In this document: positions 1-64,000 of the stretch, piece by piece
How positions within the stretch are numbered: position 1 is the stretch's first letter
Layout of the letters: each line of letters begins with the position of its first letter
Assembly (NCBI RefSeq): GCF_003987135.1
Contig: NZ_PIPJ01000002.1
Location: 496,001-560,000 of the forward strand
DNA: 64,000 nucleotides
Direction of reading: 5' to 3'
From: Aliidiomarina iranensis
Lineage (GTDB): Bacteria; Pseudomonadota; Gammaproteobacteria; Enterobacterales; Alteromonadaceae
Program-made: the position numbers and the translations under genes
Notes under the pieces: model-generated
The model's database searches: none
Seen by the model: only the letters and a program-made list of their open reading frames with translations
Told to the model about the DNA's origin: nothing

Positions 1-707
1 TCATCAATTAAAATAAGAGAATACTTCTTCGCCCTGAAAACTTTTTCGAGTATGTAAAATACTTTCTGTTCACCTGCACTCATGCTTAATGCCGAATAAC
101 GGAGTCCGTCAACTTCAACACCAATAAACTCTTTCCCCGAAGCTTCATGAACGTGATAGCTAGAGTATTTCCTGTTTAAAACAATGGATGCTTTTTCTAG
201 AATAGTATTTATTACATCTTCATTTATGACTTTGGTTGAATAGTTAATTTTTGCTTGCTTCTTCTCTGCTTCTATCATTGGCACACATTTATCAATACCG
301 ACATAGAATATATCTCTGAGAGGCCGATTCGCATACCTAGGCGTCCATCTCACTTGAGTCTTTTTATATTCCCTAGTGACATGGTTATACTCACTTTGGC
401 CTTCCCTGTAGCTATACACGATACTCATCTCACTACCATTCCATAACGCATCAGTGTTTGGCAAAAAGAACCAACTAAATTTATAGTTTTCACCTTCGTC
501 ATTTGGTGAAAATGCGCATGCTAGAGCATGCAGTATCGTTGATTTCCCATTTCCATTTGGTCCGAGAATCGCAGTTACCGGGCAAGAGTCAAAAGTAATT
601 TCTAATTCAACTAAGTTCTTCAAATTTGGAATTCTCATCGAATGTAATACTTGTTGTGAAATTGCCATGTTTATTTTCTCATTAACCTTGAACGGATCAC
701 TCGCCAT
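1..707 (-). CDS. AAA/ABC-type ATP-binding protein, truncated by window edge
   Basis: The frame is open from an ATG at 707 to base 1, giving at least 235 residues; the C-terminus lies outside the window. Walker A (GPNGNGKST, about residues 49-57), an ABC-type signature (LSMSAGEQ, about 207-214) and the start of Walker B (LILID) at the very edge are readable. The short N-terminus to Walker A and the SAGEQ signature fit RecF/SMC-like or OLD-like single-chain ATPases common in defence loci; the subfamily cannot be decided without the C-terminal half. ATG 707 has GGAA about 6 bases upstream; ATG 668 in the same frame is an alternative with a weaker ribosome site. It lies on the same strand as the hsd operon, separated from it by about 210 bases. 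Confidence 0.8.
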   Translation of the reverse strand, partial: MASDPFKVNEKINMAISQQVLHSMRIPNLKNLVELEITFDSCPVTAILGPNGNGKSTILHALACAFSPNDEGENYKFSWFFLPNTDALWNGSEMSIVYSYREGQSEYNHVTREYKKTQVRWTPRYANRPLRDIFYVGIDKCVPMIEAEKKQAKINYSTKVINEDVINTILEKASIVLNRKYSSYHVHEASGKEFIGVEVDGLRYSALSMSAGEQKVFYILEKVFRAKKYSLILID

Positions 708-918
708 TTGCGTTCCGTAACAATGGATCAATATGCATACGCAATGCATCAATCAAAGCACGTATGCTCGTTTATATTTCAGAGGAATAGTCTTTAAGAA
801 CGCTCGCACCTTGAGGAACACTGAATGAACGCCCTCCAACAGAAGTTTGATTGCTTCAAAGCTGCTTATTAAATGCAGGGAATAATACTTATTGAGGCTA
901 AAAGTCTGCAAAAAGTAA
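708..918. other. Gap between hsd operon and ATPase gene, with twin ATGCAT sites
   Basis: No convincing gene is present. The hexamer ATGCAT, itself palindromic, occurs twice at 733-738 and 744-749 separated by 5 bases, just ahead of the ATPase start at 707. This arrangement could bind a dimeric regulator, so the ATPase may have its own promoter here. A 60-codon open frame reaching into the end of the upstream gene shows no recognisable features. Confidence 0.35.
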
Positions 919-1851
919 TTATCTATTCCACGCACTTTTAATTAGCTTGCCGGTTTGATTGTAAATACCGACCTGTTCAATGTAGTGATGGAAGTCACTA
1001 TTTTCGGCAACAATTCGGTTTGCGGATTGCCAATCCACTGTTGTGCGCTCGCGCGCTGGTATCAATATTTGGCTGTCGAAGAGCGATTCAGTGTTGAGTA
1101 GTAACACGCCAATGCCGTGAAGGCTGGCGAGCATTTGTAGTTCGCCTTCTACGTCGCTGTTTAGGCCGGTTGCAACTAGATAGCCGAAGTTTGCCCAGCT
1201 TGAGTTTGAAACCGCTTGGAAAAATGACTTTCGTACATTGCTTTTGGTAAGGTGTTTTTTCACTTCAAACGACCACAAGCGCACAGCGCTTTGATTGCCG
1301 GTTCGCACACAGTCCTTCACAACGCTTTCCCAACCCATATCAAGGGCTTCGAGTGCAACGATGTCGGGATGCAGCCAATGATTGCCGCCGCTGCCGTGCA
1401 CATTTTTTGATTTTCGCTCATCGATGCGCTGGCAATATAAACCATGCTCTTTATTCAAGAACTCGATAAGCAATGGATACAAATCATGCTCACTCAAGCC
1501 TGGTGTTGTGAGCGGCGTATCGACACTTGCGTCATCAGGTTCATCATCCATTTCGGTAAGCTGCTTTGCTAACTCAGGATTAGGCTCCCAGTAATAAATT
1601 CTTGGACGCGGTTTATCTCGTGTCGTGATGTTTGGGCATTTTTCCATTGCTGTTCTTAATCTACTTCCGCCAACCTCTGCTGCCAACTGAGCGATCAATT
1701 TTTCCTCGGTGTTGTAACGAGGATTTTGTTGCTTCTCAGTAATCTCGCTTGGATAACGCTCAATAAAATACATCGCTAAATCACGAGCGGTAAAATGCTT
1801 CTCTGGATGCGCCTTAAGTGTTTCGATGATCATGTCGACGCGAGTTGTCAT
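919..1851 (-). CDS. HrgA/COG2958-like protein: winged helix plus putative PD-(D/E)XK nuclease domain
   Basis: The protein has 310 residues. Residues 1-90 look like a winged helix-turn-helix (start METLKAHPEKHFTARDLA-like, ending in PRIYYW). An acidic linker (about 92-118) leads to a C-terminal domain with HPDIV at 161-165 and FEVKK at 195-199. D163, E196 and K198 therefore form a PD-(D/E)XK pattern, followed by a helix containing Q212 and a hydrophobic strand (FGYLVAT). From memory it belongs with HrgA/COG2958 proteins, which occur beside restriction-modification genes. A nuclease role is inferred from the motif only. Its ATG overlaps the hsdS stop (ATGA), so the two are translationally coupled. 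It may be a modification-dependent partner or an accessory endonuclease. Confidence 0.7.
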   Translation of the reverse strand: MTTRVDMIIETLKAHPEKHFTARDLAMYFIERYPSEITEKQQNPRYNTEEKLIAQLAAEVGGSRLRTAMEKCPNITTRDKPRPRIYYWEPNPELAKQLTEMDDEPDDASVDTPLTTPGLSEHDLYPLLIEFLNKEHGLYCQRIDERKSKNVHGSGGNHWLHPDIVALEALDMGWESVVKDCVRTGNQSAVRLWSFEVKKHLTKSNVRKSFFQAVSNSSWANFGYLVATGLNSDVEGELQMLASLHGIGVLLLNTESLFDSQILIPARERTTVDWQSANRIVAENSDFHHYIEQVGIYNQTGKLIKSAWNR

Positions 1852-3209
1852 GAAGAACTCTCCATTTTTAATACTGAAGGAGCAACACTTAGTTCTCCAG
1901 ATAGCAGCTTTGGCAGTAATGTGTCACGCAACTGTGTTAAAGAAACATATTCATTATTCAAAAACTTTGATTTTGCAAAAAAACTAGACGTTTGCTTTTC
2001 AAGCTTCTCCATCAACTTGTTACCTCCAACAACGATTTTTAAACGCTCAAAATCCTTGGGATATATATGTGGTTGAGCAGCACCCGTCTGCATATCAAAA
2101 ATCGCTTTTTGATGATATTTTAAGCAGATATAAGCAATATAAAAATACGGCGCACTTTGCTTGCAAATGTACGAACTATCTGACGACCAAATATTTTGAT
2201 AATACAAATTCACATAGCCTGCATTCGCGCCCGATGCGCTTATTGTTATTACAGGTCCTACTACATTATGCTCCTTATGATAGTAGGCTGGTTCTATGCC
2301 ACCAGCAACTACTGGGACCTTTCCAGGTTTTGTTTTCGCTTTCGTTATACTTTTTCCCCTTTGGATATTAGCCCAGTTAGAAAAGCTAATTATTTTCCAT
2401 CCCTCCGGCACCTCCCCCAACTCACTATCCTGCATGGCGGAGGGGAAGAGTTCGGCGGTGGTACGAAGTTCGCTGTATTGCTCTGAGTTTTCGGCTCGGA
2501 GCTGGGTGAGTTGTGCTTGGTCTTTGCCGGAAATGGCTTGCATGGCGGCGAGGGTGGCGTCTTCTTGGCTGCCGCCGGCTTCTAGTGCTGCAATTTTGGC
2601 TTTAACGGGATCGAAATCAACAAACCAGCTTTTGAAAATGGCTTGAGCCATTTGTTCTAGGGTTTGATTTATTTTTCGGTTGATTTCGAGCTTTTGATCT
2701 AGAGTCGAAACAACACTAACTATTCTTTCCTGAGTATCTTTCGGCGGTACCGGAAGCTCAACTGATTTAAGCGCCACAATAGTTAGAGCTTTTTGAGTAG
2801 AGCCTATTGATACTTCGTCGAGTTTTTGTTGCGCAGTAGGTGATGTAAGCCAGTAGAAAATATAACCAGGAATTACTGAATTATTATAATTCCTCAGCCA
2901 TGTTAGATTTCCATCTTTGAAATAGAACCTATCAGTGCTCAACACTTGATATGGAACACCGAGAGTTCCAACTGAAGTTAAAAGAATATCTCCTGCTTTG
3001 GGAACTCCGAATTTACCTAGGATTTTTGAAAATTGTTCCTCTGATATAAATAGTTCAGTCGAAATATCATTTCCTTTCGAACGTTCTATCACTTCCTTTG
3101 AACGAAAGAAAGGTACGCCTGAGGTAACATAATCAGCTCGTTTAATGCGCTTGCTCGAGGTTATCTCTACTACTTCGCCCAAACGAACTAAAGGCCAATC
3201 ACAGCTCAT
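1848..3209 (-). CDS. hsdS: Type I restriction-modification specificity subunit HsdS
   Basis: HsdS determines which DNA sequence the HsdM methyltransferase (and HsdR, if present) recognises. About 453 residues show the usual layout. Target recognition domain 1 starts with WPLVRLGEVVEI; a central conserved helix follows (TLEQMAQAIFKSWFVDFDPV). Domain 2 starts with GEVPEGWKI, and a distal helix ends TLLPKLLSGELS. I place the start at ATG 3209 (MSCDWPLV), overlapping the hsdM end by 11 bases; the longer frame begins with TTG at 3224. Both recognition domains look intact, so a bipartite target is expected, but the target itself cannot be read from sequence. Confidence 0.93.
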   Translation of the reverse strand: MSCDWPLVRLGEVVEITSSKRIKRADYVTSGVPFFRSKEVIERSKGNDISTELFISEEQFSKILGKFGVPKAGDILLTSVGTLGVPYQVLSTDRFYFKDGNLTWLRNYNNSVIPGYIFYWLTSPTAQQKLDEVSIGSTQKALTIVALKSVELPVPPKDTQERIVSVVSTLDQKLEINRKINQTLEQMAQAIFKSWFVDFDPVKAKIAALEAGGSQEDATLAAMQAISGKDQAQLTQLRAENSEQYSELRTTAELFPSAMQDSELGEVPEGWKIISFSNWANIQRGKSITKAKTKPGKVPVVAGGIEPAYYHKEHNVVGPVITISASGANAGYVNLYYQNIWSSDSSYICKQSAPYFYIAYICLKYHQKAIFDMQTGAAQPHIYPKDFERLKIVVGGNKLMEKLEKQTSSFFAKSKFLNNEYVSLTQLRDTLLPKLLSGELSVAPSVLKMESSS

Positions 3210-4932
3210 ACCCCAGCCCCCCAAGATTCTTCTTAATCTCTTCCTCTAGCCTTTTGCTCTCTGCGAACTGTTCGCTCAGCTGTGCGGTGAGGCGGGCCAT
3301 TTTCTCTGTAAAGGGTTCGCCATCGTCTTCTTGCACTTTCGCGCCCACATAGCGGCCGGGGGTGAGCACGAAATCGTGCTTTTTAATGTCATCGAGGTTG
3401 GCTGATTTGCAAAAGCCGAGAATGTCTTCGTAATTTTCGCCGCGCTGCCAAGCGTGCAAGGTATCGGCTACTTTGGCGATGTCATCATTGGTGAAATCGC
3501 GCAATACGCGGTCACGCATATAACCGAGGTTACGGGCATCGATAAATAGGAATTCGTTGCGGCGATCGCGTTTTTTCTCGCTACGCACCATGCCGTTGGT
3601 TTTGTCTTTCCTTAAAAACCAAATGCAGGCGGGAATTTGCGTGTTAGTGAATAACTGCCCCGGTAAGGCCACCATACATTCCACTAAATCTTCTTCTATG
3701 AGACGTTTGCGAATTTCGCCTTCGTTATTGGTGTTCGAACTCATAGAGCCATTTGCAAGCAATATCGCCATACTTCCAGTGGGTGCTAGGTGGTGCAGCA
3801 TGTGTTGCACCCACGCAAAGTTGGCGTTGCCTTTCGGTGGTGTGCCGTATTGCCAGCGAATATCTTCCGCTAGCGATTCACTCCACCAATCTTTAATGTT
3901 AAATGGTGGGTTGGCCATCACGAAATCGGCGCGTAAATCGGGGTGTTGATCATCTAAAAAGGTATCGGCGTTTTTCTTGCCAAAGTTAAAATCAATACCG
4001 CGTATCGCCATGTTCATGGCTGCCAGCTTCCACGTGGTTGGGTTTGATTCTTGACCGTACACAGAAATGTGCTTTCTTTGTTCGCTAGCATCGTAATGGT
4101 GCTCGTTAGCGTGTTCTTCAATGAACTTATCGCTGGAAACGAAAAAGCCGCCAGAGCCCATTGCCGGGTCGTAAACGCGCCCAGAATATGGTTCGAGCAT
4201 TTCAACAATTAGAGTAACAATGCTTTTCGGCGTGTAGTACTGGCCACCTTGCTTTCCCTCTGCAAGCGCGAACTGGCCGAGGAAATATTCATACACATGG
4301 CCCAAAATATCTTTGCTGTGCAGCTCTAACTTCTCACCTTTGTGCACAGGCTTGGTGAACGATGTATCCGAAAAGGTGTTTACGAGGCCGAGTAATTTAT
4401 CGTTATCAAGTTGGTATTGGCTAATTCGATTCAAAATGCCTTTAAGTTTGGCGTTGCTCTTCTCTATTTCTTCAAGCGCGTTATCTATGAGCCACGATAC
4501 AGAACGCAATTTTACTTCGTTACCCTGCTTGCCATTTGTTGAAGGCTCTTCTCTCCAAAGCACAGAACCGATAGGTAACACTGCTTTTTCTTTCAGGGTG
4601 TTCCAACGTGCTGGTTTTGGAACCCAAAATACATTGGCTTCGCGATAATAATCGAGCACTTCTAATTCGTTTTGTAGTGCTTGTTCGTATTCAGCATCAC
4701 TATCAAAATCACTGCGCGGTAGGTAATAGATATTATCGTCGCTATCGCTTTTGAATAGCTCCAAAAGCTCCTCTTGGCGTTCTTCAAACGCATCAGACAC
4801 ATACTTGAGGAAAATGAGCCCCAACACTACGTGCTTATAGTTTGCCGCATCTAGGTTAGCGCGCAGTTTGTCAGCAGCTTTCCAAAGCTTATCGTCGAGT
4901 TCTTTTAAAAATTGCTGTTCGGTATTATCCAT
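3199..4932 (-). CDS. hsdM: Type I restriction-modification DNA methyltransferase subunit HsdM
   Basis: This is the N6-adenine methyltransferase subunit using S-adenosylmethionine. In 577 residues it carries the HsdM N-terminal helical domain (LWKAADKLRANLDAANYKH, from about 15). SAM motif I is DPAMGSGGF at 255-263 and catalytic motif IV is NPPF at 341-344. I choose ATG 4932 (MDNTEQQFL) because AGGAAG lies at the right distance; the longer frame adds 21 residues unlike the family. It starts 87 bases after the WYL regulator gene on the same strand and overlaps hsdS. No hsdR is seen in this window; it could lie further left. Confidence 0.95.
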   Translation of the reverse strand: MDNTEQQFLKELDDKLWKAADKLRANLDAANYKHVVLGLIFLKYVSDAFEERQEELLELFKSDSDDNIYYLPRSDFDSDAEYEQALQNELEVLDYYREANVFWVPKPARWNTLKEKAVLPIGSVLWREEPSTNGKQGNEVKLRSVSWLIDNALEEIEKSNAKLKGILNRISQYQLDNDKLLGLVNTFSDTSFTKPVHKGEKLELHSKDILGHVYEYFLGQFALAEGKQGGQYYTPKSIVTLIVEMLEPYSGRVYDPAMGSGGFFVSSDKFIEEHANEHHYDASEQRKHISVYGQESNPTTWKLAAMNMAIRGIDFNFGKKNADTFLDDQHPDLRADFVMANPPFNIKDWWSESLAEDIRWQYGTPPKGNANFAWVQHMLHHLAPTGSMAILLANGSMSSNTNNEGEIRKRLIEEDLVECMVALPGQLFTNTQIPACIWFLRKDKTNGMVRSEKKRDRRNEFLFIDARNLGYMRDRVLRDFTNDDIAKVADTLHAWQRGENYEDILGFCKSANLDDIKKHDFVLTPGRYVGAKVQEDDGEPFTEKMARLTAQLSEQFAESKRLEEEIKKNLGGLGYEL

Positions 4933-5019
4933 TTTTACTTGCTTCCTAATGTGAATCTTATTTTTGTAAGGCTCTCGCGTGATTTTTAAGTACAACGAAC
5001 GGGGGATTTTCGCGAGTTT

Positions 5020-5895
5020 CTAAACCTCAGCAACCGCATACCCCGGCGCCACCGCCAAATTACTGGTATTCACCAAACTAACCCGGTTCCGCAGCCACAG
5101 CTGGTATTCATGCCCTTCAAGGGTGCCATCTTCGGTGCAATCCACGTTCCAGCGGCGCAGCAGGTAACCGGCCATGGCGGCGCGCACTTCAATCGTGAGC
5201 AGGCCGCTAACCATGCCGTAATCCATTTCAATGGCGGCTTTGTGCTTTACGTTGTGCGGGTGTGGCACGAGCTGCAATGGGATCATGCGTTGCCATTCGT
5301 GATCAGCTTCGGCTTCTTCGAAGGTGTCGGCATCGTCAAGAATGCGCACTTCATGAATTCGGGTAAGCACAAAATCGCGAAAGCTCTGGGATTTACGATC
5401 AAACGCGCGCACATGCCAGCGTAAACCGTTATCGACAATCGAGTGCGGCACCAACTCACGCTCATTTTCGCCACTGGTGAGCGAGGTGTAGCGCACTAGC
5501 ACCGCTTTGCCATTCAATGTGGCCTGCACGATACGCGCCACAATGAAAATATCGGGCACGTTTAACGATGAAGGCGCCTCGACCGGAAAACGGGTATCGC
5601 CAATAGCATCGAAGCCATCGGAAATATCATTGGCGAGCTTAATCAGCGTGCGTTTGGGATCGTGCTGGAAAATAGGCGTGAAGGTTTCGGCCTGAAAGTA
5701 GCGCTTTTCTTGGGAATCGTAATACAGGTTATTCGGCGCCAGCTCTTTGTACACATTGAAATCACGCGTGCCCGCCGAAAGGCCAACCGCAAAACGCTGC
5801 ACTAAATCGTTCCGATAAATACTGCCTTTAAACAACAGGCTAAAATCAATGTAGGCCAACCGCTGCCGTTGTGCGAAAGATAGGTTTTCAAGCAT
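5020..5895 (-). CDS. BrxR/CapW-like WYL-domain transcriptional regulator
   Basis: This 291-residue protein has an N-terminal winged helix (about 1-75: QRLAYIDFSLLFKGSIYRNDLVQRFAVG region). A WYL domain follows (about 115-190) in which GLRWHVRAFD at 157-166 takes the place of the name-giving motif, then a C-terminal WCX-type extension. The size and order match the BrxR and CapW regulators that repress BREX, CBASS and other defence loci. Here it is the first gene ahead of hsdM on the same strand, so it probably controls the restriction-modification operon and itself. The ligand is unknown for this copy. Start ATG 5895 is family-consistent. Confidence 0.85.
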   Translation of the reverse strand: MLENLSFAQRQRLAYIDFSLLFKGSIYRNDLVQRFAVGLSAGTRDFNVYKELAPNNLYYDSQEKRYFQAETFTPIFQHDPKRTLIKLANDISDGFDAIGDTRFPVEAPSSLNVPDIFIVARIVQATLNGKAVLVRYTSLTSGENERELVPHSIVDNGLRWHVRAFDRKSQSFRDFVLTRIHEVRILDDADTFEEAEADHEWQRMIPLQLVPHPHNVKHKAAIEMDYGMVSGLLTIEVRAAMAGYLLRRWNVDCTEDGTLEGHEYQLWLRNRVSLVNTSNLAVAPGYAVAEV

Positions 5896-6021
5896 ATTCC
5901 GTTGCCACTTTTTATTGTTGTTGTGCTCTTTGTAAAAGTAGATTTGTAAGCTAAAACCCAGTGTGGTTTATTTTGGTGGGGTTGTAAAGTGTTGTTAAAA
6001 AACACAAGCCACCGTATCTGT

Positions 6022-6050
6022 TTGACCCCTCCATAAAGATTCATTAGAGT
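6022..6050 (+). promoter_or_regulatory. Putative sigma-70 promoter of the thiol-redox cluster
   Basis: TTGACC at 6022-6027 is separated by 17 bases from TAGAGT at 6045-6050, 28 bases before the first gene at 6078. It is a sequence-only prediction. No recognisable CueR- or CpxR-type box was found beside it. Confidence 0.45.
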
Positions 6051-6077
6051 ACGCAGCAACAATGGTTGGAGTAAACA

Positions 6078-6431
6078 TTGAACCAGCAGCAACGGCAATC
6101 TTTAGCACATCGTTTTTTATACATCGCCCTTTTGGTGATGTTTTTGTGTTGGGCGCAGCAATCATCGCTGGTAAACCATTGCCCCTTAAATAACACCTCT
6201 GTGGCGCACCAGCATACAGATGCCGGCTCGAGCACCGCCGCCGCTGCGGATTGTGAATTAACTGAACAACTCCTACAAAATAGCCAAATTGATATCGACC
6301 ATATTGTACTGGTTCTGGTATTTATCTGGCTGCTCACCAAAGTTATTGTTAGCCGCATAGCTGCGTTGCCGCAGCCGCTGCGCTGGCCTCCTCCCCCGCT
6401 TTACCTCAAGAACTGTGTGTTTCGAGAATAA
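6078..6431 (+). CDS. Small predicted membrane protein heading the DsbD-like cluster
   Basis: The protein has 117 residues, starting at TTG 6078 with a TGGAG ribosome site 7 bases upstream. An N-terminal hydrophobic segment (about 13-29, YIALLVMFLCWAQ) may be a signal anchor. A second membrane segment is at about 73-93 (IVLVLVFIWLLTKVIVS). Between them are Cys and His residues (NHCP, AHQHTD, DCEL) that could bind metal, and the tail is proline-rich. It sits 48 bases before the ScsB-like gene, as ScsA does in Salmonella scsABCD, but I cannot confirm homology. A DUF2946-type copper-associated protein is another possibility. Confidence 0.55.
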   Translation: MNQQQRQSLAHRFLYIALLVMFLCWAQQSSLVNHCPLNNTSVAHQHTDAGSSTAAAADCELTEQLLQNSQIDIDHIVLVLVFIWLLTKVIVSRIAALPQPLRWPPPPLYLKNCVFRE

Positions 6432-6479
6432 ATAGGTTGCTGTTAACAGTTACAACCTCTTTTATTTAAAGGAAACACT

Positions 6480-8561
6480 ATGAACATTAAAGCTTTTTAT
6501 GGGCTGTTGCTGTTGAGCATCAGCTTATTCGCACCTATGGCTCAAGCCGCCGATACTGGGTGGCTAAATGATGCCATGCACCCGGAGCTTTCTATTCGTT
6601 TGCAAGCCGTATCGGCAAACGAAGAAGCGAAAACTGTAAATGTTTTACTGCAAGTTGAGCTTGAAGGTGAGTGGAAAACCTATTGGCGCTCCCCCGGTGA
6701 AGGCGGCATTCCACCCAGTTGGGATTGGGCACCATCAACTAACGTAAGCTCGATTGATTGGCAGTGGCCCATTCCTTCTCGGTTTGTGGTGGCTGGCATT
6801 GAAACGCTTGGTTATCAAGGAAGCACAGCGTTCCCGCTTACCGTGCATGTGGAGAACTGGCACGAGCCGGTGGCGTTAGCGGGCGTGTTAACGATGTCGA
6901 GCTGCACCAACATTTGTGTGCTCACCGATTTCCCCATCGATCTCTCATTAAACCCAGCAGAAATCATGCTAGATGCGGAAACTCAGCACCTTTGGCAACG
7001 CGCAGTAAGCACAACCCCAACGCTAAATCATGCGCACTTAGTGCCGCCGCAAGCGCGCTGGGATAATGAAAAACAGCAGTTAGAAGTTAGGTTAAACCGC
7101 CGCGAAGGAAACTGGGCAGAAGCCGATGTTTTCATCGATAGTAGCGAGCCAAACCTTAGCGATATCATGGTTGAATTGATAAGCCTTGAGGTTGAGGGTG
7201 AAACACTCATTGGCCGCTATGCAGTTACACATTGGCTTGATGATCTCGATTTAGCGGAACAAAGCCTGCAAGTTACGGTAACTGATAACGAACTGGCTGC
7301 AGAATTTACCGTTATTGCTGCCGCCGGCAGTTTATCGGATACAGCTGCTGTAAGTTCGATTTGGTTATTCTTCGGTGCGGCACTTATTGGCGGCTTAATT
7401 CTAAATATTATGCCCTGCGTGCTTCCCGTGCTGGGTATGAAGCTGCAATCGGTGGTTGCTGCATCGGGCACCAGCGCCAAACGTGTGCGCCGGCAGTTTA
7501 TTATGTCTGCTTTAGGGATTATGAGTTCCTTTTGGCTTATCGCTATCGGCCTTATTTTTCTTAAGGCTAGCGGTGCTGCTATCGGTTGGGGAATTCAGTT
7601 TCAAAACCCATACTTTATTGGTTTTCTGGCCCTATTAACCTGGCTATTCGCACTGAATTTAGCCGGCGCTTTTGAGGTGCGGTTACCGAGTAAACTAAAT
7701 ACTTGGGCCGCCACCAAAGGTGATGAATCGTACCTTGGGCACTACTTACAAGGTATGTTCGCCACACTGTTGGCTACTCCCTGCTCGGCACCATTTCTTG
7801 GTACCGCGATAGCATTTGCGTTGGCTGCTAATACGCCAGAACTGCTGTTTATTTTCACCGGCCTCGGTATTGGTATGAGTGCGCCTTGGCTGCTTATTGC
7901 TGCGTTTCCACGCATGTTGAAGCTGCTACCCAAGCCGGGTTCGTGGATGAACATCGCGCGCTATATTTTTGCGCTGATGTTGGCTGTAACTGCAATATGG
8001 CTGGTTTCGTTGTTATCCAATCATCTCGCTTACAACATAATTATCAGCGCACTATTAGTCGCTTTCTCAGTAAGTGGCTATTTTATTTGGAAACGGCATG
8101 GCCGAGCTGGTGTTATTGCTTCGCTGGCTGCACTTATATTTGCAGCAGCGATAGCGTTAATCATTGGCGCACTCACTGCAAGCCAATGGAGCCAGGGCGT
8201 TCGCCCAGACCATAACTGGCAACGCTTACAAACTGCTGATATCCCAGGGTTGGTTGCGGATAACAAAGTTGTTTTCGTTGATGTAACCGCCAGCTGGTGC
8301 ATTACCTGCCATGCCAACAAGATTGGCGTGCTGCTACAGCAGCCTGTTTACGATGAATTGCAAAGCGATAACGTGATCACCGTGCAAGGCGATTGGAGCA
8401 CACCAAGCCCATCGGTTACTGCTTACCTTCGAAACCATAACCAATATGGCGTTCCATTTAACATCGTTTACGGCCCAGGCGCTCCAGATGGCATTCAACT
8501 TCCAGTAATTCTCACTAGCGAAGCGGTACTTGCCGCTTTGGAGGAAGCGCGTGGGCGTTAA
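6480..8561 (+). CDS. DsbD/ScsB-family thiol:disulfide interchange protein
   Basis: This inner-membrane reductase passes electrons from cytoplasmic thioredoxin to periplasmic thiol proteins. Its 693 residues begin with a signal peptide (to about AQA-A24). A periplasmic immunoglobulin-like domain carries CTNIC (C142, C146). The polytopic core (about 290-560) holds the two redox cysteines in MPCVLPVLG and TPCSAPFLG. The C-terminal thioredoxin domain has CITC at 607-610. The long N-terminal region resembles ScsB of copper-tolerance clusters more than classical DsbD. The DsbA-like protein encoded next is its likely partner. All expected cysteine pairs are present, so it should be functional. Confidence 0.88.
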   Translation: MNIKAFYGLLLLSISLFAPMAQAADTGWLNDAMHPELSIRLQAVSANEEAKTVNVLLQVELEGEWKTYWRSPGEGGIPPSWDWAPSTNVSSIDWQWPIPSRFVVAGIETLGYQGSTAFPLTVHVENWHEPVALAGVLTMSSCTNICVLTDFPIDLSLNPAEIMLDAETQHLWQRAVSTTPTLNHAHLVPPQARWDNEKQQLEVRLNRREGNWAEADVFIDSSEPNLSDIMVELISLEVEGETLIGRYAVTHWLDDLDLAEQSLQVTVTDNELAAEFTVIAAAGSLSDTAAVSSIWLFFGAALIGGLILNIMPCVLPVLGMKLQSVVAASGTSAKRVRRQFIMSALGIMSSFWLIAIGLIFLKASGAAIGWGIQFQNPYFIGFLALLTWLFALNLAGAFEVRLPSKLNTWAATKGDESYLGHYLQGMFATLLATPCSAPFLGTAIAFALAANTPELLFIFTGLGIGMSAPWLLIAAFPRMLKLLPKPGSWMNIARYIFALMLAVTAIWLVSLLSNHLAYNIIISALLVAFSVSGYFIWKRHGRAGVIASLAALIFAAAIALIIGALTASQWSQGVRPDHNWQRLQTADIPGLVADNKVVFVDVTASWCITCHANKIGVLLQQPVYDELQSDNVITVQGDWSTPSPSVTAYLRNHNQYGVPFNIVYGPGAPDGIQLPVILTSEAVLAALEEARGR

Positions 8562-8658
8562 ATCGCGGCTCCAGAAACATTGGTATTTACCAGCAACCGA
8601 ACAAAACGCCCACGGTTCGTGGGCACTACAAACTTATAAATTTTAATAGGAACTTAAT

Positions 8659-9285
8659 ATGTTTAATCGCTATAAAGCACTAACAAACGCTAACACGTCA
8701 TTTTTTGCACTCGCGCTATTGGCTTTTGCTGTATTTTTTGTGGCAAATAACACCGCATCAGCTCAAAACCAAATAAACCCTCATCCAACATTTGGTGAAA
8801 CCGAAGCAAAAATAAATGTGATTGTATTCACCGATTACAACTGCCCTTTCTGTAAACGCCTTGAGCCGCATTTACAGCAACTACTGAAAAACTATCCTGA
8901 TATAAAAGTTACCAACGTTATCGTGCCACTGCGCCAAGGCAATGTTGCTGGCAGCCAAGTAAATTCAGCCCAGTTCGCCCTTAACGTTTGGTTGAATCAA
9001 CCCGATGCTTTTGCAGAAACCCATCAATTGTTGTACGCGAAAAACGGCATGCACAACGCGCAATCACTGCAACAAATAGCCGCTAAAACAGGTACACAAG
9101 ATGCCCTTGCAGATCCCACAATGGCGCAGCAAATTATTGATATGAATATGGACATGTTTCGAGATATTGGCTTACGCGGAACCCCAAGCTTAATCATCGA
9201 TCAACAGCTTATTCCAGGCTACGTTGAATACGATGTACTCGCGGATGTTGTAGAAAAAGCACTCGCCGCACAAGCTAGCCGCTAA
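8659..9285 (+). CDS. Periplasmic DsbA-family thioredoxin-fold protein (ScsC/DsbG-like)
   Basis: The protein has 208 residues with a signal peptide ending near NTASA-Q. The redox motif CPFC is at 62-65 inside FTDYNCPFCKRLEP, followed by the helical insert and the cis-proline loop GTPS before LIIDQQLIPGY. This is the single-domain DsbA/ScsC type, an oxidant or isomerase of periplasmic cysteines. It lies 97 bases after the ScsB-like gene and is followed by a terminator, so the three genes form one transcription unit. The ScsB-like protein probably keeps it reduced. Confidence 0.85.
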   Translation: MFNRYKALTNANTSFFALALLAFAVFFVANNTASAQNQINPHPTFGETEAKINVIVFTDYNCPFCKRLEPHLQQLLKNYPDIKVTNVIVPLRQGNVAGSQVNSAQFALNVWLNQPDAFAETHQLLYAKNGMHNAQSLQQIAAKTGTQDALADPTMAQQIIDMNMDMFRDIGLRGTPSLIIDQQLIPGYVEYDVLADVVEKALAAQASR

Positions 9286-9307
9286 CGTTAAACTGAAAGT
9301 TGATGAT

Positions 9308-9332
9308 AAAGAGGCCTTCGGGCCTCTTTTTT
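9308..9332 (+). terminator. Rho-independent terminator of the thiol-redox cluster
   Basis: An AAAGAGGCC stem, a TTCG tetraloop and GGCCTCTTT, then a T run, begin 22 bases after the DsbA-like gene. Confidence 0.9.
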
Positions 9333-9373
9333 CGCACTATCGAGCATATAGTTCTAATGTGTTGAGCCATCTT

Positions 9374-9439
9374 AAGCAACAGATAAATTGCTTTTATCAT
9401 CTAAAGCAACTAATATGTTGCTATATCTCACAAAAGCAA
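9374..9439 (+). promoter_or_regulatory. Operator array upstream of the XRE regulator
   Basis: Dyads with AAGCAA/TTGCTT arms recur at 30-base spacing. They lie at 9374-9393 (AAGCAA-N8-TTGCTT) and 9405-9422 (AGCAAC-N6-GTTGCT), with a third half-site AGCAA at 9435-9439. The last one ends 15 bases before the start codon of the regulator gene, which fits autorepression by a HipB-like dimer. Confidence 0.6.
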
Positions 9440-9453
9440 TATATGTGTTTACC

Positions 9454-9756
9454 ATGATAAATTCGATACTCCAGCAAATAAAACAGCGGCGATTAGCTCT
9501 TGACCTCAAACAGAGCGATATGATGTTACGTGTAGGCGTATCGCGTCAGCAATACCAGCGCCTTGAATCGAAGGGAAACCCTAGGTTAGATACCTTGGAA
9601 TTGATTGCCAAGGGCTTGAATAGCGAACTTATGCTCATACCAAAGGAAAAGCTTGGCGCGGTTATGGCGCTGCTTGAACAAGAGAGTTCTGAAGTCACTA
9701 CAGGCAAAAAGTTTTCCGATGATCCTTGGCAGGGCTTGCTGGAAGATGAATCATGA
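9454..9756 (+). CDS. XRE/HipB-like helix-turn-helix regulator
   Basis: The protein has about 100 residues from ATG 9454 (MINSILQQIKQRR). A Cro/C1-type helix-turn-helix occupies about residues 6-60 (LKQSDMMLRVGVSRQQYQRLESKGNPRLDTLELIAKGL), followed by an acidic tail ending WQGLLEDES. Upstream ATGs in frame run through the operator dyads and are unlikely. The stop overlaps an ATG (ATGA) that opens only a 25-codon frame; in hipBA modules the toxin gene starts at such an overlap. It may therefore be an antitoxin-type repressor that has lost its partner. Confidence 0.75.
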   Translation: MINSILQQIKQRRLALDLKQSDMMLRVGVSRQQYQRLESKGNPRLDTLELIAKGLNSELMLIPKEKLGAVMALLEQESSEVTTGKKFSDDPWQGLLEDES

Positions 9757-9830
9757 GCGAATGCGCCACGCACGTAATTCGCGTTCCTGGCCATGTCAAT
9801 TATATCTTTCTATCACACTATCAGGCCTAA
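9753..9830 (+). pseudogene. Very short frame overlapping the XRE stop; possible toxin-gene stub
   Basis: An ATG overlaps the regulator stop and codes for 25 residues (MSECATHVIRV...) before TAA at 9828-9830. The coupling geometry is that of an antitoxin-toxin pair. The sequence is too short to assign to HipA or another toxin, and it may be meaningless. Confidence 0.2.
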
Positions 9831-9869
9831 GATTGAATTACCGCTTCCTTGACACATCACTCACCTAAT

Positions 9870-9892
9870 ACCAAAATATAATAAATATTGGT
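9870..9892 (+). promoter_or_regulatory. Promoter/operator of the ParD-like fragment
   Basis: A 23-base imperfect palindrome (ACCAAAATAT...AATATTGGT) encloses a perfect TATAAT at 9877-9882. TTGACA is at 9849-9854, but its 22-base spacing is longer than usual. The position, 17 bases ahead of the start, fits autorepression by a ribbon-helix-helix antitoxin. Confidence 0.5.
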
Positions 9893-9908
9893 ACTTAAGA
9901 GGTGTGAT

Positions 9909-10058
9909 ATGTCGAAAAACACTAGTGTTAGTTTGGGCGAGTATTTTGAAGGTTTTATAGCCACTCAAATTGCAAGTGGCCGTTATAGCTCAGCAAGTGA
10001 GGTAGTGCGTATACTGCATAAAAACATGGATGTAGAGCCCAATTTTGCAACCTCGTGA
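9909..10058 (+). pseudogene. Truncated ParD-family antitoxin
   Basis: The protein has 49 residues starting [17 protein letters not shown] and continuing [14 protein letters not shown]. This is the ribbon-helix-helix DNA-binding half of ParD antitoxins. Family members run to about 80-90 residues, with a toxin-binding tail beginning around AGLRLLEE. Here the sequence departs after VVR (residue 34) and stops at TGA 10056. No ParE frame follows; a terminator starts 12 bases later. AGAGGTG ahead of ATG 9909 is a good ribosome site. The DNA-binding part and operator are kept, so it could still repress, but toxin neutralisation is presumably lost. Confidence 0.75.
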
Positions 10059-10069
10059 CCTTCCCAACA

Positions 10070-10097
10070 AAAACGCCGCTCAAATGAGCGGCGTTTT
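10070..10097. terminator. Bidirectional terminator between ParD fragment and ssrA
   Basis: AAAACGCCGCT, a 6-base loop (CAAATG), then AGCGGCGTTTT: A/T tracts on both sides let it end the ParD-side transcript and the minus-strand tmRNA transcript. Confidence 0.9.
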
Positions 10098-10106
10098 ATT
10101 ATGATA

Positions 10107-10465
10107 TGGTGGAGCTGGCGGGATTTGAACCCGCGTCCGCAATACCTACATCCTCGGTCCTACATGCTTAGTCAGTCTTTTAATTAATCATCAAGACGCC
10201 GACAGACAGGCTTCTATAATGACGAGCCCGATTAAGTTTAACGGTTCAGCTCCGGGCGAAGCATCCACGCGAGTCTACATTAGGGTTAGCCGTTCTGGTC
10301 CAGTCTCGCAGACAAAGCGCTGGGGAACGGGCTTAGCGGGTTATTAAGCCGCTAGAGCGTAGTTGTCGTCGTTTGCAACTATAAAGTTGAGGCTTTTTAC
10401 GAGGCCAGCCTCACCTCGGCATGCACCTTGGGTTTCATGTATCCCGTCGAATCCGGATCAGCCCC
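10107..10465 (-). ncRNA. ssrA: tmRNA (SsrA)
   Basis: This is transfer-messenger RNA that rescues stalled ribosomes. The 5' end is GGGGCTGATCCGGATTCGACGG at 10465. The 3' end is the tRNA-like arm GGTTCAAATCCCGCC with encoded CCA at 10107. The total of 359 nt is close to the 363 of E. coli. The tag frame at 10341-10376 reads ANDDNYALAA followed by TAA TAA, one residue different from the E. coli tag. Upstream a TATAAT (10530-10535, minus strand) may be the -10 element of the precursor. The 3' end borders an accessory region and is a known integrase target in many bacteria. Confidence 0.97.
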
Positions 10466-10676
10466 AAAGGTTTTGTAATCGCTGTTTTGCTTGCTTAACG
10501 CAATCTATCAGTGCTTACATTACTCAGACATTATACCTGAGTATAAGTTCGGCGGCTACAAACCCTTTTAGAATAAAGAGTTCGTTGCTGCCTTTTCATA
10601 CAGCAAAGCCGTTTTAACTGAGCCCACAGCACTGAACCTACCGTACTTGACAAAAACTACTAAGCCGCTTCTTTTA

Positions 10677-11276
10677 TTACGCCGAGAGTTTCTTCGCGAT
10701 CTTAGCAATATGTTCGCCTTGGAACCGTGCGCCATCCAATTCGTTCGCGGAAGGCATCCGTGAACCATCACCCGCCGCTATGGTAGTAGCGCCGTATGGC
10801 GAACCGCCGGTGATTTCATCCAAGCTAAGCTGCCCAGAGAAACTATAAGGCAAACCTACTACAACAAACCCAAGGTGAAGTAGCACGGTATGGAAATTCA
10901 ACAACGTTGATTCTTGGCCGCCGTGTTGGCTAGCTGTAGAGGTAAACACGCCCCCTGCTTTACCAATTAAATCGCCGTTCGCCCATAAACCACCGCACTG
11001 ATCTAGGAAGTTCTTCATTTGTGAAGCCATCATACCAAAGCGCGTTGGCGTGCCGAAAATAACTGCATCATAGGCTTTCAAATCATCCGGCTTTGCGATG
11101 TCGGCGCTCTGGTCCATTTTATAGCCTGAGCTTTTTGCTACATCTTCCGGCACCAGCTCTGGAACACGTTTGATATCCACATCGGCACCACCAGCGCGTG
11201 CCCCTTCAGCCACGGCTTGCGCCATTTTTTCGATGTGCCCGTAACTTGAATAATAAAGTACTAGAACCTTAGCCAT
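10677..11276 (-). CDS. wrbA: NAD(P)H:quinone oxidoreductase WrbA
   Basis: This flavodoxin-fold FMN protein reduces quinones by two electrons. Its 199 residues match the family length. The FMN phosphate loop is [12 protein letters not shown] at the N-terminus, the flavin contact is GTPTRFGMM, and [12 protein letters not shown] marks the quinone/NADH side. It starts 19 bases downstream of the GNAT-C39 gene on the same strand, so co-transcription is likely. Its promoter-distal end faces the tmRNA gene. Confidence 0.95.
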
Positions 11277-11295
11277 TCGAACTCCTATCGATTAA

Positions 11296-12660
11296 TTAAT
11301 CTGTTTCGTTGCTCAAAACTACCGCTGCCCGCAACCGTGAACTGCCATAGGCAAAGGCCTTTTCAAAAATACTGCGCGGAATCGGCAAATACTGGCGTTC
11401 CGTTATGGTTTGCCAAGGTAACAAATCATCGTCTGGGTCGTTGATATAAATATATTCATCGTCCATCGCCGTGATTAATACCCAATGCGGTGCTTTCGAG
11501 CTATCAAATTGATACGTGCTTATCAGAGCAATAATCAATTTTCCGCTATTTAGATCATCATTAAGCTGCAGCAAACTATAATCGAGGTTATGTATGGCAA
11601 CCCCAGCCTGCTCTAGCGCAAAAATATCCGCTTCTTGCACACGGCTCATTACCTCACGCTTGCTCTCGTTGCGCACTGAATCGAGCAATACTGGCCCAGC
11701 TTGGCTTACCCACACCTCAGCGCTTAAACCACGGCGGAGTGCCGCACGCGCTAGCCCGTGAGGGCCGCAACCGCCATGGCCGGATGTCATATATATAGTG
11801 GTGGCTTCACGCCAAATTTCAAGCTCTTCATGGGGCGGCGAGCTCACCGGCTTAGCAAAATAATCGAGCGCCATAATTAAACTTGTGGGCCCACAGGTAA
11901 AAGGCGTTGTTTGCGTGAGGTGCGGCACTAAATGCGGCACATTCGCGGAATCGAAAAAATGCAGCTGCTTTTGCAACACAATGGCATCGGAATGATCATC
12001 ATAATAATCTTCGCGCAGGCCTAAATGCACAAACCCAAATTGCTGGAAAAACTGCAGGCCTTGCTCATTATCGGCCTTGGTTTCCGTGCGCAAAAACAAA
12101 CAATGCTCTTCTTTGCCGCGCTCAATGCAATATTGCATAAGTTGTCTACCGAAGCCTTGGCCTTGCAGCTCAGGGTCTACCGCAAACGAATACAGCCGGC
12201 ATAAACGTGTAGCCTGGCGGAAAAGTAGAATGGCGTAGCCGAGAATTGGGCTTTGGCTAGCTTGCTCACTCGTACGCCGGGCGCTCTCGTTATTCATACC
12301 GCTCTGGCTATTTATCGCGCTCGTGGGAGTGCCCCCGCTTTGGGCAGTTTGCCCGCTCTGGGCTGTTTGCCCGCTCGTGGCAGGCGCCCGGCGAATTACC
12401 ACAAAATCACCTTGATCGTGCTGAATAAAGCGCTTAAAGCTGCGTTTACTCATGGCATCATATGGGAAGCAAAGCTGATCGATACGCAGCAGATCGGGCA
12501 CGTCCTGTAATTGCGCAGGCATTATTGTTACTTCGCTAATTGCTTCGCTAGTTATTTCGCTAGTTATTTCGCTAGTTAATTCGCTACCAGCTACTGGTTT
12601 CACCATTGCCGCCTCTACCGTATTAACGTTAGCGAGCGCTTTGTTGCCCGTACCTATCAC
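11296..12660 (-). CDS. GNAT acetyltransferase fused to C39-like peptidase domain
   Basis: The protein has about 454 residues. A GNAT domain covers roughly residues 45-210, with the acetyl-CoA loop VDPELQGQGFGRQLM. A papain-like C39 domain follows, with TPFTCGPTSLIMALDYF supplying the catalytic Cys and APHWVLITAMDDEYIYINDP the His/Asp region. This fusion is a known but poorly characterised family, often beside a RimK-type ligase; none is nearby. GTG 12660 is preferred because AAGGA lies 6 bases ahead. Two low-complexity tracts interrupt it: TSEI repeats near the N-terminus, and a QTAQSG-rich loop inside the GNAT domain. The substrate is unknown. Confidence 0.8.
   Translation of the reverse strand: MIGTGNKALANVNTVEAAMVKPVAGSELTSEITSEITSEAISEVTIMPAQLQDVPDLLRIDQLCFPYDAMSKRSFKRFIQHDQGDFVVIRRAPATSGQTAQSGQTAQSGGTPTSAINSQSGMNNESARRTSEQASQSPILGYAILLFRQATRLCRLYSFAVDPELQGQGFGRQLMQYCIERGKEEHCLFLRTETKADNEQGLQFFQQFGFVHLGLREDYYDDHSDAIVLQKQLHFFDSANVPHLVPHLTQTTPFTCGPTSLIMALDYFAKPVSSPPHEELEIWREATTIYMTSGHGGCGPHGLARAALRRGLSAEVWVSQAGPVLLDSVRNESKREVMSRVQEADIFALEQAGVAIHNLDYSLLQLNDDLNSGKLIIALISTYQFDSSKAPHWVLITAMDDEYIYINDPDDDLLPWQTITERQYLPIPRSIFEKAFAYGSSRLRAAVVLSNETD
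12532..12591. repeat. Five 12-bp tandem repeats inside the GNAT-C39 gene
   Basis: Units begin TTCGCTA at 12532, 12544, 12556, 12568 and 12580; the second and third are identical. In the gene frame each unit codes four residues (TSEI/AISE), so copy changes keep the frame. Confidence 0.9.
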
Positions 12661-12897
12661 TATCAATCCTTAGCCAATGTTTAGCAACTTTTGCTACCTT
12701 GTTTCTACCATCTTTTGCTGCCTTTTGTGGCTAGTTAAAGCAGCAAAATGTGGCGCCTATTTAGCGCCCTTTTTCAGCCACAAACAAGATGTGCGGTAAA
12801 AAATTTATAATAAGCATTCAAGCTAAGGCTCAGTGCTGTTAAAATGCGCATCCAACACATGGCACACTGGTTGGCAACAGCCGCAAGAGGACCTCCC

Positions 12898-13938
12898 GTG
12901 AACGACAATAAACCTTCCCTGAGCTACAAAGATGCTGGCGTTGATATTGATGCTGGTAACGCTTTAGTACAACGTATTAAGCATGTTACTCGCCGCACTA
13001 CCCGCCCCGAAGTGATGGGCAGCATTGGTGGTTTCGGTGCTTTATGCGAAATTCCTGAAGGTTATAAAAAGCCGGTTTTGGTTTCTGGAACCGATGGTGT
13101 GGGTACTAAGCTGCGCCTCGCCATTGATTTGAAAAAGCACGATACCGTAGGTATCGATCTTGTGGCCATGTGCGTAAATGATTTAATTGTGCAAGGCGCT
13201 GAGCCGCTGTTCTTCCTAGATTATTATGCCACCGGCAAACTCGATATCGATGTGGCTGCTGATGTGGTTGCTGGTATTGGCGAAGGTTGTGTGCAATCAG
13301 GCTGTGCGCTTATTGGCGGTGAAACCGCGGAAATGCCAGGCATGTATGAAGAAGGCGATTATGATTTGGCCGGCTTCTGTGTAGGTGTGGTAGAAAAAGA
13401 CAACATTATCGATGGCAGCAAAGTGGCAGCTGGTGATGCGCTAATTGCTGTGGCTTCAAGTGGCCCGCATTCAAACGGCTATTCATTGATTCGCAAAGTA
13501 ATTGAAGTAAGCGGCGCCGATTTAAATGAAGAATTTCATGGTAAGCCATTAGCAGATCATTTAATGGCGCCAACGCGCATTTATGTGAAGCCTACTCTTG
13601 AGCTCATTAAGCAAGTAGATGTGCACGCGATTTCGCACATTACTGGCGGCGGCTTCCAAGAAAATATCCCACGGGTATTGCCTGAACATTGCAAAGCAGT
13701 GGTTCAGCGCGATAGCTGGCAGTGGCCAGTAATTTTTAGCTGGTTACAAGAAAACGGCAATATTGAACGCAATGAAATGTTCCGCACTTTTAACTGTGGC
13801 GTGGGCTTGGTGATTGCTGTGCCGGCCGATGCCGCTGAGAAAGCCGTGAAGCTTCTGAACGATGCCGGCGAAAGCGCCTGGGTTATTGGTGCTGTCGCTG
13901 AACGCAATGGTGATGAAGAACAGGTTGAATTCGTATAA
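12898..13938 (+). CDS. purM: Phosphoribosylformylglycinamidine cyclo-ligase (AIR synthetase)
   Basis: It closes the imidazole ring to AIR in step five of de novo purine synthesis. The 346 residues follow E. coli PurM closely throughout ([60 protein letters not shown]). I use GTG 12898 (AGAGGA upstream), which gives the family N-terminus; an ATG at 12844 would add 18 unrelated residues. A TATAAT lies at 12806-12811, but the -35 is weak and I see no PurR box. The stop overlaps the purN start (TAATG). Confidence 0.97.
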
Positions 13939-14618
13939 TGCCGGCAGCTATCGCAAACCCGATTAAAAAACGCATTGTGGTGCTAATTTCTGGCACCGGC
14001 AGCAATATGCTGAATATTGCTGAGCATTGCCAAGAGAGTAAAAGCCAAGCAAACAAGATCAATGGCGATGTGGTGGCAGTAATCGCCAACCGCGCCGATG
14101 CCGCTGGTTTAGCAAAAGCAGCTGAGCTTGGCATTGCCACTGAGTTTGTGCCGCATACCAATTTCGCGAATCGCGAAGATTATGATCAAGCGTTAGTAGA
14201 GCGTGTGCAAAGCTATCAGCCCGATTTAATTATTCTTGCCGGCTTTATGCGCGTGCTTACATCGGTATTTGTATCTGCCTTCACCGATCGCATTATGAAC
14301 ATTCACCCTTCGTTGTTACCAAAATACAAAGGCATGCACACGCACCAGCGCGCCCTTGATGCCGGGGACACAGAACATGGTGTCAGTGTCCATTTTGTTA
14401 CCGAAGAGCTTGATGGCGGCCCGGTGATTTTGCAATCAAGGGTGCCGATTTTTCCAGAAGATACCGCCGAAGATCTACAAGAGCGGGTTCACGAACAAGA
14501 ATATCGCATTTACCCGCTGGTGGTTCGTTGGTTCTGTGCCGATCGCCTGAAGCTCACCGAAGAAGGTGCAGTGCTTGATGGCGCCTTGCTCGGCGCTGAG
14601 GGCTATGCGTCAGAATAA
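13938..14618 (+). CDS. purN: Phosphoribosylglycinamide formyltransferase
   Basis: It transfers a formyl group from 10-formyl-tetrahydrofolate to GAR in purine synthesis. The 226 residues contain the substrate loop VLISGTGSNML. The active-site Asn/His segment is NIHPSLLPKYKGMHTHQRAL, and the conserved Asp lies in DGGPV. It is slightly longer than the E. coli enzyme. It is coupled to purM by a one-base overlap. The last codons and the TAA belong to a 14-base tandem repeat. Confidence 0.97.
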   Translation: MPAAIANPIKKRIVVLISGTGSNMLNIAEHCQESKSQANKINGDVVAVIANRADAAGLAKAAELGIATEFVPHTNFANREDYDQALVERVQSYQPDLIILAGFMRVLTSVFVSAFTDRIMNIHPSLLPKYKGMHTHQRALDAGDTEHGVSVHFVTEELDGGPVILQSRVPIFPEDTAEDLQERVHEQEYRIYPLVVRWFCADRLKLTEEGAVLDGALLGAEGYASE

Positions 14619-14647
14619 GTGCTCCAGAGTAAGTGCGCCAGAATAAG
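14606..14647. repeat. Three 14-bp tandem repeats spanning the purN stop codon
   Basis: TGCGTCAGAATAAG (14606-14619), TGCTCCAGAGTAAG (14620-14633) and TGCGCCAGAATAAG (14634-14647). The purN stop is inside the first unit. Confidence 0.9.
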
Positions 14648-14667
14648 CTCACCCAAGTTTGGAGAAC

Positions 14668-14694
14668 AAAAAAGCACCTACGGGTGCTTTTTTT
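14668..14694. terminator. Bidirectional terminator between purN and DUF3108 gene
   Basis: AAAAAAGCACC, loop TACG, GGTGCTTTTTT, between convergent genes. Confidence 0.9.
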
Positions 14695-14742
14695 CATTAA
14701 AGAGGCGAACTCAAGCTGTTTTTGAAAATGTGGCCGAGCAAT

Positions 14743-14784
14743 ATATTCGCCTTAGCCACCTTCATATTCGCCCTAGCCACCTTC
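14743..14784. repeat. Two 21-bp repeats spanning the DUF3108 gene stop codon
   Basis: Units 14743-14763 and 14764-14784 differ by one base. On the minus strand each reads Y-E-G-G-stop-G-E: the last four codons and the stop have been duplicated in frame. The present stop is TAG at 14773-14775, and the second copy has TAA. Confidence 0.9.
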
Positions 14785-15564
14785 GTAAAACGTTAGGTCA
14801 TTCAACACTAAACGCAATTGCTCTTTGCCACCTTCGATTTGCTGCATGCCCACTAGGGTGAAATTCAGGCTTGGCGCGAACCAAAAATAGGTTTGCCGGC
14901 GATTGTGATCGCGTACGCGTTCTACTTTCACTACATCGATGGTATCCCCGAGCACCTGCATGGTTTCTTGCGCCACAACGGCAAACTCGTAATATTCGTT
15001 GCGGCCATCTTCATCGATCAAATCATAAGCAAATGATTCGCTTTCACCAATGGCGATATCAATTTGCAATTGGTGCAACACAGCGTTGGCATCAAGTAAA
15101 TGCTCCCGCCACTCGGCAGCAACAGGTTCGCCCTCAAGCGTTTGTAATTGATTTTCTGGGCGTTGAAACCGAACGCTATAGGCTTGATCAGACCCGGTGC
15201 CTCGGCGTGCGTATTCATAAGTGAGTGGCTCTACATAGTAGCCGTTCATTTGAAATGAACTATCGTTGTAGCGCCGATCGGAAAGGAATAATATCGATGC
15301 CTCTGTGCTGGTTCGATACCGCCAGTTACCATTTTCATTCACACTTAATTCGCGCTCGGCTGTGCCATGAGTGCGCCCGCGGCGATTTAAATCATAAATG
15401 GCTTTGTAAGGCTGGGTAATCTCTGTGGCCATTGCAATCCACTCAGAACTCACATCCGTATTCATATTTGTAAACTGTGGATCAACGCGCGCTGCTGCTG
15501 AATATGCGGCGAGGGGCAGAAGGCCCAAACAAAACAACGTACTTACAACTGAGAGTTTTTGCAT
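14773..15564 (-). CDS. DUF3108 domain-containing exported protein
   Basis: The protein has 263 residues with a signal peptide (LFCLGLLPLAAYSAAA, cleaved near 22-25). A single beta-rich DUF3108 domain follows, with typical strands (YKAIYDLNRRG, ERELSVNENGNWRYR, DVVKVERVR, TYFWFAPSLNFTLVGM). The family is periplasmic and of unknown function, and regularly lies next to purMN in gammaproteobacteria, as here. Its promoter side carries a 14-base repeat array, and its 3' end a 21-base duplication. Confidence 0.85.
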   Translation of the reverse strand: MQKLSVVSTLFCLGLLPLAAYSAAARVDPQFTNMNTDVSSEWIAMATEITQPYKAIYDLNRRGRTHGTAERELSVNENGNWRYRTSTEASILFLSDRRYNDSSFQMNGYYVEPLTYEYARRGTGSDQAYSVRFQRPENQLQTLEGEPVAAEWREHLLDANAVLHQLQIDIAIGESESFAYDLIDEDGRNEYYEFAVVAQETMQVLGDTIDVVKVERVRDHNRRQTYFWFAPSLNFTLVGMQQIEGGKEQLRLVLNDLTFYEGG

Positions 15565-15869
15565 AATCCGCCTTTTACTACGTTCTTTTTACCGTGCGTA
15601 CTTTACCGAGCGCTCTTTACTGTGCGTACTTTACTGTTCGTTCTTTACTGTGCGCTTTTAGCGCATTTGAGTGCTGTATCAACCAGCACTACTCGAAAAT
15701 TCGTTTAGCATTTTTGGTGCGAAAACTGCAACCAATCGCAAGTTCAGATTACATTCTCAGACCGGCAAGTAAATAACAAGTTCACTTGCAAAAAATTATA
15801 AGCCGATGCAAGCGATTAAACCGTTAGTGCTGTGCATTCAATAGTACATTCAGTACTGCACTACAAAGC
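15565..15869. other. Divergent intergenic region upstream of DUF3108 gene and fadE
   Basis: It contains the 14-bp array at 15588-15657 close to the DUF3108 start, then AT-rich sequence with no gene. The fadE promoter follows to the right. Confidence 0.6.
15588..15657. repeat. Five 14-bp tandem repeats upstream of the DUF3108 gene
   Basis: TTTACCGTGCGTAC, TTTACCGAGCGCTC, TTTACTGTGCGTAC, TTTACTGTTCGTTC, TTTACTGTGCGCTT, starting at 15588, 15602, 15616, 15630 and 15644. A partial copy (TTTACTACGTTC) precedes them. The array lies 24 bases from the DUF3108 start codon, in its leader or promoter. Confidence 0.9.
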
Positions 15870-15898
15870 TTGCAAATTACGGCGATTTGCTCTAATTT
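15870..15898 (+). promoter_or_regulatory. Putative fadE promoter
   Basis: TTGCAA (15870-15875), 17-base spacer, TAATTT (15893-15898). Transcription would begin near 15905, on the FadR-like site. Confidence 0.45.
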
Positions 15899-15904
15899 AT
15901 AGGT

Positions 15905-15921
15905 TACTGGTCTGACCTCAA
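15905..15921 (+). promoter_or_regulatory. FadR-like operator before fadE
   Basis: TACTGGTCTGACCTCAA carries the core ACTGGTCNGACC of the enterobacterial FadR consensus (AACTGGTCNGACCAGTT), 11 of 16 informative bases. It overlaps the predicted transcription start 17 bases ahead of fadE, suited to repression lifted by long-chain acyl-CoA. Confidence 0.55.
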
Positions 15922-15937
15922 ACCTCAGGAGATACAA

Positions 15938-18373
15938 ATGAGTGTGGCTATTTGGTGTATTGCTACCTTAGTTATTTTAGGTGCCTTACTTTATCACCGC
16001 GCATCACTGCGCACATTTACGTTAGGTACAATCGCAATGCTCGCAATCGGTACATTTACCGGTTTATTCGCATTCGTGCCTTGGATAATTGCTGCGGTTA
16101 TTTTACTACCGCTGAATCTGCCGTTTATTCGCAAAAACATCTTAGCGAAACGCATTCTTGCCATTTACCGCAAAATCATGCCGGAAATGTCGCAAACCGA
16201 GCGCGATGCGCTTGAAGCCGGCACCGTATGGTGGGATGGCGAAGTTTTCCGTGGTACGCCGAACTGGAAAAAAATGCACAGCATTCCAGCGCCAAAGCTT
16301 ACTGCTGAAGAACAATCATTTTTAGACAACCAGTGCGATGAAGTTTGCGCTATGTTGGATGATTGGCAGGCAACCCATGAGCTTGCCGATATGCCAGAAA
16401 ATGTTTGGCAGTATTTAAAAGACGAAAAATTCTTCGCCATGATCATCAAAAAAGAATATGGCGGCTTAGAGTTCTCGGCTTACGCACAATCACGCATTCT
16501 GCAAAAGCTTGCCGGCCACTCTACTATTTTGGCCAGCACCGTGGGTGTTCCTAACTCGTTAGGCCCAGGTGAGCTGTTACAGCATTATGGTACTAAAGAG
16601 CAGCAAGATTATTATTTGCCGCGCTTGGCGAATGGCCAAGAAATCCCATGTTTTGCCTTAACTAGCCCAGAAGCAGGTTCTGATGCCGGTTCTATTCCAG
16701 ATACTGGCGTAGTGTGTAAAGGCGAATGGGAAGGTAAAGAAGTATTAGGTTTGCGCTTAAACTTTAACAAGCGCTACATTACCCTTGCGCCAGTAGCCAC
16801 GGTTGTTGGTTTAGCGTTTAAAATGCAAGATCCAGATGGCCTCCTTGGCGATACCAAAGATATTGGTATCACTTGTGCCCTGTTACCTCGCAACATCGAA
16901 GGCATGACAATCGGCCGCCGCCATTTACCATTGAACGTGCCATTCCATAACGGCCCAATTCAAGGTAAAGATGTATTTATTCCAATGGATTTCATCATTG
17001 GTGGCCAAGCTATGGCTGGTAAAGGCTGGCGCATGCTGATGGAATGTTTATCAGTGGGCCGGGTGATTACCCTTCCTTCAAACAGTGCCGGTGGTGCGAA
17101 ATCACTAGCATTAGTTACCGGTGCTTATTCGCGCATTCGCCGCCAGTTCAAATTACCGATTGGTAAAATGGAAGGCGTGGAAGAAGCCATGGCACGTATT
17201 GGTGGTAACGCCTACTTGATGGATGCGGTAACTAAATTCTCTACCACTGGTTTGGATCTCGGTGAGAAGCCTTCGGTTATCTCAGCGATTTCGAAGTACC
17301 ACATGACTGAGAAGCTACGCCAAGTAATGAACGATGCGATGGACGTGCACGGTGGTAAGGGCATTTGCTTGGGCCCGAACAACTACCTCGGCCGTGGTTA
17401 TCAAGGCACGCCGGTAGCGATTACCGTGGAAGGTGCCAACATTCTTACCCGTAGCTTAATGATTTACGGCCAAGGCGCGATTCGTTGTCATCCGTTTGTT
17501 TTAGAAGAAATGGAAGCGGCTGGAATTAAAGGCAAAGAAGGTTTAGATCGCTTTGATAAAGCCTTGTTTGGCCACATTGGCTTCGTATTTAGTAACTTTG
17601 TGCGTTCGTTGTGGTTTGGTTTTGGCGGTTCACGCTTTACTTCAGCGCCAGCAACAGATAGCACAGCAAAATACTATCGCTTAATGACACGATTCAGCTC
17701 TAACTTAGCGTTCATGTCGGATGTTGCCATGGGTGTGCTAGGTGGCGAATTGAAGCGCCGTGAGCGTATCTCAGCTCGTTTAGGTGATATGTTGAGCTAC
17801 CTCTTCATTGGCTCAGCTATTCTGAAGCGCTTTGAAGATGATGGCCGCCCTGCCGAAGATTTACCATTGGTACATTGGGCGATGCAAGATACCTTGCGCA
17901 AGCTACAAGAAAGCCAATTGGAAATGCTCGAGAACTTCGGCACCGTTGGTAGCATCTTGAAAGGCATGATGTATCCGTTTGGCCGTGTAGTAAAAGCGCC
18001 AAGTGATAAATTGGGCCACAAAATCTCGCGTATCCTTATGGAGCCAAACGCTGCACGTACGCGTTTAGGTGAAGGCCAGTTCCTTTCAGCAAAAGGCCCG
18101 TTTGGTTACGTAGAGCAGGTATTGTTGGATATCATTGCAGTTGAGCCATTGCACGCGAAAGTGGAAAAAGCTGCCGGCGAGCGCCTATCCTTCACCCGCT
18201 TACATGAAGTTGGGTTAAAAGGGAAAGAGCTTGGTGTGTTAACCGACGAAGAAGTAGAACTCTTCAAGCGCGCTGAAGAAGGCCGCTTACGCGTTATCAA
18301 TGTTGATGATTTCGCACCAGAAGATCTACTTGCTGGCCCTGCCGCTCATGAATGGGGCCGTAACAACGCCTAA
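15938..18373 (+). CDS. fadE: Long-form acyl-CoA dehydrogenase FadE
   Basis: This FAD enzyme performs the first step of beta-oxidation, acyl-CoA to trans-2-enoyl-CoA. Its 811 residues are the long gammaproteobacterial FadE type. Two or three N-terminal membrane helices occupy about 3-65. The dehydrogenase core follows (CFALTSPEAGSDAGSIPDTG flavin/substrate region; DVHGGKGICLGPNNYLGRGYQ). The C-terminal DUF1974-type extension is present. CAGGAG precedes ATG 15938. A FadR-like site suggests fatty-acid control. A terminator follows. Confidence 0.96.
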   Translation: MSVAIWCIATLVILGALLYHRASLRTFTLGTIAMLAIGTFTGLFAFVPWIIAAVILLPLNLPFIRKNILAKRILAIYRKIMPEMSQTERDALEAGTVWWDGEVFRGTPNWKKMHSIPAPKLTAEEQSFLDNQCDEVCAMLDDWQATHELADMPENVWQYLKDEKFFAMIIKKEYGGLEFSAYAQSRILQKLAGHSTILASTVGVPNSLGPGELLQHYGTKEQQDYYLPRLANGQEIPCFALTSPEAGSDAGSIPDTGVVCKGEWEGKEVLGLRLNFNKRYITLAPVATVVGLAFKMQDPDGLLGDTKDIGITCALLPRNIEGMTIGRRHLPLNVPFHNGPIQGKDVFIPMDFIIGGQAMAGKGWRMLMECLSVGRVITLPSNSAGGAKSLALVTGAYSRIRRQFKLPIGKMEGVEEAMARIGGNAYLMDAVTKFSTTGLDLGEKPSVISAISKYHMTEKLRQVMNDAMDVHGGKGICLGPNNYLGRGYQGTPVAITVEGANILTRSLMIYGQGAIRCHPFVLEEMEAAGIKGKEGLDRFDKALFGHIGFVFSNFVRSLWFGFGGSRFTSAPATDSTAKYYRLMTRFSSNLAFMSDVAMGVLGGELKRRERISARLGDMLSYLFIGSAILKRFEDDGRPAEDLPLVHWAMQDTLRKLQESQLEMLENFGTVGSILKGMMYPFGRVVKAPSDKLGHKISRILMEPNAARTRLGEGQFLSAKGPFGYVEQVLLDIIAVEPLHAKVEKAAGERLSFTRLHEVGLKGKELGVLTDEEVELFKRAEEGRLRVINVDDFAPEDLLAGPAAHEWGRNNA

Positions 18374-18400
18374 TTCTAGAGCGCTATAAGCAGGTTAAAC

Positions 18401-18437
18401 AAAAACACCGCAACCCATAAAAGGCTGCGGTGTTTTT
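18401..18437. terminator. Bidirectional terminator after fadE
   Basis: AAAAACACCGCA / TGCGGTGTTTTT stem with a 13-base loop, between fadE and the convergent thioesterase gene. Confidence 0.88.
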
Positions 18438-18462
18438 TTATATGCTAAACGCGATGCTTATA

Positions 18463-19035
18463 TTATCTATCTTCAAGCGAGCGTTGAATTTCTTTTTCTT
18501 TGCGCGCAGTAGCCGAAAGTGAATCCAGTGTTTCTCGCCACTTCTCAACCCATTCCGGTAAAGCTGGTGATTCCAGTTCACCTTGGCCTGTGGCTTCAAT
18601 GAGTTCAACCGGCTTCAAACCACCGTGCTTTTTGCTCCAGAACATCCCGCGCACGACAATCAAACCGGCCACACGATCGTTTTTATCTAATATCTTGTGC
18701 TCTAGAAATGCCCATTTATCATCCCAACCAAGCAACCGTGTTTCTACGTAAAACCTATCGAACGCTTTTAATTGGCGAATAAACCGTGCATTTACATCGC
18801 CAATTACCGGAATAAAACCTTTCTTACGGGCCGCATCCCAAGCGCCACTGCGAAAAAACCAATCTACTCGGCCTAAATCAGCGAAAGTAACGAACCGGCC
18901 GTTATTCACATGCATATTCAAATCGAGATCGTTCGGGTACACCCTTGAACGAACACGGAGCGTATCAAACGCTCCGCATTGAGGTTCTTTCCGCCGGCTC
19001 AGTAAAATCCAAAAAAGCCGAATAAGTAGATTCAC
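18463..19035 (-). CDS. Hotdog-fold acyl-CoA thioesterase (4HBT/THEM6-like)
   Basis: The protein has 190 residues. After a hydrophobic N-terminus (NLLIRLFWILL) comes a hotdog domain with YPNDLDLNMHVNNGRFVTFADLGRVDWF, where the Asp and the HVNNG turn correspond to the acyl-thioesterase active site. The tail is charged and helical. It starts with GTG 19035 overlapping the stop of the oxygenase gene (GTGA). It may hydrolyse acyl-CoAs near the membrane; the substrate is unknown. Confidence 0.8.
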   Translation of the reverse strand: MNLLIRLFWILLSRRKEPQCGAFDTLRVRSRVYPNDLDLNMHVNNGRFVTFADLGRVDWFFRSGAWDAARKKGFIPVIGDVNARFIRQLKAFDRFYVETRLLGWDDKWAFLEHKILDKNDRVAGLIVVRGMFWSKKHGGLKPVELIEATGQGELESPALPEWVEKWRETLDSLSATARKEKEIQRSLEDR

Positions 19036-19964
19036 TTCACCAACCCAATTTCACGTAACCGTTCCATCAGGTAATCATCAGCGGTGATCGGCGCTTCTTT
19101 CTTCGGGTTCTCTGCGGTTACACATTGCGGTAACGCATCAATCACTACATCAGGGTTAAAATGTAAGAAAAACGGAATCGAGTAGCGCGATTTCTGGTTG
19201 TGTGGTGCCGGTGGGTTTACCACTCGGTGCGTGGTTGACGGTAAAACACCATTGGTTAAACGCTGCAACATATCACCAACGTTACAAATGATCGCGCCTT
19301 CTAAAATGGTTACCGGAATCCAGTTTCCTGATTTTGATAACACTTCTAAGCCTGGCTCACGGGAACCGATTAATAGCGTGATTACGTTGATATCTTCGTG
19401 TGCCGCAGCGCGCACTGAAGGTGTGCCCTCTTCCACGATAGGTGGATAATGTAATGGCCGTAAAATCGAATTCCCTTCGTTCACTCGCGTGCGGAAGTAA
19501 TCACGTGGCTGCCCTAGGTATACGGCAATGCCCTCGAGCACTTGGTTACCGAGTTCATCTAAGGCATTAAACAATTCCGTGGTGGTTTCTTTAAATGATG
19601 GTAATTCTTTCGGCCACACGTTCGGAGTTAACTGCGGATATTTGCTGCTATCGGCTACTTCTCGGCCTACATGCCAAAACTCTTTCAAATCCACGTGCTT
19701 GGCGTTTTTGGCAATTTCGGTACCAAATGGCGTGTAGCCGCGCGCGCCGCCCAATCCTGGCTTATGATATTGCTTTTTCACATCTTCTGGCAAAGCAAAC
19801 AGATCGCGCGTGGCATCGAGCGCTGCATGAATTGTTTCATCGGGAATACCATGATTGGTAAGGGCCACAAAGCCATTTACTTCATAACCTTCACCGATGG
19901 CTGTTACGAAAGAATCAAAATCTTTCGTGTGCACCGACATATCAACATGAGGAATAGATTGCAT
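19032..19964 (-). CDS. Isopenicillin-N-synthase-like iron/2-oxoglutarate oxygenase
   Basis: The protein has about 310 residues. The N-terminal DIOX_N-type segment (GFVALTNHGIPDETI) is followed by the double-stranded beta-helix domain. Iron ligands are in AAHEDINVITLL (His and Asp) and STTHRVVN (His). RYSIPFFLHF supplies the Arg-x-Ser that usually holds 2-oxoglutarate. ATG 19964 (MQSIPHVD) is preferred over the in-frame TTG at 19985. Bacterial members have many substrates, so none is assigned. It is coupled to the thioesterase gene. Confidence 0.85.
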   Translation of the reverse strand: MQSIPHVDMSVHTKDFDSFVTAIGEGYEVNGFVALTNHGIPDETIHAALDATRDLFALPEDVKKQYHKPGLGGARGYTPFGTEIAKNAKHVDLKEFWHVGREVADSSKYPQLTPNVWPKELPSFKETTTELFNALDELGNQVLEGIAVYLGQPRDYFRTRVNEGNSILRPLHYPPIVEEGTPSVRAAAHEDINVITLLIGSREPGLEVLSKSGNWIPVTILEGAIICNVGDMLQRLTNGVLPSTTHRVVNPPAPHNQKSRYSIPFFLHFNPDVVIDALPQCVTAENPKKEAPITADDYLMERLREIGLVK

Positions 19965-20091
19965 TAAGTTTTCCACTTTTTTCAATTCACTAATTTCACT
20001 CGCATGCGCCTCTAGCAGGCCTTACGAGAACCTTGCCTAATTTTAAACCTAGGCTAGCTTGCATACAACCGTTACCTACCCCGTAAAAGAA

Positions 20092-20125
20092 AAAGGCACT
20101 GGCAGAATAAACTGACAGTGCCTTT
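20092..20125 (-). terminator. Terminator of the S9 peptidase gene
   Basis: AAAGGCACTG / CAGTGCCTTT stem. On the minus strand it is followed by CTTTTTCTTTT. Confidence 0.8.
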
Positions 20126-20217
20126 CATTTTCTAGTTATTGGCTTTTTCAGCGCTTATATTCTCAGCCTACGCGTTTAGCCGGAACTTCCAGCGCCGATT
20201 AAGCACCAAACATGCGC

Positions 20218-22695
20218 TTAATCAGCCGCTGGATACAAATGATCCCACCACTCCGGCTCATCTTTTAAATGCTTATCAAACCAAGCAATATAAGTAGCCC
20301 ACCAATTCAAGCGCGCTTCCCGGCCCATAATGTGATGATCTTGGCCTTTGTATTCCACCAGCTCCACTTCCTTATCCAGGAGTTTTAGCGCGGTATACAT
20401 ATTATGGCTTTCACCCGGCGGCACGTTGGTATCGGCATCACCATGAATCAACAACATTGGTGCCGTTACCTTATCTGCATGGAATACTGGGCTTTGCTCA
20501 GTGTATAGCTCAGCGTTGTTCCACGGGAAGCTGCCTTTGCTGGCTTCACCGGAATACAAGAAGCCCCACCAGCCTTGGCCCCAGTAAGATGTGATATTTG
20601 AGATACCCGCGTGAGACATCGAGGCGGCGTAGAGGTCGGTCATGGTGGCCAGTAGCATCGTCATAAAGCCACCATAAGAGGCGCCCATGTGGCCTACACG
20701 TTCAGCATCTACAAAGGGGTGCGCAGCCAAGAAGGCTTCGGTACCTTGAATAATATCTTCCGCGGTGTATTTACCCCAAGCGTTCACATGGCGAGCGGAA
20801 AACTCTTGGCCAAAGCCGGTTGCACCTGTGGGCTGCAATACATACACCACATAGCCCTGATTCGCCCACAAGTTAAACGGATAACGGCCGGTAAAACCAC
20901 GTTGCACCGGCGAAGTACCACCGTAGTAATACACGAGCGCCGGGTAGCTTTGGTTTTCATCAAAGTTATGGGGGTAATACACCCGCCCGGCAATCTCATC
21001 GCCGTTTTCATTGGTGAAGTTCCATTCCTCAACGGCGTTAATATCATTGTGCGTATAAGCTAAATCAGCGCTATCCCAAAGCTCGCGCAAACGCCCTTCC
21101 TGCAAATCTAAACTCACCAGCTTTTGCGGTTCAGTAGCGCTAGTGCCACCAATCACAATACGCGGGAACTGATTTTGGCTAGCCGCCACTTGGTCCACTA
21201 CTTCAATGCCCGCACTCACCTTAATGTAACGGTTATTGCGGGTATCGTAACGATACAGCTGAGTGGTATCCCGATCAGTAACCCGCAGCAATAAATCACC
21301 ATTACCAAGGGCCATTGCGCCGCCGATGGCAGGGTCAAATTCACGGCTGAGGGCATCTACTGAGTTATCACTGGTTAACCGGTAAAGCTGGCCATCATAA
21401 TTATTCGATAACATTTCATCGCTAAGGCTTGCTGCACGGCCAGCGCCTTCCATAAATTCAGGCCCAGCAGTGATGTAAATAGCATCGCCCTGATACAGCG
21501 CTTGATTAAAGGTGCGGTGTGTGCCCAAATCACGGCGTTCATTAGTGGCTAAATTCAATTCAAACGCTTCTACTGCAAAGTGCGGTGGCGCCGCATAATC
21601 AACTTTGCGCGTACTCACTAAAATACGCTCGCCACTGCTGTGCACATCTAACAGGCTGTGGCCACTGCCACCTTGGGTAATTTGTTGAATTGCGCCGGAA
21701 TCGAGATCGAGCGTATACAGCTGCGAAACATTCCGAAAATAGCTCCAGCGATCTTCTAGCGCACGATAACGTTTAGTTACCTCACTCTCACTTTCCGCTG
21801 TTTTGTTCCGACTAAAAATCAGAGAGTTATCGGTTAACCAACGTAAGCCACTGGCGCCGGTTAATGCGCTGGAAACTTCCGTAATCGATAAATCATTTAC
21901 ATCCAACACCTGCACTTTTTCATCACTGATATAGGCAAGCTTGTGATCTTGCGGGTGCCATGCAAAATTCCCTACGCTGGTATCATTCCAGCGAAACACC
22001 ACACGGTTTTCTTCCAAATCCCGTAACAACAATTCAGTTTGGCTTTCGCCTTGTTGTTGCCAGCTTTTGCGCATTACCAAGTAGCGGCCATCAACTGATA
22101 GCTCCACGCCATTTACGGTGGGCGCATCATAAAGCTGAGCCGCGCTTAAGCGCCAATCGCTTGGCCAATCACTTTCTACTTGATCATGTTCCGCGCTTCC
22201 TTCCCAAGCAAAGTTCACGGCCGACCAATCTTCGATACCCTCTGCCAACGCCACTAAATGATGATCGCCAGTTTCCAGATGAAGGGTAAACTCAGAACCC
22301 GAGCCAGAAACGCGTTCACCATTCAGATACAAGGTGATGTTTTCTACCCCTTCGATATTCATTTTGCCCTGGGTGAAGCGATCTACGCTCACCGGAACCC
22401 GCAATACGGTTTGGCTGCTCTCGGCTTGTAACGCCGAAAGTGGGCTGCCACTCTCGTTAAACTCATTCAGCCAAGGGCGCACTAAGCTATCGCGAATAGC
22501 ATCGGCTTGCGCGGTATCGGCTATTGCTATGTTCGCCTCGGGCAATACGTGGGCACGAATATCTTCCCGATCCACCGCCAGTGCGGCGCTGCTTGGTAAC
22601 GCTAAAATAGAGGCCATCACCAGCATTAGTTTCGAGTAATTATTTCTCGGCACCTGGTGAGCGCTTTTATCAAATGCAATATGGTTAACTGACAT
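20218..22695 (-). CDS. S9-family prolyl oligopeptidase-like peptidase (alpha/beta hydrolase)
   Basis: This 825-residue exported serine peptidase has a signal-type segment MLVMASILALPSSAALA (about 24-40). A beta-propeller region (about 160-530) contains WD-like lines such as LRDLEENRVVFRW and FAWHPQDHKLAYIS. The C-terminal catalytic domain has GASYGGF with nucleophile Ser673, LIHGDADTNVPP (Asp) and GQDHH (His 787/788). The order fits dipeptidyl-peptidase/acylaminoacyl-peptidase types releasing small peptides in the periplasm. A terminator follows. Confidence 0.9.
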   Translation of the reverse strand: MSVNHIAFDKSAHQVPRNNYSKLMLVMASILALPSSAALAVDREDIRAHVLPEANIAIADTAQADAIRDSLVRPWLNEFNESGSPLSALQAESSQTVLRVPVSVDRFTQGKMNIEGVENITLYLNGERVSGSGSEFTLHLETGDHHLVALAEGIEDWSAVNFAWEGSAEHDQVESDWPSDWRLSAAQLYDAPTVNGVELSVDGRYLVMRKSWQQQGESQTELLLRDLEENRVVFRWNDTSVGNFAWHPQDHKLAYISDEKVQVLDVNDLSITEVSSALTGASGLRWLTDNSLIFSRNKTAESESEVTKRYRALEDRWSYFRNVSQLYTLDLDSGAIQQITQGGSGHSLLDVHSSGERILVSTRKVDYAAPPHFAVEAFELNLATNERRDLGTHRTFNQALYQGDAIYITAGPEFMEGAGRAASLSDEMLSNNYDGQLYRLTSDNSVDALSREFDPAIGGAMALGNGDLLLRVTDRDTTQLYRYDTRNNRYIKVSAGIEVVDQVAASQNQFPRIVIGGTSATEPQKLVSLDLQEGRLRELWDSADLAYTHNDINAVEEWNFTNENGDEIAGRVYYPHNFDENQSYPALVYYYGGTSPVQRGFTGRYPFNLWANQGYVVYVLQPTGATGFGQEFSARHVNAWGKYTAEDIIQGTEAFLAAHPFVDAERVGHMGASYGGFMTMLLATMTDLYAASMSHAGISNITSYWGQGWWGFLYSGEASKGSFPWNNAELYTEQSPVFHADKVTAPMLLIHGDADTNVPPGESHNMYTALKLLDKEVELVEYKGQDHHIMGREARLNWWATYIAWFDKHLKDEPEWWDHLYPAAD

Positions 22696-23098
22696 CAGCT
22701 GTTCCCTTTGTTGTTTTTTCGTATGCGTTCATAGTACACAATTTCATGGGAAATCGTGAATACCTGCGACCGAACGAAGATATCCCACGACAATTCATCA
22801 TAACGCTTGCTAAATACTGCAATTATTGAAGCTTTCTGGTACTGAAATAACCGGGGTTGTGGCCTCACTCGCGCAACACAGACACAAATAGCCACAAGAA
22901 AGCAACACAACACTACCGAATTTGAATTGATCCATGTATGCTATTTTGGTTTTGTAAGTGCCTGCTTTAAATCTCGGTTTTAAAGCTGCCAACACGTGCT
23001 TGTTAGCTCGCACTCACACCATTTTCGGTTTTAGAACGAAGCTCTATACCGAAGCGATACAACAATGATAACAGTGGTTAACCACGGGGAATTTCATA
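22696..23098. other. Divergent intergenic region, S9 peptidase and AbgT transporter
   Basis: 403 bases without a supported gene. It should hold both promoters, but I see no clear -35/-10 pair, repeat or known operator. Confidence 0.5.
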
Positions 23099-24655
23099 AT
23101 GAGCGAAGATAATAAAGTTACGGATGCACAATCCGGCTTGCTCAACCGTTTATTAAATAAAGTTGAAGTAATAGGTAATAAACTTCCAGACCCAGCCGTA
23201 ATGTTTGCAGGTTTATTGGTTATTATTTGGTTTTTAAGCTTAATCTTTTCGCAATTCACCTATTCAGAAATCGACCCGCGCACCGGTGTTGAAATCACGG
23301 TGAATAACCTCCTAGCACCTACCGCAATGGCGAACTTTTTAGCCACCATGGTGAATACTTTTATGTACTTTGCGCCACTTGGGGTAGTGCTGGTGGCCAT
23401 GTTAGGTATCGGTGTTGCCGAGCGCAGTGGCTTTATTAACGTGGGCATCAAACTGCTATTGAATACCACACCAAAAGCCTTGCTAACGCCTATGCTGATT
23501 TTAGTGGCGATTGTGAGCCACACAGCGGTAGATGCCGGCTATGTGCTGGTTATCCCCTTGGGCGGTGTTATTTTCTATGCTGCTGGGCGCCATCCTTTAG
23601 CGGGTATTGCAGCCGCGTTTGCGGGTGTATCGGGCGGCTTTAGTGCCAACTTTGTGCCCAGTGCGATCGACCCCTTACTACAGGGCATTACCCAAACAGC
23701 TGCACAAATGCACAACCCGGAAGTGATGCTAAACCCGCTCAACAACTGGGGCTTCACTGCAGCTTCAACCTTGCTGGTGGTAGCTGTGGGTTGGTATTTA
23801 ACCGATAAGGTGATTGAGCCACGCTTAAAAGCAACTGAAATCGATGGTGATACCGATGCGATGCCACAAATCGAAGAAGTATCGCCAAAAGATCGCAAAG
23901 CATTTTACAGCGCATCGTTCACTATGCTGTTGGGTGTTATCATTCTAATCGCGGTAACTGTGCCTGAAGGTTCAGCCTTGCGGGATCCAGAAACAGCGGC
24001 AATTGCATCTTTCAACGCGCCATTGATGCAATCAATTGTACCGCTGATTTTCTTGCTGTTTTGGGTGCCTGGCATTGTGCACGGTTACGTAAGTGGTAAC
24101 TTTAAAGAATCGCGTGATGTGATCACTGCCATGACCAAATCCATGGAAGGCATGGCCTATTACATGGTAATGGCATTCTTCTGTGCGCTCTTTATCAAAG
24201 CGTTTGGCGATTCCAACTTAGGTATCCTGCTCTCGATTAAAGGCGCAAATATTTTACAAGCTCTAGCGTTGCCGGGTGGCGTTACCTTGGTGGGTATTAT
24301 TTTCTTGGTGGCCTTTATCAACCTTTTCGTTGGTTCAGCTTCAGCCAAGTGGATGCTTATCGCGCCGATTTTTGTACCTATGCTTATGCAGCTCGGTATC
24401 TCGCCTGATTTAACTCAGGCAGCATACCGTGTGGGGGATTCATCGAGTAACATTATCACGCCGTTGCTGCCGTACTTCCCGCTCGTTGTTGTTTATTGCC
24501 AACGTTACGTGAAAGGCACTGGTATTGGCACCTTGGTGTCGCTGATGTTGCCCTACTCTGTGGCGCTCTTGGTATTGTGGTCAGCGTTCTTATTAATTTA
24601 CTGGGGAATTGGTTTACCGCTGGGGTTACAATCTAGCTACACCTACCCTGCTTAA
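23099..24655 (+). CDS. AbgT-family transporter
   Basis: This 518-residue inner-membrane protein has about 11-13 hydrophobic helices. Family signatures include NKLPDPAVMFAGLLVIIWFLS at the start and SHTAVDAGYVLVIPLGGVIF. GVSGGFSANFVPSAIDPLLQG and YRVGDSSSNIITPLLPYFPLVV complete the pattern. The family takes up p-aminobenzoyl-glutamate (AbgT) or exports sulfonamides/p-aminobenzoate (MtrF, YdaH); sequence alone does not decide. A strong terminator follows, so it is monocistronic. Confidence 0.9.
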   Translation: MSEDNKVTDAQSGLLNRLLNKVEVIGNKLPDPAVMFAGLLVIIWFLSLIFSQFTYSEIDPRTGVEITVNNLLAPTAMANFLATMVNTFMYFAPLGVVLVAMLGIGVAERSGFINVGIKLLLNTTPKALLTPMLILVAIVSHTAVDAGYVLVIPLGGVIFYAAGRHPLAGIAAAFAGVSGGFSANFVPSAIDPLLQGITQTAAQMHNPEVMLNPLNNWGFTAASTLLVVAVGWYLTDKVIEPRLKATEIDGDTDAMPQIEEVSPKDRKAFYSASFTMLLGVIILIAVTVPEGSALRDPETAAIASFNAPLMQSIVPLIFLLFWVPGIVHGYVSGNFKESRDVITAMTKSMEGMAYYMVMAFFCALFIKAFGDSNLGILLSIKGANILQALALPGGVTLVGIIFLVAFINLFVGSASAKWMLIAPIFVPMLMQLGISPDLTQAAYRVGDSSSNIITPLLPYFPLVVVYCQRYVKGTGIGTLVSLMLPYSVALLVLWSAFLLIYWGIGLPLGLQSSYTYPA

Positions 24656-24683
24656 TATATAACCACAACGTTTAAGTTAGATA

Positions 24684-24725
24684 AAAAGGAGCTGAGCCCG
24701 GTATGGGTTTGGCTCCTTTCTTTTT
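24684..24725 (+). terminator. Terminator after the AbgT transporter gene
   Basis: AAAAGGAGC ... GGCTCCTTT with an inner GCCC/GGGT pair, then TCTTTTT. Confidence 0.85.
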
Positions 24726-24812
24726 AGTAAGCGTGCTAAGATAAATTCCATGATTGTTCATCGATGGTTGGTCATCGATGAGTTACTTGCTTTCCAAGTG
24801 AAAGGAGCCTAA

Positions 24813-25982
24813 ATGTCTGTTGCAACGCTACCCTCTTTTATTGAAATGTATCGCCAGCTTATTGCTGCGCCCTCGGTATCATGCCTAGAGCCCACTTGGG
24901 ATATTAGTAACCGCCAAGTTATTGATTTACTGGGTTTGTGGCTATCCAGCTTAGGCTTTACAGTAGAAATTCAGGAATTGGAAAAACAAGCGGGTAAATA
25001 TAATTTACTTGCCAGCATTGGCCCGGCCCCTACTAATGGTGAAGCCAGTGGCCTGCTTTTAGCCGGCCACACCGATACCGTGCCTTGGGATGAAGGCCGC
25101 TGGACGCGCGACCCATTTACTTTAACGGAAGCTGATAACCGCCTGTATGGCTTGGGCAGCGCCGATATGAAAGGCTTTTTCGCCTTTGTTATCGAAGCGA
25201 TTCGCGATCTCGATTTAAGCCAGCTGAAAAAGCCACTACGGATTTTAGCGACCGCTGATGAAGAAACTAGTATGGCCGGCGCCCGCGAGCTGCACCGTTT
25301 TGCCAACTTAAAGCCCGAATTTGCCGTTATCGGTGAACCAACCAATATGGTGCCTGTGCGCATGCACAAAGGCCACACTACCGATTGTGTGCGTATCACC
25401 GGCCGCTCAGGCCATAGTTCCAAGCCAGCAGCAGGCTTAAATGCCATAAGCATCATGCATGAGGCCCTTGGCGAACTGAAAAAGCTGGAGCAATCGTTTA
25501 AAGATAAGTTTCATCACGCCGCTTTCGAAGTACCGTATCCAACCTTAAACTTCGGCCACATTCATGGTGGCGATGCCGCTAACCGTATTTGCGCATGTTG
25601 TGAGCTGCACATGGATATGCGGCCATTACCCGGTATGCGCATTGATACCTTGAATGAGATGTTGAGCACCCAGCTAGCGCCGCTACAAGCATTGTACCCC
25701 GGTGCTTTAGAGATTATACCTATGCACGATCCCATTCCTGGCTATGAATGCCCTGCGGATTCTGCCTTGGTGAAAATGGCTGAAGCGATTAGTGGTAACC
25801 CTGCTGAACCGGCAAATTACTGCACTGAAGCACCTTTTGTTGATGCCTTAGGTTGTGAAACTATTGTAATGGGCCCAGGCTCAATTCAACAGGCGCACCA
25901 ACCGGATGAATTCATTACCTTGGCAGAAATCAGCCCAGCGCAAGCACAGATTCGCACGCTAGTTCATAAGGTGTGTTTTTAA
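24813..25982 (+). CDS. argE: Acetylornithine deacetylase
   Basis: It removes acetate from N-acetyl-L-ornithine in arginine synthesis. This M20-family two-zinc hydrolase has 389 residues. Metal and catalytic residues lie in [16 protein letters not shown] (His, Asp), GSADMKGF (Asp), [11 protein letters not shown] (Glu-Glu) and PTEAPF-like [12 protein letters not shown]. It matches E. coli ArgE in length. GAAAGGAG precedes ATG 24813. No ARG box was recognised in the leader. Its last base is the first base of the rnhB start. Confidence 0.93.
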
Positions 25983-26602
25983 TGACCGCGAACACTACCG
26001 AGAGTGCGGGCTTAAATGCTGGGCCCTTTTACATTTGCGGAGCCGATGAGGCCGGCCGCGGGCCCATTGCTGGGCCGGTGGTTGCCGCGGCGGTAATTCT
26101 TGACCCGGAAAACCCGATCACCGGCATTACTGATTCGAAAAAGTTAAGTGAAAAAAAGCGGGCGGCGCTCAGCATTGAGATTAAAGAAAAAGCCTTAGCC
26201 TGGGCGATAGCGCAATGTGATGCCGATGAAATCGACGATATCAATATCTTGCAAGCCTCGATGTTAGCTATGAAGCGGGCGATTGAATCCTTGCCCATTG
26301 CGGCGCACAAAGCCTTAATTGATGGGAACCGTGTGCCCAAGTTGGCGATTCCAGCGGAAGCCATTATCAAAGGTGATTTAAAAGAGGCCTGCATTGGCGC
26401 CGCTTCCATATTGGCGAAGGTTGAGCGCGATCGGCAAATGCTCGAATGGCATGATCGCTACCCCGAGTATAATTTTGCTCAGCACAAAGCCTACGGCACC
26501 GCTGCCCACCTCGAAGCCTTACAAAAGCATGGCGCAAGCCCGATTCACCGTAAGAGCTTTAAACCTGTTCGCGATGTTATCGAAGCTGGCCAGCAGCGAT
26601 AA
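25982..26602 (+). CDS. rnhB: Ribonuclease HII
   Basis: It cleaves RNA in RNA-DNA hybrids and at single embedded ribonucleotides. The 206 residues from ATG 25982 contain [16 protein letters not shown] (catalytic Asp-Glu) and [12 protein letters not shown]. Further conserved residues lie in ALIDGN (Asp) and [12 protein letters not shown] (Asp). AAGGTG is 8 bases ahead of ATG 25982; a GTG at 25973 would add three residues. In E. coli rnhB precedes dnaE; here it has moved behind argE. Confidence 0.95.
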
Positions 26603-26639
26603 GCGCGTTTGTACTCAAGGCAATGATGAGGAATAGCAC

Positions 26640-27419
26640 ATGAGCAAGATTAACGGCAAAACCATATGGCTCACGGGAGCATCTTCAGGAATTGGCTTAG
26701 CGCTCGCCGAAGCACTCGCAGAAAAAGGAGCACGCCTCATTCTTACCGCGCGCAGTGAAGCTACGCTCAATGAGCTTGCCGAGCGTTTACCTGGCAATCA
26801 TCGGGTATTCTCCCTAGATTTGAGCAACCCCGAAAACGCGTTTCAACATGGCCAGGATCTGGTAGCTAACGAAACTATCGATGTCTTGATAAACAATGCC
26901 GGTGTTTCCCAACGCAGTGCCGTTCTCGATACCGATTTAAGCGTTTATCGTCAGCTTATGGAAATCGATTATTTTAGTGTTATTGCATTAACAAAATCAG
27001 TGCTAGCGCAAATGCAAGCACGCAAACAAGGCCACGTAGTTACCATCGCCAGCGTGGCCGGAAAAGTGGGAAGTAAGTTACGCAGTGGCTACTCGGGTGC
27101 TAAATTTGGTGTGATTGGTTTTATGGATTGTGCTCGCGCCGAAATGGCCGAGCACAATGTGCATTTCACAACTATTTGCCCCGGTTTTGTGCGCACCCAA
27201 GTTTCTCATAACGCACTTACCGGCGATGGCAGTAAACTCAATCAAGAAGATCCCGATATCACCGGTGGCATTAGCCCTGAAGAGTGCGCAGCAGCGATTA
27301 TTAAAGCCATTGAGCAAGATCGAGATGAAGTAATTGTAGGTAAAGGTTTAAGTAAGCTGGCGCCTACGCTGCAACGCTTTTTTCCAAACCTAGTGCGTAA
27401 ATTATCCGCCAAGCGTTGA
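26640..27419 (+). CDS. Short-chain dehydrogenase/reductase
   Basis: This 259-residue Rossmann-fold oxidoreductase has the cofactor motif TGASSGIGLALAEALAEKG, then NNAGVSQRS. The catalytic Ser lies in ITIAS-like VTIASVAGKVG and the YxxxK pair in YSGAKFG. The C-terminal hydrophobic tail (LAPTLQRFFPNLVRKL) resembles DHRS7-like enzymes. Arg residues after the first strand suggest NADP(H). The substrate is unknown. It follows rnhB by 37 bases. Confidence 0.88.
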   Translation: MSKINGKTIWLTGASSGIGLALAEALAEKGARLILTARSEATLNELAERLPGNHRVFSLDLSNPENAFQHGQDLVANETIDVLINNAGVSQRSAVLDTDLSVYRQLMEIDYFSVIALTKSVLAQMQARKQGHVVTIASVAGKVGSKLRSGYSGAKFGVIGFMDCARAEMAEHNVHFTTICPGFVRTQVSHNALTGDGSKLNQEDPDITGGISPEECAAAIIKAIEQDRDEVIVGKGLSKLAPTLQRFFPNLVRKLSAKR

Positions 27420-27449
27420 AACCAAACGTTAAAGCCAAACATTAGCACA
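27411..27449. repeat. Degenerate 13-bp repeats at the SDR stop codon
   Basis: AAGCGTTGAAACC, AAACGTTAAAGCC and AAACATTAGCACA follow one another. The first contains the SDR stop TGA (27417-27419). Confidence 0.55.
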
Positions 27450-27460
27450 GCCAAGCAAAC

Positions 27461-27498
27461 AAAAAGGGCTCACTTCAAAGATCGAAGGAGCCCTTTTT
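27461..27498. terminator. Bidirectional terminator between SDR gene and bkd operon
   Basis: AAAAAGGGCTC / GAGCCCTTTTT with further CTTC/GAAG pairing in the loop, between convergent genes. Confidence 0.88.
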
Positions 27499-27559
27499 AA
27501 TTATCTGTGATGTTCAGCTATCAAGTTACACTCCGATAACCAACATCAACTCATTTAAC

Positions 27560-29242
27560 CTAACGCATAACCGTGAGCATCTGCATGGGATCTTCTAAGA
27601 ACTGCTGCCAGCGCTTGTTGAAGTTGGCAATCGTTGCACCATCGATAATACGGTGATCGCCCGACCAACTCGCGGTCATTAAATCACGGCCCACAACACT
27701 GCCATCCGCGGCGAAGCGCGGTAGTGTTTGCACTTTACCGAGCGCCACAATAGCCGCTTCTGGTTTGTTGATGATTGGAGTAGTAACCGTTCCACCAACA
27801 ACGCCGATATTTGAGATGGTGATAGTGCCACCTTTCATATCCGCTTGGGCTACTTTCCCTTCTCGAGCCGATGCTGTTAATCGATTCACTTCTTCGGCCA
27901 CCTCAAGCAGTGATTTATTCTGCACTTGCTTGATATTTGGCACCATCAAGCCCACTTTGGTGGCTACTGCCATACCAATGTTGTGGTCATCGAAATAGGT
28001 AATTTCCGTAGCATCATCGTTAATTTGCGCGTTCATAATTGGGAATTCGCTCAATGCCAAGCTCATCGCTTTAATGAAGAACGGCATCAAGGTAAGGCGA
28101 ACGCCCTGCTCTGCATACTGAGCTTTTAACTTCGCGTGCATGATACGCAAATCAGTTAAATCAAACTCTTCGGCATAGGTGAAATGTGGAATGGTGCGAA
28201 CCGATTCCGCCATTTGCTTGGCCATTGCAGCTCGTACACCACGAACTGGCTCAGTACGAGAACCGCCAGTAGGCTTAGCACCGGTGTTAGAGCTCGGTGC
28301 TGATTTCGCACTTTCTGTTTGTTCCGCGCGCGCAGTTTGCTCTGTGGGTTGTGAACCTTGCCCAGCTACATTTTCTAAATCTTCTTTGAGAATTCGGCCT
28401 TTCTTACCCGAACCTTGCACCTTTACTAAATCAATACCGGCTTCACGGGCGCGGCGGCGCACCGCAGGGCTTGCTAGTGCTTTGCCATCGGCTGCAGGTT
28501 GTGGTGGTTCAAACTCTCCACCGGCTTCTCGAGCCGTTGATGCAACAGGCGCTTGCGATTGGCTCTGTGCAGCACCCTTTGTACTGGTGTTCGTGCTAGT
28601 GCTAACATCGCTGCCGGCGTTGTTAGCGGGCGCATCAGAAGCTGTTGTAAGCGCAAATAACGGCTCGCCTACGCGAGCAATGTCGCCTTTGGCATAAAAC
28701 AGCTTACTTACGGTGCCATCTGATTTAGCCGGAATCTCAACCACTGCTTTGTCGGTCATTACTTCAACCACAACTTGGTCTTCTTCCACGCTATCGCCTT
28801 CGCTCACGCGCCACTCAACGATTTCGCATTCAACAATACCCTCACCAATATCCGGTAAGATAAAATTGGCGGCATCGCCTTGGTTATCAGCTTGGCTCTC
28901 TTTCACTGGCTCTGCGTTTGATTCTGTTTTTACTTCCTCGGCAGAAGAATCCGCAGGCTCTGCTGGTTGTGGTTTACTCTCAGCTACTGCCGGCGCGTTC
29001 CCTGATTCCGAATCAATGGCAAACAAAGGCTCACCCACTTTGGCGATATCGCCTTTCGCGTAATACAGCTTGGTTACGGTGCCATCGAATTTCGCGGGAA
29101 TTTCTACCACCGCTTTATCGGTCATTACCTCAACCACAACTTGATCTTCTTGAACTGAATCGCCTTCCTGGACCTGCCATTCAACGATTTCACACTCAAC
29201 GATACCTTCGCCGATATCCGGTAAAATGAAATCAGTACTCAT
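27560..29242 (-). CDS. bkdB: Branched-chain 2-oxoacid dehydrogenase E2 (dihydrolipoyl acyltransferase)
   Basis: E2 core of the complex that oxidises keto acids from Val, Leu and Ile. The 560 residues hold two lipoyl domains, each with EVMTDKAVVEIPAK carrying the lipoyl Lys (near 44 and 167). An Ala/Ser/Thr/Glu-rich linker follows. The peripheral subunit-binding domain is ASPAVRRRAREAGIDLVKVQGSG, and the catalytic acyltransferase domain ends WSGDHRIIDGA (His/Asp). Two lipoyl domains distinguish it from single-domain BkdB proteins. It is the last gene of the operon; E3 is not encoded here. Confidence 0.93.
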   Translation of the reverse strand: MSTDFILPDIGEGIVECEIVEWQVQEGDSVQEDQVVVEVMTDKAVVEIPAKFDGTVTKLYYAKGDIAKVGEPLFAIDSESGNAPAVAESKPQPAEPADSSAEEVKTESNAEPVKESQADNQGDAANFILPDIGEGIVECEIVEWRVSEGDSVEEDQVVVEVMTDKAVVEIPAKSDGTVSKLFYAKGDIARVGEPLFALTTASDAPANNAGSDVSTSTNTSTKGAAQSQSQAPVASTAREAGGEFEPPQPAADGKALASPAVRRRAREAGIDLVKVQGSGKKGRILKEDLENVAGQGSQPTEQTARAEQTESAKSAPSSNTGAKPTGGSRTEPVRGVRAAMAKQMAESVRTIPHFTYAEEFDLTDLRIMHAKLKAQYAEQGVRLTLMPFFIKAMSLALSEFPIMNAQINDDATEITYFDDHNIGMAVATKVGLMVPNIKQVQNKSLLEVAEEVNRLTASAREGKVAQADMKGGTITISNIGVVGGTVTTPIINKPEAAIVALGKVQTLPRFAADGSVVGRDLMTASWSGDHRIIDGATIANFNKRWQQFLEDPMQMLTVMR

Positions 29243-29253
29243 GCGAGCTCCTA

Positions 29254-30231
29254 TTAGTAATTCAGTGAACGCTTAATGGCTTCATACGTTTTCAGATGGT
29301 CTGAAAAGTACTCTTTCTCATGCGCTAGTGGATACGGCGTATCAATGCCAGAAGCACGCATTACCGGTGATTCCAGATACAAGAAACAACGCTCTTGAAT
29401 CGTTGCAGCAACTTCACTACCAAAAGCCATAGTATGCGGCGCTTCTTGGCTTACCACGGCGCGGCCAGTTTTCATAACAGATTTCGCTACTGTGTCTACA
29501 TCCCACGGCAGAATGCTGCGTAAATCAATAATTTCAACGCTCACACCATCTTTCTTCGCAAGCTCTGCGGCCCGTTCGATTACTTCAACCTGAGCGCCCC
29601 AACCGATTACAGTAACATCGGTACCTTCCTGCACTACTTCGGCTTTACCGAGTGGCAAGGTATATTCCTCTTCTGGCACTTCGCCCACGGCCGCGCGATA
29701 CAAACGCTTTGGTTCCATGAAGAGCACTGGGTTTGGATCAAAAATAGCGCTTAGCAATAAGCCCTTCGCTTGGTAAGGGTTACGCGGCATTACAATTTTC
29801 AAGCCAGGTGTATGGGCAAAGTAAGCTTCTGGTGATTGTGAGTGATAGTGGCCACCATGAATACCGCCACCGTATGGTGTGCGAATGGTTAAACCACCCA
29901 CATTAAATTCATTACCTGAGCGATAACGGAACTTAGCGGTTTCGTTTACGATCTGATCGAAGGCCGGGAAAATATAATCACCGAACTGAATTTCTGCCAC
30001 CGGAAAGCTGCCTTGCGCCGCTAAACCATTGGCAAAACCAATAATGCCTTGCTCAACCAATGGCGTGTTGAAGCAACGGGCACGGCCGTATTTTTCTTGT
30101 AAACCACTGGTAGCGCGGAAAACACCACCGAAGTGGCCAACATCTTCACCAAAAACAGACACTTTATCGTTTTTCGCCATCGCCACATCGAGGGCACTAT
30201 TGATGGCTTGGAGCAAATTCATTTTAGCCAT
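29254..30231 (-). CDS. bkdA2: Branched-chain 2-oxoacid dehydrogenase E1 beta
   Basis: This is the thiamine-diphosphate-dependent E1 beta subunit, 325 residues. [34 protein letters not shown] carries the conserved Glu that activates the cofactor. [33 protein letters not shown] and FMEPKRLYR are branched-chain-type E1 beta signatures. Its ATG shares a base with the bkdA1 stop, and bkdB starts 11 bases later. The complex acts in the cytoplasm and yields branched acyl-CoAs for catabolism or for branched fatty acids. Confidence 0.94.
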
Positions 30232-31424
30232 TATTTTGCACCTCCTGCGGTATTCGGGTATGCATCTGGATATTTACGAATATGCGCTTTTAACTCTTCC
30301 AGCTGAACTTTCAGGGCCTCTGTAGGCTCGGCATACACATCTGTAATGATTTCATCAATGCGTGGAACCTCAATCTTCTCAGCTTCTTTCAAGGCAGTGA
30401 GCACGGTGTCTTTGTGTGCTTTTTGCTGGGCATCGGCTTCTTCTTCGGTAATCCAGCCCTGCTTCACTAGCCAATTACGGAACCGAATCATAGGTTCGCG
30501 AACCCGGCGTGCTTCTTCTTCTTCCCGCGAGCGATAGCCCGTTGGATCATCTGAAGTTGAATGGCCAGCCATACGATACGACATCGCTTCAATCAGCACA
30601 GGTTCATTTTCTTCCACGGCTAAACGGCGTGCTTCTTGCGTAGCTTTGTAAACCGCAAAAATATCGTTACCATCAACCCGAATCGCTTTCATGCCATAAC
30701 CTACCGCACGGGGCGCAATACCATCACCAGCAAACTGTTCAGCTGCTGGCGTAGAAATTGCGTAACCATTGTTGCGGCAGAAAAATATAGCAGGCACTTT
30801 CAATACTGCTGCCATATTCATACCAGCGTGGAAATCGCCTTCAGAGGCAGCGCCTTCACCGAAATAACATAAGGTGCACGTTTTATCGCCACTTTGCTTT
30901 TGCCCAAAGGCATAGCCTGAAGCTTGGGGAATTTGTGTTCCAAGCGGTGAAGAGATGGTCATGAAGTTAAGTGCAGCAGAACCATAGTGCACCGGCATCT
31001 GCCGGCCTTTGCCTAAATCTTTTGCATTCGAGAATAATTGATTCATGAATTGTTCAATAGTGAAGCCGCGGAACGCCAAAGCGCCCTGTTCACGGTACTG
31101 GCCCATGATCATGTCTTCAAATTTTAATGCCGCCGCGGAACCAATAGCCGCCGCTTCTTCACCAAGTGATGAAAGGTAAAAGCTAATTCGCCCTTGCCGC
31201 TGGGCAGCAATCATGCGCTCATCCAATACGCGGATAAACTGCATGGTATCAAACATTTTTAATGCCAGCTCTTTATCGATCTCTGGTAACTCGGCACCTT
31301 TGTGCACGCTGCCATCTTCTTTCAGCAACTGATACATTGGGATATTCAATGCGTTACCCTCGATCACCTGCAGTTCAGTAACCACTGCGGTTTTCTGAGG
31401 ATCCTTTGCCATTTGCTTAGCCAT
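30231..31424 (-). CDS. bkdA1: Branched-chain 2-oxoacid dehydrogenase E1 alpha
   Basis: First gene of the bkd operon, 397 residues. The thiamine-diphosphate motif is [37 protein letters not shown] (GDG-type start, ending NN). It is preceded by [31 protein letters not shown]. The phosphorylation-loop-like [16 protein letters not shown] is also present. The N-terminal extension of about 40 residues is typical of the branched-chain enzyme. The leader carries a 16-base duplication close to the start. No regulator gene lies beside it. Confidence 0.94.
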
Positions 31425-31433
31425 AGCTCTCTC

Positions 31434-31465
31434 TCTAAGATGTTAGAACTCTAAGATGTTAAAAC
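31434..31465. repeat. 16-bp tandem duplication in the bkd leader
   Basis: TCTAAGATGTTAGAAC and TCTAAGATGTTAAAAC, one mismatch, 10 bases ahead of the bkdA1 start. On the minus strand the duplication surrounds the ribosome-binding region. Confidence 0.85.
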
Positions 31466-31619
31466 TTTGTCGCGAACTTTACCTTTACGTTAACTGTGTT
31501 GCAAATTTTGTTGCATCAGTTCCCGCAAATAACTGTTCATTCTGGCGTACAGCCTTTCGGCTATTCATGCTCTCGCGCTGAAAAACCGCTGAGCTAGCAC
31601 CAAAATAGCGCTTATCTGA

Positions 31620-32663
31620 TTATTGTAATGCTAACTGTTCCGCGGGAATCGGTAACACGGTTAATAGCGCCCGCTGGCCAATGGCCACTTTCGCATTTGG
31701 GAAAATAACCGCCTCGCCTTCGGTTTCTACAGGAATGGCGTTCTCACCGTCGGTGGCCAAAACATCACCTAAGCTAAAGGGTGTGAAATTGGCGACATCA
31801 TCGGGGAAATGTAAGCGAAAATCTTCTTGCGTACGATTGATGCTGCGTTGCACTTTGTAGATCTGCAAGGCATCAGCCGCAAACTCATGGTCAAGAACTG
31901 GCCCCTCAGTTAATAAACGAACTAATTGCTTTTTAGTTTTTGCAAACCGTTGCATATCGTTTTCACCGAAAGGTTTTACTTTACCGAGTTCCAACGTGAA
32001 TGCATCGGCGTTAAATTCGTTTACGGAAAAATAGGAAAATGTGGTGGTGGGGCCATCGTGCAATAAAACGACCGGCACATCCAATTGCTGTAATAACTGC
32101 AGCTGTTGCTTTTTATAAGGCGCGCCGTGGGTAAAAGGATATACCGCAAATTTCTCATGTTTGGAATCACGAATAGCCGTGTGCATATCATAATGCAAGC
32201 GTTGGCGAACGCCGGACGGCGCACTGTGGAAGAACTTGCCAACATAGCCTTCAATGGCCTTTGCTCGCTCACGCTCCCGATTTACCAAGCCCTCACCCTT
32301 ACTGTGGACGCCGCTAAACAAACGGTTCATATTTTCTTCAACGAAGCGTTTGCCAATATTAATGGCCGCCGGGTTTGCGATTAAAAACATCACGCGGCAG
32401 CCTAGCTGCAATCGGCCAGAACGGATATTTTCAATGAGTTCATCGCAGATTTCGATGGGTGCGGTTTCATCGCCATGCACAGCGCAAGATAGAATTAAAT
32501 CCAGCGCTGCAGTTTCTTGCGCCGGTGTGAAAACCACCACACCACTATCCCATATCTGCATGGTAATGCCGCTACTCAGTTGTTGTTCAACCTGGATATC
32601 AGCGCCCCACTCATGCTCTCGAGTAAATGCTAAAAAGTTCTGTTCTGAAAATTCGGTAATCAC
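31620..32663 (-). CDS. astE: Succinylglutamate desuccinylase
   Basis: Last step of arginine succinyltransferase catabolism: N-succinylglutamate to succinate and glutamate. This M14-like zinc hydrolase has about 347 residues. Zinc ligands are in SCAVHGDETAPIEICDEL (His and Glu), with a later His in YDMHTAIRDS. NPAAINIGKRFVEENMNRLFSG is an AstE signature. I prefer GTG 32663, 5 bases after GGAG; a GTG at 32669 is too close to it. The other ast genes are not in this window. Confidence 0.9.
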   Translation of the reverse strand: MITEFSEQNFLAFTREHEWGADIQVEQQLSSGITMQIWDSGVVVFTPAQETAALDLILSCAVHGDETAPIEICDELIENIRSGRLQLGCRVMFLIANPAAINIGKRFVEENMNRLFSGVHSKGEGLVNRERERAKAIEGYVGKFFHSAPSGVRQRLHYDMHTAIRDSKHEKFAVYPFTHGAPYKKQQLQLLQQLDVPVVLLHDGPTTTFSYFSVNEFNADAFTLELGKVKPFGENDMQRFAKTKKQLVRLLTEGPVLDHEFAADALQIYKVQRSINRTQEDFRLHFPDDVANFTPFSLGDVLATDGENAIPVETEGEAVIFPNAKVAIGQRALLTVLPIPAEQLALQ

Positions 32664-32710
32664 AACCACTCCATATTTTATTGTTAGCTCATTTCAATGC
32701 GTTCGTTAAA

Positions 32711-33439
32711 TCAAAAATCGCCTTTGTTTTTTGGCCCCGGCTCATAGCCTTTTGTGGCTAAAAGTGCGCGCAACACATGCGATTTATATTCGCGGCGATA
32801 CAAGATGGCGATCACAATTATGCTCATCAAAATAAATAGCCAAGGGCTCGCGAACCAAGATAAGTAAGCCAGCGCAAAGTAATACGCACGTAAACCATAA
32901 TTATATTCATGGCCAGCTTGATCCAGCACTTTTGCGGTGTTCAAAGAAAAGGCCTCTCGCTCTTTTAATTCCACGGTTGGCCGTGAAATTGAGGGGGCCA
33001 TACCGAGCAAAATCGATACGAAACCAAACTGGCGTACCGCCCAAGTAAATTTGAAAAATGCGTAAACCATAATGGCGGCAATACCACAGAGTTTCATTAA
33101 AACTAGGCCATGGCTTTGTTCGGCGGTAAAGGGCATTTCCTCAAGCACCCGCACGAAGGCATCATTTGAGGCAATTACGGTAAGTACACCAGCGAGAACG
33201 AAGATGGTTGAGGAGGCAAAAAAGGTTACCGTGCGCTCAACATTACCCACTAGCGCCGCATCCGCAATATGATTTTCCTTATGCACCACAGCATTCATCC
33301 ACTCAACGCGTAGCGTGCATAGAATACTTGATAAACAATGATAGGTTTTTGCACGTTTGCGAGCGAAGGTTGCATAACCAATCCAAACAAACAGAAACCA
33401 AGCGAAAGCAATAATATCAATCAGAGGAATTGATGGCAT
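32711..33439 (-). CDS. DUF599 family membrane protein
   Basis: This 242-residue protein has about four membrane helices. They lie near 8-24 (IIAFAWFLFVWIGYATF), 72-90 (FASSTIFVLAGVLTVIAS), 110-128 (GLVMLKLCGIAAIMVYAFF) and 195-212 (SPWLFILMSIIVIAILY). The conserved stretch FAWVRQFGF-like KFTWAVRQFGFVSILLGMAP identifies DUF599. Function is unknown in bacteria. It precedes astE on the same strand by 47 bases. Confidence 0.8.
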   Translation of the reverse strand: MPSIPLIDIIAFAWFLFVWIGYATFARKRAKTYHCLSSILCTLRVEWMNAVVHKENHIADAALVGNVERTVTFFASSTIFVLAGVLTVIASNDAFVRVLEEMPFTAEQSHGLVLMKLCGIAAIMVYAFFKFTWAVRQFGFVSILLGMAPSISRPTVELKEREAFSLNTAKVLDQAGHEYNYGLRAYYFALAYLSWFASPWLFILMSIIVIAILYRREYKSHVLRALLATKGYEPGPKNKGDF

Positions 33440-33497
33440 GGCGCACCCTAAAAGTTAATCATTAATGGCACAAGTGTAGCGGATTTAGCAAAAGAAA

Positions 33498-33523
33498 GAA
33501 GGGAATGCGTGCACATTCCCTTC
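33498..33523 (-). terminator. Terminator of the RND efflux operon
   Basis: GAAGGGAATG, 6-base loop, CATTCCCTTC, followed on the minus strand by TTTCTTTT. Confidence 0.75.
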
Positions 33524-33580
33524 CAAATTTTCCACCTTAATCAAAAACTAAAGCGATAATAAAATTTAACACCGAGCGCA

Positions 33581-36500
33581 TCATCCTTGGATTACTGTTT
33601 CCTCATCAGCGGCAGCGATTTCTTTGTCGTGGCCGCCACCGAATAAGCGTTTAATATCATCAAGAACCATATACAAACAAGGAATCAGCAACAAGGTGAT
33701 TACAGTGGCAAAAAGAATACCAAAGGCTAACGAGATTGCCATGGGTATTACAAATTTAGCCTGCATACTGCGCTCTAATACAATGGGCGCCAAGCCCATA
33801 AAGGTGGTGAGTGAGGTAAGCACAATAGCTCGGAACCGTGAGCACCCCGCGTTCACTACCGCTTCTTGTAAACTCTTCACTTTCGCTTTGGTGTTGTTTA
33901 CATAATCCACCAAAATCAAGCTATCGTTTACTACTACCCCAGCAAGGGCAATGATACCGAATAAACTTAATAGGCTTAGCGGCATTTGCAGCACAAAGTG
34001 GCCAAAAATGGCACCGATGATACCGAAAGGAATAACCGACATAATGATCAATGGCTGGCTATACGATTTTAACGGTATCGCCATTAAGGCATAGATACCA
34101 AACATGGCAAATACAGCGCCTAATGCCAGCGCGCCTAATGCTTCTTGCTCATCTAAGCTAGCCCCTTCTAAACCGAACTGTACCTGTGGATAATGCTGCA
34201 AGATATCCGGTAGATAGTTTTCACGAATATCCCGAATAACCGCACTGGGCTCTACCCGATCTTTATCTACCCGCGCGCGCACGTTCACGCTTCTCACACC
34301 GTTTACCCGATTAATGGTGCTGAAGCCATCACCAACCTCGTTGGTGGCAAGTTCGCGGAAAGGTATTTCGCGCCCATCGGCGGCGCGAATCATCATATTT
34401 TCGAGGTTACCAATGGATTGCCGCTCTTCCAACGGATAGCGCACCATTACGCGAACTTCTTCATCATCCCGCGGCAAGCGTTGCGCTTCGGCACCATAAA
34501 ACGCACTGCGCACTTGGCTTGCAAGGTCTTGCAAGGTAATCCCTGCGGCATCGGCTGCCGGCAATAACCGCAATTGAATTTCTTCACGCGGAGCACCGAA
34601 TGTATCGGAAATATCGAACACACCGCCATATTGCGCGAGTGCTGTTCTTAGCTCCACCGCTGCAGCGGATAGAGCATCTAAATCGGTGCCGCTAAGTTGA
34701 AATTCAATATCATAACCGCCACCAGGGCCACCCGCAGAACCGCTGAAATTCAAATCTTTCACACCGGCTAACTCAGGAATACGCTCACGCCATTCATTAA
34801 TCACGCTAAAACCATCAATTTCCCGTTGCTCACCTTTCGATAATTCAACGAACAGCGTGCCCTGCTCAGCGCTATTTAAGAACATGTTCACGTGAGCAAG
34901 CAGATCTTCACCTTCTTCCTGCTTATACTCTTCGTGCATTTTGTAAAGCTCTTCACGAATCGTAGTTAAGGTACGGGCGGTAACCTCCTCGTTGGTGCCT
35001 GGCTGCATTTCTACGTTAGCTTGTAGGAAATCACTTGGGATATTCGGGAAGAAAACCCAACGTACAAAGCCACCTGATAACAAACCGCCCATAATGATTG
35101 CCAGCGCAATGAAACTGGCAATGGTGGTGTAGCGATGCTTCACACACAGATTTGCAAATGGCCGATAACGATTTTCAACAAAGGTTTTTAAACCATTGGC
35201 GAAGCGATTACGAAAGCGTTGGAAGGCATTTTGTTTGCTTTCAGAGGTTTTTGAATACTTCATGCCATTAATGTGAGCTGGTAGTATCCATTTCGATTCC
35301 ACCAAAGAGAACAGCAAACAGAATATCACCACATAGGCGATAGATTCCCAAATCGGCGCCATCGTGCCGCCCACCATGAGCATGGGTAAAAAGGCCACTA
35401 CGGTGGTTAACACGCCAAAAGTTGCCGGTAGCGCTACTTTCTTCGCACCGCGAATAACACTTTCCTCTGATTTTCCGTTTTCCTCTATTTCGGAATAGGC
35501 ACTCTCGCCGATAATAATGGCATCATCCACCACTATCCCCAGCACGAGAATGAAGCCAAACAACGAAATCATATTAATGGAAACGTTAAAGGTTCCAAGG
35601 TTCATCATTGCCAATGCGCCCAAGAAGCACACCGGCAAACCAATCATCACCCAAAACGCTAAACGCAACTGCAAGAATAATGTAAGCGCAATAAACACCA
35701 AGGCAATACCGAAATACATGTTTTTCAACATGAGATCGAGGCGGCCCTGCAAGTAATATGAGCTATCACCCCAATGGGCTAGCATTACACCTTCAGGCAA
35801 CGTAGGTGCCTTCTCATCAATGTAGCCTTTTACCGCTTGCGCGATGGCTAAATCGTTTTGTTCACCAACAGAGTTCACGCGTACAAAGGTAGCTCGGCTG
35901 CCATCAAATTCGGCAAAGGAACGGGTTTCCACAAAATCATCGCGCACAATGGCAATATCACCAATGGTAAGGCGAGTGCCATCGGGGAAGCGCTTGAGCA
36001 CGATATCTTCAAATTCCATACCGCTGTAGCTTTGCCCTTTCGCTCGCAACAAAATATCGCCGGTTGGCGTGCGAATCGTGCCGCCCGGAATATCAATTGA
36101 TGTGCCACGAACCGCTTGCACTACCTCTTGAAAGGTTAAGTTGTGTTGGCGCAATTCATTTTCAGTGATTTCAATGGAAATTTCATCGTTGCGCGCGCCT
36201 ACCAAGGTTGCATTGGAAATGCCCGGCAGCGAACGAATATCATCACGCACTTCGCGAGCTAAATCTTTGCGTAAGCGTTCATCGAGATCACCGTAAATCG
36301 ACACCCAAATAATCGATTGTTGCGGGCGAATTCGATATACCAATGGCGGCTCAATTTGATTTGGAAAGCTGGAAATGCCATCCACATTCATGCGCACTTC
36401 ATCCATTACTTCCTGGATCTCGTAGCCGCTTTCCACCTCAATATTTACGGTACCCATCCCTTCCCGCGAGGTACTATTAATGCGTTTTATGCCCTCAATT

Positions 36501-36745
36501 TCATCAATGGCATCTTCAATACGAATAACCACGCCTTGCTCTACTTCTTGCGGCGCCGCGCCCGGGTATATGACCCGAACACTAATTAAATTAGGCTCGA
36601 TAGTAGGAAAGGTTTGCTTGCGGATTTGAAATACCGAAATCACCCCCGCCACGATAATCAGAATCATGAGCAAGTTAGCTGCTACTCGATTTCGGGTAAA
36701 CCAAGCAATAATCCCGGTTTCTTTCTCTATTGGTTCATTCGCCAT
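33581..36745 (-). CDS. RND (HAE1-type) efflux permease
   Basis: This 1054-residue inner-membrane proton-driven exporter has a helix at 20-38 and a large periplasmic loop. Helices then cluster at about 345-490, with GIVVDDAIIIGESAYSE carrying the helix-4 Asp pair. A second half repeats the layout (GIIALAGVVVNDSLILVDYVNN). ETGIIAWFTRNRVAANLLMI and the IRPQQSIIWVSIYG loop place it in the heterogeneous AcrB/MdtC/HAE1 relatives. The adaptor gene lies 3 bases upstream. No outer-membrane channel gene is nearby, so a TolC-type partner elsewhere is presumed. Confidence 0.92.
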   Translation of the reverse strand: MANEPIEKETGIIAWFTRNRVAANLLMILIIVAGVISVFQIRKQTFPTIEPNLISVRVIYPGAAPQEVEQGVVIRIEDAIDEIEGIKRINSTSREGMGTVNIEVESGYEIQEVMDEVRMNVDGISSFPNQIEPPLVYRIRPQQSIIWVSIYGDLDERLRKDLAREVRDDIRSLPGISNATLVGARNDEISIEITENELRQHNLTFQEVVQAVRGTSIDIPGGTIRTPTGDILLRAKGQSYSGMEFEDIVLKRFPDGTRLTIGDIAIVRDDFVETRSFAEFDGSRATFVRVNSVGEQNDLAIAQAVKGYIDEKAPTLPEGVMLAHWGDSSYYLQGRLDLMLKNMYFGIALVFIALTLFLQLRLAFWVMIGLPVCFLGALAMMNLGTFNVSINMISLFGFILVLGIVVDDAIIIGESAYSEIEENGKSEESVIRGAKKVALPATFGVLTTVVAFLPMLMVGGTMAPIWESIAYVVIFCLLFSLVESKWILPAHINGMKYSKTSESKQNAFQRFRNRFANGLKTFVENRYRPFANLCVKHRYTTIASFIALAIIMGGLLSGGFVRWVFFPNIPSDFLQANVEMQPGTNEEVTARTLTTIREELYKMHEEYKQEEGEDLLAHVNMFLNSAEQGTLFVELSKGEQREIDGFSVINEWRERIPELAGVKDLNFSGSAGGPGGGYDIEFQLSGTDLDALSAAAVELRTALAQYGGVFDISDTFGAPREEIQLRLLPAADAAGITLQDLASQVRSAFYGAEAQRLPRDDEEVRVMVRYPLEERQSIGNLENMMIRAADGREIPFRELATNEVGDGFSTINRVNGVRSVNVRARVDKDRVEPSAVIRDIRENYLPDILQHYPQVQFGLEGASLDEQEALGALALGAVFAMFGIYALMAIPLKSYSQPLIIMSVIPFGIIGAIFGHFVLQMPLSLLSLFGIIALAGVVVNDSLILVDYVNNTKAKVKSLQEAVVNAGCSRFRAIVLTSLTTFMGLAPIVLERSMQAKFVIPMAISLAFGILFATVITLLLIPCLYMVLDDIKRLFGGGHDKEIAAADEETVIQG

Positions 36746-36748
36746 TGC

Positions 36749-37945
36749 TTATTCCTCGTTCGCCGCGGTTTGGCCACGAGGGCTTTCAATATCATCGGGG
36801 GTGCGCACGCGCATACCATTCAAGGGCGTTTCTAACTGCGTGAGCATAACGCGCTCACCATCTTGCAAACCACCGCTTACATAAACGGTATCGTTAATGC
36901 GCCGATACACATCGATTGTGCGCTGTTCAATGGTGTTTTCCGAGGTAATCACCCAAACTTGCTGATTACTATTCACAGCGTAGCGCGGCAATTCAATGAG
37001 GCCTTGTACACTAATGCCTTGTACCTCTGCACGTACAAAGCGGCCAAAGGTAAGCGGCTGTGCGTGTGGTGCTTCATCGCGGTTGTAGGGATCGAGCACT
37101 TCCACTACCGCAAAGGTTACGCGCCGATCACTATCCACTACACCTTCGGTTCGAACTAGGTTACCCAGCCACTGCCGCGTAAGGCCACCAATCTCGGCCC
37201 GTAAAATCACTCTTGGCCCAACAAAATTAGGCTCTCGGCCGGTGGGCACATCAAGTAACGCTAAATCGAAATCCGAGAGGGGCAAACGAATTTCGGCAGT
37301 ATCGGTACCGAATAAGGTAGCCACATTACTGTTCACTGAAATATATTGGCCGAGGTTCACATTGCGTGCTTGTAGCACCCCGGCAAATGGGGCTTTTATC
37401 TCGGTTCGCTCAAGGTTGCGCTCGGCTTGTGCTAATCGCGCTTCTGCTGAGCGCAAATTGGCAAGTTCGCTGGCAATTTGCGGCCGGCGTAAGCCTAGAT
37501 CTGGTATGTCACCTGCTTCTATGGAGCGCCATTCCGCCTCGGCAACTTGGCCGCGAGCCCGTTCCTCTGCTACTGAGGCCTGCGCTCGGGCAAGATTTGC
37601 TTTGGCTTCCTCTACGGCAGTAGCGTAATCAAACTCATCGATTCGCAGCATTGGTTCGCCAGCATCGAAAAAACCACCAGCTTCAAACTTAGGCGACACC
37701 CACGCAATACGCCCGGACACTTCAGCTGTAACTTGCGTTGCAAAGCGGGGCATAACATTTCCCTGCGCCGGCACTGAAAACTGCACTTCTTTGCGTTCCG
37801 CCAAGTGATATTCAACTAAAACCGGCAAACGTTCATTAGTTTGTTGCGGCGGCGGCGTTCGCGCCTTACCCATGAAAATAAAAATTACAATGGCAGCAGC
37901 AATCAAAATGATCGGCAGGAAGATAAAGCGTTTTTTCATGGCCAT
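36749..37945 (-). CDS. RND membrane-fusion (periplasmic adaptor) protein
   Basis: The protein has 398 residues. An N-terminal membrane anchor (FIFLPIILIAAAIVIFIFM) precedes a biotinyl-lipoyl half-domain (GNVMPRFATQVTAEVSGRI). A helical hairpin (about 110-185, Ala/Glu/Arg-rich) is followed by the second half-domain (IKAPFAGVLQARNVNLGQYIS). Beta-barrel and membrane-proximal domains complete it. It links the permease to an outer-membrane channel. It is the first gene of the two-gene operon; the 293 bases upstream contain no gene and no regulator. Confidence 0.92.
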   Translation of the reverse strand: MAMKKRFIFLPIILIAAAIVIFIFMGKARTPPPQQTNERLPVLVEYHLAERKEVQFSVPAQGNVMPRFATQVTAEVSGRIAWVSPKFEAGGFFDAGEPMLRIDEFDYATAVEEAKANLARAQASVAEERARGQVAEAEWRSIEAGDIPDLGLRRPQIASELANLRSAEARLAQAERNLERTEIKAPFAGVLQARNVNLGQYISVNSNVATLFGTDTAEIRLPLSDFDLALLDVPTGREPNFVGPRVILRAEIGGLTRQWLGNLVRTEGVVDSDRRVTFAVVEVLDPYNRDEAPHAQPLTFGRFVRAEVQGISVQGLIELPRYAVNSNQQVWVITSENTIEQRTIDVYRRINDTVYVSGGLQDGERVMLTQLETPLNGMRVRTPDDIESPRGQTAANEE

Positions 37946-38238
37946 GGTAGGAAGTTACCTTGTTTAAATTCTTATTGTAGTAAATGTTTTAAGGTTGCGC
38001 TGTTTTCGCTCTGCGTACTTGGTGCTTATTGGCTCGGGCCTAGTTCGCACTTTTCTGCACATTTTGGTAGTTTGCCGCCTCATTCGCTTACAACTACCCA
38101 ACCGCGCTGAAATTATAACCGTATTATCCGCTTATTTATTCCCCTTGTCAGCGCCTAAAATTCAACTTATTCGCGAAAACGGCAAGGAAAATGTAACAAA
38201 ATGTTTCAAAAATCCATTCATCGTGCATTTTCGCTAGT

Positions 38239-39216
38239 TTATCGCTCGCGCTTCAAAACTAACCACTTCTGTTGGCGGTACACTTCTATATTAGCCCATT
38301 GCACACGCACTTTTTTTCCGCCAGTACTACGCTGAATTTGCGTAGTCAGTTCATTCAGTACCGCAAAACTTGGAATAGGCGCTGAAAGGTGCTGCAGCCA
38401 TGCCCGCAAAAGCGCTCTTTGCCGCATCTCCGAAAGCTGCCACCAGCCTTGCAGGTGCAAGCGGCCATCACTTTCTAACTGAGCTTGTAGATGCTCCTGC
38501 AGTAATTCATCGAGTAACGCTGTTTGTTCGGCACATAGCTGAGCTGAACGCGCCACCGTATCGAGAAATTGCGGCCAACGCGCGGTTAAAATGGGAATAA
38601 TCTCGCAGCGTAAAAAGTTACGCTCAATGGTGGTATCGGTGTTGGTGTCATCCTCAATCCATTCAACACCATGGGCATGGGCATAGGCATAAATCTCTGC
38701 CTTGGTAATACTTAACAAGGGCCGAAATAATCGGCGATTACCCACAAATGCCGATTCTCGCGCCATTGCAGCTAAGCCTTTGGGCCCGGCACCGCGCTTT
38801 AACTGCAATAAGAAAGTTTCGGTTTGATCGTTGCGATGCTGGCCCAGCAAAATAACCGCGTTATCTTCGGTTAATTCAGCCATGCGCTGATACCTGGCAT
38901 TGCGCCCTTGCTCTTCTTTACTTAATCGAGCACCCGAGGGCACAGCCAGGGGCTCCACAACGGCAGAAATTTCCGATTTTTGGCAATAGGCGCGCAGAAA
39001 CTCCGCCCACTTGGGTGAATCTGGGTGAAAGTAATGATCAAGGTGAATCGCTAGGTAAGTGTATTCTGGATGTTCTTCACGGTAACGCAAGGTAAGATCA
39101 AGCACGCTCTGTGAATCTGCACCACCCCCGAGGGCCACCACAATTTGGTGGCCGGGGCTAAGCGCTAAGCTATCCAGCTGCTTGGCGAAATCAGGATATA
39201 GATCGGTAGTAACCAA
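38239..39216 (-). CDS. tilS: tRNA(Ile)-lysidine synthase, short form
   Basis: It modifies C34 of the minor tRNA-Ile to lysidine so that it reads AUA. The 325 residues contain the N-terminal ATP-pyrophosphatase domain and the central TilS domain (LLRAWLQHLS... WANIEVYRQQKWLVL). They end before the C-terminal domain present in the roughly 430-residue E. coli enzyme. The PP-loop reads GGGADS (30-35) instead of the usual SGGxDS; the later motifs (GQHRNDQTETFLLQLKRGAG, RPLL, ERNFLR) are normal. The start is TTG 39216 with AAGGAG 9 bases ahead. It follows accA as in E. coli. Confidence 0.9.
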   Translation of the reverse strand: MVTTDLYPDFAKQLDSLALSPGHQIVVALGGGADSQSVLDLTLRYREEHPEYTYLAIHLDHYFHPDSPKWAEFLRAYCQKSEISAVVEPLAVPSGARLSKEEQGRNARYQRMAELTEDNAVILLGQHRNDQTETFLLQLKRGAGPKGLAAMARESAFVGNRRLFRPLLSITKAEIYAYAHAHGVEWIEDDTNTDTTIERNFLRCEIIPILTARWPQFLDTVARSAQLCAEQTALLDELLQEHLQAQLESDGRLHLQGWWQLSEMRQRALLRAWLQHLSAPIPSFAVLNELTTQIQRSTGGKKVRVQWANIEVYRQQKWLVLKRER

Positions 39217-39251
39217 TACTTTAAGCTCCTTACGAAGCGCGATTGATGTTT

Positions 39252-40208
39252 TTAATTGTAACCGAACGACATTAATTTCTGATAGCGGCGTTCAAGTAGC
39301 TCTTCTTTCGATAAACCAGATAACGCATCTAAATCAGCTAGAATGTGTTGCTTAATGCGGCTGGCGGTTTCGTTGTAATCACGATGCGCACCACCGAGAG
39401 GTTCGGCAATGATTTCATCGATAAGGCCAAGCTCCAAAGAACTCTGAGCGGTAACACCCATGGCTTCAGCAGCTAAGTTTGCTTTTGTGGCACTCTTCCA
39501 CAAAATCGATGCACAGCCCTCAGGCGAAATTACCGAGTAAGTGCTGTACTGCAGCATATTCACTTTATCACCAACACCAATGGCTAACGCACCACCAGAT
39601 CCGCCCTCGCCAATAACCGTGCAAAGAATCGGCACATTTAACCGCGCCATAACTTTCAGATTTCGAGCAATCGCTTCACTTTGGCCCCGCTCTTCAGCGC
39701 CAATACCGGGGTAGGCGCCAGGCGTATCGATAAAGGTAATAATCGGCATATTAAAGCGCTCCGCCATTTCCAACAGGCGTAGGGCTTTGCGATAACCTTC
39801 GGGCTTTGGCATACCAAAATTGCGGCGTACCTTTTCTTTGGTTTCTCGGCCTTTTTGTTGGCCAATCACCATTACCGGCTTGCCATCCAAGCGAGCAATT
39901 CCGCCCACAATCGCTTTATCATCCGCAAACGCGCGATCACCGGCTAACTCATCAAACTCGGTAAAGATTAGCTTGATGTAATCAAGCGTGTAAGGGCGCA
40001 ACGGGTGCCGCGCTAATTGGGCTACTTGCCATGCGCCTAAATTGCCATAAATCTTTTCAGTTAACTCAGTACGCTTTTTTTGTAGCTGTTTAACTTCTTT
40101 TTCTAAATCAATATCAAGATCACCTTTCGCACCAACTGCGCGCAATTCATCAATTTGCGCTTGCAGTTCCGCAATAGGTTTTTCGAAGTCTAAAAAATTA
40201 AGATTCAT
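39252..40208 (-). CDS. accA: Acetyl-CoA carboxylase carboxyltransferase subunit alpha
   Basis: It forms malonyl-CoA with AccD in the first step of fatty-acid synthesis. Its 318 residues have an N-terminal helical pair ([13 protein letters not shown]...) and a crotonase-type carboxyltransferase fold. [49 protein letters not shown] and [15 protein letters not shown] are diagnostic. It lies 15 bases after dnaE in the conserved dnaE-accA order. Confidence 0.97.
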
Positions 40209-40223
40209 CAGTGGCTTCCAAAT

Positions 40224-43200
40224 TTATTCAAAGCTCAGCCGGACATTCTCTTCGCCCAACTGCAATTTTAATTCATATAGCAAATCATCGCCCGGCTCTA
40301 TAAACCAATCGGGTCCTGCCTCGAGCAACGCCGCAGCGCCTTCAATCTGACAAACAAAACGAACCGGACAAGTTCCTCTCGGTGCTTCCCGGATAATATT
40401 TATCACTTGTTGCGGTATTTCGTTGTCTTTAAGTGTAAGCGATAATTCTAAAGCGCGAACATATTGTGCCCGCGCTTGCTCTAAAGTCATAACTTCACTG
40501 GCGGTCATTGTATTGCCCCCAGCGAAAGAATCAAATCGGATCTCTCCTTTCACCCAGAGAATTTGGTCTTTCTCGAGCAATGCTTCATATTGCTCATATT
40601 CGCGATTAAACAAGCGAATTTCTAAACGCGCACTTTTATCATCTAGGGTAAATAACCCCCAACGTTGATTCTTTTTGTTGATCATCGAGCGCGTATCGAG
40701 CACCAAACCGGCAACTGAGAGCTGCTCGCCCTTCCGTGTAGTGCGAATATCCGCTAAACGACAACTGGTATACTTCGACAACTCTTTGCGGTAACGGTTC
40801 ACTGGATGCCCAGTAAGATACAACCCTAGGGTTTCCCGCTCCCCTTCAAGCCATACCCCCTCGGGCCAAGGCGCCACATGTTCAAACTCATGTTCAATTT
40901 TATCGGGCTCTGCCGCCAAAACACCAAACAAATCGTGTTGCCCAACCGCTTCCGCCTGGGCGTGCTGCTCCGCTTGGCGCATAGCTTTATCTAAACTCGC
41001 CATGAGCGTAGCGCGGTGTGGCCCCAATGAATCCATGGCGCCAGCGCGAATCAAACGCTCCATCACTCGCCGATTTAGCCGCTTTAAATCAACTCGGCAA
41101 CAAAAATCAAAGAGATCTGTGAACGCGCCTTCGGCACGCGCCGCGATAATCGATTCAATCGGCCCCTCACCTACCCCTTTAATAGCGCCAATGCCATACA
41201 CTACGCGGCCTTCAGCATCAACCGTAAACTTGTATTGGCCGGCGTTAACATCCGGTGGAAGAATGGTCAGCCCCATGCGCTCACATTCATCTACCAAGGT
41301 AACAATTTTATCGGTGTTATCCATATCCGCTGACATCACCGCAGCCATAAACTCAGCCGGATAATGCACTTTCATCCACAAGGTTTGATAAGAAACCAAT
41401 GCATAGGCCGCGGAGTGGGATTTGTTAAACCCATAACCGGCAAATTTTTCCACCAAATCGAAAATCTTCATTGCCAATTCTGGGTCAATGTTATTTTCTG
41501 CGGCACCCTGGCGGAACACTTCCCGCTGTTTTGCCATTTCTTCCGGCTTTTTCTTACCCATAGCGCGGCGTAATAAATCAGCACCACCGAGTGAATAACC
41601 AGCGAGCACCTGCGCAATCTGCATCACTTGTTCTTGATAAAGAATAACGCCGTAAGTTGGTTCTAAAATAGGTTTCAGGCTATCGTGTTGATAGGTAGAA
41701 TCTGGATACGAAACAGCTTCTTTGCCGTGTTTCCGATCGATAAAGTTATCCACCATGCCCGATTGCAATGGGCCTGGCCGAAAGAGTGCTACCAAGGCGA
41801 TAATATCTTCAAAGCTATCTGGCCGTAGCCGTTTAATTAGTTCTTTCATACCCCGCGATTCCAGCTGGAATACCGCGGTAGTATCGCCTTTTTTCAGAAC
41901 ATCGAAACAACGCTGATCGGTAAGTGGGATACTCTCAATTAAAATCGGCTCTTTGCCTTCTTGTTGCCGCCGCGGATTCACCATATCCAATGCCCATTGA
42001 ATAATAGTGAGGGTTCGTAAGCCTAAGAAATCGAATTTTACTAGGCCGGCCGTTTCCACATCGTTTTTATCAAATTGTGTAACCGGGAAACGGCCTTCCG
42101 AATCGCAATAAAGTGGCGTGAAATCAGTGATTTTGGTAGGTGCAATTACCACACCACCGGCATGCTTACCCGCATTACGGGTAACGCCCTCTAAACGCCG
42201 TGCCATATCGATAACTTCGCGAACATCATCATCGCTTTCATACAATTCCGGCAACCGCGGTTCTTCAACAAAGGCTTGTTCTAAGGTCATGCCCGGTGTG
42301 GGGGGAATAAGTTTTGAAATCCGATCCACAAACCCGTAAGGATGCCCCAGCACTCGGCCAACATCACGCACTACCGCCTTCGCCGCCATGGTTCCGAATG
42401 TAATGATCTGCGATACCGCTTCGCGGCCATAGAGTTCGGCAACGTGGTCAATTACCTCATCACGGCGATCCATACAAAAATCCACATCGAAATCTGGCAT
42501 GGATACTCGTTCAGGGTTTAAGAAACGCTCGAAAAGTAGATCAAACTCAAGGGGATCCAAATCAGTGATTTTTAGTGCGTAAGCCACCAAAGAGCCGGCA
42601 CCGGAACCACGGCCAGGGCCTACGGGAATGTTGTTATCTTTGCTCCACTGGATAAACTCCATCACGATCAAGAAGTAACCAGGGAACCCCATGTTATTAA
42701 TTACTTCCAGCTCAATGGCGAGGCGCTCATCATATTCACCACGAGCTGCCGCCCGCTTTTCTGGATCAGGAAAGAGAAATTCCAAGCGCTCTTCAAGGCC
42801 TTCTTGAGATTTTTTAACTAAAAATTCTTTTTCGGTAAGGCCACCGGTGGGAAAGTTCGGCAAAAAGTATTCATTAAGGCGCACACTAACATTACAGCGG
42901 CGGGCAATTTCAACTGTGTTGCTGATGGCTTCTGGAATATCGGCAAATAGCGCCTGCATTTCTTCGGAAGAGCGTAAGTATTGCTGTTGGCTGTATTTTT
43001 TTGGCCGCCGCGGATCAGCAAGCGTGTAGCTATCATGAATCGCCGCACGAATTTCATGGGCTTCGAAATCATCTTCTTTGAGAAACACTACTTCATTCGT
43101 AGCAACAACTGGAAGCTCGTGTTCTGCCGCCAGTGCTACCGCTGCATGCAAGCTATTCTCTTCTTCTGCACGGCCGGTTCTTACGAGCTCGAGATAAAAG

Positions 43201-43694
43201 CGATCAGTAAAATTTGTTTGGTAAAAGGCTATGCTGTTATCTAATGCCTTACGTTGATTCCGCAGTTGCGCTCTGGCGATATCGCCATCTTTTCCGCCCG
43301 AAAGCAAAATTAACCCTGCACCCCACTCGGCCAGCCACGCTTGATCAATACAAGGCTTGTTGCAACGATGGCCGCGCAAATAACCTTCAGAAATAAGAAT
43401 GGTGAGATTTTTATAACCTTCTGCATTCATGGCTAGGGCGGTAAGGCGGAAGGGTTCATCGGGCCAATCGTCGCTGAGAACATTTAAATCAGCACCAATA
43501 ATGGGCTTCAGGCCAAGGCTGCGAGAGGTTTGATAATAACGCACTAAACCGCACAAATTCATTTCGTCGGTTAATGCCATGGCAGGCATACCGAGTTCGG
43601 CAACGCGGTTACAAATTGGCTTGATTTTTTGCAAGCCATCTACCATAGAAAAATCACTATGAATACGCAGATGAACAAATGGCTGTGCGCTCAT
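40224..43694 (-). CDS. dnaE: DNA polymerase III alpha subunit
   Basis: Replicative polymerase of 1156 residues. The PHP domain comes first ([19 protein letters not shown]). The palm follows, with catalytic Asp residues in [16 protein letters not shown] and [16 protein letters not shown]. Thumb and fingers ([36 protein letters not shown]), a helix-hairpin-helix region, an OB domain and the tau-binding tail complete it. GGGAG precedes ATG 43694. It leads the dnaE-accA-tilS cluster; the upstream region carries 12-base repeats. Confidence 0.98.
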
Positions 43695-43742
43695 AAACTC
43701 CCGCTTTTGTTGGCTTATTTTATTTTTTATTGAGCTGTTTTT

Positions 43743-43870
43743 TGGCCCTGCTTTTTAACCTGCTAGCTGGCTTATTTTTGGGCCTGTTTTTTAGCTTATT
43801 TTTGGCCTGCTAGCTGGCCTGTTCGTTGGCCTGCTTATGGGCCTACTTGTGAGCCTATCCGCCAGCTTGA
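43743..43870. repeat. 12-bp degenerate repeat array upstream of dnaE
   Basis: GCCTGCTAGCTG, GCCTGTTCGTTG, GCCTGCTTATGG, GCCTACTTGTGA and GCCTATCCGCCA stand in register at 43805-43864. They are preceded by looser copies (GGCTTATTTTTG, GGCCTGTTTTTTAG) from 43743. The array begins about 50 bases from the dnaE start codon. Confidence 0.75.
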
Positions 43871-44247
43871 ACAAGGATTGGCAGGCAATTTATACCGTGC
43901 AAATTCAATCCTAATTGAGTAGCCATCTATTGTGCCTTAATCACGTGAGGGTGTCACCTAAACCGGCCGTAAAGTTGCACTTAGAAATAGCAGTATAAGA
44001 TGCATCAACGGCTTACTTGGTTCCTCTCACACTGATTCAGAACTTTGTTTGCAGGGGGCTAAAACGAAAACTAGCAAACGATTTCTGAGCTTTATAAATG
44101 CATAGAATGATTAATGATGTTTAGGTGAGATGGTACAGAAAAACCTAACTGCAGCATAGAATATATAAAGGGGGCTATTACAGACAAAAGGGGGATTATT
44201 GCTGGCAAAAGAGGAGAACTTAAGAATCAACCAAGATGGGGATAAAA
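43871..44247. other. Intergenic sequence between the dnaE leader and the tRNA-Asp genes
   Basis: 377 bases without a supported gene, likely holding the dnaE promoter and the 3' trailer of the tRNA transcript. I see no clear terminator hairpin or known motif. Confidence 0.5.
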
Positions 44248-44324
44248 TGGCGGAACGGACGGGACTCGAACCCGCGACCCCCGGCGTGACAGGCCGGTAT
44301 TCTAACCAACTGAACTACCGCTCC
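44248..44324 (-). tRNA. tRNA-Asp (GTC), copy 3
   Basis: 77 bases including encoded CCA; begins GGAGCGGTAG and has anticodon GTC in CCTGTCACG. The T-arm GGTTCGAGTCC is intact. It is the most promoter-distal of three identical copies. Confidence 0.97.
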
Positions 44325-44462
44325 ACATTTTATCTAGCGCTTACTTTTCTTGCTCTTTCTTTTCTTTCACTTGCTTGTTTTGCTTTAACTTACCTAGCTT
44401 AAGGTAACTGGCGTTAACTTGATTGGCAAGGATTAGCTAATTTGAGTGTTACATATCAAGGT

Positions 44463-44539
44463 TGGCGGAACGGACGGGACTCGAACCCGCGACCCCCGGC
44501 GTGACAGGCCGGTATTCTAACCAACTGAACTACCGCTCC
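44463..44539 (-). tRNA. tRNA-Asp (GTC), copy 2
   Basis: Identical in sequence to the flanking copies, with encoded CCA. The spacer to copy 3 is 138 bases and to copy 1 is 23 bases. Confidence 0.97.
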
Positions 44540-44562
44540 AAACCTGGATATTTTGATGAAAT

Positions 44563-44639
44563 TGGCGGAACGGACGGGACTCGAACCCGCGACCCCCGGC
44601 GTGACAGGCCGGTATTCTAACCAACTGAACTACCGCTCC
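44563..44639 (-). tRNA. tRNA-Asp (GTC), copy 1
   Basis: First of three identical copies, with encoded CCA. It lies 77 bases after the -10 element of a strong promoter. A tRNA-Asp gene also follows dnaQ in E. coli (aspV). Confidence 0.97.
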
Positions 44640-44716
44640 GCACCAAAGCATTCGTTTTCACTCTTGCTGCTTTCATCTGCGTTTTGTGTGTTAAGCACAC
44701 CCTCAACGCGGCGAGG

Positions 44717-44745
44717 ATAATACGAGGCCGACCGCGCGGAGTCAA
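44717..44745 (-). promoter_or_regulatory. Strong promoter of the tRNA-Asp operon
   Basis: TTGACT (44745-44740), a 17-base spacer, then TATTAT (44722-44717), followed by a GC-rich discriminator (CCTCGCCGCG). The GC discriminator is the hallmark of stable-RNA promoters under stringent control. Confidence 0.85.
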
Positions 44746-44808
44746 CCCCTTTTTTAACTCTTTGTAGCTCGATCGCTCAGCTTTAAACCAATTGCTGAAA
44801 TTTGCATC

Positions 44809-45579
44809 TTAATTTGCTGCAGTTTCATCCAATTGCCACAAGCACTCACCACTTTCTTGTTGAATCTCACGCAGGTAATTTTCATGGGCGCTGCGCTCAT
44901 CGGCGCTGGCAGAAATGATTTTTAACGGGCTACGTTCACTACCTAATCGGCGAATTTCTTGTTCCCGGCCCGCTGCAGTTTGCTGCGATTGGGCGGGTTG
45001 GAATAATTTACGCTGCCCACCTGTCATTAACAGAAAAACATCGGCTAGAATTTCCGCATCGAGCAAAGCCCCATGCAAAGTTCGATGACCATTTTCTACA
45101 TCGAAACGTTTACATAACGCATCAAGGCTATTGCGTTGTCCAGGAAACTGCTGCCGTGCAAAGGATAAAGTATCGAACACACTGGCCACGTCGGTAACGG
45201 TTCCGTATTGGCTGCCGAGTAAGCGTAATTCGTTATTCAAAAACCCCACATCGAACGGTGCATTGTGGATAACCAATTCCGAGTCTTTGATAAAAGCTAA
45301 AAAATCATCCACTACTTGCGCAAATACAGGCTTATCGACCAAGAACTCATTGGTTATACCGTGAACACGAATGGCATCTTCTTCAACAAAGCGCTCAGGG
45401 TTTAGATAAACGTGAAAGTGCTTGCCGGTTAATTTGCGGCCAATCATTTCTACACAACCGATTTCAATCACCCGATGGCCTAATGCAGGATCGATACCGG
45501 TAGTTTCAGTATCCAACACAATTTGTCGTTTCGTGCGATCAATTTGTTCCTGTTCTTTACTTAAATCTGTGGGTTGCAT
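44809..45579 (-). CDS. dnaQ: DNA polymerase III epsilon (proofreading 3'-5' exonuclease)
   Basis: It edits errors made by DnaE. The 256 residues contain ExoI IVLDTETTGID (D23, E25), ExoII HNAPFDVGFLNNEL and ExoIII HRTLHGALLDAEILADV. The C-terminal tail (from about 190) contains the alpha-binding segment. Divergent from rnhA with only 65 bases between them, the same arrangement as in E. coli, so the two promoters must overlap. Confidence 0.96.
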   Translation of the reverse strand: MQPTDLSKEQEQIDRTKRQIVLDTETTGIDPALGHRVIEIGCVEMIGRKLTGKHFHVYLNPERFVEEDAIRVHGITNEFLVDKPVFAQVVDDFLAFIKDSELVIHNAPFDVGFLNNELRLLGSQYGTVTDVASVFDTLSFARQQFPGQRNSLDALCKRFDVENGHRTLHGALLDAEILADVFLLMTGGQRKLFQPAQSQQTAAGREQEIRRLGSERSPLKIISASADERSAHENYLREIQQESGECLWQLDETAAN

Positions 45580-45644
45580 GAATTGTACCTCGTTACCCCG
45601 ACACGTATACTCACCAATAGAATTCCACTTATCTTATAGCATCC

Positions 45645-46133
45645 ATGAACGATAACAAACCAAAGAAAGCAACTGTGATTATTTATACCGATGGCTCTTG
45701 CTTGGGCAATCCAGGGCCGGGCGGCTATGGTGTGGTGTTGCAAGCTGGTAAACATAAAAAAGAATTAGCAAAGGGCTTTCGGCTCACTACCAATAACCGC
45801 ATGGAGTTGCTAGCGGCTGCGGTGGCGCTAGAGAGTTTAACACGCCCTTGCGCGGTTGAGCTTTGGACCGATAGTGAGTATGTGCGCCAAGGTATCACCA
45901 GTTGGTTAGTAGGTTGGAAGCGCAATAATTGGCGTACTAGCCAGAAAAAACCAGTTAAAAACGTAGATTTGTGGCAACGTTTAGATAAAGCGCAAGAACG
46001 CCACGATGTGGCATGGCATTGGGTTAAAGGTCATGCTGGGAATGCGGGTAACGAGCGTTGCGATGTTTTGGCTCGCGAAGCGGCTACTTACGCTGCCGAG
46101 CATGAAGATAGTGGCTATGTTCCCTCCGCTTAG
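45645..46133 (+). CDS. rnhA: Ribonuclease HI
   Basis: It degrades RNA in RNA-DNA hybrids. The 162 residues carry the acid residues [15 protein letters not shown] (D16), NNRMELLAA (E54), WTDSEYV (D76) and NERCDVLA (Asp). The conserved [10 protein letters not shown] loop is present. The core matches E. coli RnhA (155). The final codons G-Y-V-P-S-A plus TAG are the first unit of a 21-base tandem repeat that continues for four more copies downstream. Confidence 0.96.
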
Positions 46134-46217
46134 GGCTATATTCCCCCCGCTTAGGGCTATGTTGCTTCCGCTTAGGGCTATATTCCCCCCGCTTAGGGCT
46201 ATGTTGCTTCCGCTTAG
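46113..46217. repeat. Five 21-bp tandem repeats carrying the rnhA stop codon
   Basis: Units start at 46113, 46134, 46155, 46176 and 46197, each beginning GGCTAT and ending CCGCTTAG. In the rnhA frame each unit reads G-Y-V/I-P/A-S/P-A-stop. Units 2 and 4 are identical, as are 3 and 5, so the last step was a 42-base duplication. Confidence 0.95.
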
Positions 46218-46235
46218 GGCTTTGGCGGTAAGGCG

Positions 46236-46970
46236 CTAGCTTTTACTGTAGCGACCTGCGGCCACCGATTCTGGCCTTAAGCTGCGTTTTTGCCGGCGTT
46301 CAGCCAGCCGCATAGGTGTTAGCGGCCATTCACGCTTACGTGCTACCAAATAATATCCAGCTTGCAACCAAGGGGCGTTATCTAATAACCAAGCCCATCC
46401 CTGTTCCGGATCGCGCGTTTTCGACCACGGCACACCCGCGGCAAAATAACCAAACGCCAATACCTCATAATGCATGAGAGAGAGCCAATCGCGAACTCGT
46501 TGCGGGCTAAACATACGGCTGTTCCATGGCGCATATCGGCCCGCACCCGGCACCACACGAATCAATTGGCCAGGCGAAAAGGGATTATTCAATGCGAGAA
46601 TTAAATGACCATCAGCGCGCATAACTCGATTTACTTCTCTTAAAACTGCGTGTGGATCCGCGTGATATTCCAGCTCATGGGCGAGCAACACGGCATCAAC
46701 AGTGTTCTCAAAAAAAGGAAGGGCATGGAGTTGCGCCTTAACTTCTGCATTTTTTCCAATACCAACCGAGTATTGTTCGCGGATTCGACAATTATTCGGC
46801 AAGCTAGCACTCAAACTACCGAGCTTTAGCAAATAATGCCCAAAAACCGTTTCCCAGTGCGGCGCCAGCACATCTTCTAGCGCATCACACCACCACTGCC
46901 CATGGCGCATTTGCTGCCAATCTTCGAGTAAAGGTTGCGAATATTCACTCGTTGCCGGTTTTAACCACAT
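46236..46970 (-). CDS. Class I SAM-dependent methyltransferase (YafS-like)
   Basis: This 244-residue protein lies in the position of E. coli yafS, between rnhA and gloB. A methyltransferase-11 type fold is visible: VDAVLLAHELEYHADPHAVLREVNRVMRADGHLILALNNPFSPGQ covers motifs II-III. Motif I is degenerate, with no clear GxGxG around residues 40-60. PWLQAGYYLVARKRE ends the domain. Substrate unknown; the weak motif I leaves activity open. Confidence 0.82.
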   Translation of the reverse strand: MWLKPATSEYSQPLLEDWQQMRHGQWWCDALEDVLAPHWETVFGHYLLKLGSLSASLPNNCRIREQYSVGIGKNAEVKAQLHALPFFENTVDAVLLAHELEYHADPHAVLREVNRVMRADGHLILALNNPFSPGQLIRVVPGAGRYAPWNSRMFSPQRVRDWLSLMHYEVLAFGYFAAGVPWSKTRDPEQGWAWLLDNAPWLQAGYYLVARKREWPLTPMRLAERRQKRSLRPESVAAGRYSKS

Positions 46971-47020
46971 AGGGATTCCTTTTATACTGTTAACTCAAGC
47001 ATAACAGGTTGAGGGTAACG

Positions 47021-47875
47021 ATGCGTATAGCACCTATTTCAGCATTTGACGATAATTACATTTGGAGCATCACCGCGAGCAACTCAAATAACGGCTCGAG
47101 TGTTGCCAAGCAGCCAAGCGCAAACGAAAACCCGCGCGCAATGGAAGACAATGCAATATCAAAAAATGCAACTACGCCTTGCGTTATTGTTGACCCGGGC
47201 GATGCCGAACCGGTGTTTCAGTGGCTCAAGGATAATAATTGCACGGTGAGCGCTATTTTAGTAACCCATCACCACTATGATCATACCGGTGGCGTGAACG
47301 CCTTAAAAGATCATTTTAACTGCCCAGTGTATGGCCCTCATTCAAGCAAAACCGATGTGGTTACTCAACCATTAAAAGAAGGTGAGCAAATTGCGTTGCT
47401 AGATGAACAGCTAGTGTTAGATGTTATTCAATGCCCAGGCCACACCCTGGATCATATCGCGTTTTATGGCGCTCCCTATTTATTTTGCGGTGATACATTG
47501 TTCGCTGGCGGCTGTGGCCGAATGTTCGAAGGTGAGCCTACAGAATACCTTGAATCACTGAATAAATTAGCCGCACTGCCGGCGGATACGCAGATCTATT
47601 GTGCTCACGAATATACGCTGGCAAATTTAACCTTTGCCGCCGCCGTAGAGCCTAATAATCAGGCAATTCAGCAACGAATTGCGGAGGTGAAAGCCTTGCG
47701 GGCTCAGGATAAACCAACATTACCGGCAGAATTAGCCCTTGAACATGCAACGAATCCTTTTTTGCGTACCCATTTACCATCGGTGCAGCAAGCCGCTGAG
47801 CAGCATTCCGGCAAGGTGTTCAACACTAACCCGGAAGTATTTGCTTGCATTCGTGATTGGAAAAACAACTTTTAA
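47021..47875 (+). CDS. gloB: Hydroxyacylglutathione hydrolase (glyoxalase II)
   Basis: It converts S-lactoylglutathione to lactate and glutathione, detoxifying methylglyoxal. It has 284 residues from ATG 47021 (GAGGGT upstream). The metallo-beta-lactamase metal motif is VTHHHYDHTGG; further ligands are in CPGHTLDHIAF, FCGDTLFAGGCGRMFEG and YCAHEYT. Between ITAS (20) and CVIVDPGD (from 54) an insertion of about 28 residues rich in Asn/Ser/Ala replaces a short turn of the E. coli enzyme. Confidence 0.95.
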   Translation: MRIAPISAFDDNYIWSITASNSNNGSSVAKQPSANENPRAMEDNAISKNATTPCVIVDPGDAEPVFQWLKDNNCTVSAILVTHHHYDHTGGVNALKDHFNCPVYGPHSSKTDVVTQPLKEGEQIALLDEQLVLDVIQCPGHTLDHIAFYGAPYLFCGDTLFAGGCGRMFEGEPTEYLESLNKLAALPADTQIYCAHEYTLANLTFAAAVEPNNQAIQQRIAEVKALRAQDKPTLPAELALEHATNPFLRTHLPSVQQAAEQHSGKVFNTNPEVFACIRDWKNNF

Positions 47876-47956
47876 CCGATTATTTTTTGCGCACTCGCGT
47901 TTATTCAGTACAATAGCTCGGTTATCGGCGCGCTACTTAAAGAGAATACGAAGAAT

Positions 47957-51630
<3,674 letters not shown>

Positions 51631-52680
51631 TTAATAATCTTGCCGCAAACCTGCCAACCGCATGCGCCGTTCAAATTCTCTGATCTTCTGATAGGTGTGT
51701 TGTACCGATTGTTTGGTCATGGGGTTACGGTTACCATCTAGTACCGCCGCCCGTGGCATAGCATCGGCAATTTTATTGGCTGCGTTGTACATCATAGTGA
51801 AGGCTTTATGGCCATCATATTTGAGTGGTAACGTCATGAACAACACCACGCCTCGGGTGTTGAAATTGCTGAAATCATCAAGGTTAAACGTGCCGGGGTT
51901 ATACATATTCGCCATGCGGAATAACAAAGGGCCACGGCCCGATGGCTGCTCGTAGCGATGGAAAATATCCAGCTCGCCAAATTTCATGCCTAGTTCAGTA
52001 ACGGTTTCTAGCAAGCTAGTGCCTTTAATATCCCCAGAAACGAATAAAGTGATCACTTCTTCCTGTGGCGGTTCTACTTCCTCATTTTCTTCCGCCGAGG
52101 CCAAATCAATCGGAAGTTGCTCAACTTCACCATCATCACGCTTAGCTCGCACAGAGGGTAACTCAGGGTCTGCCTCAGGCGTTGTTGCTGCTTGCATAGG
52201 GTTGTCACCAAAGCTTTCGCCAGTATCTTCCTTGGCTTGTTCGGAAACAGAACCAGTGCCTGTGCGAACACCTCTTACCGCAGCTAAGCTTCGGTGGCCA
52301 GGTTCTACTTCTGTATCGTCATCACCCCATGCTTGTTGTGGTTTCGCCGTTACTTTTGCCGAAGCCTCGCTTCTCTCATTACCTATTCCCGCATCACTCG
52401 CTCTTTTCGCCGAGGCGCCTGATTCAGATACCTTCCGAGCTTTCACTCTACCTAAACCCAATTCGTCAAAACTATCCGAGCTAGCGCTGCTTTCAGAATC
52501 CGTGGTATTCGCTAGCAAATCATTTTGGCTGTTTTCATACTGCTGACGCTTCCGCTGCACCGATTCGCGTTTCTTCTCTCCGGCTTGGTTGTTTTTCCGC
52601 AATGTCCAAACACCATGAATCACCAAGCCCGCAATTAGCACTACGCCCACTATAATCAATACTATACGAAAACTATCCAT
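51631..52680 (-). CDS. zipA: Cell-division protein ZipA
   Basis: It anchors FtsZ to the membrane at the division site. It has about 349 residues from ATG 52680 (MDSFRIVLIIVGVVLIAGLVIHGVW, the N-terminal membrane helix). A charged, Ser/Glu-rich linker follows, then the C-terminal FtsZ-binding domain from about 215 (VITLFVSGDIKGTSLLETVTELGMKFGELDIFHRYE). The smc-zipA-ligA order is conserved in many gammaproteobacteria. Confidence 0.95.
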   Translation of the reverse strand: MDSFRIVLIIVGVVLIAGLVIHGVWTLRKNNQAGEKKRESVQRKRQQYENSQNDLLANTTDSESSASSDSFDELGLGRVKARKVSESGASAKRASDAGIGNERSEASAKVTAKPQQAWGDDDTEVEPGHRSLAAVRGVRTGTGSVSEQAKEDTGESFGDNPMQAATTPEADPELPSVRAKRDDGEVEQLPIDLASAEENEEVEPPQEEVITLFVSGDIKGTSLLETVTELGMKFGELDIFHRYEQPSGRGPLLFRMANMYNPGTFNLDDFSNFNTRGVVLFMTLPLKYDGHKAFTMMYNAANKIADAMPRAAVLDGNRNPMTKQSVQHTYQKIREFERRMRLAGLRQDY

Positions 52681-52857
52681 TGCTGCTTCTACCTGTATTC
52701 CGCCGGTTTTCACCTTTGGTTTATTGATCCAAATACCTGCTGCATCTAGCTTATCAGTTACATGAGCAGTTACATCACACTATTAACGCAAAGTTTTATC
52801 TTCATTTATTACCTAAAATTCTGCGTTAACGTTTATATCTTAAAACACTGGCAAAAC

Positions 52858-55800
52858 CTATGCTTCCGCTAAGGCTAAAGCCTCTTCTACATCCACTGCT
52901 ACCAACCGCGATACACCCGGCTCTTGCATGGTAACACCGGCTAAGTGCGTTGCCATTTCCATCGCTATTTTGTTGTGGCTAATATAAATAAACTGCACCG
53001 ATTCTGACATTTCTTGCACTAAACGGCAAAACCGACCCACGTTTACATCATCTAACGGCGCATCCACTTCATCCAACAAACAAAAAGGCGCTGGGTTCAA
53101 ACGGAAAATGGCAAACACCAGTGCCAATGCGGTGAGCGCTTTTTCACCGCCCGAGAGCAGGTGAATGGTACTGTTTTTCTTGCCTGGCGGCCGCGCCATA
53201 ATAGTGACACCGGTTTCCAATAAATCATCATCGGTGAGATCTAAATACGCTTGGCCACCGCCAAACACCTTGGGAAATAGTTGCTGAAGGTCAGCGTTCA
53301 CTTGGTCATAGGTTAGCTTAAATCGCTGCCGAGTTTCACGGTCTATTTTCTTTATTGCATCTTCCAAGGTTTCCAAAGAAGCGGTGAGATCATCATGTTG
53401 TGCATCTAAATACGCTTTGCGCTCACCCTGAACCTCAACTTCCTCAAGCGCCGCTAGGTTTATCGCACCGAGTTGTTGCACTTTGCGCCCGGTATCTTCT
53501 AAGCGTTGCTGCCAAGTTGTTTCCTCGGCATCTTCCGGCATGCTTTGCAAAACCGCCTTCAATGAAACATTCATTTCCTGCAAAGCATCAAGCAACGAAT
53601 GCCCTCTCTCGCGCGCAGTAGCGAGGGATAATTTACTCGCCTGCACGCGCTCCTGCTGCTTTGCTATTTGCTCTATTACCGCACTTTGCCCTTGATTCAA
53701 AACACTCAACTTCTCACTCACAGCAGCTACACGTTCACGCAGTTCTTGAAGCTCTGCTTCTTGTTCCGAGTGCAGCATTAATTGTTGTGCTAAATCTTCT
53801 TCAAGCGTATCTGTATCTGCCGCACTTTCACCCTCCCGTTGCAAATCAGCTATTCGCTCCTTAAGTTGCGCTTGTTGCTCGCTACTTCGCGCTAGTGATT
53901 GTTGCAAATGTTGCTGTTGGCTTGCCGCCTGTGAATGCGCTAGTTGCTTGCTATGTAAAGCTTGCTGTTGTTCCTGATGTTGCCGCTGCGCTTGTTGCCG
54001 AGCTGCCTGTAATTGTTCACCCTCTTGCTGCCGAGCAGCTTGTTCCGGCGCCTGCGCCGCTATTTTTTCTTCTAGCTCAGTTATTTTGCTTTCGGCCTGC
54101 CATAAACGCTCCGCCTCTTCCTCGCGCTGCAAGGCTAGTGTTTCAATTTCATCCTGTAACTTTTGCCGCCGAGATTCTTGTTGCGCTGCATCACGAATTA
54201 GGGCGGAACGCCGTTCGGTTAAGCGCACTACAGCCGCATGCGCATCAGTGCGCTCGGTTCTAAGTAAACGAATTGAGGTATTATTCTCTGTTAATTCAGC
54301 TTCTACTTCGGCTAGTTTTTCAGTGAGATTTGCAAGCTCAGATTCGGTTTGCGCTAACTCGCTGATTAATTCTCGCAGTTGTTGCTCCCATAGCAATTCC
54401 GAATCGGCTTGATCCGCTGCTTGCAGTTGCCAGCCGCGCCCAATCACAACCCCACCAGGCTGTAAAACCGCAAAATAATCAGGATTCTCTGCCAATAAAG
54501 CCGCCGCTTTTTCCGGCGTTTCGGCAACAGCAATTTGCTGCAACAACGAAATATGTGCCGCCGCTGCTGAATGCTCGCTGTGCCCATGGGCCAATACTAC
54601 GGCCGCCAAACTCTCAGCTTTTATCTCAGCTTTTATCTCCGCCTCAGCCGTTTCCGCTCCAGAATTGAGAGGCGCACAACTAATGGCATTACCCTGTATT
54701 TCTGACGCCAACTCAGCGGCAACCACCGGTGCACTTAACCACGGAAATAAAGCTGTTTCTGCCGCTAATAACCACACCTCAGGCACAGCTAAAAGCTCTC
54801 GTAAGCGCCCCAAATGAACGTGATCTTTCAACCATTTATCATCTTCGTTAGGCTGATTACGGCCAGCAAGTAATTGCTGCAACGATGCGATTCGCCCCTG
54901 CTGTTGTTGTTGCTTTTGTTGCAGCTGATGAATCTGCGCATCTATCGATTTTATTTGTTGTTGCGCAGCAGAACGCTCGGTTTCCCCGTTTTCTAGCGCC
55001 GCCTCAGCTTGGCGTAAAGTTTCCTCAGCCATGGTTAGCTCGGCCGTTATGGTTGCTTCAGCAGCACCATCAATATTGGGTAATTCTGCCAATTCCTGCT
55101 GCACTGCCGCTAACCGCGCTTCTACTCGTTCGGCAAGTTGCTTAGCTGAAGCCCTATCAGCTTGCGCTAGCGAAAGCTGCTGCTGATGCTGATTTGCAGT
55201 ATCACGCCAATGTTGCCACTTATCTTGCCAATCCTGATAAGCAAGCTCCGCATCTTCCCGCGTAAGCTCCGCCATTTGCAAGGCTTCCGCCGCTTCATCA
55301 AGCTGGCTTTGTAATGCTGCGCTTTGTTCCGCAAGATATTCAAGCTCAGATTTATCGGCGGTAATTTGTTCGTCGAGTTGCTGTTGCTGTACTTGTAAGG
55401 CCTCGAGTTGCCGTTGCTTTTGCACCTGCAACTGCCGTTCATGCTGAATTTGCTGCTCGAGCTTAGCAATTTGTGTATTGGTTTGGTAAAACCCTTGTTG
55501 CGCGGTATCAACCTGCTGTTTTAAATCAGCTTCTTGTTCGCGTAGTTCAATTTGCCCACGTTCGCTACCGCGCTGCTCGGCTACCCAGCGCTCAAGCTCA
55601 GCCTGCTCTTGTTGCACCTCGTGTTCTAACCGATCGCATTGCTGTTGGTATTGCTGCCAACGCATGGCCTGCAATTGCGCTTTTAACTCACGCTCTTCTG
55701 TTTTTAAATTTTGATAACGCTTGGCGGCCGCCGCTTGCCTTTGTAATTTCGCCAACTGCTGGCCTAATTCTTCCCGCACATCGGCTAACCGCTCTAAGTT

Positions 55801-56367
55801 ATCGCGGGTACGCAACATGCGGCTTTCCGTTTCCTTGCGCCGTTCTTTGTAGCGCGAAATTCCAGCCGCTTCTTCAATAAACACCCGCAGCTCTTGTGGC
55901 CGTGATTCAATAAGCCGCGAAATCATACCCTGTTCAATTATGGCATAACTGCGAGGCCCTAGGCCGGTACCTAAAAATAGATCAGTGATATCCCGGCGCC
56001 GGCATTTGCTGCCGTTTAACATATACAGCGATTGGCTTTCCCGGGTAACAATGCGTTTCACCGAGATTTCGTTGAAGCTAGCGAACTCGCCTTGCACTCT
56101 GCCCGAGGTGTTATCAAACACGAGCTCTACGCTAGCTTGGGATACAGGTTTACGTGCTTGCGAGCCGTTAAAAATAACGTCTGTCATGGCATCACCACGC
56201 AAGTTTTTCGCCGAACTCTCTCCGAGAACCCAGCGCACCGCATCAATCACGTTTGATTTGCCACACCCATTAGGGCCAACGATGCATGTCATTTGCTCCG
56301 GAAAGGCCACCTTGGTTGGGTCAACAAAAGATTTAAAACCCGCAAGCTTAATATGTTTTAATCGCAT
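52858..56367 (-). CDS. smc: Chromosome segregation ATPase SMC
   Basis: It condenses and resolves the chromosome. Its 1169 residues have N-terminal Walker A (GPNGCGKSNVIDAVRWVLGE) and two long coiled coils rich in Gln/Glu/Ala. A hinge lies at about 520-660. The C-terminal signature is LSGGEKALTALALVFAIF and Walker B is FCLLDEVDAPLDD. Presence of SMC rather than MukB argues against the enteric lineage. The hinge region contains a 12-base in-frame duplication (AEIKAEIKAE). The leader has a hairpin. Confidence 0.97.
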   Translation of the reverse strand: MRLKHIKLAGFKSFVDPTKVAFPEQMTCIVGPNGCGKSNVIDAVRWVLGESSAKNLRGDAMTDVIFNGSQARKPVSQASVELVFDNTSGRVQGEFASFNEISVKRIVTRESQSLYMLNGSKCRRRDITDLFLGTGLGPRSYAIIEQGMISRLIESRPQELRVFIEEAAGISRYKERRKETESRMLRTRDNLERLADVREELGQQLAKLQRQAAAAKRYQNLKTEERELKAQLQAMRWQQYQQQCDRLEHEVQQEQAELERWVAEQRGSERGQIELREQEADLKQQVDTAQQGFYQTNTQIAKLEQQIQHERQLQVQKQRQLEALQVQQQQLDEQITADKSELEYLAEQSAALQSQLDEAAEALQMAELTREDAELAYQDWQDKWQHWRDTANQHQQQLSLAQADRASAKQLAERVEARLAAVQQELAELPNIDGAAEATITAELTMAEETLRQAEAALENGETERSAAQQQIKSIDAQIHQLQQKQQQQQGRIASLQQLLAGRNQPNEDDKWLKDHVHLGRLRELLAVPEVWLLAAETALFPWLSAPVVAAELASEIQGNAISCAPLNSGAETAEAEIKAEIKAESLAAVVLAHGHSEHSAAAAHISLLQQIAVAETPEKAAALLAENPDYFAVLQPGGVVIGRGWQLQAADQADSELLWEQQLRELISELAQTESELANLTEKLAEVEAELTENNTSIRLLRTERTDAHAAVVRLTERRSALIRDAAQQESRRQKLQDEIETLALQREEEAERLWQAESKITELEEKIAAQAPEQAARQQEGEQLQAARQQAQRQHQEQQQALHSKQLAHSQAASQQQHLQQSLARSSEQQAQLKERIADLQREGESAADTDTLEEDLAQQLMLHSEQEAELQELRERVAAVSEKLSVLNQGQSAVIEQIAKQQERVQASKLSLATARERGHSLLDALQEMNVSLKAVLQSMPEDAEETTWQQRLEDTGRKVQQLGAINLAALEEVEVQGERKAYLDAQHDDLTASLETLEDAIKKIDRETRQRFKLTYDQVNADLQQLFPKVFGGGQAYLDLTDDDLLETGVTIMARPPGKKNSTIHLLSGGEKALTALALVFAIFRLNPAPFCLLDEVDAPLDDVNVGRFCRLVQEMSESVQFIYISHNKIAMEMATHLAGVTMQEPGVSRLVAVDVEEALALAEA

Positions 56368-56378
56368 GCTCTCTTATT

Positions 56379-56397
56379 AGGGCTCAAAACGAGCCCT
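56379..56397 (-). promoter_or_regulatory. Hairpin in the smc leader
   Basis: AGGGCTC, 5-base loop, GAGCCCT, ending 11 bases ahead of the smc ATG and next to its AGAG ribosome site. No T run follows, so it is not an ordinary terminator. Confidence 0.5.
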
Positions 56398-56563
56398 CAC
56401 CGTTCGCCAATGCTTGTTAGCGTTATTGTTGTTATTTCAATAACTCAGTGTAATTCCTCGTTGCCTTGCCGACAACATCTGAAGCAAATCCTTACATTAA
56501 TTAAGTGCACTATCTACCCATGATCGCTGTATAATAAACAGGCATTTGGAGTTCGAGGGTATT

Positions 56564-57097
56564 ATGCGCGTAATAAAACAGTTGATATCGATATTGATTT
56601 TCACCGCCACAAATTTATCGGCCGCATTCGCCGCACCCTCAGAAGATTTCGATTATCAAATCCATGTTTCTTTGTGGACCACACATTTCAACCCGAAACC
56701 TGAGCACAATAACGATCAAAATTTAATTGGTTTTGAGTTTTATGGCGATCGTTTACCCCCAAGCCGATACCAACGCTACCGCGGTATTTCCGATTATGCT
56801 CGGCCGTTAGCCGGCGTGGCTTGGTTTCGCAATTCATTTGGGCAAAAATCCTTATATGCTTATGGTGGCGTGCGCCAAAACTTTGTCCGTTATGGCGAAG
56901 TACAAACCTATGGCAAGCTTACCGCAGGCTTGATTCATGGCTATCGCGGCGAGTACAAAGATAAAATTCCCTTTAATCAACTTGGAATAGCACCCGCAGT
57001 GCTGCCCATGTTGGGTGCTCAATATCAAAACAGTTTCGCCGAACTCACATTGTTCGGCGTATCCGGTGTAATGCTCACCGTGGGTCTGAATTTTTGA
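56564..57097 (+). CDS. Exported protein, possible PagP-like outer-membrane beta barrel
   Basis: The protein has 177 residues from ATG 56564 (GAGGGT upstream), with a signal peptide ending near SAAFA-A. The mature part has alternating aromatic strands. YQIHVSLWTTHFNP opens it, and KLTAGLIHGYR leads into PFNQLGIAPAVLPMLGAQYQNSFAELTLFGVSGVMLTVGLNF, closing on Phe. The last third resembles the C-terminal half of the lipid A palmitoyltransferase PagP in spacing and in the PLP-like run. The resemblance is weak and by eye only; an unassigned small barrel protein is the safe reading. Confidence 0.6.
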   Translation: MRVIKQLISILIFTATNLSAAFAAPSEDFDYQIHVSLWTTHFNPKPEHNNDQNLIGFEFYGDRLPPSRYQRYRGISDYARPLAGVAWFRNSFGQKSLYAYGGVRQNFVRYGEVQTYGKLTAGLIHGYRGEYKDKIPFNQLGIAPAVLPMLGAQYQNSFAELTLFGVSGVMLTVGLNF

Positions 57098-57157
57098 GCG
57101 ATACAGCTGGCATATTTAACGTGAATAAAGATAGTGTTTCATTCGTTATAAACGTAG

Positions 57158-57192
57158 AGGGCAAATCAGCGTTAACTGATTTGCCCTTTTTT
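57158..57192 (+). terminator. Terminator after the barrel-protein gene
   Basis: AGGGCAAATCAG, loop of 6, CTGATTTGCCCT, then TTTTT. Confidence 0.92.
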
Positions 57193-57268
57193 AAGATGGT
57201 ACAGTAAACATAAACAGAGTAAGCATAACCGCCGAACGGGAATTCTCCTAACTCTGGAAACACCTTGC

Positions 57269-57616
57269 TTAATCGTAGCGATGCTCAAAAGTAACAATGG
57301 TGCCATCTTCTCGTGTCATGGTTCGTGCATAAATCTCCGTGAAACCAAAACCGTTATCAACGAAGCCACTCACGGTAACCGCCTCGCCCACACTAGCAGG
57401 CACCCAATTAGGGCCTACATATACTCGAACACTCCCTGTTGAATCGGCGAGGCGAAATTCATCTTCATCAGTTATCCGCTCAACGGTGCCACTTACAACA
57501 ACCATTGAACCTCTTTGAATATCGCTAATCGGCGTTACATTTTGCTCGGCAACTGCTTTAACAGATATCGTTGCAGACACTAAACACGCAAACATCATTA
57601 AATTAGATAATTTCAT
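57269..57616 (-). CDS. BOF/YgiW-family exported OB-fold protein
   Basis: The protein has 115 residues from ATG 57616 (GAGGA 8 bases ahead). A signal peptide ends near VKAVA-E. A single bacterial OB-fold follows (GSMVVVSGTVERITDEDEFRLADSTGSVRVYVGPNW ... VSGFVDNG). YgiW-type proteins are periplasmic, stress-induced and bind small ligands or cations. In E. coli ygiW lies beside qseBC; here a kinase/regulator pair precedes it on the same strand with a 134-base gap. Confidence 0.85.
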   Translation of the reverse strand: MKLSNLMMFACLVSATISVKAVAEQNVTPISDIQRGSMVVVSGTVERITDEDEFRLADSTGSVRVYVGPNWVPASVGEAVTVSGFVDNGFGFTEIYARTMTREDGTIVTFEHRYD

Positions 57617-57750
57617 CACAAGTTTCCTCAACTTAGCTCTCGATTAACACTCATCACTTCGTAGTAGCTCATTGTATTTAACCGATACAACGTTACCCTA
57701 CACCAATAGAGTGCCAGCCTTTCCTGACAAGAACCTGACGAAATTAATTT

Positions 57751-59079
57751 TTATGATTGAAAGCTTAGAGTGAATTCAGCACCCCCATCGTGCATGTTGC
57801 GTGCACTAACGCTGCCGCCTTGGGCCTGTTGAATTCTTTTCACGATAGAGAGGCCCAAGCCCGTTCCTCCTTGGGCCGCATTGCTACCTCGCCAAAATGG
57901 TTTAAACAGTTGCTGTTCAAAATTAGCCGGTAGGCCCTCACCATAATCTCTAATGCTAATCCTGCATCCGGGGCCAACCTTAATTTCAATTGGGCCCTTT
58001 CTACTATGAAAAATTGCATTTTCCACTAAATTATACAGTGCAACTTCAACACCCTCAGCGATAGCCCTTGCGAAAACCGGTTTAGCAGGCGCTACTAGGC
58101 TGACATCTAAGTGATTCTCATAAGCAACCGGCGCGAGGGCGGCAACCACGGATTGCGCAATTTCGCAGAGATTAACTTGTTCCATAGATTTTTCAGCTAA
58201 AACTTCAACACGTGCCGATGCCAGTACTTGTTGAACAGTTCGCGAGAGCGCTAACGTATCGGCTCGTAATTTATTGGCCAATTCGCTCTCCGGTAAGGCA
58301 TCCATGCGTGCAAGCAGAACCGCAACTGGTGTTCTCAATGCGTGGGCGATTTCTGCAGCCCTGCGGCTTTCTACCGATAACGCATCCTCTAATCGTTTAA
58401 TAGTTCGCTGTGAAGCCTGCACCAAATCAGCTATTTCGGCAGGAAATGCTAACTCAGGAGGCGGTTCAGAACTACCGGGCTGTAATTCTCGCGCCCAAGC
58501 AGCAGCTTTCGATATAGGTTTAAGCTCACTGCGAACCCAAAACAAATTTGTGCCAATCAATAAAAAGATAAGTGGCAAAATAGGTAACCACACGTGTGCA
58601 TAAAATTCAGATACATAAGCGCGCCATTTTAGTTTTGCGGGATCATCCTTCATCACAAAAACAGCGCGTAATCCATCGTTTCGTTGATAAAATTCTATCC
58701 CTCCAACGAGCGCCTCTGATTCCAAGTGTTGCGAGCGGGTCATCCACTCATCAGCGTAGAGATCGATTGCACCAGGCGGAATTAATTCCGAGTTCATAGC
58801 ATCAAGAACGTTGCCGCCTCTATCGATTAATGCAAAGCCATAAGATTCAGGGTGCTCGTTAAATAGAGCACGCACCTCAGCATCTGCCGGTACCATTTGC
58901 CCATTTAATCCCTCTTCAAGTAGGCGCATTTGATTTGCAATCACTTCGGAATCAATCGCTCTCGAATTTGATGCGTAATAGACGCCAACAATCATTGAAT
59001 TAACAAGAAACACCACGATGGCTATCAACGTTAGCCTGCGTGTTAACACTTTTGCCAGAGGTGGGCCTGATTTCACCAT
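57751..59079 (-). CDS. Two-component sensor histidine kinase (QseC/PmrB-like)
   Basis: The protein has about 442 residues from ATG 59079. Membrane helices at about 15-36 and 163-183 flank a periplasmic sensor of about 125 residues. A linker leads to the HisKA box AEIAHALRTPVAV with phospho-acceptor His246. The ATPase domain follows, with N box (VALYNLVENAIFHS), G1 (IRDYGEGLP) and G2 (GGTGLGLSIVKRI). It starts 4 bases after the regulator stop, so both are made together. The signal is unknown. Confidence 0.92.
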   Translation of the reverse strand: MVKSGPPLAKVLTRRLTLIAIVVFLVNSMIVGVYYASNSRAIDSEVIANQMRLLEEGLNGQMVPADAEVRALFNEHPESYGFALIDRGGNVLDAMNSELIPPGAIDLYADEWMTRSQHLESEALVGGIEFYQRNDGLRAVFVMKDDPAKLKWRAYVSEFYAHVWLPILPLIFLLIGTNLFWVRSELKPISKAAAWARELQPGSSEPPPELAFPAEIADLVQASQRTIKRLEDALSVESRRAAEIAHALRTPVAVLLARMDALPESELANKLRADTLALSRTVQQVLASARVEVLAEKSMEQVNLCEIAQSVVAALAPVAYENHLDVSLVAPAKPVFARAIAEGVEVALYNLVENAIFHSRKGPIEIKVGPGCRISIRDYGEGLPANFEQQLFKPFWRGSNAAQGGTGLGLSIVKRIQQAQGGSVSARNMHDGGAEFTLSFQS

Positions 59080-59083
59080 AGTT

Positions 59084-59764
59084 TTATTTGCTCGTATTTT
59101 TTTGCGGTAACATCCAGCCCACACCGCGCACAGTAATAATGGCTAGCTCACAGCCAGCTTCGGCTAGCGCTCGGCGTAATCGGGATACCGATGCTTCGAG
59201 CGCATTAGGGCTGTAGGCATCATCAAAGCCATAAACGGCTTCTTCTAGCGTTCTTCGATTCAGCACCCGGCCCGCAGCACGCATAAGGTGTTCAAGTACG
59301 GTTACCTCACGGCGCCCCAATGAAATTGGCTGTTTTTCAAAGGTTACGCTGCGTGAAGCGGTATTTAGTTGCAACCCATCTATTGTTAATGTGGATGAGG
59401 CTCTCTCCCCAGGACGACGCAAAACAGCTCTACACCGTGCGAGTAATTCTGACATCTCAACGGGTTTTACAATGTAATCATCGGCGCCACCATCTAGCCC
59501 TGCTAAGCGTGCCGAAAGCTCCTCTCGCGCCGTTAAAATAATCACAGGCACGCTTCCTTGCTTGCGAAGCTTCGGTAGTAGCTCTAAACCATCGCCATCG
59601 GGCAGCCCTAAATCCAAAATAATGAGTGCATAATCGGTAATTTCGGCCATTTGCGATGCTAATTTTACAGTAGCGGCATGATCAACTGCGTAGCCGGCTC
59701 GAGCAATGGCATGAACCATAGCCTCCGATAAAGAAGGATGATCTTCGATAAGCAACACACGCAT
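59084..59764 (-). CDS. OmpR-family response regulator (QseB/PmrA-like)
   Basis: The protein has 226 residues. The receiver domain has the acidic pocket E7/D8, phospho-acceptor D51 in LIILDLGLPDGDG, TAREE and the Lys in IVKP. The C-terminal winged helix (about 125-222) has the recognition segment ALEASVSRLRRALAEAG. It is first of a regulator-kinase-BOF cluster. No repeated binding site was found in the 295 gene-free bases upstream (59765-60059). Confidence 0.93.
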   Translation of the reverse strand: MRVLLIEDHPSLSEAMVHAIARAGYAVDHAATVKLASQMAEITDYALIILDLGLPDGDGLELLPKLRKQGSVPVIILTAREELSARLAGLDGGADDYIVKPVEMSELLARCRAVLRRPGERASSTLTIDGLQLNTASRSVTFEKQPISLGRREVTVLEHLMRAAGRVLNRRTLEEAVYGFDDAYSPNALEASVSRLRRALAEAGCELAIITVRGVGWMLPQKNTSK

Positions 59765-60059
59765 CAGATGTATACTCCGAAAAAATATGTATTCTCATTA
59801 TGATGGGCAATTCTTAGCAAACCAAGTATCTTTGCAAAGCATTGGTGCTAATAGAGTTTAATGAGAGAGTTTATATTCTTACCCTATTTCATAACCTACT
59901 CTTTAACGTTGAACCTTGCATTCGCAAAAATCGAATAAGTGTCCGATAAAGCGCAACTGCGGTTTCTCCCCTCCCAACTCAAGCATTTTTTACTCATAAT
60001 GAAATCTTGAAAGCGAACACATTAAGTTTAGGCCCATTTGAGTTACATGGAGGTAATTT

Positions 60060-60767
60060 ATGGCCTGTGAAATTAAATACAACACGAACCATTCCAGCAA
60101 TAGATCCAACAATGAGCGAGCGCTGCCCAAGCGAAAAACTACTGGGTCTGCGGAGCGAGTTACTGCGGGGCCAATTACTGCGGAGCCAGTTACTGAGAAA
60201 GCGTTTGTTCATGAGCCGCTACCCGCGCAAGGCAATGGCTACCAAAGTGATTTAACCCACTATTTTCAACAAGGCGATTTCGGTTTTGTTCTTTTCTTAC
60301 CGGAACTAAACAAAGTGTATTGGAATAAGCCAGCTGCGGCCTTGCATGGTGAAATCATAAATGCTGTAAACCAACCTAGCGCTGGCTCTGCACGAAACAT
60401 AGGTTATGCCTCACCATATCGTTCAGCAATTAATGGGAATTGCAAAACTTCGGATAACGGCCCAAGCAACGAACCCAGCCTGAAAATACGTGGATTTAAT
60501 CTTCGCCAATTTATGCAATGGTACCTGCCAAGCCAGCGTGATCTGTTTAGCCAATCCTTGTTTGCAGAGGGCTCAAATCAGGGTTTTCAAATTGATCTCT
60601 GTGTTGCTCATAACCAACAACATGTGCGCTATTTGTGTATTCCCTTGCCCGATCAAAAACAAAGAGTGTGGGCCGGTTTTGTGCGCGCTACGCAAACCCG
60701 AAACAATACAGAGTTGATCGATTTTGCCCTGCGTAAAGCTCGGCAATTACTCACCGAGTTAGTTTAA
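60060..60767 (+). CDS. Unrecognised protein with possible PAS-like domain
   Basis: The protein has 235 residues, ATG 60060 after an ideal GGAGGT. No signal or membrane segment is present. Residues 1-60 are polar and contain a 5-residue repeat (VTAGP-ITAEP-VTEKA, a 15-base DNA repeat). From about 68 the order GDFGFVLFLPELNKVYWNKPAAALHG suggests PAS strands. The segment FQIDLCVAHNQQHVRYLCIPLPDQKQRVWAGFVRATQ suggests the last PAS strands, ending in a helix. It lacks any output domain. It is divergent from the response regulator. Function is unknown. Confidence 0.6.
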   Translation: MACEIKYNTNHSSNRSNNERALPKRKTTGSAERVTAGPITAEPVTEKAFVHEPLPAQGNGYQSDLTHYFQQGDFGFVLFLPELNKVYWNKPAAALHGEIINAVNQPSAGSARNIGYASPYRSAINGNCKTSDNGPSNEPSLKIRGFNLRQFMQWYLPSQRDLFSQSLFAEGSNQGFQIDLCVAHNQQHVRYLCIPLPDQKQRVWAGFVRATQTRNNTELIDFALRKARQLLTELV

Positions 60768-60803
60768 ATGGCGTTTATTTGATCTTCGTTTACGTCTGTT
60801 CTG

Positions 60804-60875
60804 GGGCTTATATTCGAGCCTATATTCGGGCTTATGCTTGAGCTTATATTTTGGCTTATGTTTGGGCTTGTGCTT
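60804..60875. repeat. 12-bp degenerate repeats between convergent genes
   Basis: GGGCTTATATTC, GAGCCTATATTC, GGGCTTATGCTT, then three looser copies to 60875. The unit resembles GGCTTATTTTTG in the array upstream of dnaE. Confidence 0.8.
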
Positions 60876-60934
60876 ATTGTCTGAGCCGATGCGCAAGGCA
60901 GTGATTAGAGAGAAAAGTTGCGCTATAAATCGTG

Positions 60935-62284
60935 TTAAGTTTTCGGTTTGTCGTGAGGCTGAGAAGATTCTACTGCTTCGCCAGAACCTTCGCTCTCTTC
61001 TTGTTCCTGCAGGAGCTGGCGATCAATTTGTTTGCTTGGCTGTACGCCTAGCTCACGAAACTTTTCTACGCGGCTTACCAGGTTGCCTTTACCGCTGGCC
61101 AATTTATTCATCGCACCATCAAAATGTTTACGGCTGGTATCTAGGGCATTACCTACTTTTTGTAGATCATCTACAAAGCCAACAAACTTGTCGTAAAGTT
61201 TTGCCGCTTCTTGCGCGATCTTCTGGGCATTTTGGTTTTGCTGCTCATACTGCCAAATGTTATTTACAGTACGCAGTGCTACCAACAAATTGGTGGGGCT
61301 TACCAGCATAATATGATGCTCTAAAGCTTGCCGAATAAGGTTTGGCTCGCGATCAACGGCAAGCAAGAAAGCCGGTTCGATAGGCACAAATAAAAGCACA
61401 TAATCGAGCGTGCGTACACCTTCGAGCTGCTGGTAACTTTTTTTACCTAAATCGCGAATATGATTTCTGAGCGAAAGCACATGCTCATCAAGCGCCTGAG
61501 CACGCAGTTGTTCATCGTCAGCATTGAAATACCGCTCATAAGCCGCCAATGAAACCTTAGAATCAATAATCACATCTTTATCTTGTGGCAAATGCACAAT
61601 TACATCAGGTCGATAGCGTTTGCCATCATCATTTCGATGTTGCGTTTGCGTGGTGTATTCGTGCCCCTCACGCAAACCCGATTGCTGCAATATTCGCTCT
61701 AACACCACTTCGCCCCAAGCCCCCTGCTGGCGGCTATCACCTTTCAGTGCTCGCGTTAACGCTTCAGCTTCTGCCGACATTTGCTGGTTCAGCTGCCGCA
61801 GGCTCAAAATCTCTTGCTGCAAGCTACTGCGCTGTTTGGTTTCATCACTAAATTGTTGCGCTATTTGTTGGCGGAAACCTTCGAGCTGCTTTTGTAATGG
61901 GCTCAAGGTACCAGCTAGTGATTTTTCCTGCCGGGCTTCCAATGCAGCTGTTTTTTGCTCAAAAATACGATTCGCTAGGTTCTCGAACTCTTTTTGCAGC
62001 CGCTCCTCACTTTTTTGCAGCAGCGCTAGTTTTTCTTGTAAATGTGCTTGTGCTTGTTCGGCGCCTACCTTGGTTTTTTCAAACTCGGTATACCAATGTT
62101 GAGCCTCTTTTTGCTCTTGTTCGAGGCGCTCTTGCAAGCCTTGTTGCGCTACCTGAGTGCGCTGCAACTCAACCTGCTCTCGCGCCACAGCACGGCGAAA
62201 AACAAAAAAAGTGAACAACCAACCCAAGAATAAGCCGCTCACTAAGGTAGCGGCTATCCAAAGTAGAAACTCAGTTTGCAACAA
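60935..62284 (-). CDS. rmuC: DNA recombination protein RmuC
   Basis: The protein has 449 residues. An N-terminal membrane helix (LLWIAATLVSGLFLGWLFTFFVF) is followed by a Gln/Glu-rich coiled coil (about 35-190). The RmuC nuclease-like domain has GAWGEVVLERILQQSGLREGHEY, YRPDVIVHLPQDKDVIIDSKVSLAAYERY and the VPIEPAFLLA stretch. D...DSK recalls PD-(D/E)XK folds. RmuC limits inversions at short inverted repeats. It starts with TTG 62284, three bases after the fumarase stop. Confidence 0.93.
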   Translation of the reverse strand: MLQTEFLLWIAATLVSGLFLGWLFTFFVFRRAVAREQVELQRTQVAQQGLQERLEQEQKEAQHWYTEFEKTKVGAEQAQAHLQEKLALLQKSEERLQKEFENLANRIFEQKTAALEARQEKSLAGTLSPLQKQLEGFRQQIAQQFSDETKQRSSLQQEILSLRQLNQQMSAEAEALTRALKGDSRQQGAWGEVVLERILQQSGLREGHEYTTQTQHRNDDGKRYRPDVIVHLPQDKDVIIDSKVSLAAYERYFNADDEQLRAQALDEHVLSLRNHIRDLGKKSYQQLEGVRTLDYVLLFVPIEPAFLLAVDREPNLIRQALEHHIMLVSPTNLLVALRTVNNIWQYEQQNQNAQKIAQEAAKLYDKFVGFVDDLQKVGNALDTSRKHFDGAMNKLASGKGNLVSRVEKFRELGVQPSKQIDRQLLQEQEESEGSGEAVESSQPHDKPKT

Positions 62285-62287
62285 ACT

Positions 62288-63799
62288 TTATTTCTCCATC
62301 TCAGCAATTTTAACCTGCCAAATCGCCGGCCCTGAGGTATGCGCATTCTCACCCGCACTATCCACAGCTACGGTTACCGGCATATCTTCAACTTCAAACT
62401 CATAAATGGCTTCCATACCTAAATCGGCAAAAGCTACCACTTCGGCTTTCTTGATGGCTTTCGCTACCAAGTAAGCGGCGCCACCCACGGCCATTAAATA
62501 AACGGCCTTGTGTTTAGCAATGCTTTCAACCGTTTGTTGCCCACGTTCCGCTTTGCCAATCATGCCGATAATACCGGTTTTCTCGAGCATCATATCGGTA
62601 AATTTATCCATGCGTGTGGCGGTTGTAGGGCCAGCAGGGCCAACCACTTCGTTGCCTACAGGATCAACCGGACCAACGTAATAGATAAACTTATTGGTAA
62701 AATCTACTGGCAGTTCTTCACCTTTATCCAGCATATCTTTAATGCGCTTGTGAGCAGCATCACGGCCTGTGAGTAGCTTGCCGGATAACAACACAGTTTC
62801 CCCCATTTTCCACTCTTGCACATCGGCAGCGGTTAGGGTGTCGAGGTTTACCCGGCGAGCGTTATCACCCACTTCAAAGGTAATATCCGGCCAATCTTCC
62901 AGTTTTGGCGGCTGCAAATCTGCGGGGCCAGAACCATCTAAATGAAAGTGCACATGGCGCGTGGCCGCACAATTTGGAATCATAGTTACCGGCTTCGAGG
63001 CCGCATGGGTGGGTAAACTATTAATTTTCACATCTACCACAGTGGTTAAGCCACCCAAGCCTTGGGCGCCAATGCCTAATTGATTTACTCGGTTGTAGAT
63101 TTCTAAGCGCAGCTCTTCTTCGGCTGTTTTTGGGCCACGGGCGATCAATTCTTGAATATCAACGGGCTCCATTAAGCTTTCTTTCGCAAGCACTGCTGAT
63201 TTTTCCGCAGTGCCGCCAATACCAATACCCAGCATACCCGGTGGGCACCAACCAGCCCCCATTTTCGGCAAGGTTTCTACCACCCAATCAGCTACCGAAT
63301 CACTTGGGTTCAGCATCGCCATTTTGGTTTTGTTTTCCGAACCACCACCCTTGGCGGCAATCATTACTTCCACTTCACCACCCGGCACCATATCAATGTG
63401 CACAACAGCTGGCGTATTATCTTTCGTATTTTTTCGGCTACCCGCCGGGTCGGCAACGATAGAAGCGCGAAGCGGATTATCTGGGTTCAAATAAGCACGC
63501 CGCGTTCCTTCATCTACCATTTGTTGCACGGTTAAATCGGTTTTATCCCAAGCTACATCCATACCTACTTTCACAAAGCAGGTAACAATGCCGGTATCTT
63601 GGCATAACGGGCGGTGGCCCTGAGCCGACATCCGTGAGTTCACCAACATCTGCGCAATGGCATTCTTCGCTGCTTCACTTTGCTCTTTCTCATAAGCCTC
63701 AGCCAGAGCATTAACGAAATCTAAGGGGTGATAATAGGAGATAAATTGAAGTGCATCTTCGATGCTATCGATAAAATCTTGCTGTCGAATTGTTGCCAT
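62288..63799 (-). CDS. fumA: Class I (iron-sulfur) fumarate hydratase
   Basis: It interconverts fumarate and malate in the TCA cycle. The 503 residues comprise an alpha domain (cluster Cys66 in RPLCQDTGIVTCF; further Cys in PNCAATRHVHFHLDGSG). The fused beta domain runs from about 330, with GPAGPTTATRMDKFTDMMLEKTGIIGMIGKAERG. It is shorter than E. coli FumA (548) but similar to the single-chain enzymes of other gammaproteobacteria. A good GAGG lies before ATG 63799. rmuC follows directly. Confidence 0.94.
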   Translation of the reverse strand: MATIRQQDFIDSIEDALQFISYYHPLDFVNALAEAYEKEQSEAAKNAIAQMLVNSRMSAQGHRPLCQDTGIVTCFVKVGMDVAWDKTDLTVQQMVDEGTRRAYLNPDNPLRASIVADPAGSRKNTKDNTPAVVHIDMVPGGEVEVMIAAKGGGSENKTKMAMLNPSDSVADWVVETLPKMGAGWCPPGMLGIGIGGTAEKSAVLAKESLMEPVDIQELIARGPKTAEEELRLEIYNRVNQLGIGAQGLGGLTTVVDVKINSLPTHAASKPVTMIPNCAATRHVHFHLDGSGPADLQPPKLEDWPDITFEVGDNARRVNLDTLTAADVQEWKMGETVLLSGKLLTGRDAAHKRIKDMLDKGEELPVDFTNKFIYYVGPVDPVGNEVVGPAGPTTATRMDKFTDMMLEKTGIIGMIGKAERGQQTVESIAKHKAVYLMAVGGAAYLVAKAIKKAEVVAFADLGMEAIYEFEVEDMPVTVAVDSAGENAHTSGPAIWQVKIAEMEK

Positions 63800-63984
63800 G
63801 CCAAACCTCGTTCAGGCTATTGAATACGGTGCTGAAATGTGTGGTTTATGATACTCTGTTCTGCGTTGTGCTGCCAGTTTCCGCCACCCGTAAATAGGCG
63901 CAATACGGGTTGTTTTTTCAGCACGTGTTTCGTGATTGGTTTCAGAATGCGCTACATCATTGGCTTGGTTTAGGAGATTTCACA

Positions 63985-64000
63985 TTGGCGTTTAAGCATC
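63985..64000 (+). CDS. Possible start of a gene running off the right edge
   Basis: AGGAG (63972-63976) lies 8 bases before TTG 63985, opening M-A-F-K-H. Only five codons are visible, so product and reality are undecided. Confidence 0.25.

Follow-up and report, generated by a model that had tools for sequence, protein, structure and literature searches.

The open reading frame at 919–1851 on the minus strand encodes a 310-amino-acid protein of the HrgA family, which joins an N-terminal winged helix to a predicted PD-(D/E)XK nuclease domain and whose gene is embedded in a type I restriction-modification (R-M) operon with an hsdR gene of its own. Positions refer to the window, that is, the whole stretch of 64,000 nt from Aliidiomarina iranensis that was analyzed. 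With slightly better than even confidence, we read HrgA as an accessory DNase of this operon that complements the type I enzyme in a modification-dependent, type IV-like manner. The direct basis of this reading consists of the sequence, its conservation, the predicted fold, the position in the operon and the purifying selection on the gene.

Arrangement of the type I operon

The gene preceding hrgA is hsdS (1848–3224, minus strand), encoding the specificity subunit (Methylase_S, 6.6e-28; PADLOC Specificity_I, 4.9e-89); its start codon may lie further in. Next to it lies hsdM (3199–4995, minus strand), the type I methyltransferase gene (N6_Mtase, 1.2e-111; HsdM_N, 2.6e-21), with a probable ATG near 4932 judged by eye. 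The gene preceding hsdM on the same strand encodes a WYL-domain protein (5020–5895, minus strand; PF13280, 1.5e-12) and is probably the operon's regulator. As the original prediction had described, the stop codon of hsdS and the start codon of hrgA overlap in an ATGA (1848–1851, minus strand). Both genes are probably translated together. A scan for promoters and terminators yielded nothing that exceeded chance.

The absence of a visible hsdR, pointed out in the original prediction, holds within the window but not beyond it. A full-length hsdR gene of 1050 amino acids lies on the same strand 2.9 kb before window base 1 (C12:489967-493119, minus strand; window base 1 is base 496,001 of contig C12), and a profile search of the genome contigs placed a ResIII helicase match inside it, on the same strand (C12:491,728-492,240). 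The apparent loss of hsdR was therefore an effect of the window edge. The distance between hrgA and hsdR is 3.8 kb, and this interval holds the gene of an AAA ATPase, a 126-amino-acid ORF and two ORFs on the plus strand, which by eye resemble an IS3-type insertion. The ATPase is HEC-04-like, 528 amino acids long in full, and its gene crosses the window edge (1–752, minus strand; AAA_23, 6.2e-10; PADLOC HEC-04, 1.8e-25 on the part within the window).

Judged by sequence identities, the downstream hsdR would fit as the cognate subunit gene of hsdMS. HsdM and HsdR of one relative (L013) are both 62% identical to their counterparts here, and those of another (L027) 73% and 69%, respectively; in two further loci (L018, L028) HsdM is 46–47% and HsdR 29% identical. 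There is no need for HrgA to complete a non-canonical type I system, as suggested earlier, since hsdM, hsdS and hsdR are all present in the operon besides it. In this locus and in relatives, hrgA lies between hsdS and hsdR, the position of an embedded accessory gene.

Conservation and predicted fold of HrgA

The translation and the alignment place HPDIV at residues 161–165, FEVKK at 195–199 and Q212 after them, exactly where the original prediction had put them. The codon of D163, the Asp in the PD motif that is predicted to bind metal, is found at 1363–1365, the E196-V197-K198 codons of the ExK motif at 1258–1266 and the codon of Q212 at 1216–1218, all on the minus strand. A loose PD...ExK pattern, composed after the motif had been seen, was found in 37 of 20,000 shuffles of the HrgA protein, and conservation is the better test of such a motif. 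P162, D163, E196, K198 and Q212 are invariant in 23/23, 50/50 and 33/33 rows of three overlapping alignments, which share sequences, include the window protein and consist of rows hand-picked among intact copies. The conserved PD...(D/E)xK residues of this nuclease superfamily are thus present in 50 of 50 rows, and the equivalent catalytic residues occur in all 13 rows of an alignment of the sister subclass described below. The nuclease assignment, which had been made to hinge on D163, E196 and K198, withstood this comparison. Measured against two Aliidiomarina relatives (L011, L012), hrgA shows a dN/dS of ~0.02–0.03, with dS near saturation, and is under purifying selection. HrgA is a conserved predicted nuclease and very probably active.

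The core of PD-(D/E)XK enzymes follows the order alpha-beta-beta-beta-alpha-beta, with the D before and the ExK on neighboring strands. An AlphaFold2 model of full-length HrgA, based on an alignment of 50 sequences, reached a pLDDT of 84.9, and the C-terminal nuclease part modeled alone reached 89.7. The model consists of a winged helix (residues 1–95; 1567–1851, minus strand), a poorly predicted linker and the nuclease part (approximately residues 118–269; 1045–1500, minus strand). The latter is built from helix 124–136, strands 139–142, 164–169 and 190–198, helix 206–216 and strand 222–227, which corresponds to the core order. Strand 164–169 begins right after D163, strand 190–198 holds E196 and K198, and the helix that follows it holds Q212.

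Structural comparison by VIA-align superposed residues 118–310 of the full model onto the type IIS enzyme PaqCI at a Z of 9.8, and residues 1–95 onto the winged helices of FoxO, Zalpha, Fur and LACTB2 at a Z of ~7. For the nuclease part, the matches were PaqCI (Z 9.7; 139 residues, 3.5 Å), SPO1766 (8.9), XisH (8.4), EndoMS (8.0), AF1548 (7.2), AspBHI (6.7), FokI (6.2), HindIII (6.2), MspJI (6.0) and NucC (5.7), all of which we take to have the PD-(D/E)XK fold; these Z values are middling, and the last rows (Z 4.5–4.9) contain unrelated folds. Foldseek returned nothing at E ≤ 0.001 for either the full-length or the nuclease-part model, and its top rows for the nuclease part were FokI and EndoMS at E 0.05–0.1. 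Model, motif and conservation agree with one another, and the fold claim is based on this agreement. An architecture of winged helix plus PD-(D/E)XK nuclease, proposed from the letters of the sequence, is hence well supported as a prediction, and structure modeling gave no indication of an unrelated fold.

Searches by sequence or profile were less informative. Pfam contained no family matching the window protein at E ≤ 1, and the best matches in NCBIfam (HelR, 0.14), PADLOC (Cas1a, 0.007) and PHROGs (0.22) look like chance. There was no credible match in the PDB and none in the phage collection.

The HrgA family and its two subclasses

The designation as HrgA-like was borne out by relatives that carry the RefSeq name “HrgA protein”. 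Among the annotated proteins compared, from Helicobacter heilmannii and a Helicobacter sp. plasmid, the HrgA encoded on an H. heilmannii plasmid aligns over residues 121–298 with an E-value of 2e-25 and 34.8% identity. The gene was reportedly named by Ando in 2002 as one taking the place of a restriction enzyme in H. pylori.

Two subclasses can be recognized, which clearly form one family (hhalign E-value of 2.2e-56 between their profiles); membership was assigned by the better of the two profiles, which were built partly from those same sequences. In the sister subclass, Pfam finds a HARE-HTH domain (PF05066) in 9 of 13 proteins, with the H. heilmannii HrgA itself lacking a match. In the window's subclass the domain appears in 0 of 33 proteins at E ≤ 0.01, and the N-terminus of the window protein is likewise not recognized as HARE-HTH. 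The C-terminal part has no consistent Pfam match in the 46 members scanned. Chance-like matches were RlmN_N (3/33, best 0.0011) and CEP250 (1/33) in the window's subclass, and VpsR and a virus-capping connector (1/13 each) in the sister subclass.

We found relatives in 22 genome loci, 72 plasmid records, of which 13 cover at least 80% of HrgA, and 64 loci of the viral collection, counts that include some broken or partial copies. Relatives occur in 9 of 369 genomes of the class and 18 of 398 of the phylum, the own genome being counted in both. The possibility that hrgA is a one-off was rejected in view of these relatives in genomes, plasmids and the viral collection. Klebsiella, Enterobacter and E. 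coli plasmids are among the matches listed (H26–H40); these align only with residues 1–33 (1–41 in H26) at 61–70% identity and have no annotated gene beneath; the HrgA N-terminus may be conserved there as a remnant or have been reused by chance.

Linkage of hrgA to type I genes

For the linkage count we used wide-flank loci, in which hrgA is flanked by 5 kb or more to either side. A same-strand hsdR lies within 5 kb of hrgA in 40 of 56 such loci of the window's subclass, a number in which close relatives are over-represented because loci were retrieved according to their similarity to the query. By source, these are 16/19 genome contigs, 3/5 plasmids, 16/22 loci of the viral collection, taken by collection label and possibly not truly viral, and 5/10 further genomes. 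Some hsd gene is present within 5 kb in 44/56 loci and none in 12/56. After clustering, at least one same-strand hsdR case was found in 28/41 clusters at 95%, 12/21 at 80% and 7/15 at 70% identity, leaving 9 of the 21 clusters at 80% without one. Type I linkage is therefore common but not a rule, with about half of the clusters lacking an adjoining hsdR.

The count leaves out L001, L003–L010, the too short match of L032, and the short-flank loci L033–L041 and L115–L132, of which 20 places re-entered with wider flanks as L133–L152 and five (from G448, G373, G582, G717 and G640) did not. Also left out were loci with a best HrgA frame below 200 amino acids, while the broken copies L030 and L149, with a longer frame, were counted.

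In the sister subclass, hsdR was found within 5 kb in 0 of 6 wide-flank loci and an HsdM-like gene in 2 of 6. One of these two (L138) contains a complete hsdM-S-R set, in which hsdR is 6.3 kb away, and with only six loci the contrast between the subclasses is soft.

Looking from the side of hsdR, its family is present in 57 of 369 class genomes at E ≤ 1e-100. We saw hrgA within the short flanks of 1 of the 30 best-scoring hsdR loci, whose upstream flanks span 32–2784 bases, so that the own genome, with hrgA 3.8 kb away, counts among the 29 without hrgA. At hsdR loci, hrgA is optional. Across 12 hand-picked loci, the median identity of HrgA is 86% and that of the respective HsdS 38%; because HrgA stays similar while HsdS differs, it should be independent of any single type I target site.

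The cargo around hrgA and hsdR changes from locus to locus. We noted a HEC-04-like AAA protein with a 126-amino-acid ORF (L002:13289-16752), a GmrSD_N protein (L018:8943-10811), a Schlafen/AlbA_2 protein (L025:8946-12070), an AAA_5 (McrB-like) protein with McrC (L058:4625-7953), an FRG-domain protein (PDC-S15; L022:6639-7928) and GTPases with a PD-(D/E)XK protein and SprT (L043:2317-8950). A 331-amino-acid ORF near hrgA (L011:13460-14455) contains RPDLL...LIEFKRP and by eye looks like a Shedu-like PD-(D/E)XK protein. On a Candidatus Megaera plasmid (L044:8977-15422), hrgA lies ~2 kb upstream of an annotated pair of ATP-dependent endonuclease and helicase, which presumably resembles Gabija. A second kind of R-M locus with hrgA is found in L141:503-6203. 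There, hrgA shares an ATGA overlap with the end of a T5orf172 gene of the GIY-YIG type, and ahead of them lie genes for a methyltransferase of the MmeI type and for a protein whose helicase-C match falls just short of the cut-off; no hsd match was found in this 9.9 kb contig.

Alternative roles of HrgA

A rather unlikely explanation is a latent effector resembling PrrC: the type I complex would keep HrgA silent and set it free as a (suicidal) nuclease once a phage anti-restriction protein blocks that complex. PrrC resides within a type I locus, which keeps it silent (PMC2610378, PMC12707154), and hrgA is placed between hsdS and hsdR, its start codon overlapping a stop codon. Moreover, in 66 pairs from the 12 hand-picked loci the divergence of HrgA tracks that of HsdR (Spearman 0.87) and HsdM (0.84), and less that of HsdS (0.60). 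However, linkage alone also predicts co-divergence, and it suffices to explain the correlation with HsdS. Furthermore, there are members of the subclass without type I neighbors in wide flanks (e.g., L042, L044, L147, L148), amounting to about half of the clusters.

It is improbable that HrgA is a second nuclease subunit and cooperates with HsdR on one DNA molecule, for instance by degrading or trimming translocation products. The order hsdM-hsdS-hrgA-hsdR, which would suit such a partnership, is the commonest near the query and recurs in many Vibrio loci, Photobacterium, Citrobacter and Proteus, including annotated Proteus and Vibrio plasmids. Among more distant relatives, hsdR often comes before hrgA. 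Against such a role, the family adjoins very different HsdR proteins (~23–29% identical to the one here where mostly covered), follows an MmeI-type methylase in L141 or stands alone. The single case among the 30 best hsdR loci also speaks against this partnership.

Very improbable, in our estimate, is a fourth subunit, in which the divergent winged helix of a type I-linked HrgA would dock on HsdM2S and provide either an alternative nuclease or an effector freed when HsdR is blocked. The notion of an alternative nuclease is kept alive, at low probability, by two Aliidiomarina loci (L011, L012) that show hsdM-hsdS-hrgA with no hsdR within 8.0 and 5.3 kb downstream, respectively. An hsdR may be missed there because the stretches are short or have been rearranged; the one of L011 contains transposase-like ORFs by eye.

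The same two loci would suit HrgA as the subunit that cuts DNA in a type I system without hsdR, the role first considered in the original prediction and one to which we now give only a very small chance. HsdR proteins join a nuclease domain to an SF2 translocase in about 1000 amino acids. HrgA, with 310 amino acids and no helicase match, is not such a protein. A full-length hsdR is present downstream in the own genome and in 40 of the 56 wide-flank relatives, and the candidate was rejected for this reason, even if hrgA is reported in H. pylori strains without hpyIIIR (PMC4687069). An operon regulator that uses the N-terminal winged helix and carries an inactive nuclease fold is just as hard to credit, given the invariant catalytic residues and the WYL-domain gene that already precedes hsdM.

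A putative second layer of defense

We return to the preferred reading of HrgA as an accessory, modification-dependent DNase. The winged helix would bind DNA and the PD-(D/E)XK domain would cut it, using a metal ion coordinated by D163 and E196 together with K198. In this arrangement hrgA would be an embedded accessory gene of an operon with its own hsdR, and not a substitute for hsdR. For catalysis, for DNA as the substrate and for modification as the trigger we infer the following scenario: the winged helix may recognize phage DNA whose modification protects it from the type I enzyme, which would then be cleaved by the nuclease domain, such that one operon could cover unmodified as well as modified invaders. 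HrgA is probably a second defense layer against phages. The term modification-sensing nuclease, also offered in the original prediction, is plausible from architecture and precedent.

In favor of this reading we counted the GmrSD_N and the AAA_5 plus McrC proteins beside hrgA in L018 and L058, as well as the HARE-HTH domain in 9 of 13 sister proteins; against it we counted that the window protein has no HARE-HTH and that hsd genes are absent within 5 kb in 12 of 56 wide-flank relatives. Searches of an open-access library turned up no published account of HrgA within a type I operon. The HrgA family gains a concrete enzymatic prediction with testable residues.

Comparison with known defense systems

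Several known systems resemble the HrgA locus in part, among them the fusions of HARE-HTH and REase domains, reportedly described by Aravind and Iyer in 2012, TgvAB, which we take to be a family unrelated to HrgA, and DarTG2, a DNA ADP-ribosylation pair and not a PD-(D/E)XK DNase. The HrgA proteins of Helicobacter and Campylobacter belong to the same family and share the invariant motif. They differ in that the window protein has another winged helix and is encoded in a type I operon, whereas the hrgA copies on Helicobacter plasmids have no annotated R-M gene adjoining.

HARE-HTH plus REase fusions similarly combine an HTH of the winged-helix kind with a PD-(D/E)XK domain and are proposed as auxiliary nucleases in Dnd and BREX loci (PMC10853773, PMC12839542). 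HARE-HTH is there proposed to read modified DNA and its REase fusion to discriminate such DNA in Dnd loci (PMC10853773), and these proteins are listed among the auxiliary effectors in BREX loci (PMC12839542). In contrast, the N-terminus of the window protein is not recognized as HARE-HTH, and its locus is of the type I R-M kind.

A winged helix is also joined to a PD-(D/E)XK nuclease in the wH-fusion type IV endonucleases (FcyTI, Psp4BI and others), which a 2024 survey describes as m6A-dependent by experiment, with the winged helix favoring m6A in Dam context (PMC11037411). Their name (PD-(D/E)XK-wH) puts the nuclease first, whereas in HrgA the winged helix comes first. The same survey gives 87% of these fusions as lacking a methyltransferase gene among three genes on each side, unlike hrgA here, which adjoins type I genes (PMC11037411).

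With regard to position, TgvAB is a parallel as a defense nuclease inside a type I operon. It is described as a type IV system embedded in the type I operon of Vibrio cholerae VPI-2, antiphage by experiment and protective against phages with hypermodified DNA; it differs from HrgA in consisting of two proteins (PMC11411939). DarTG2 of EPEC, embedded between hsdS and hsdR, and PrrC are likewise accessory antiphage genes within type I loci (PMC12255303, PMC2610378), PrrC differing as a tRNA anticodon nuclease and not a PD-(D/E)XK DNase. The locus analyzed here is of an ordinary and known kind of defense locus, with defense cargo between hsdS and hsdR, and it adds a single-gene case to the defense genes embedded in type I operons.
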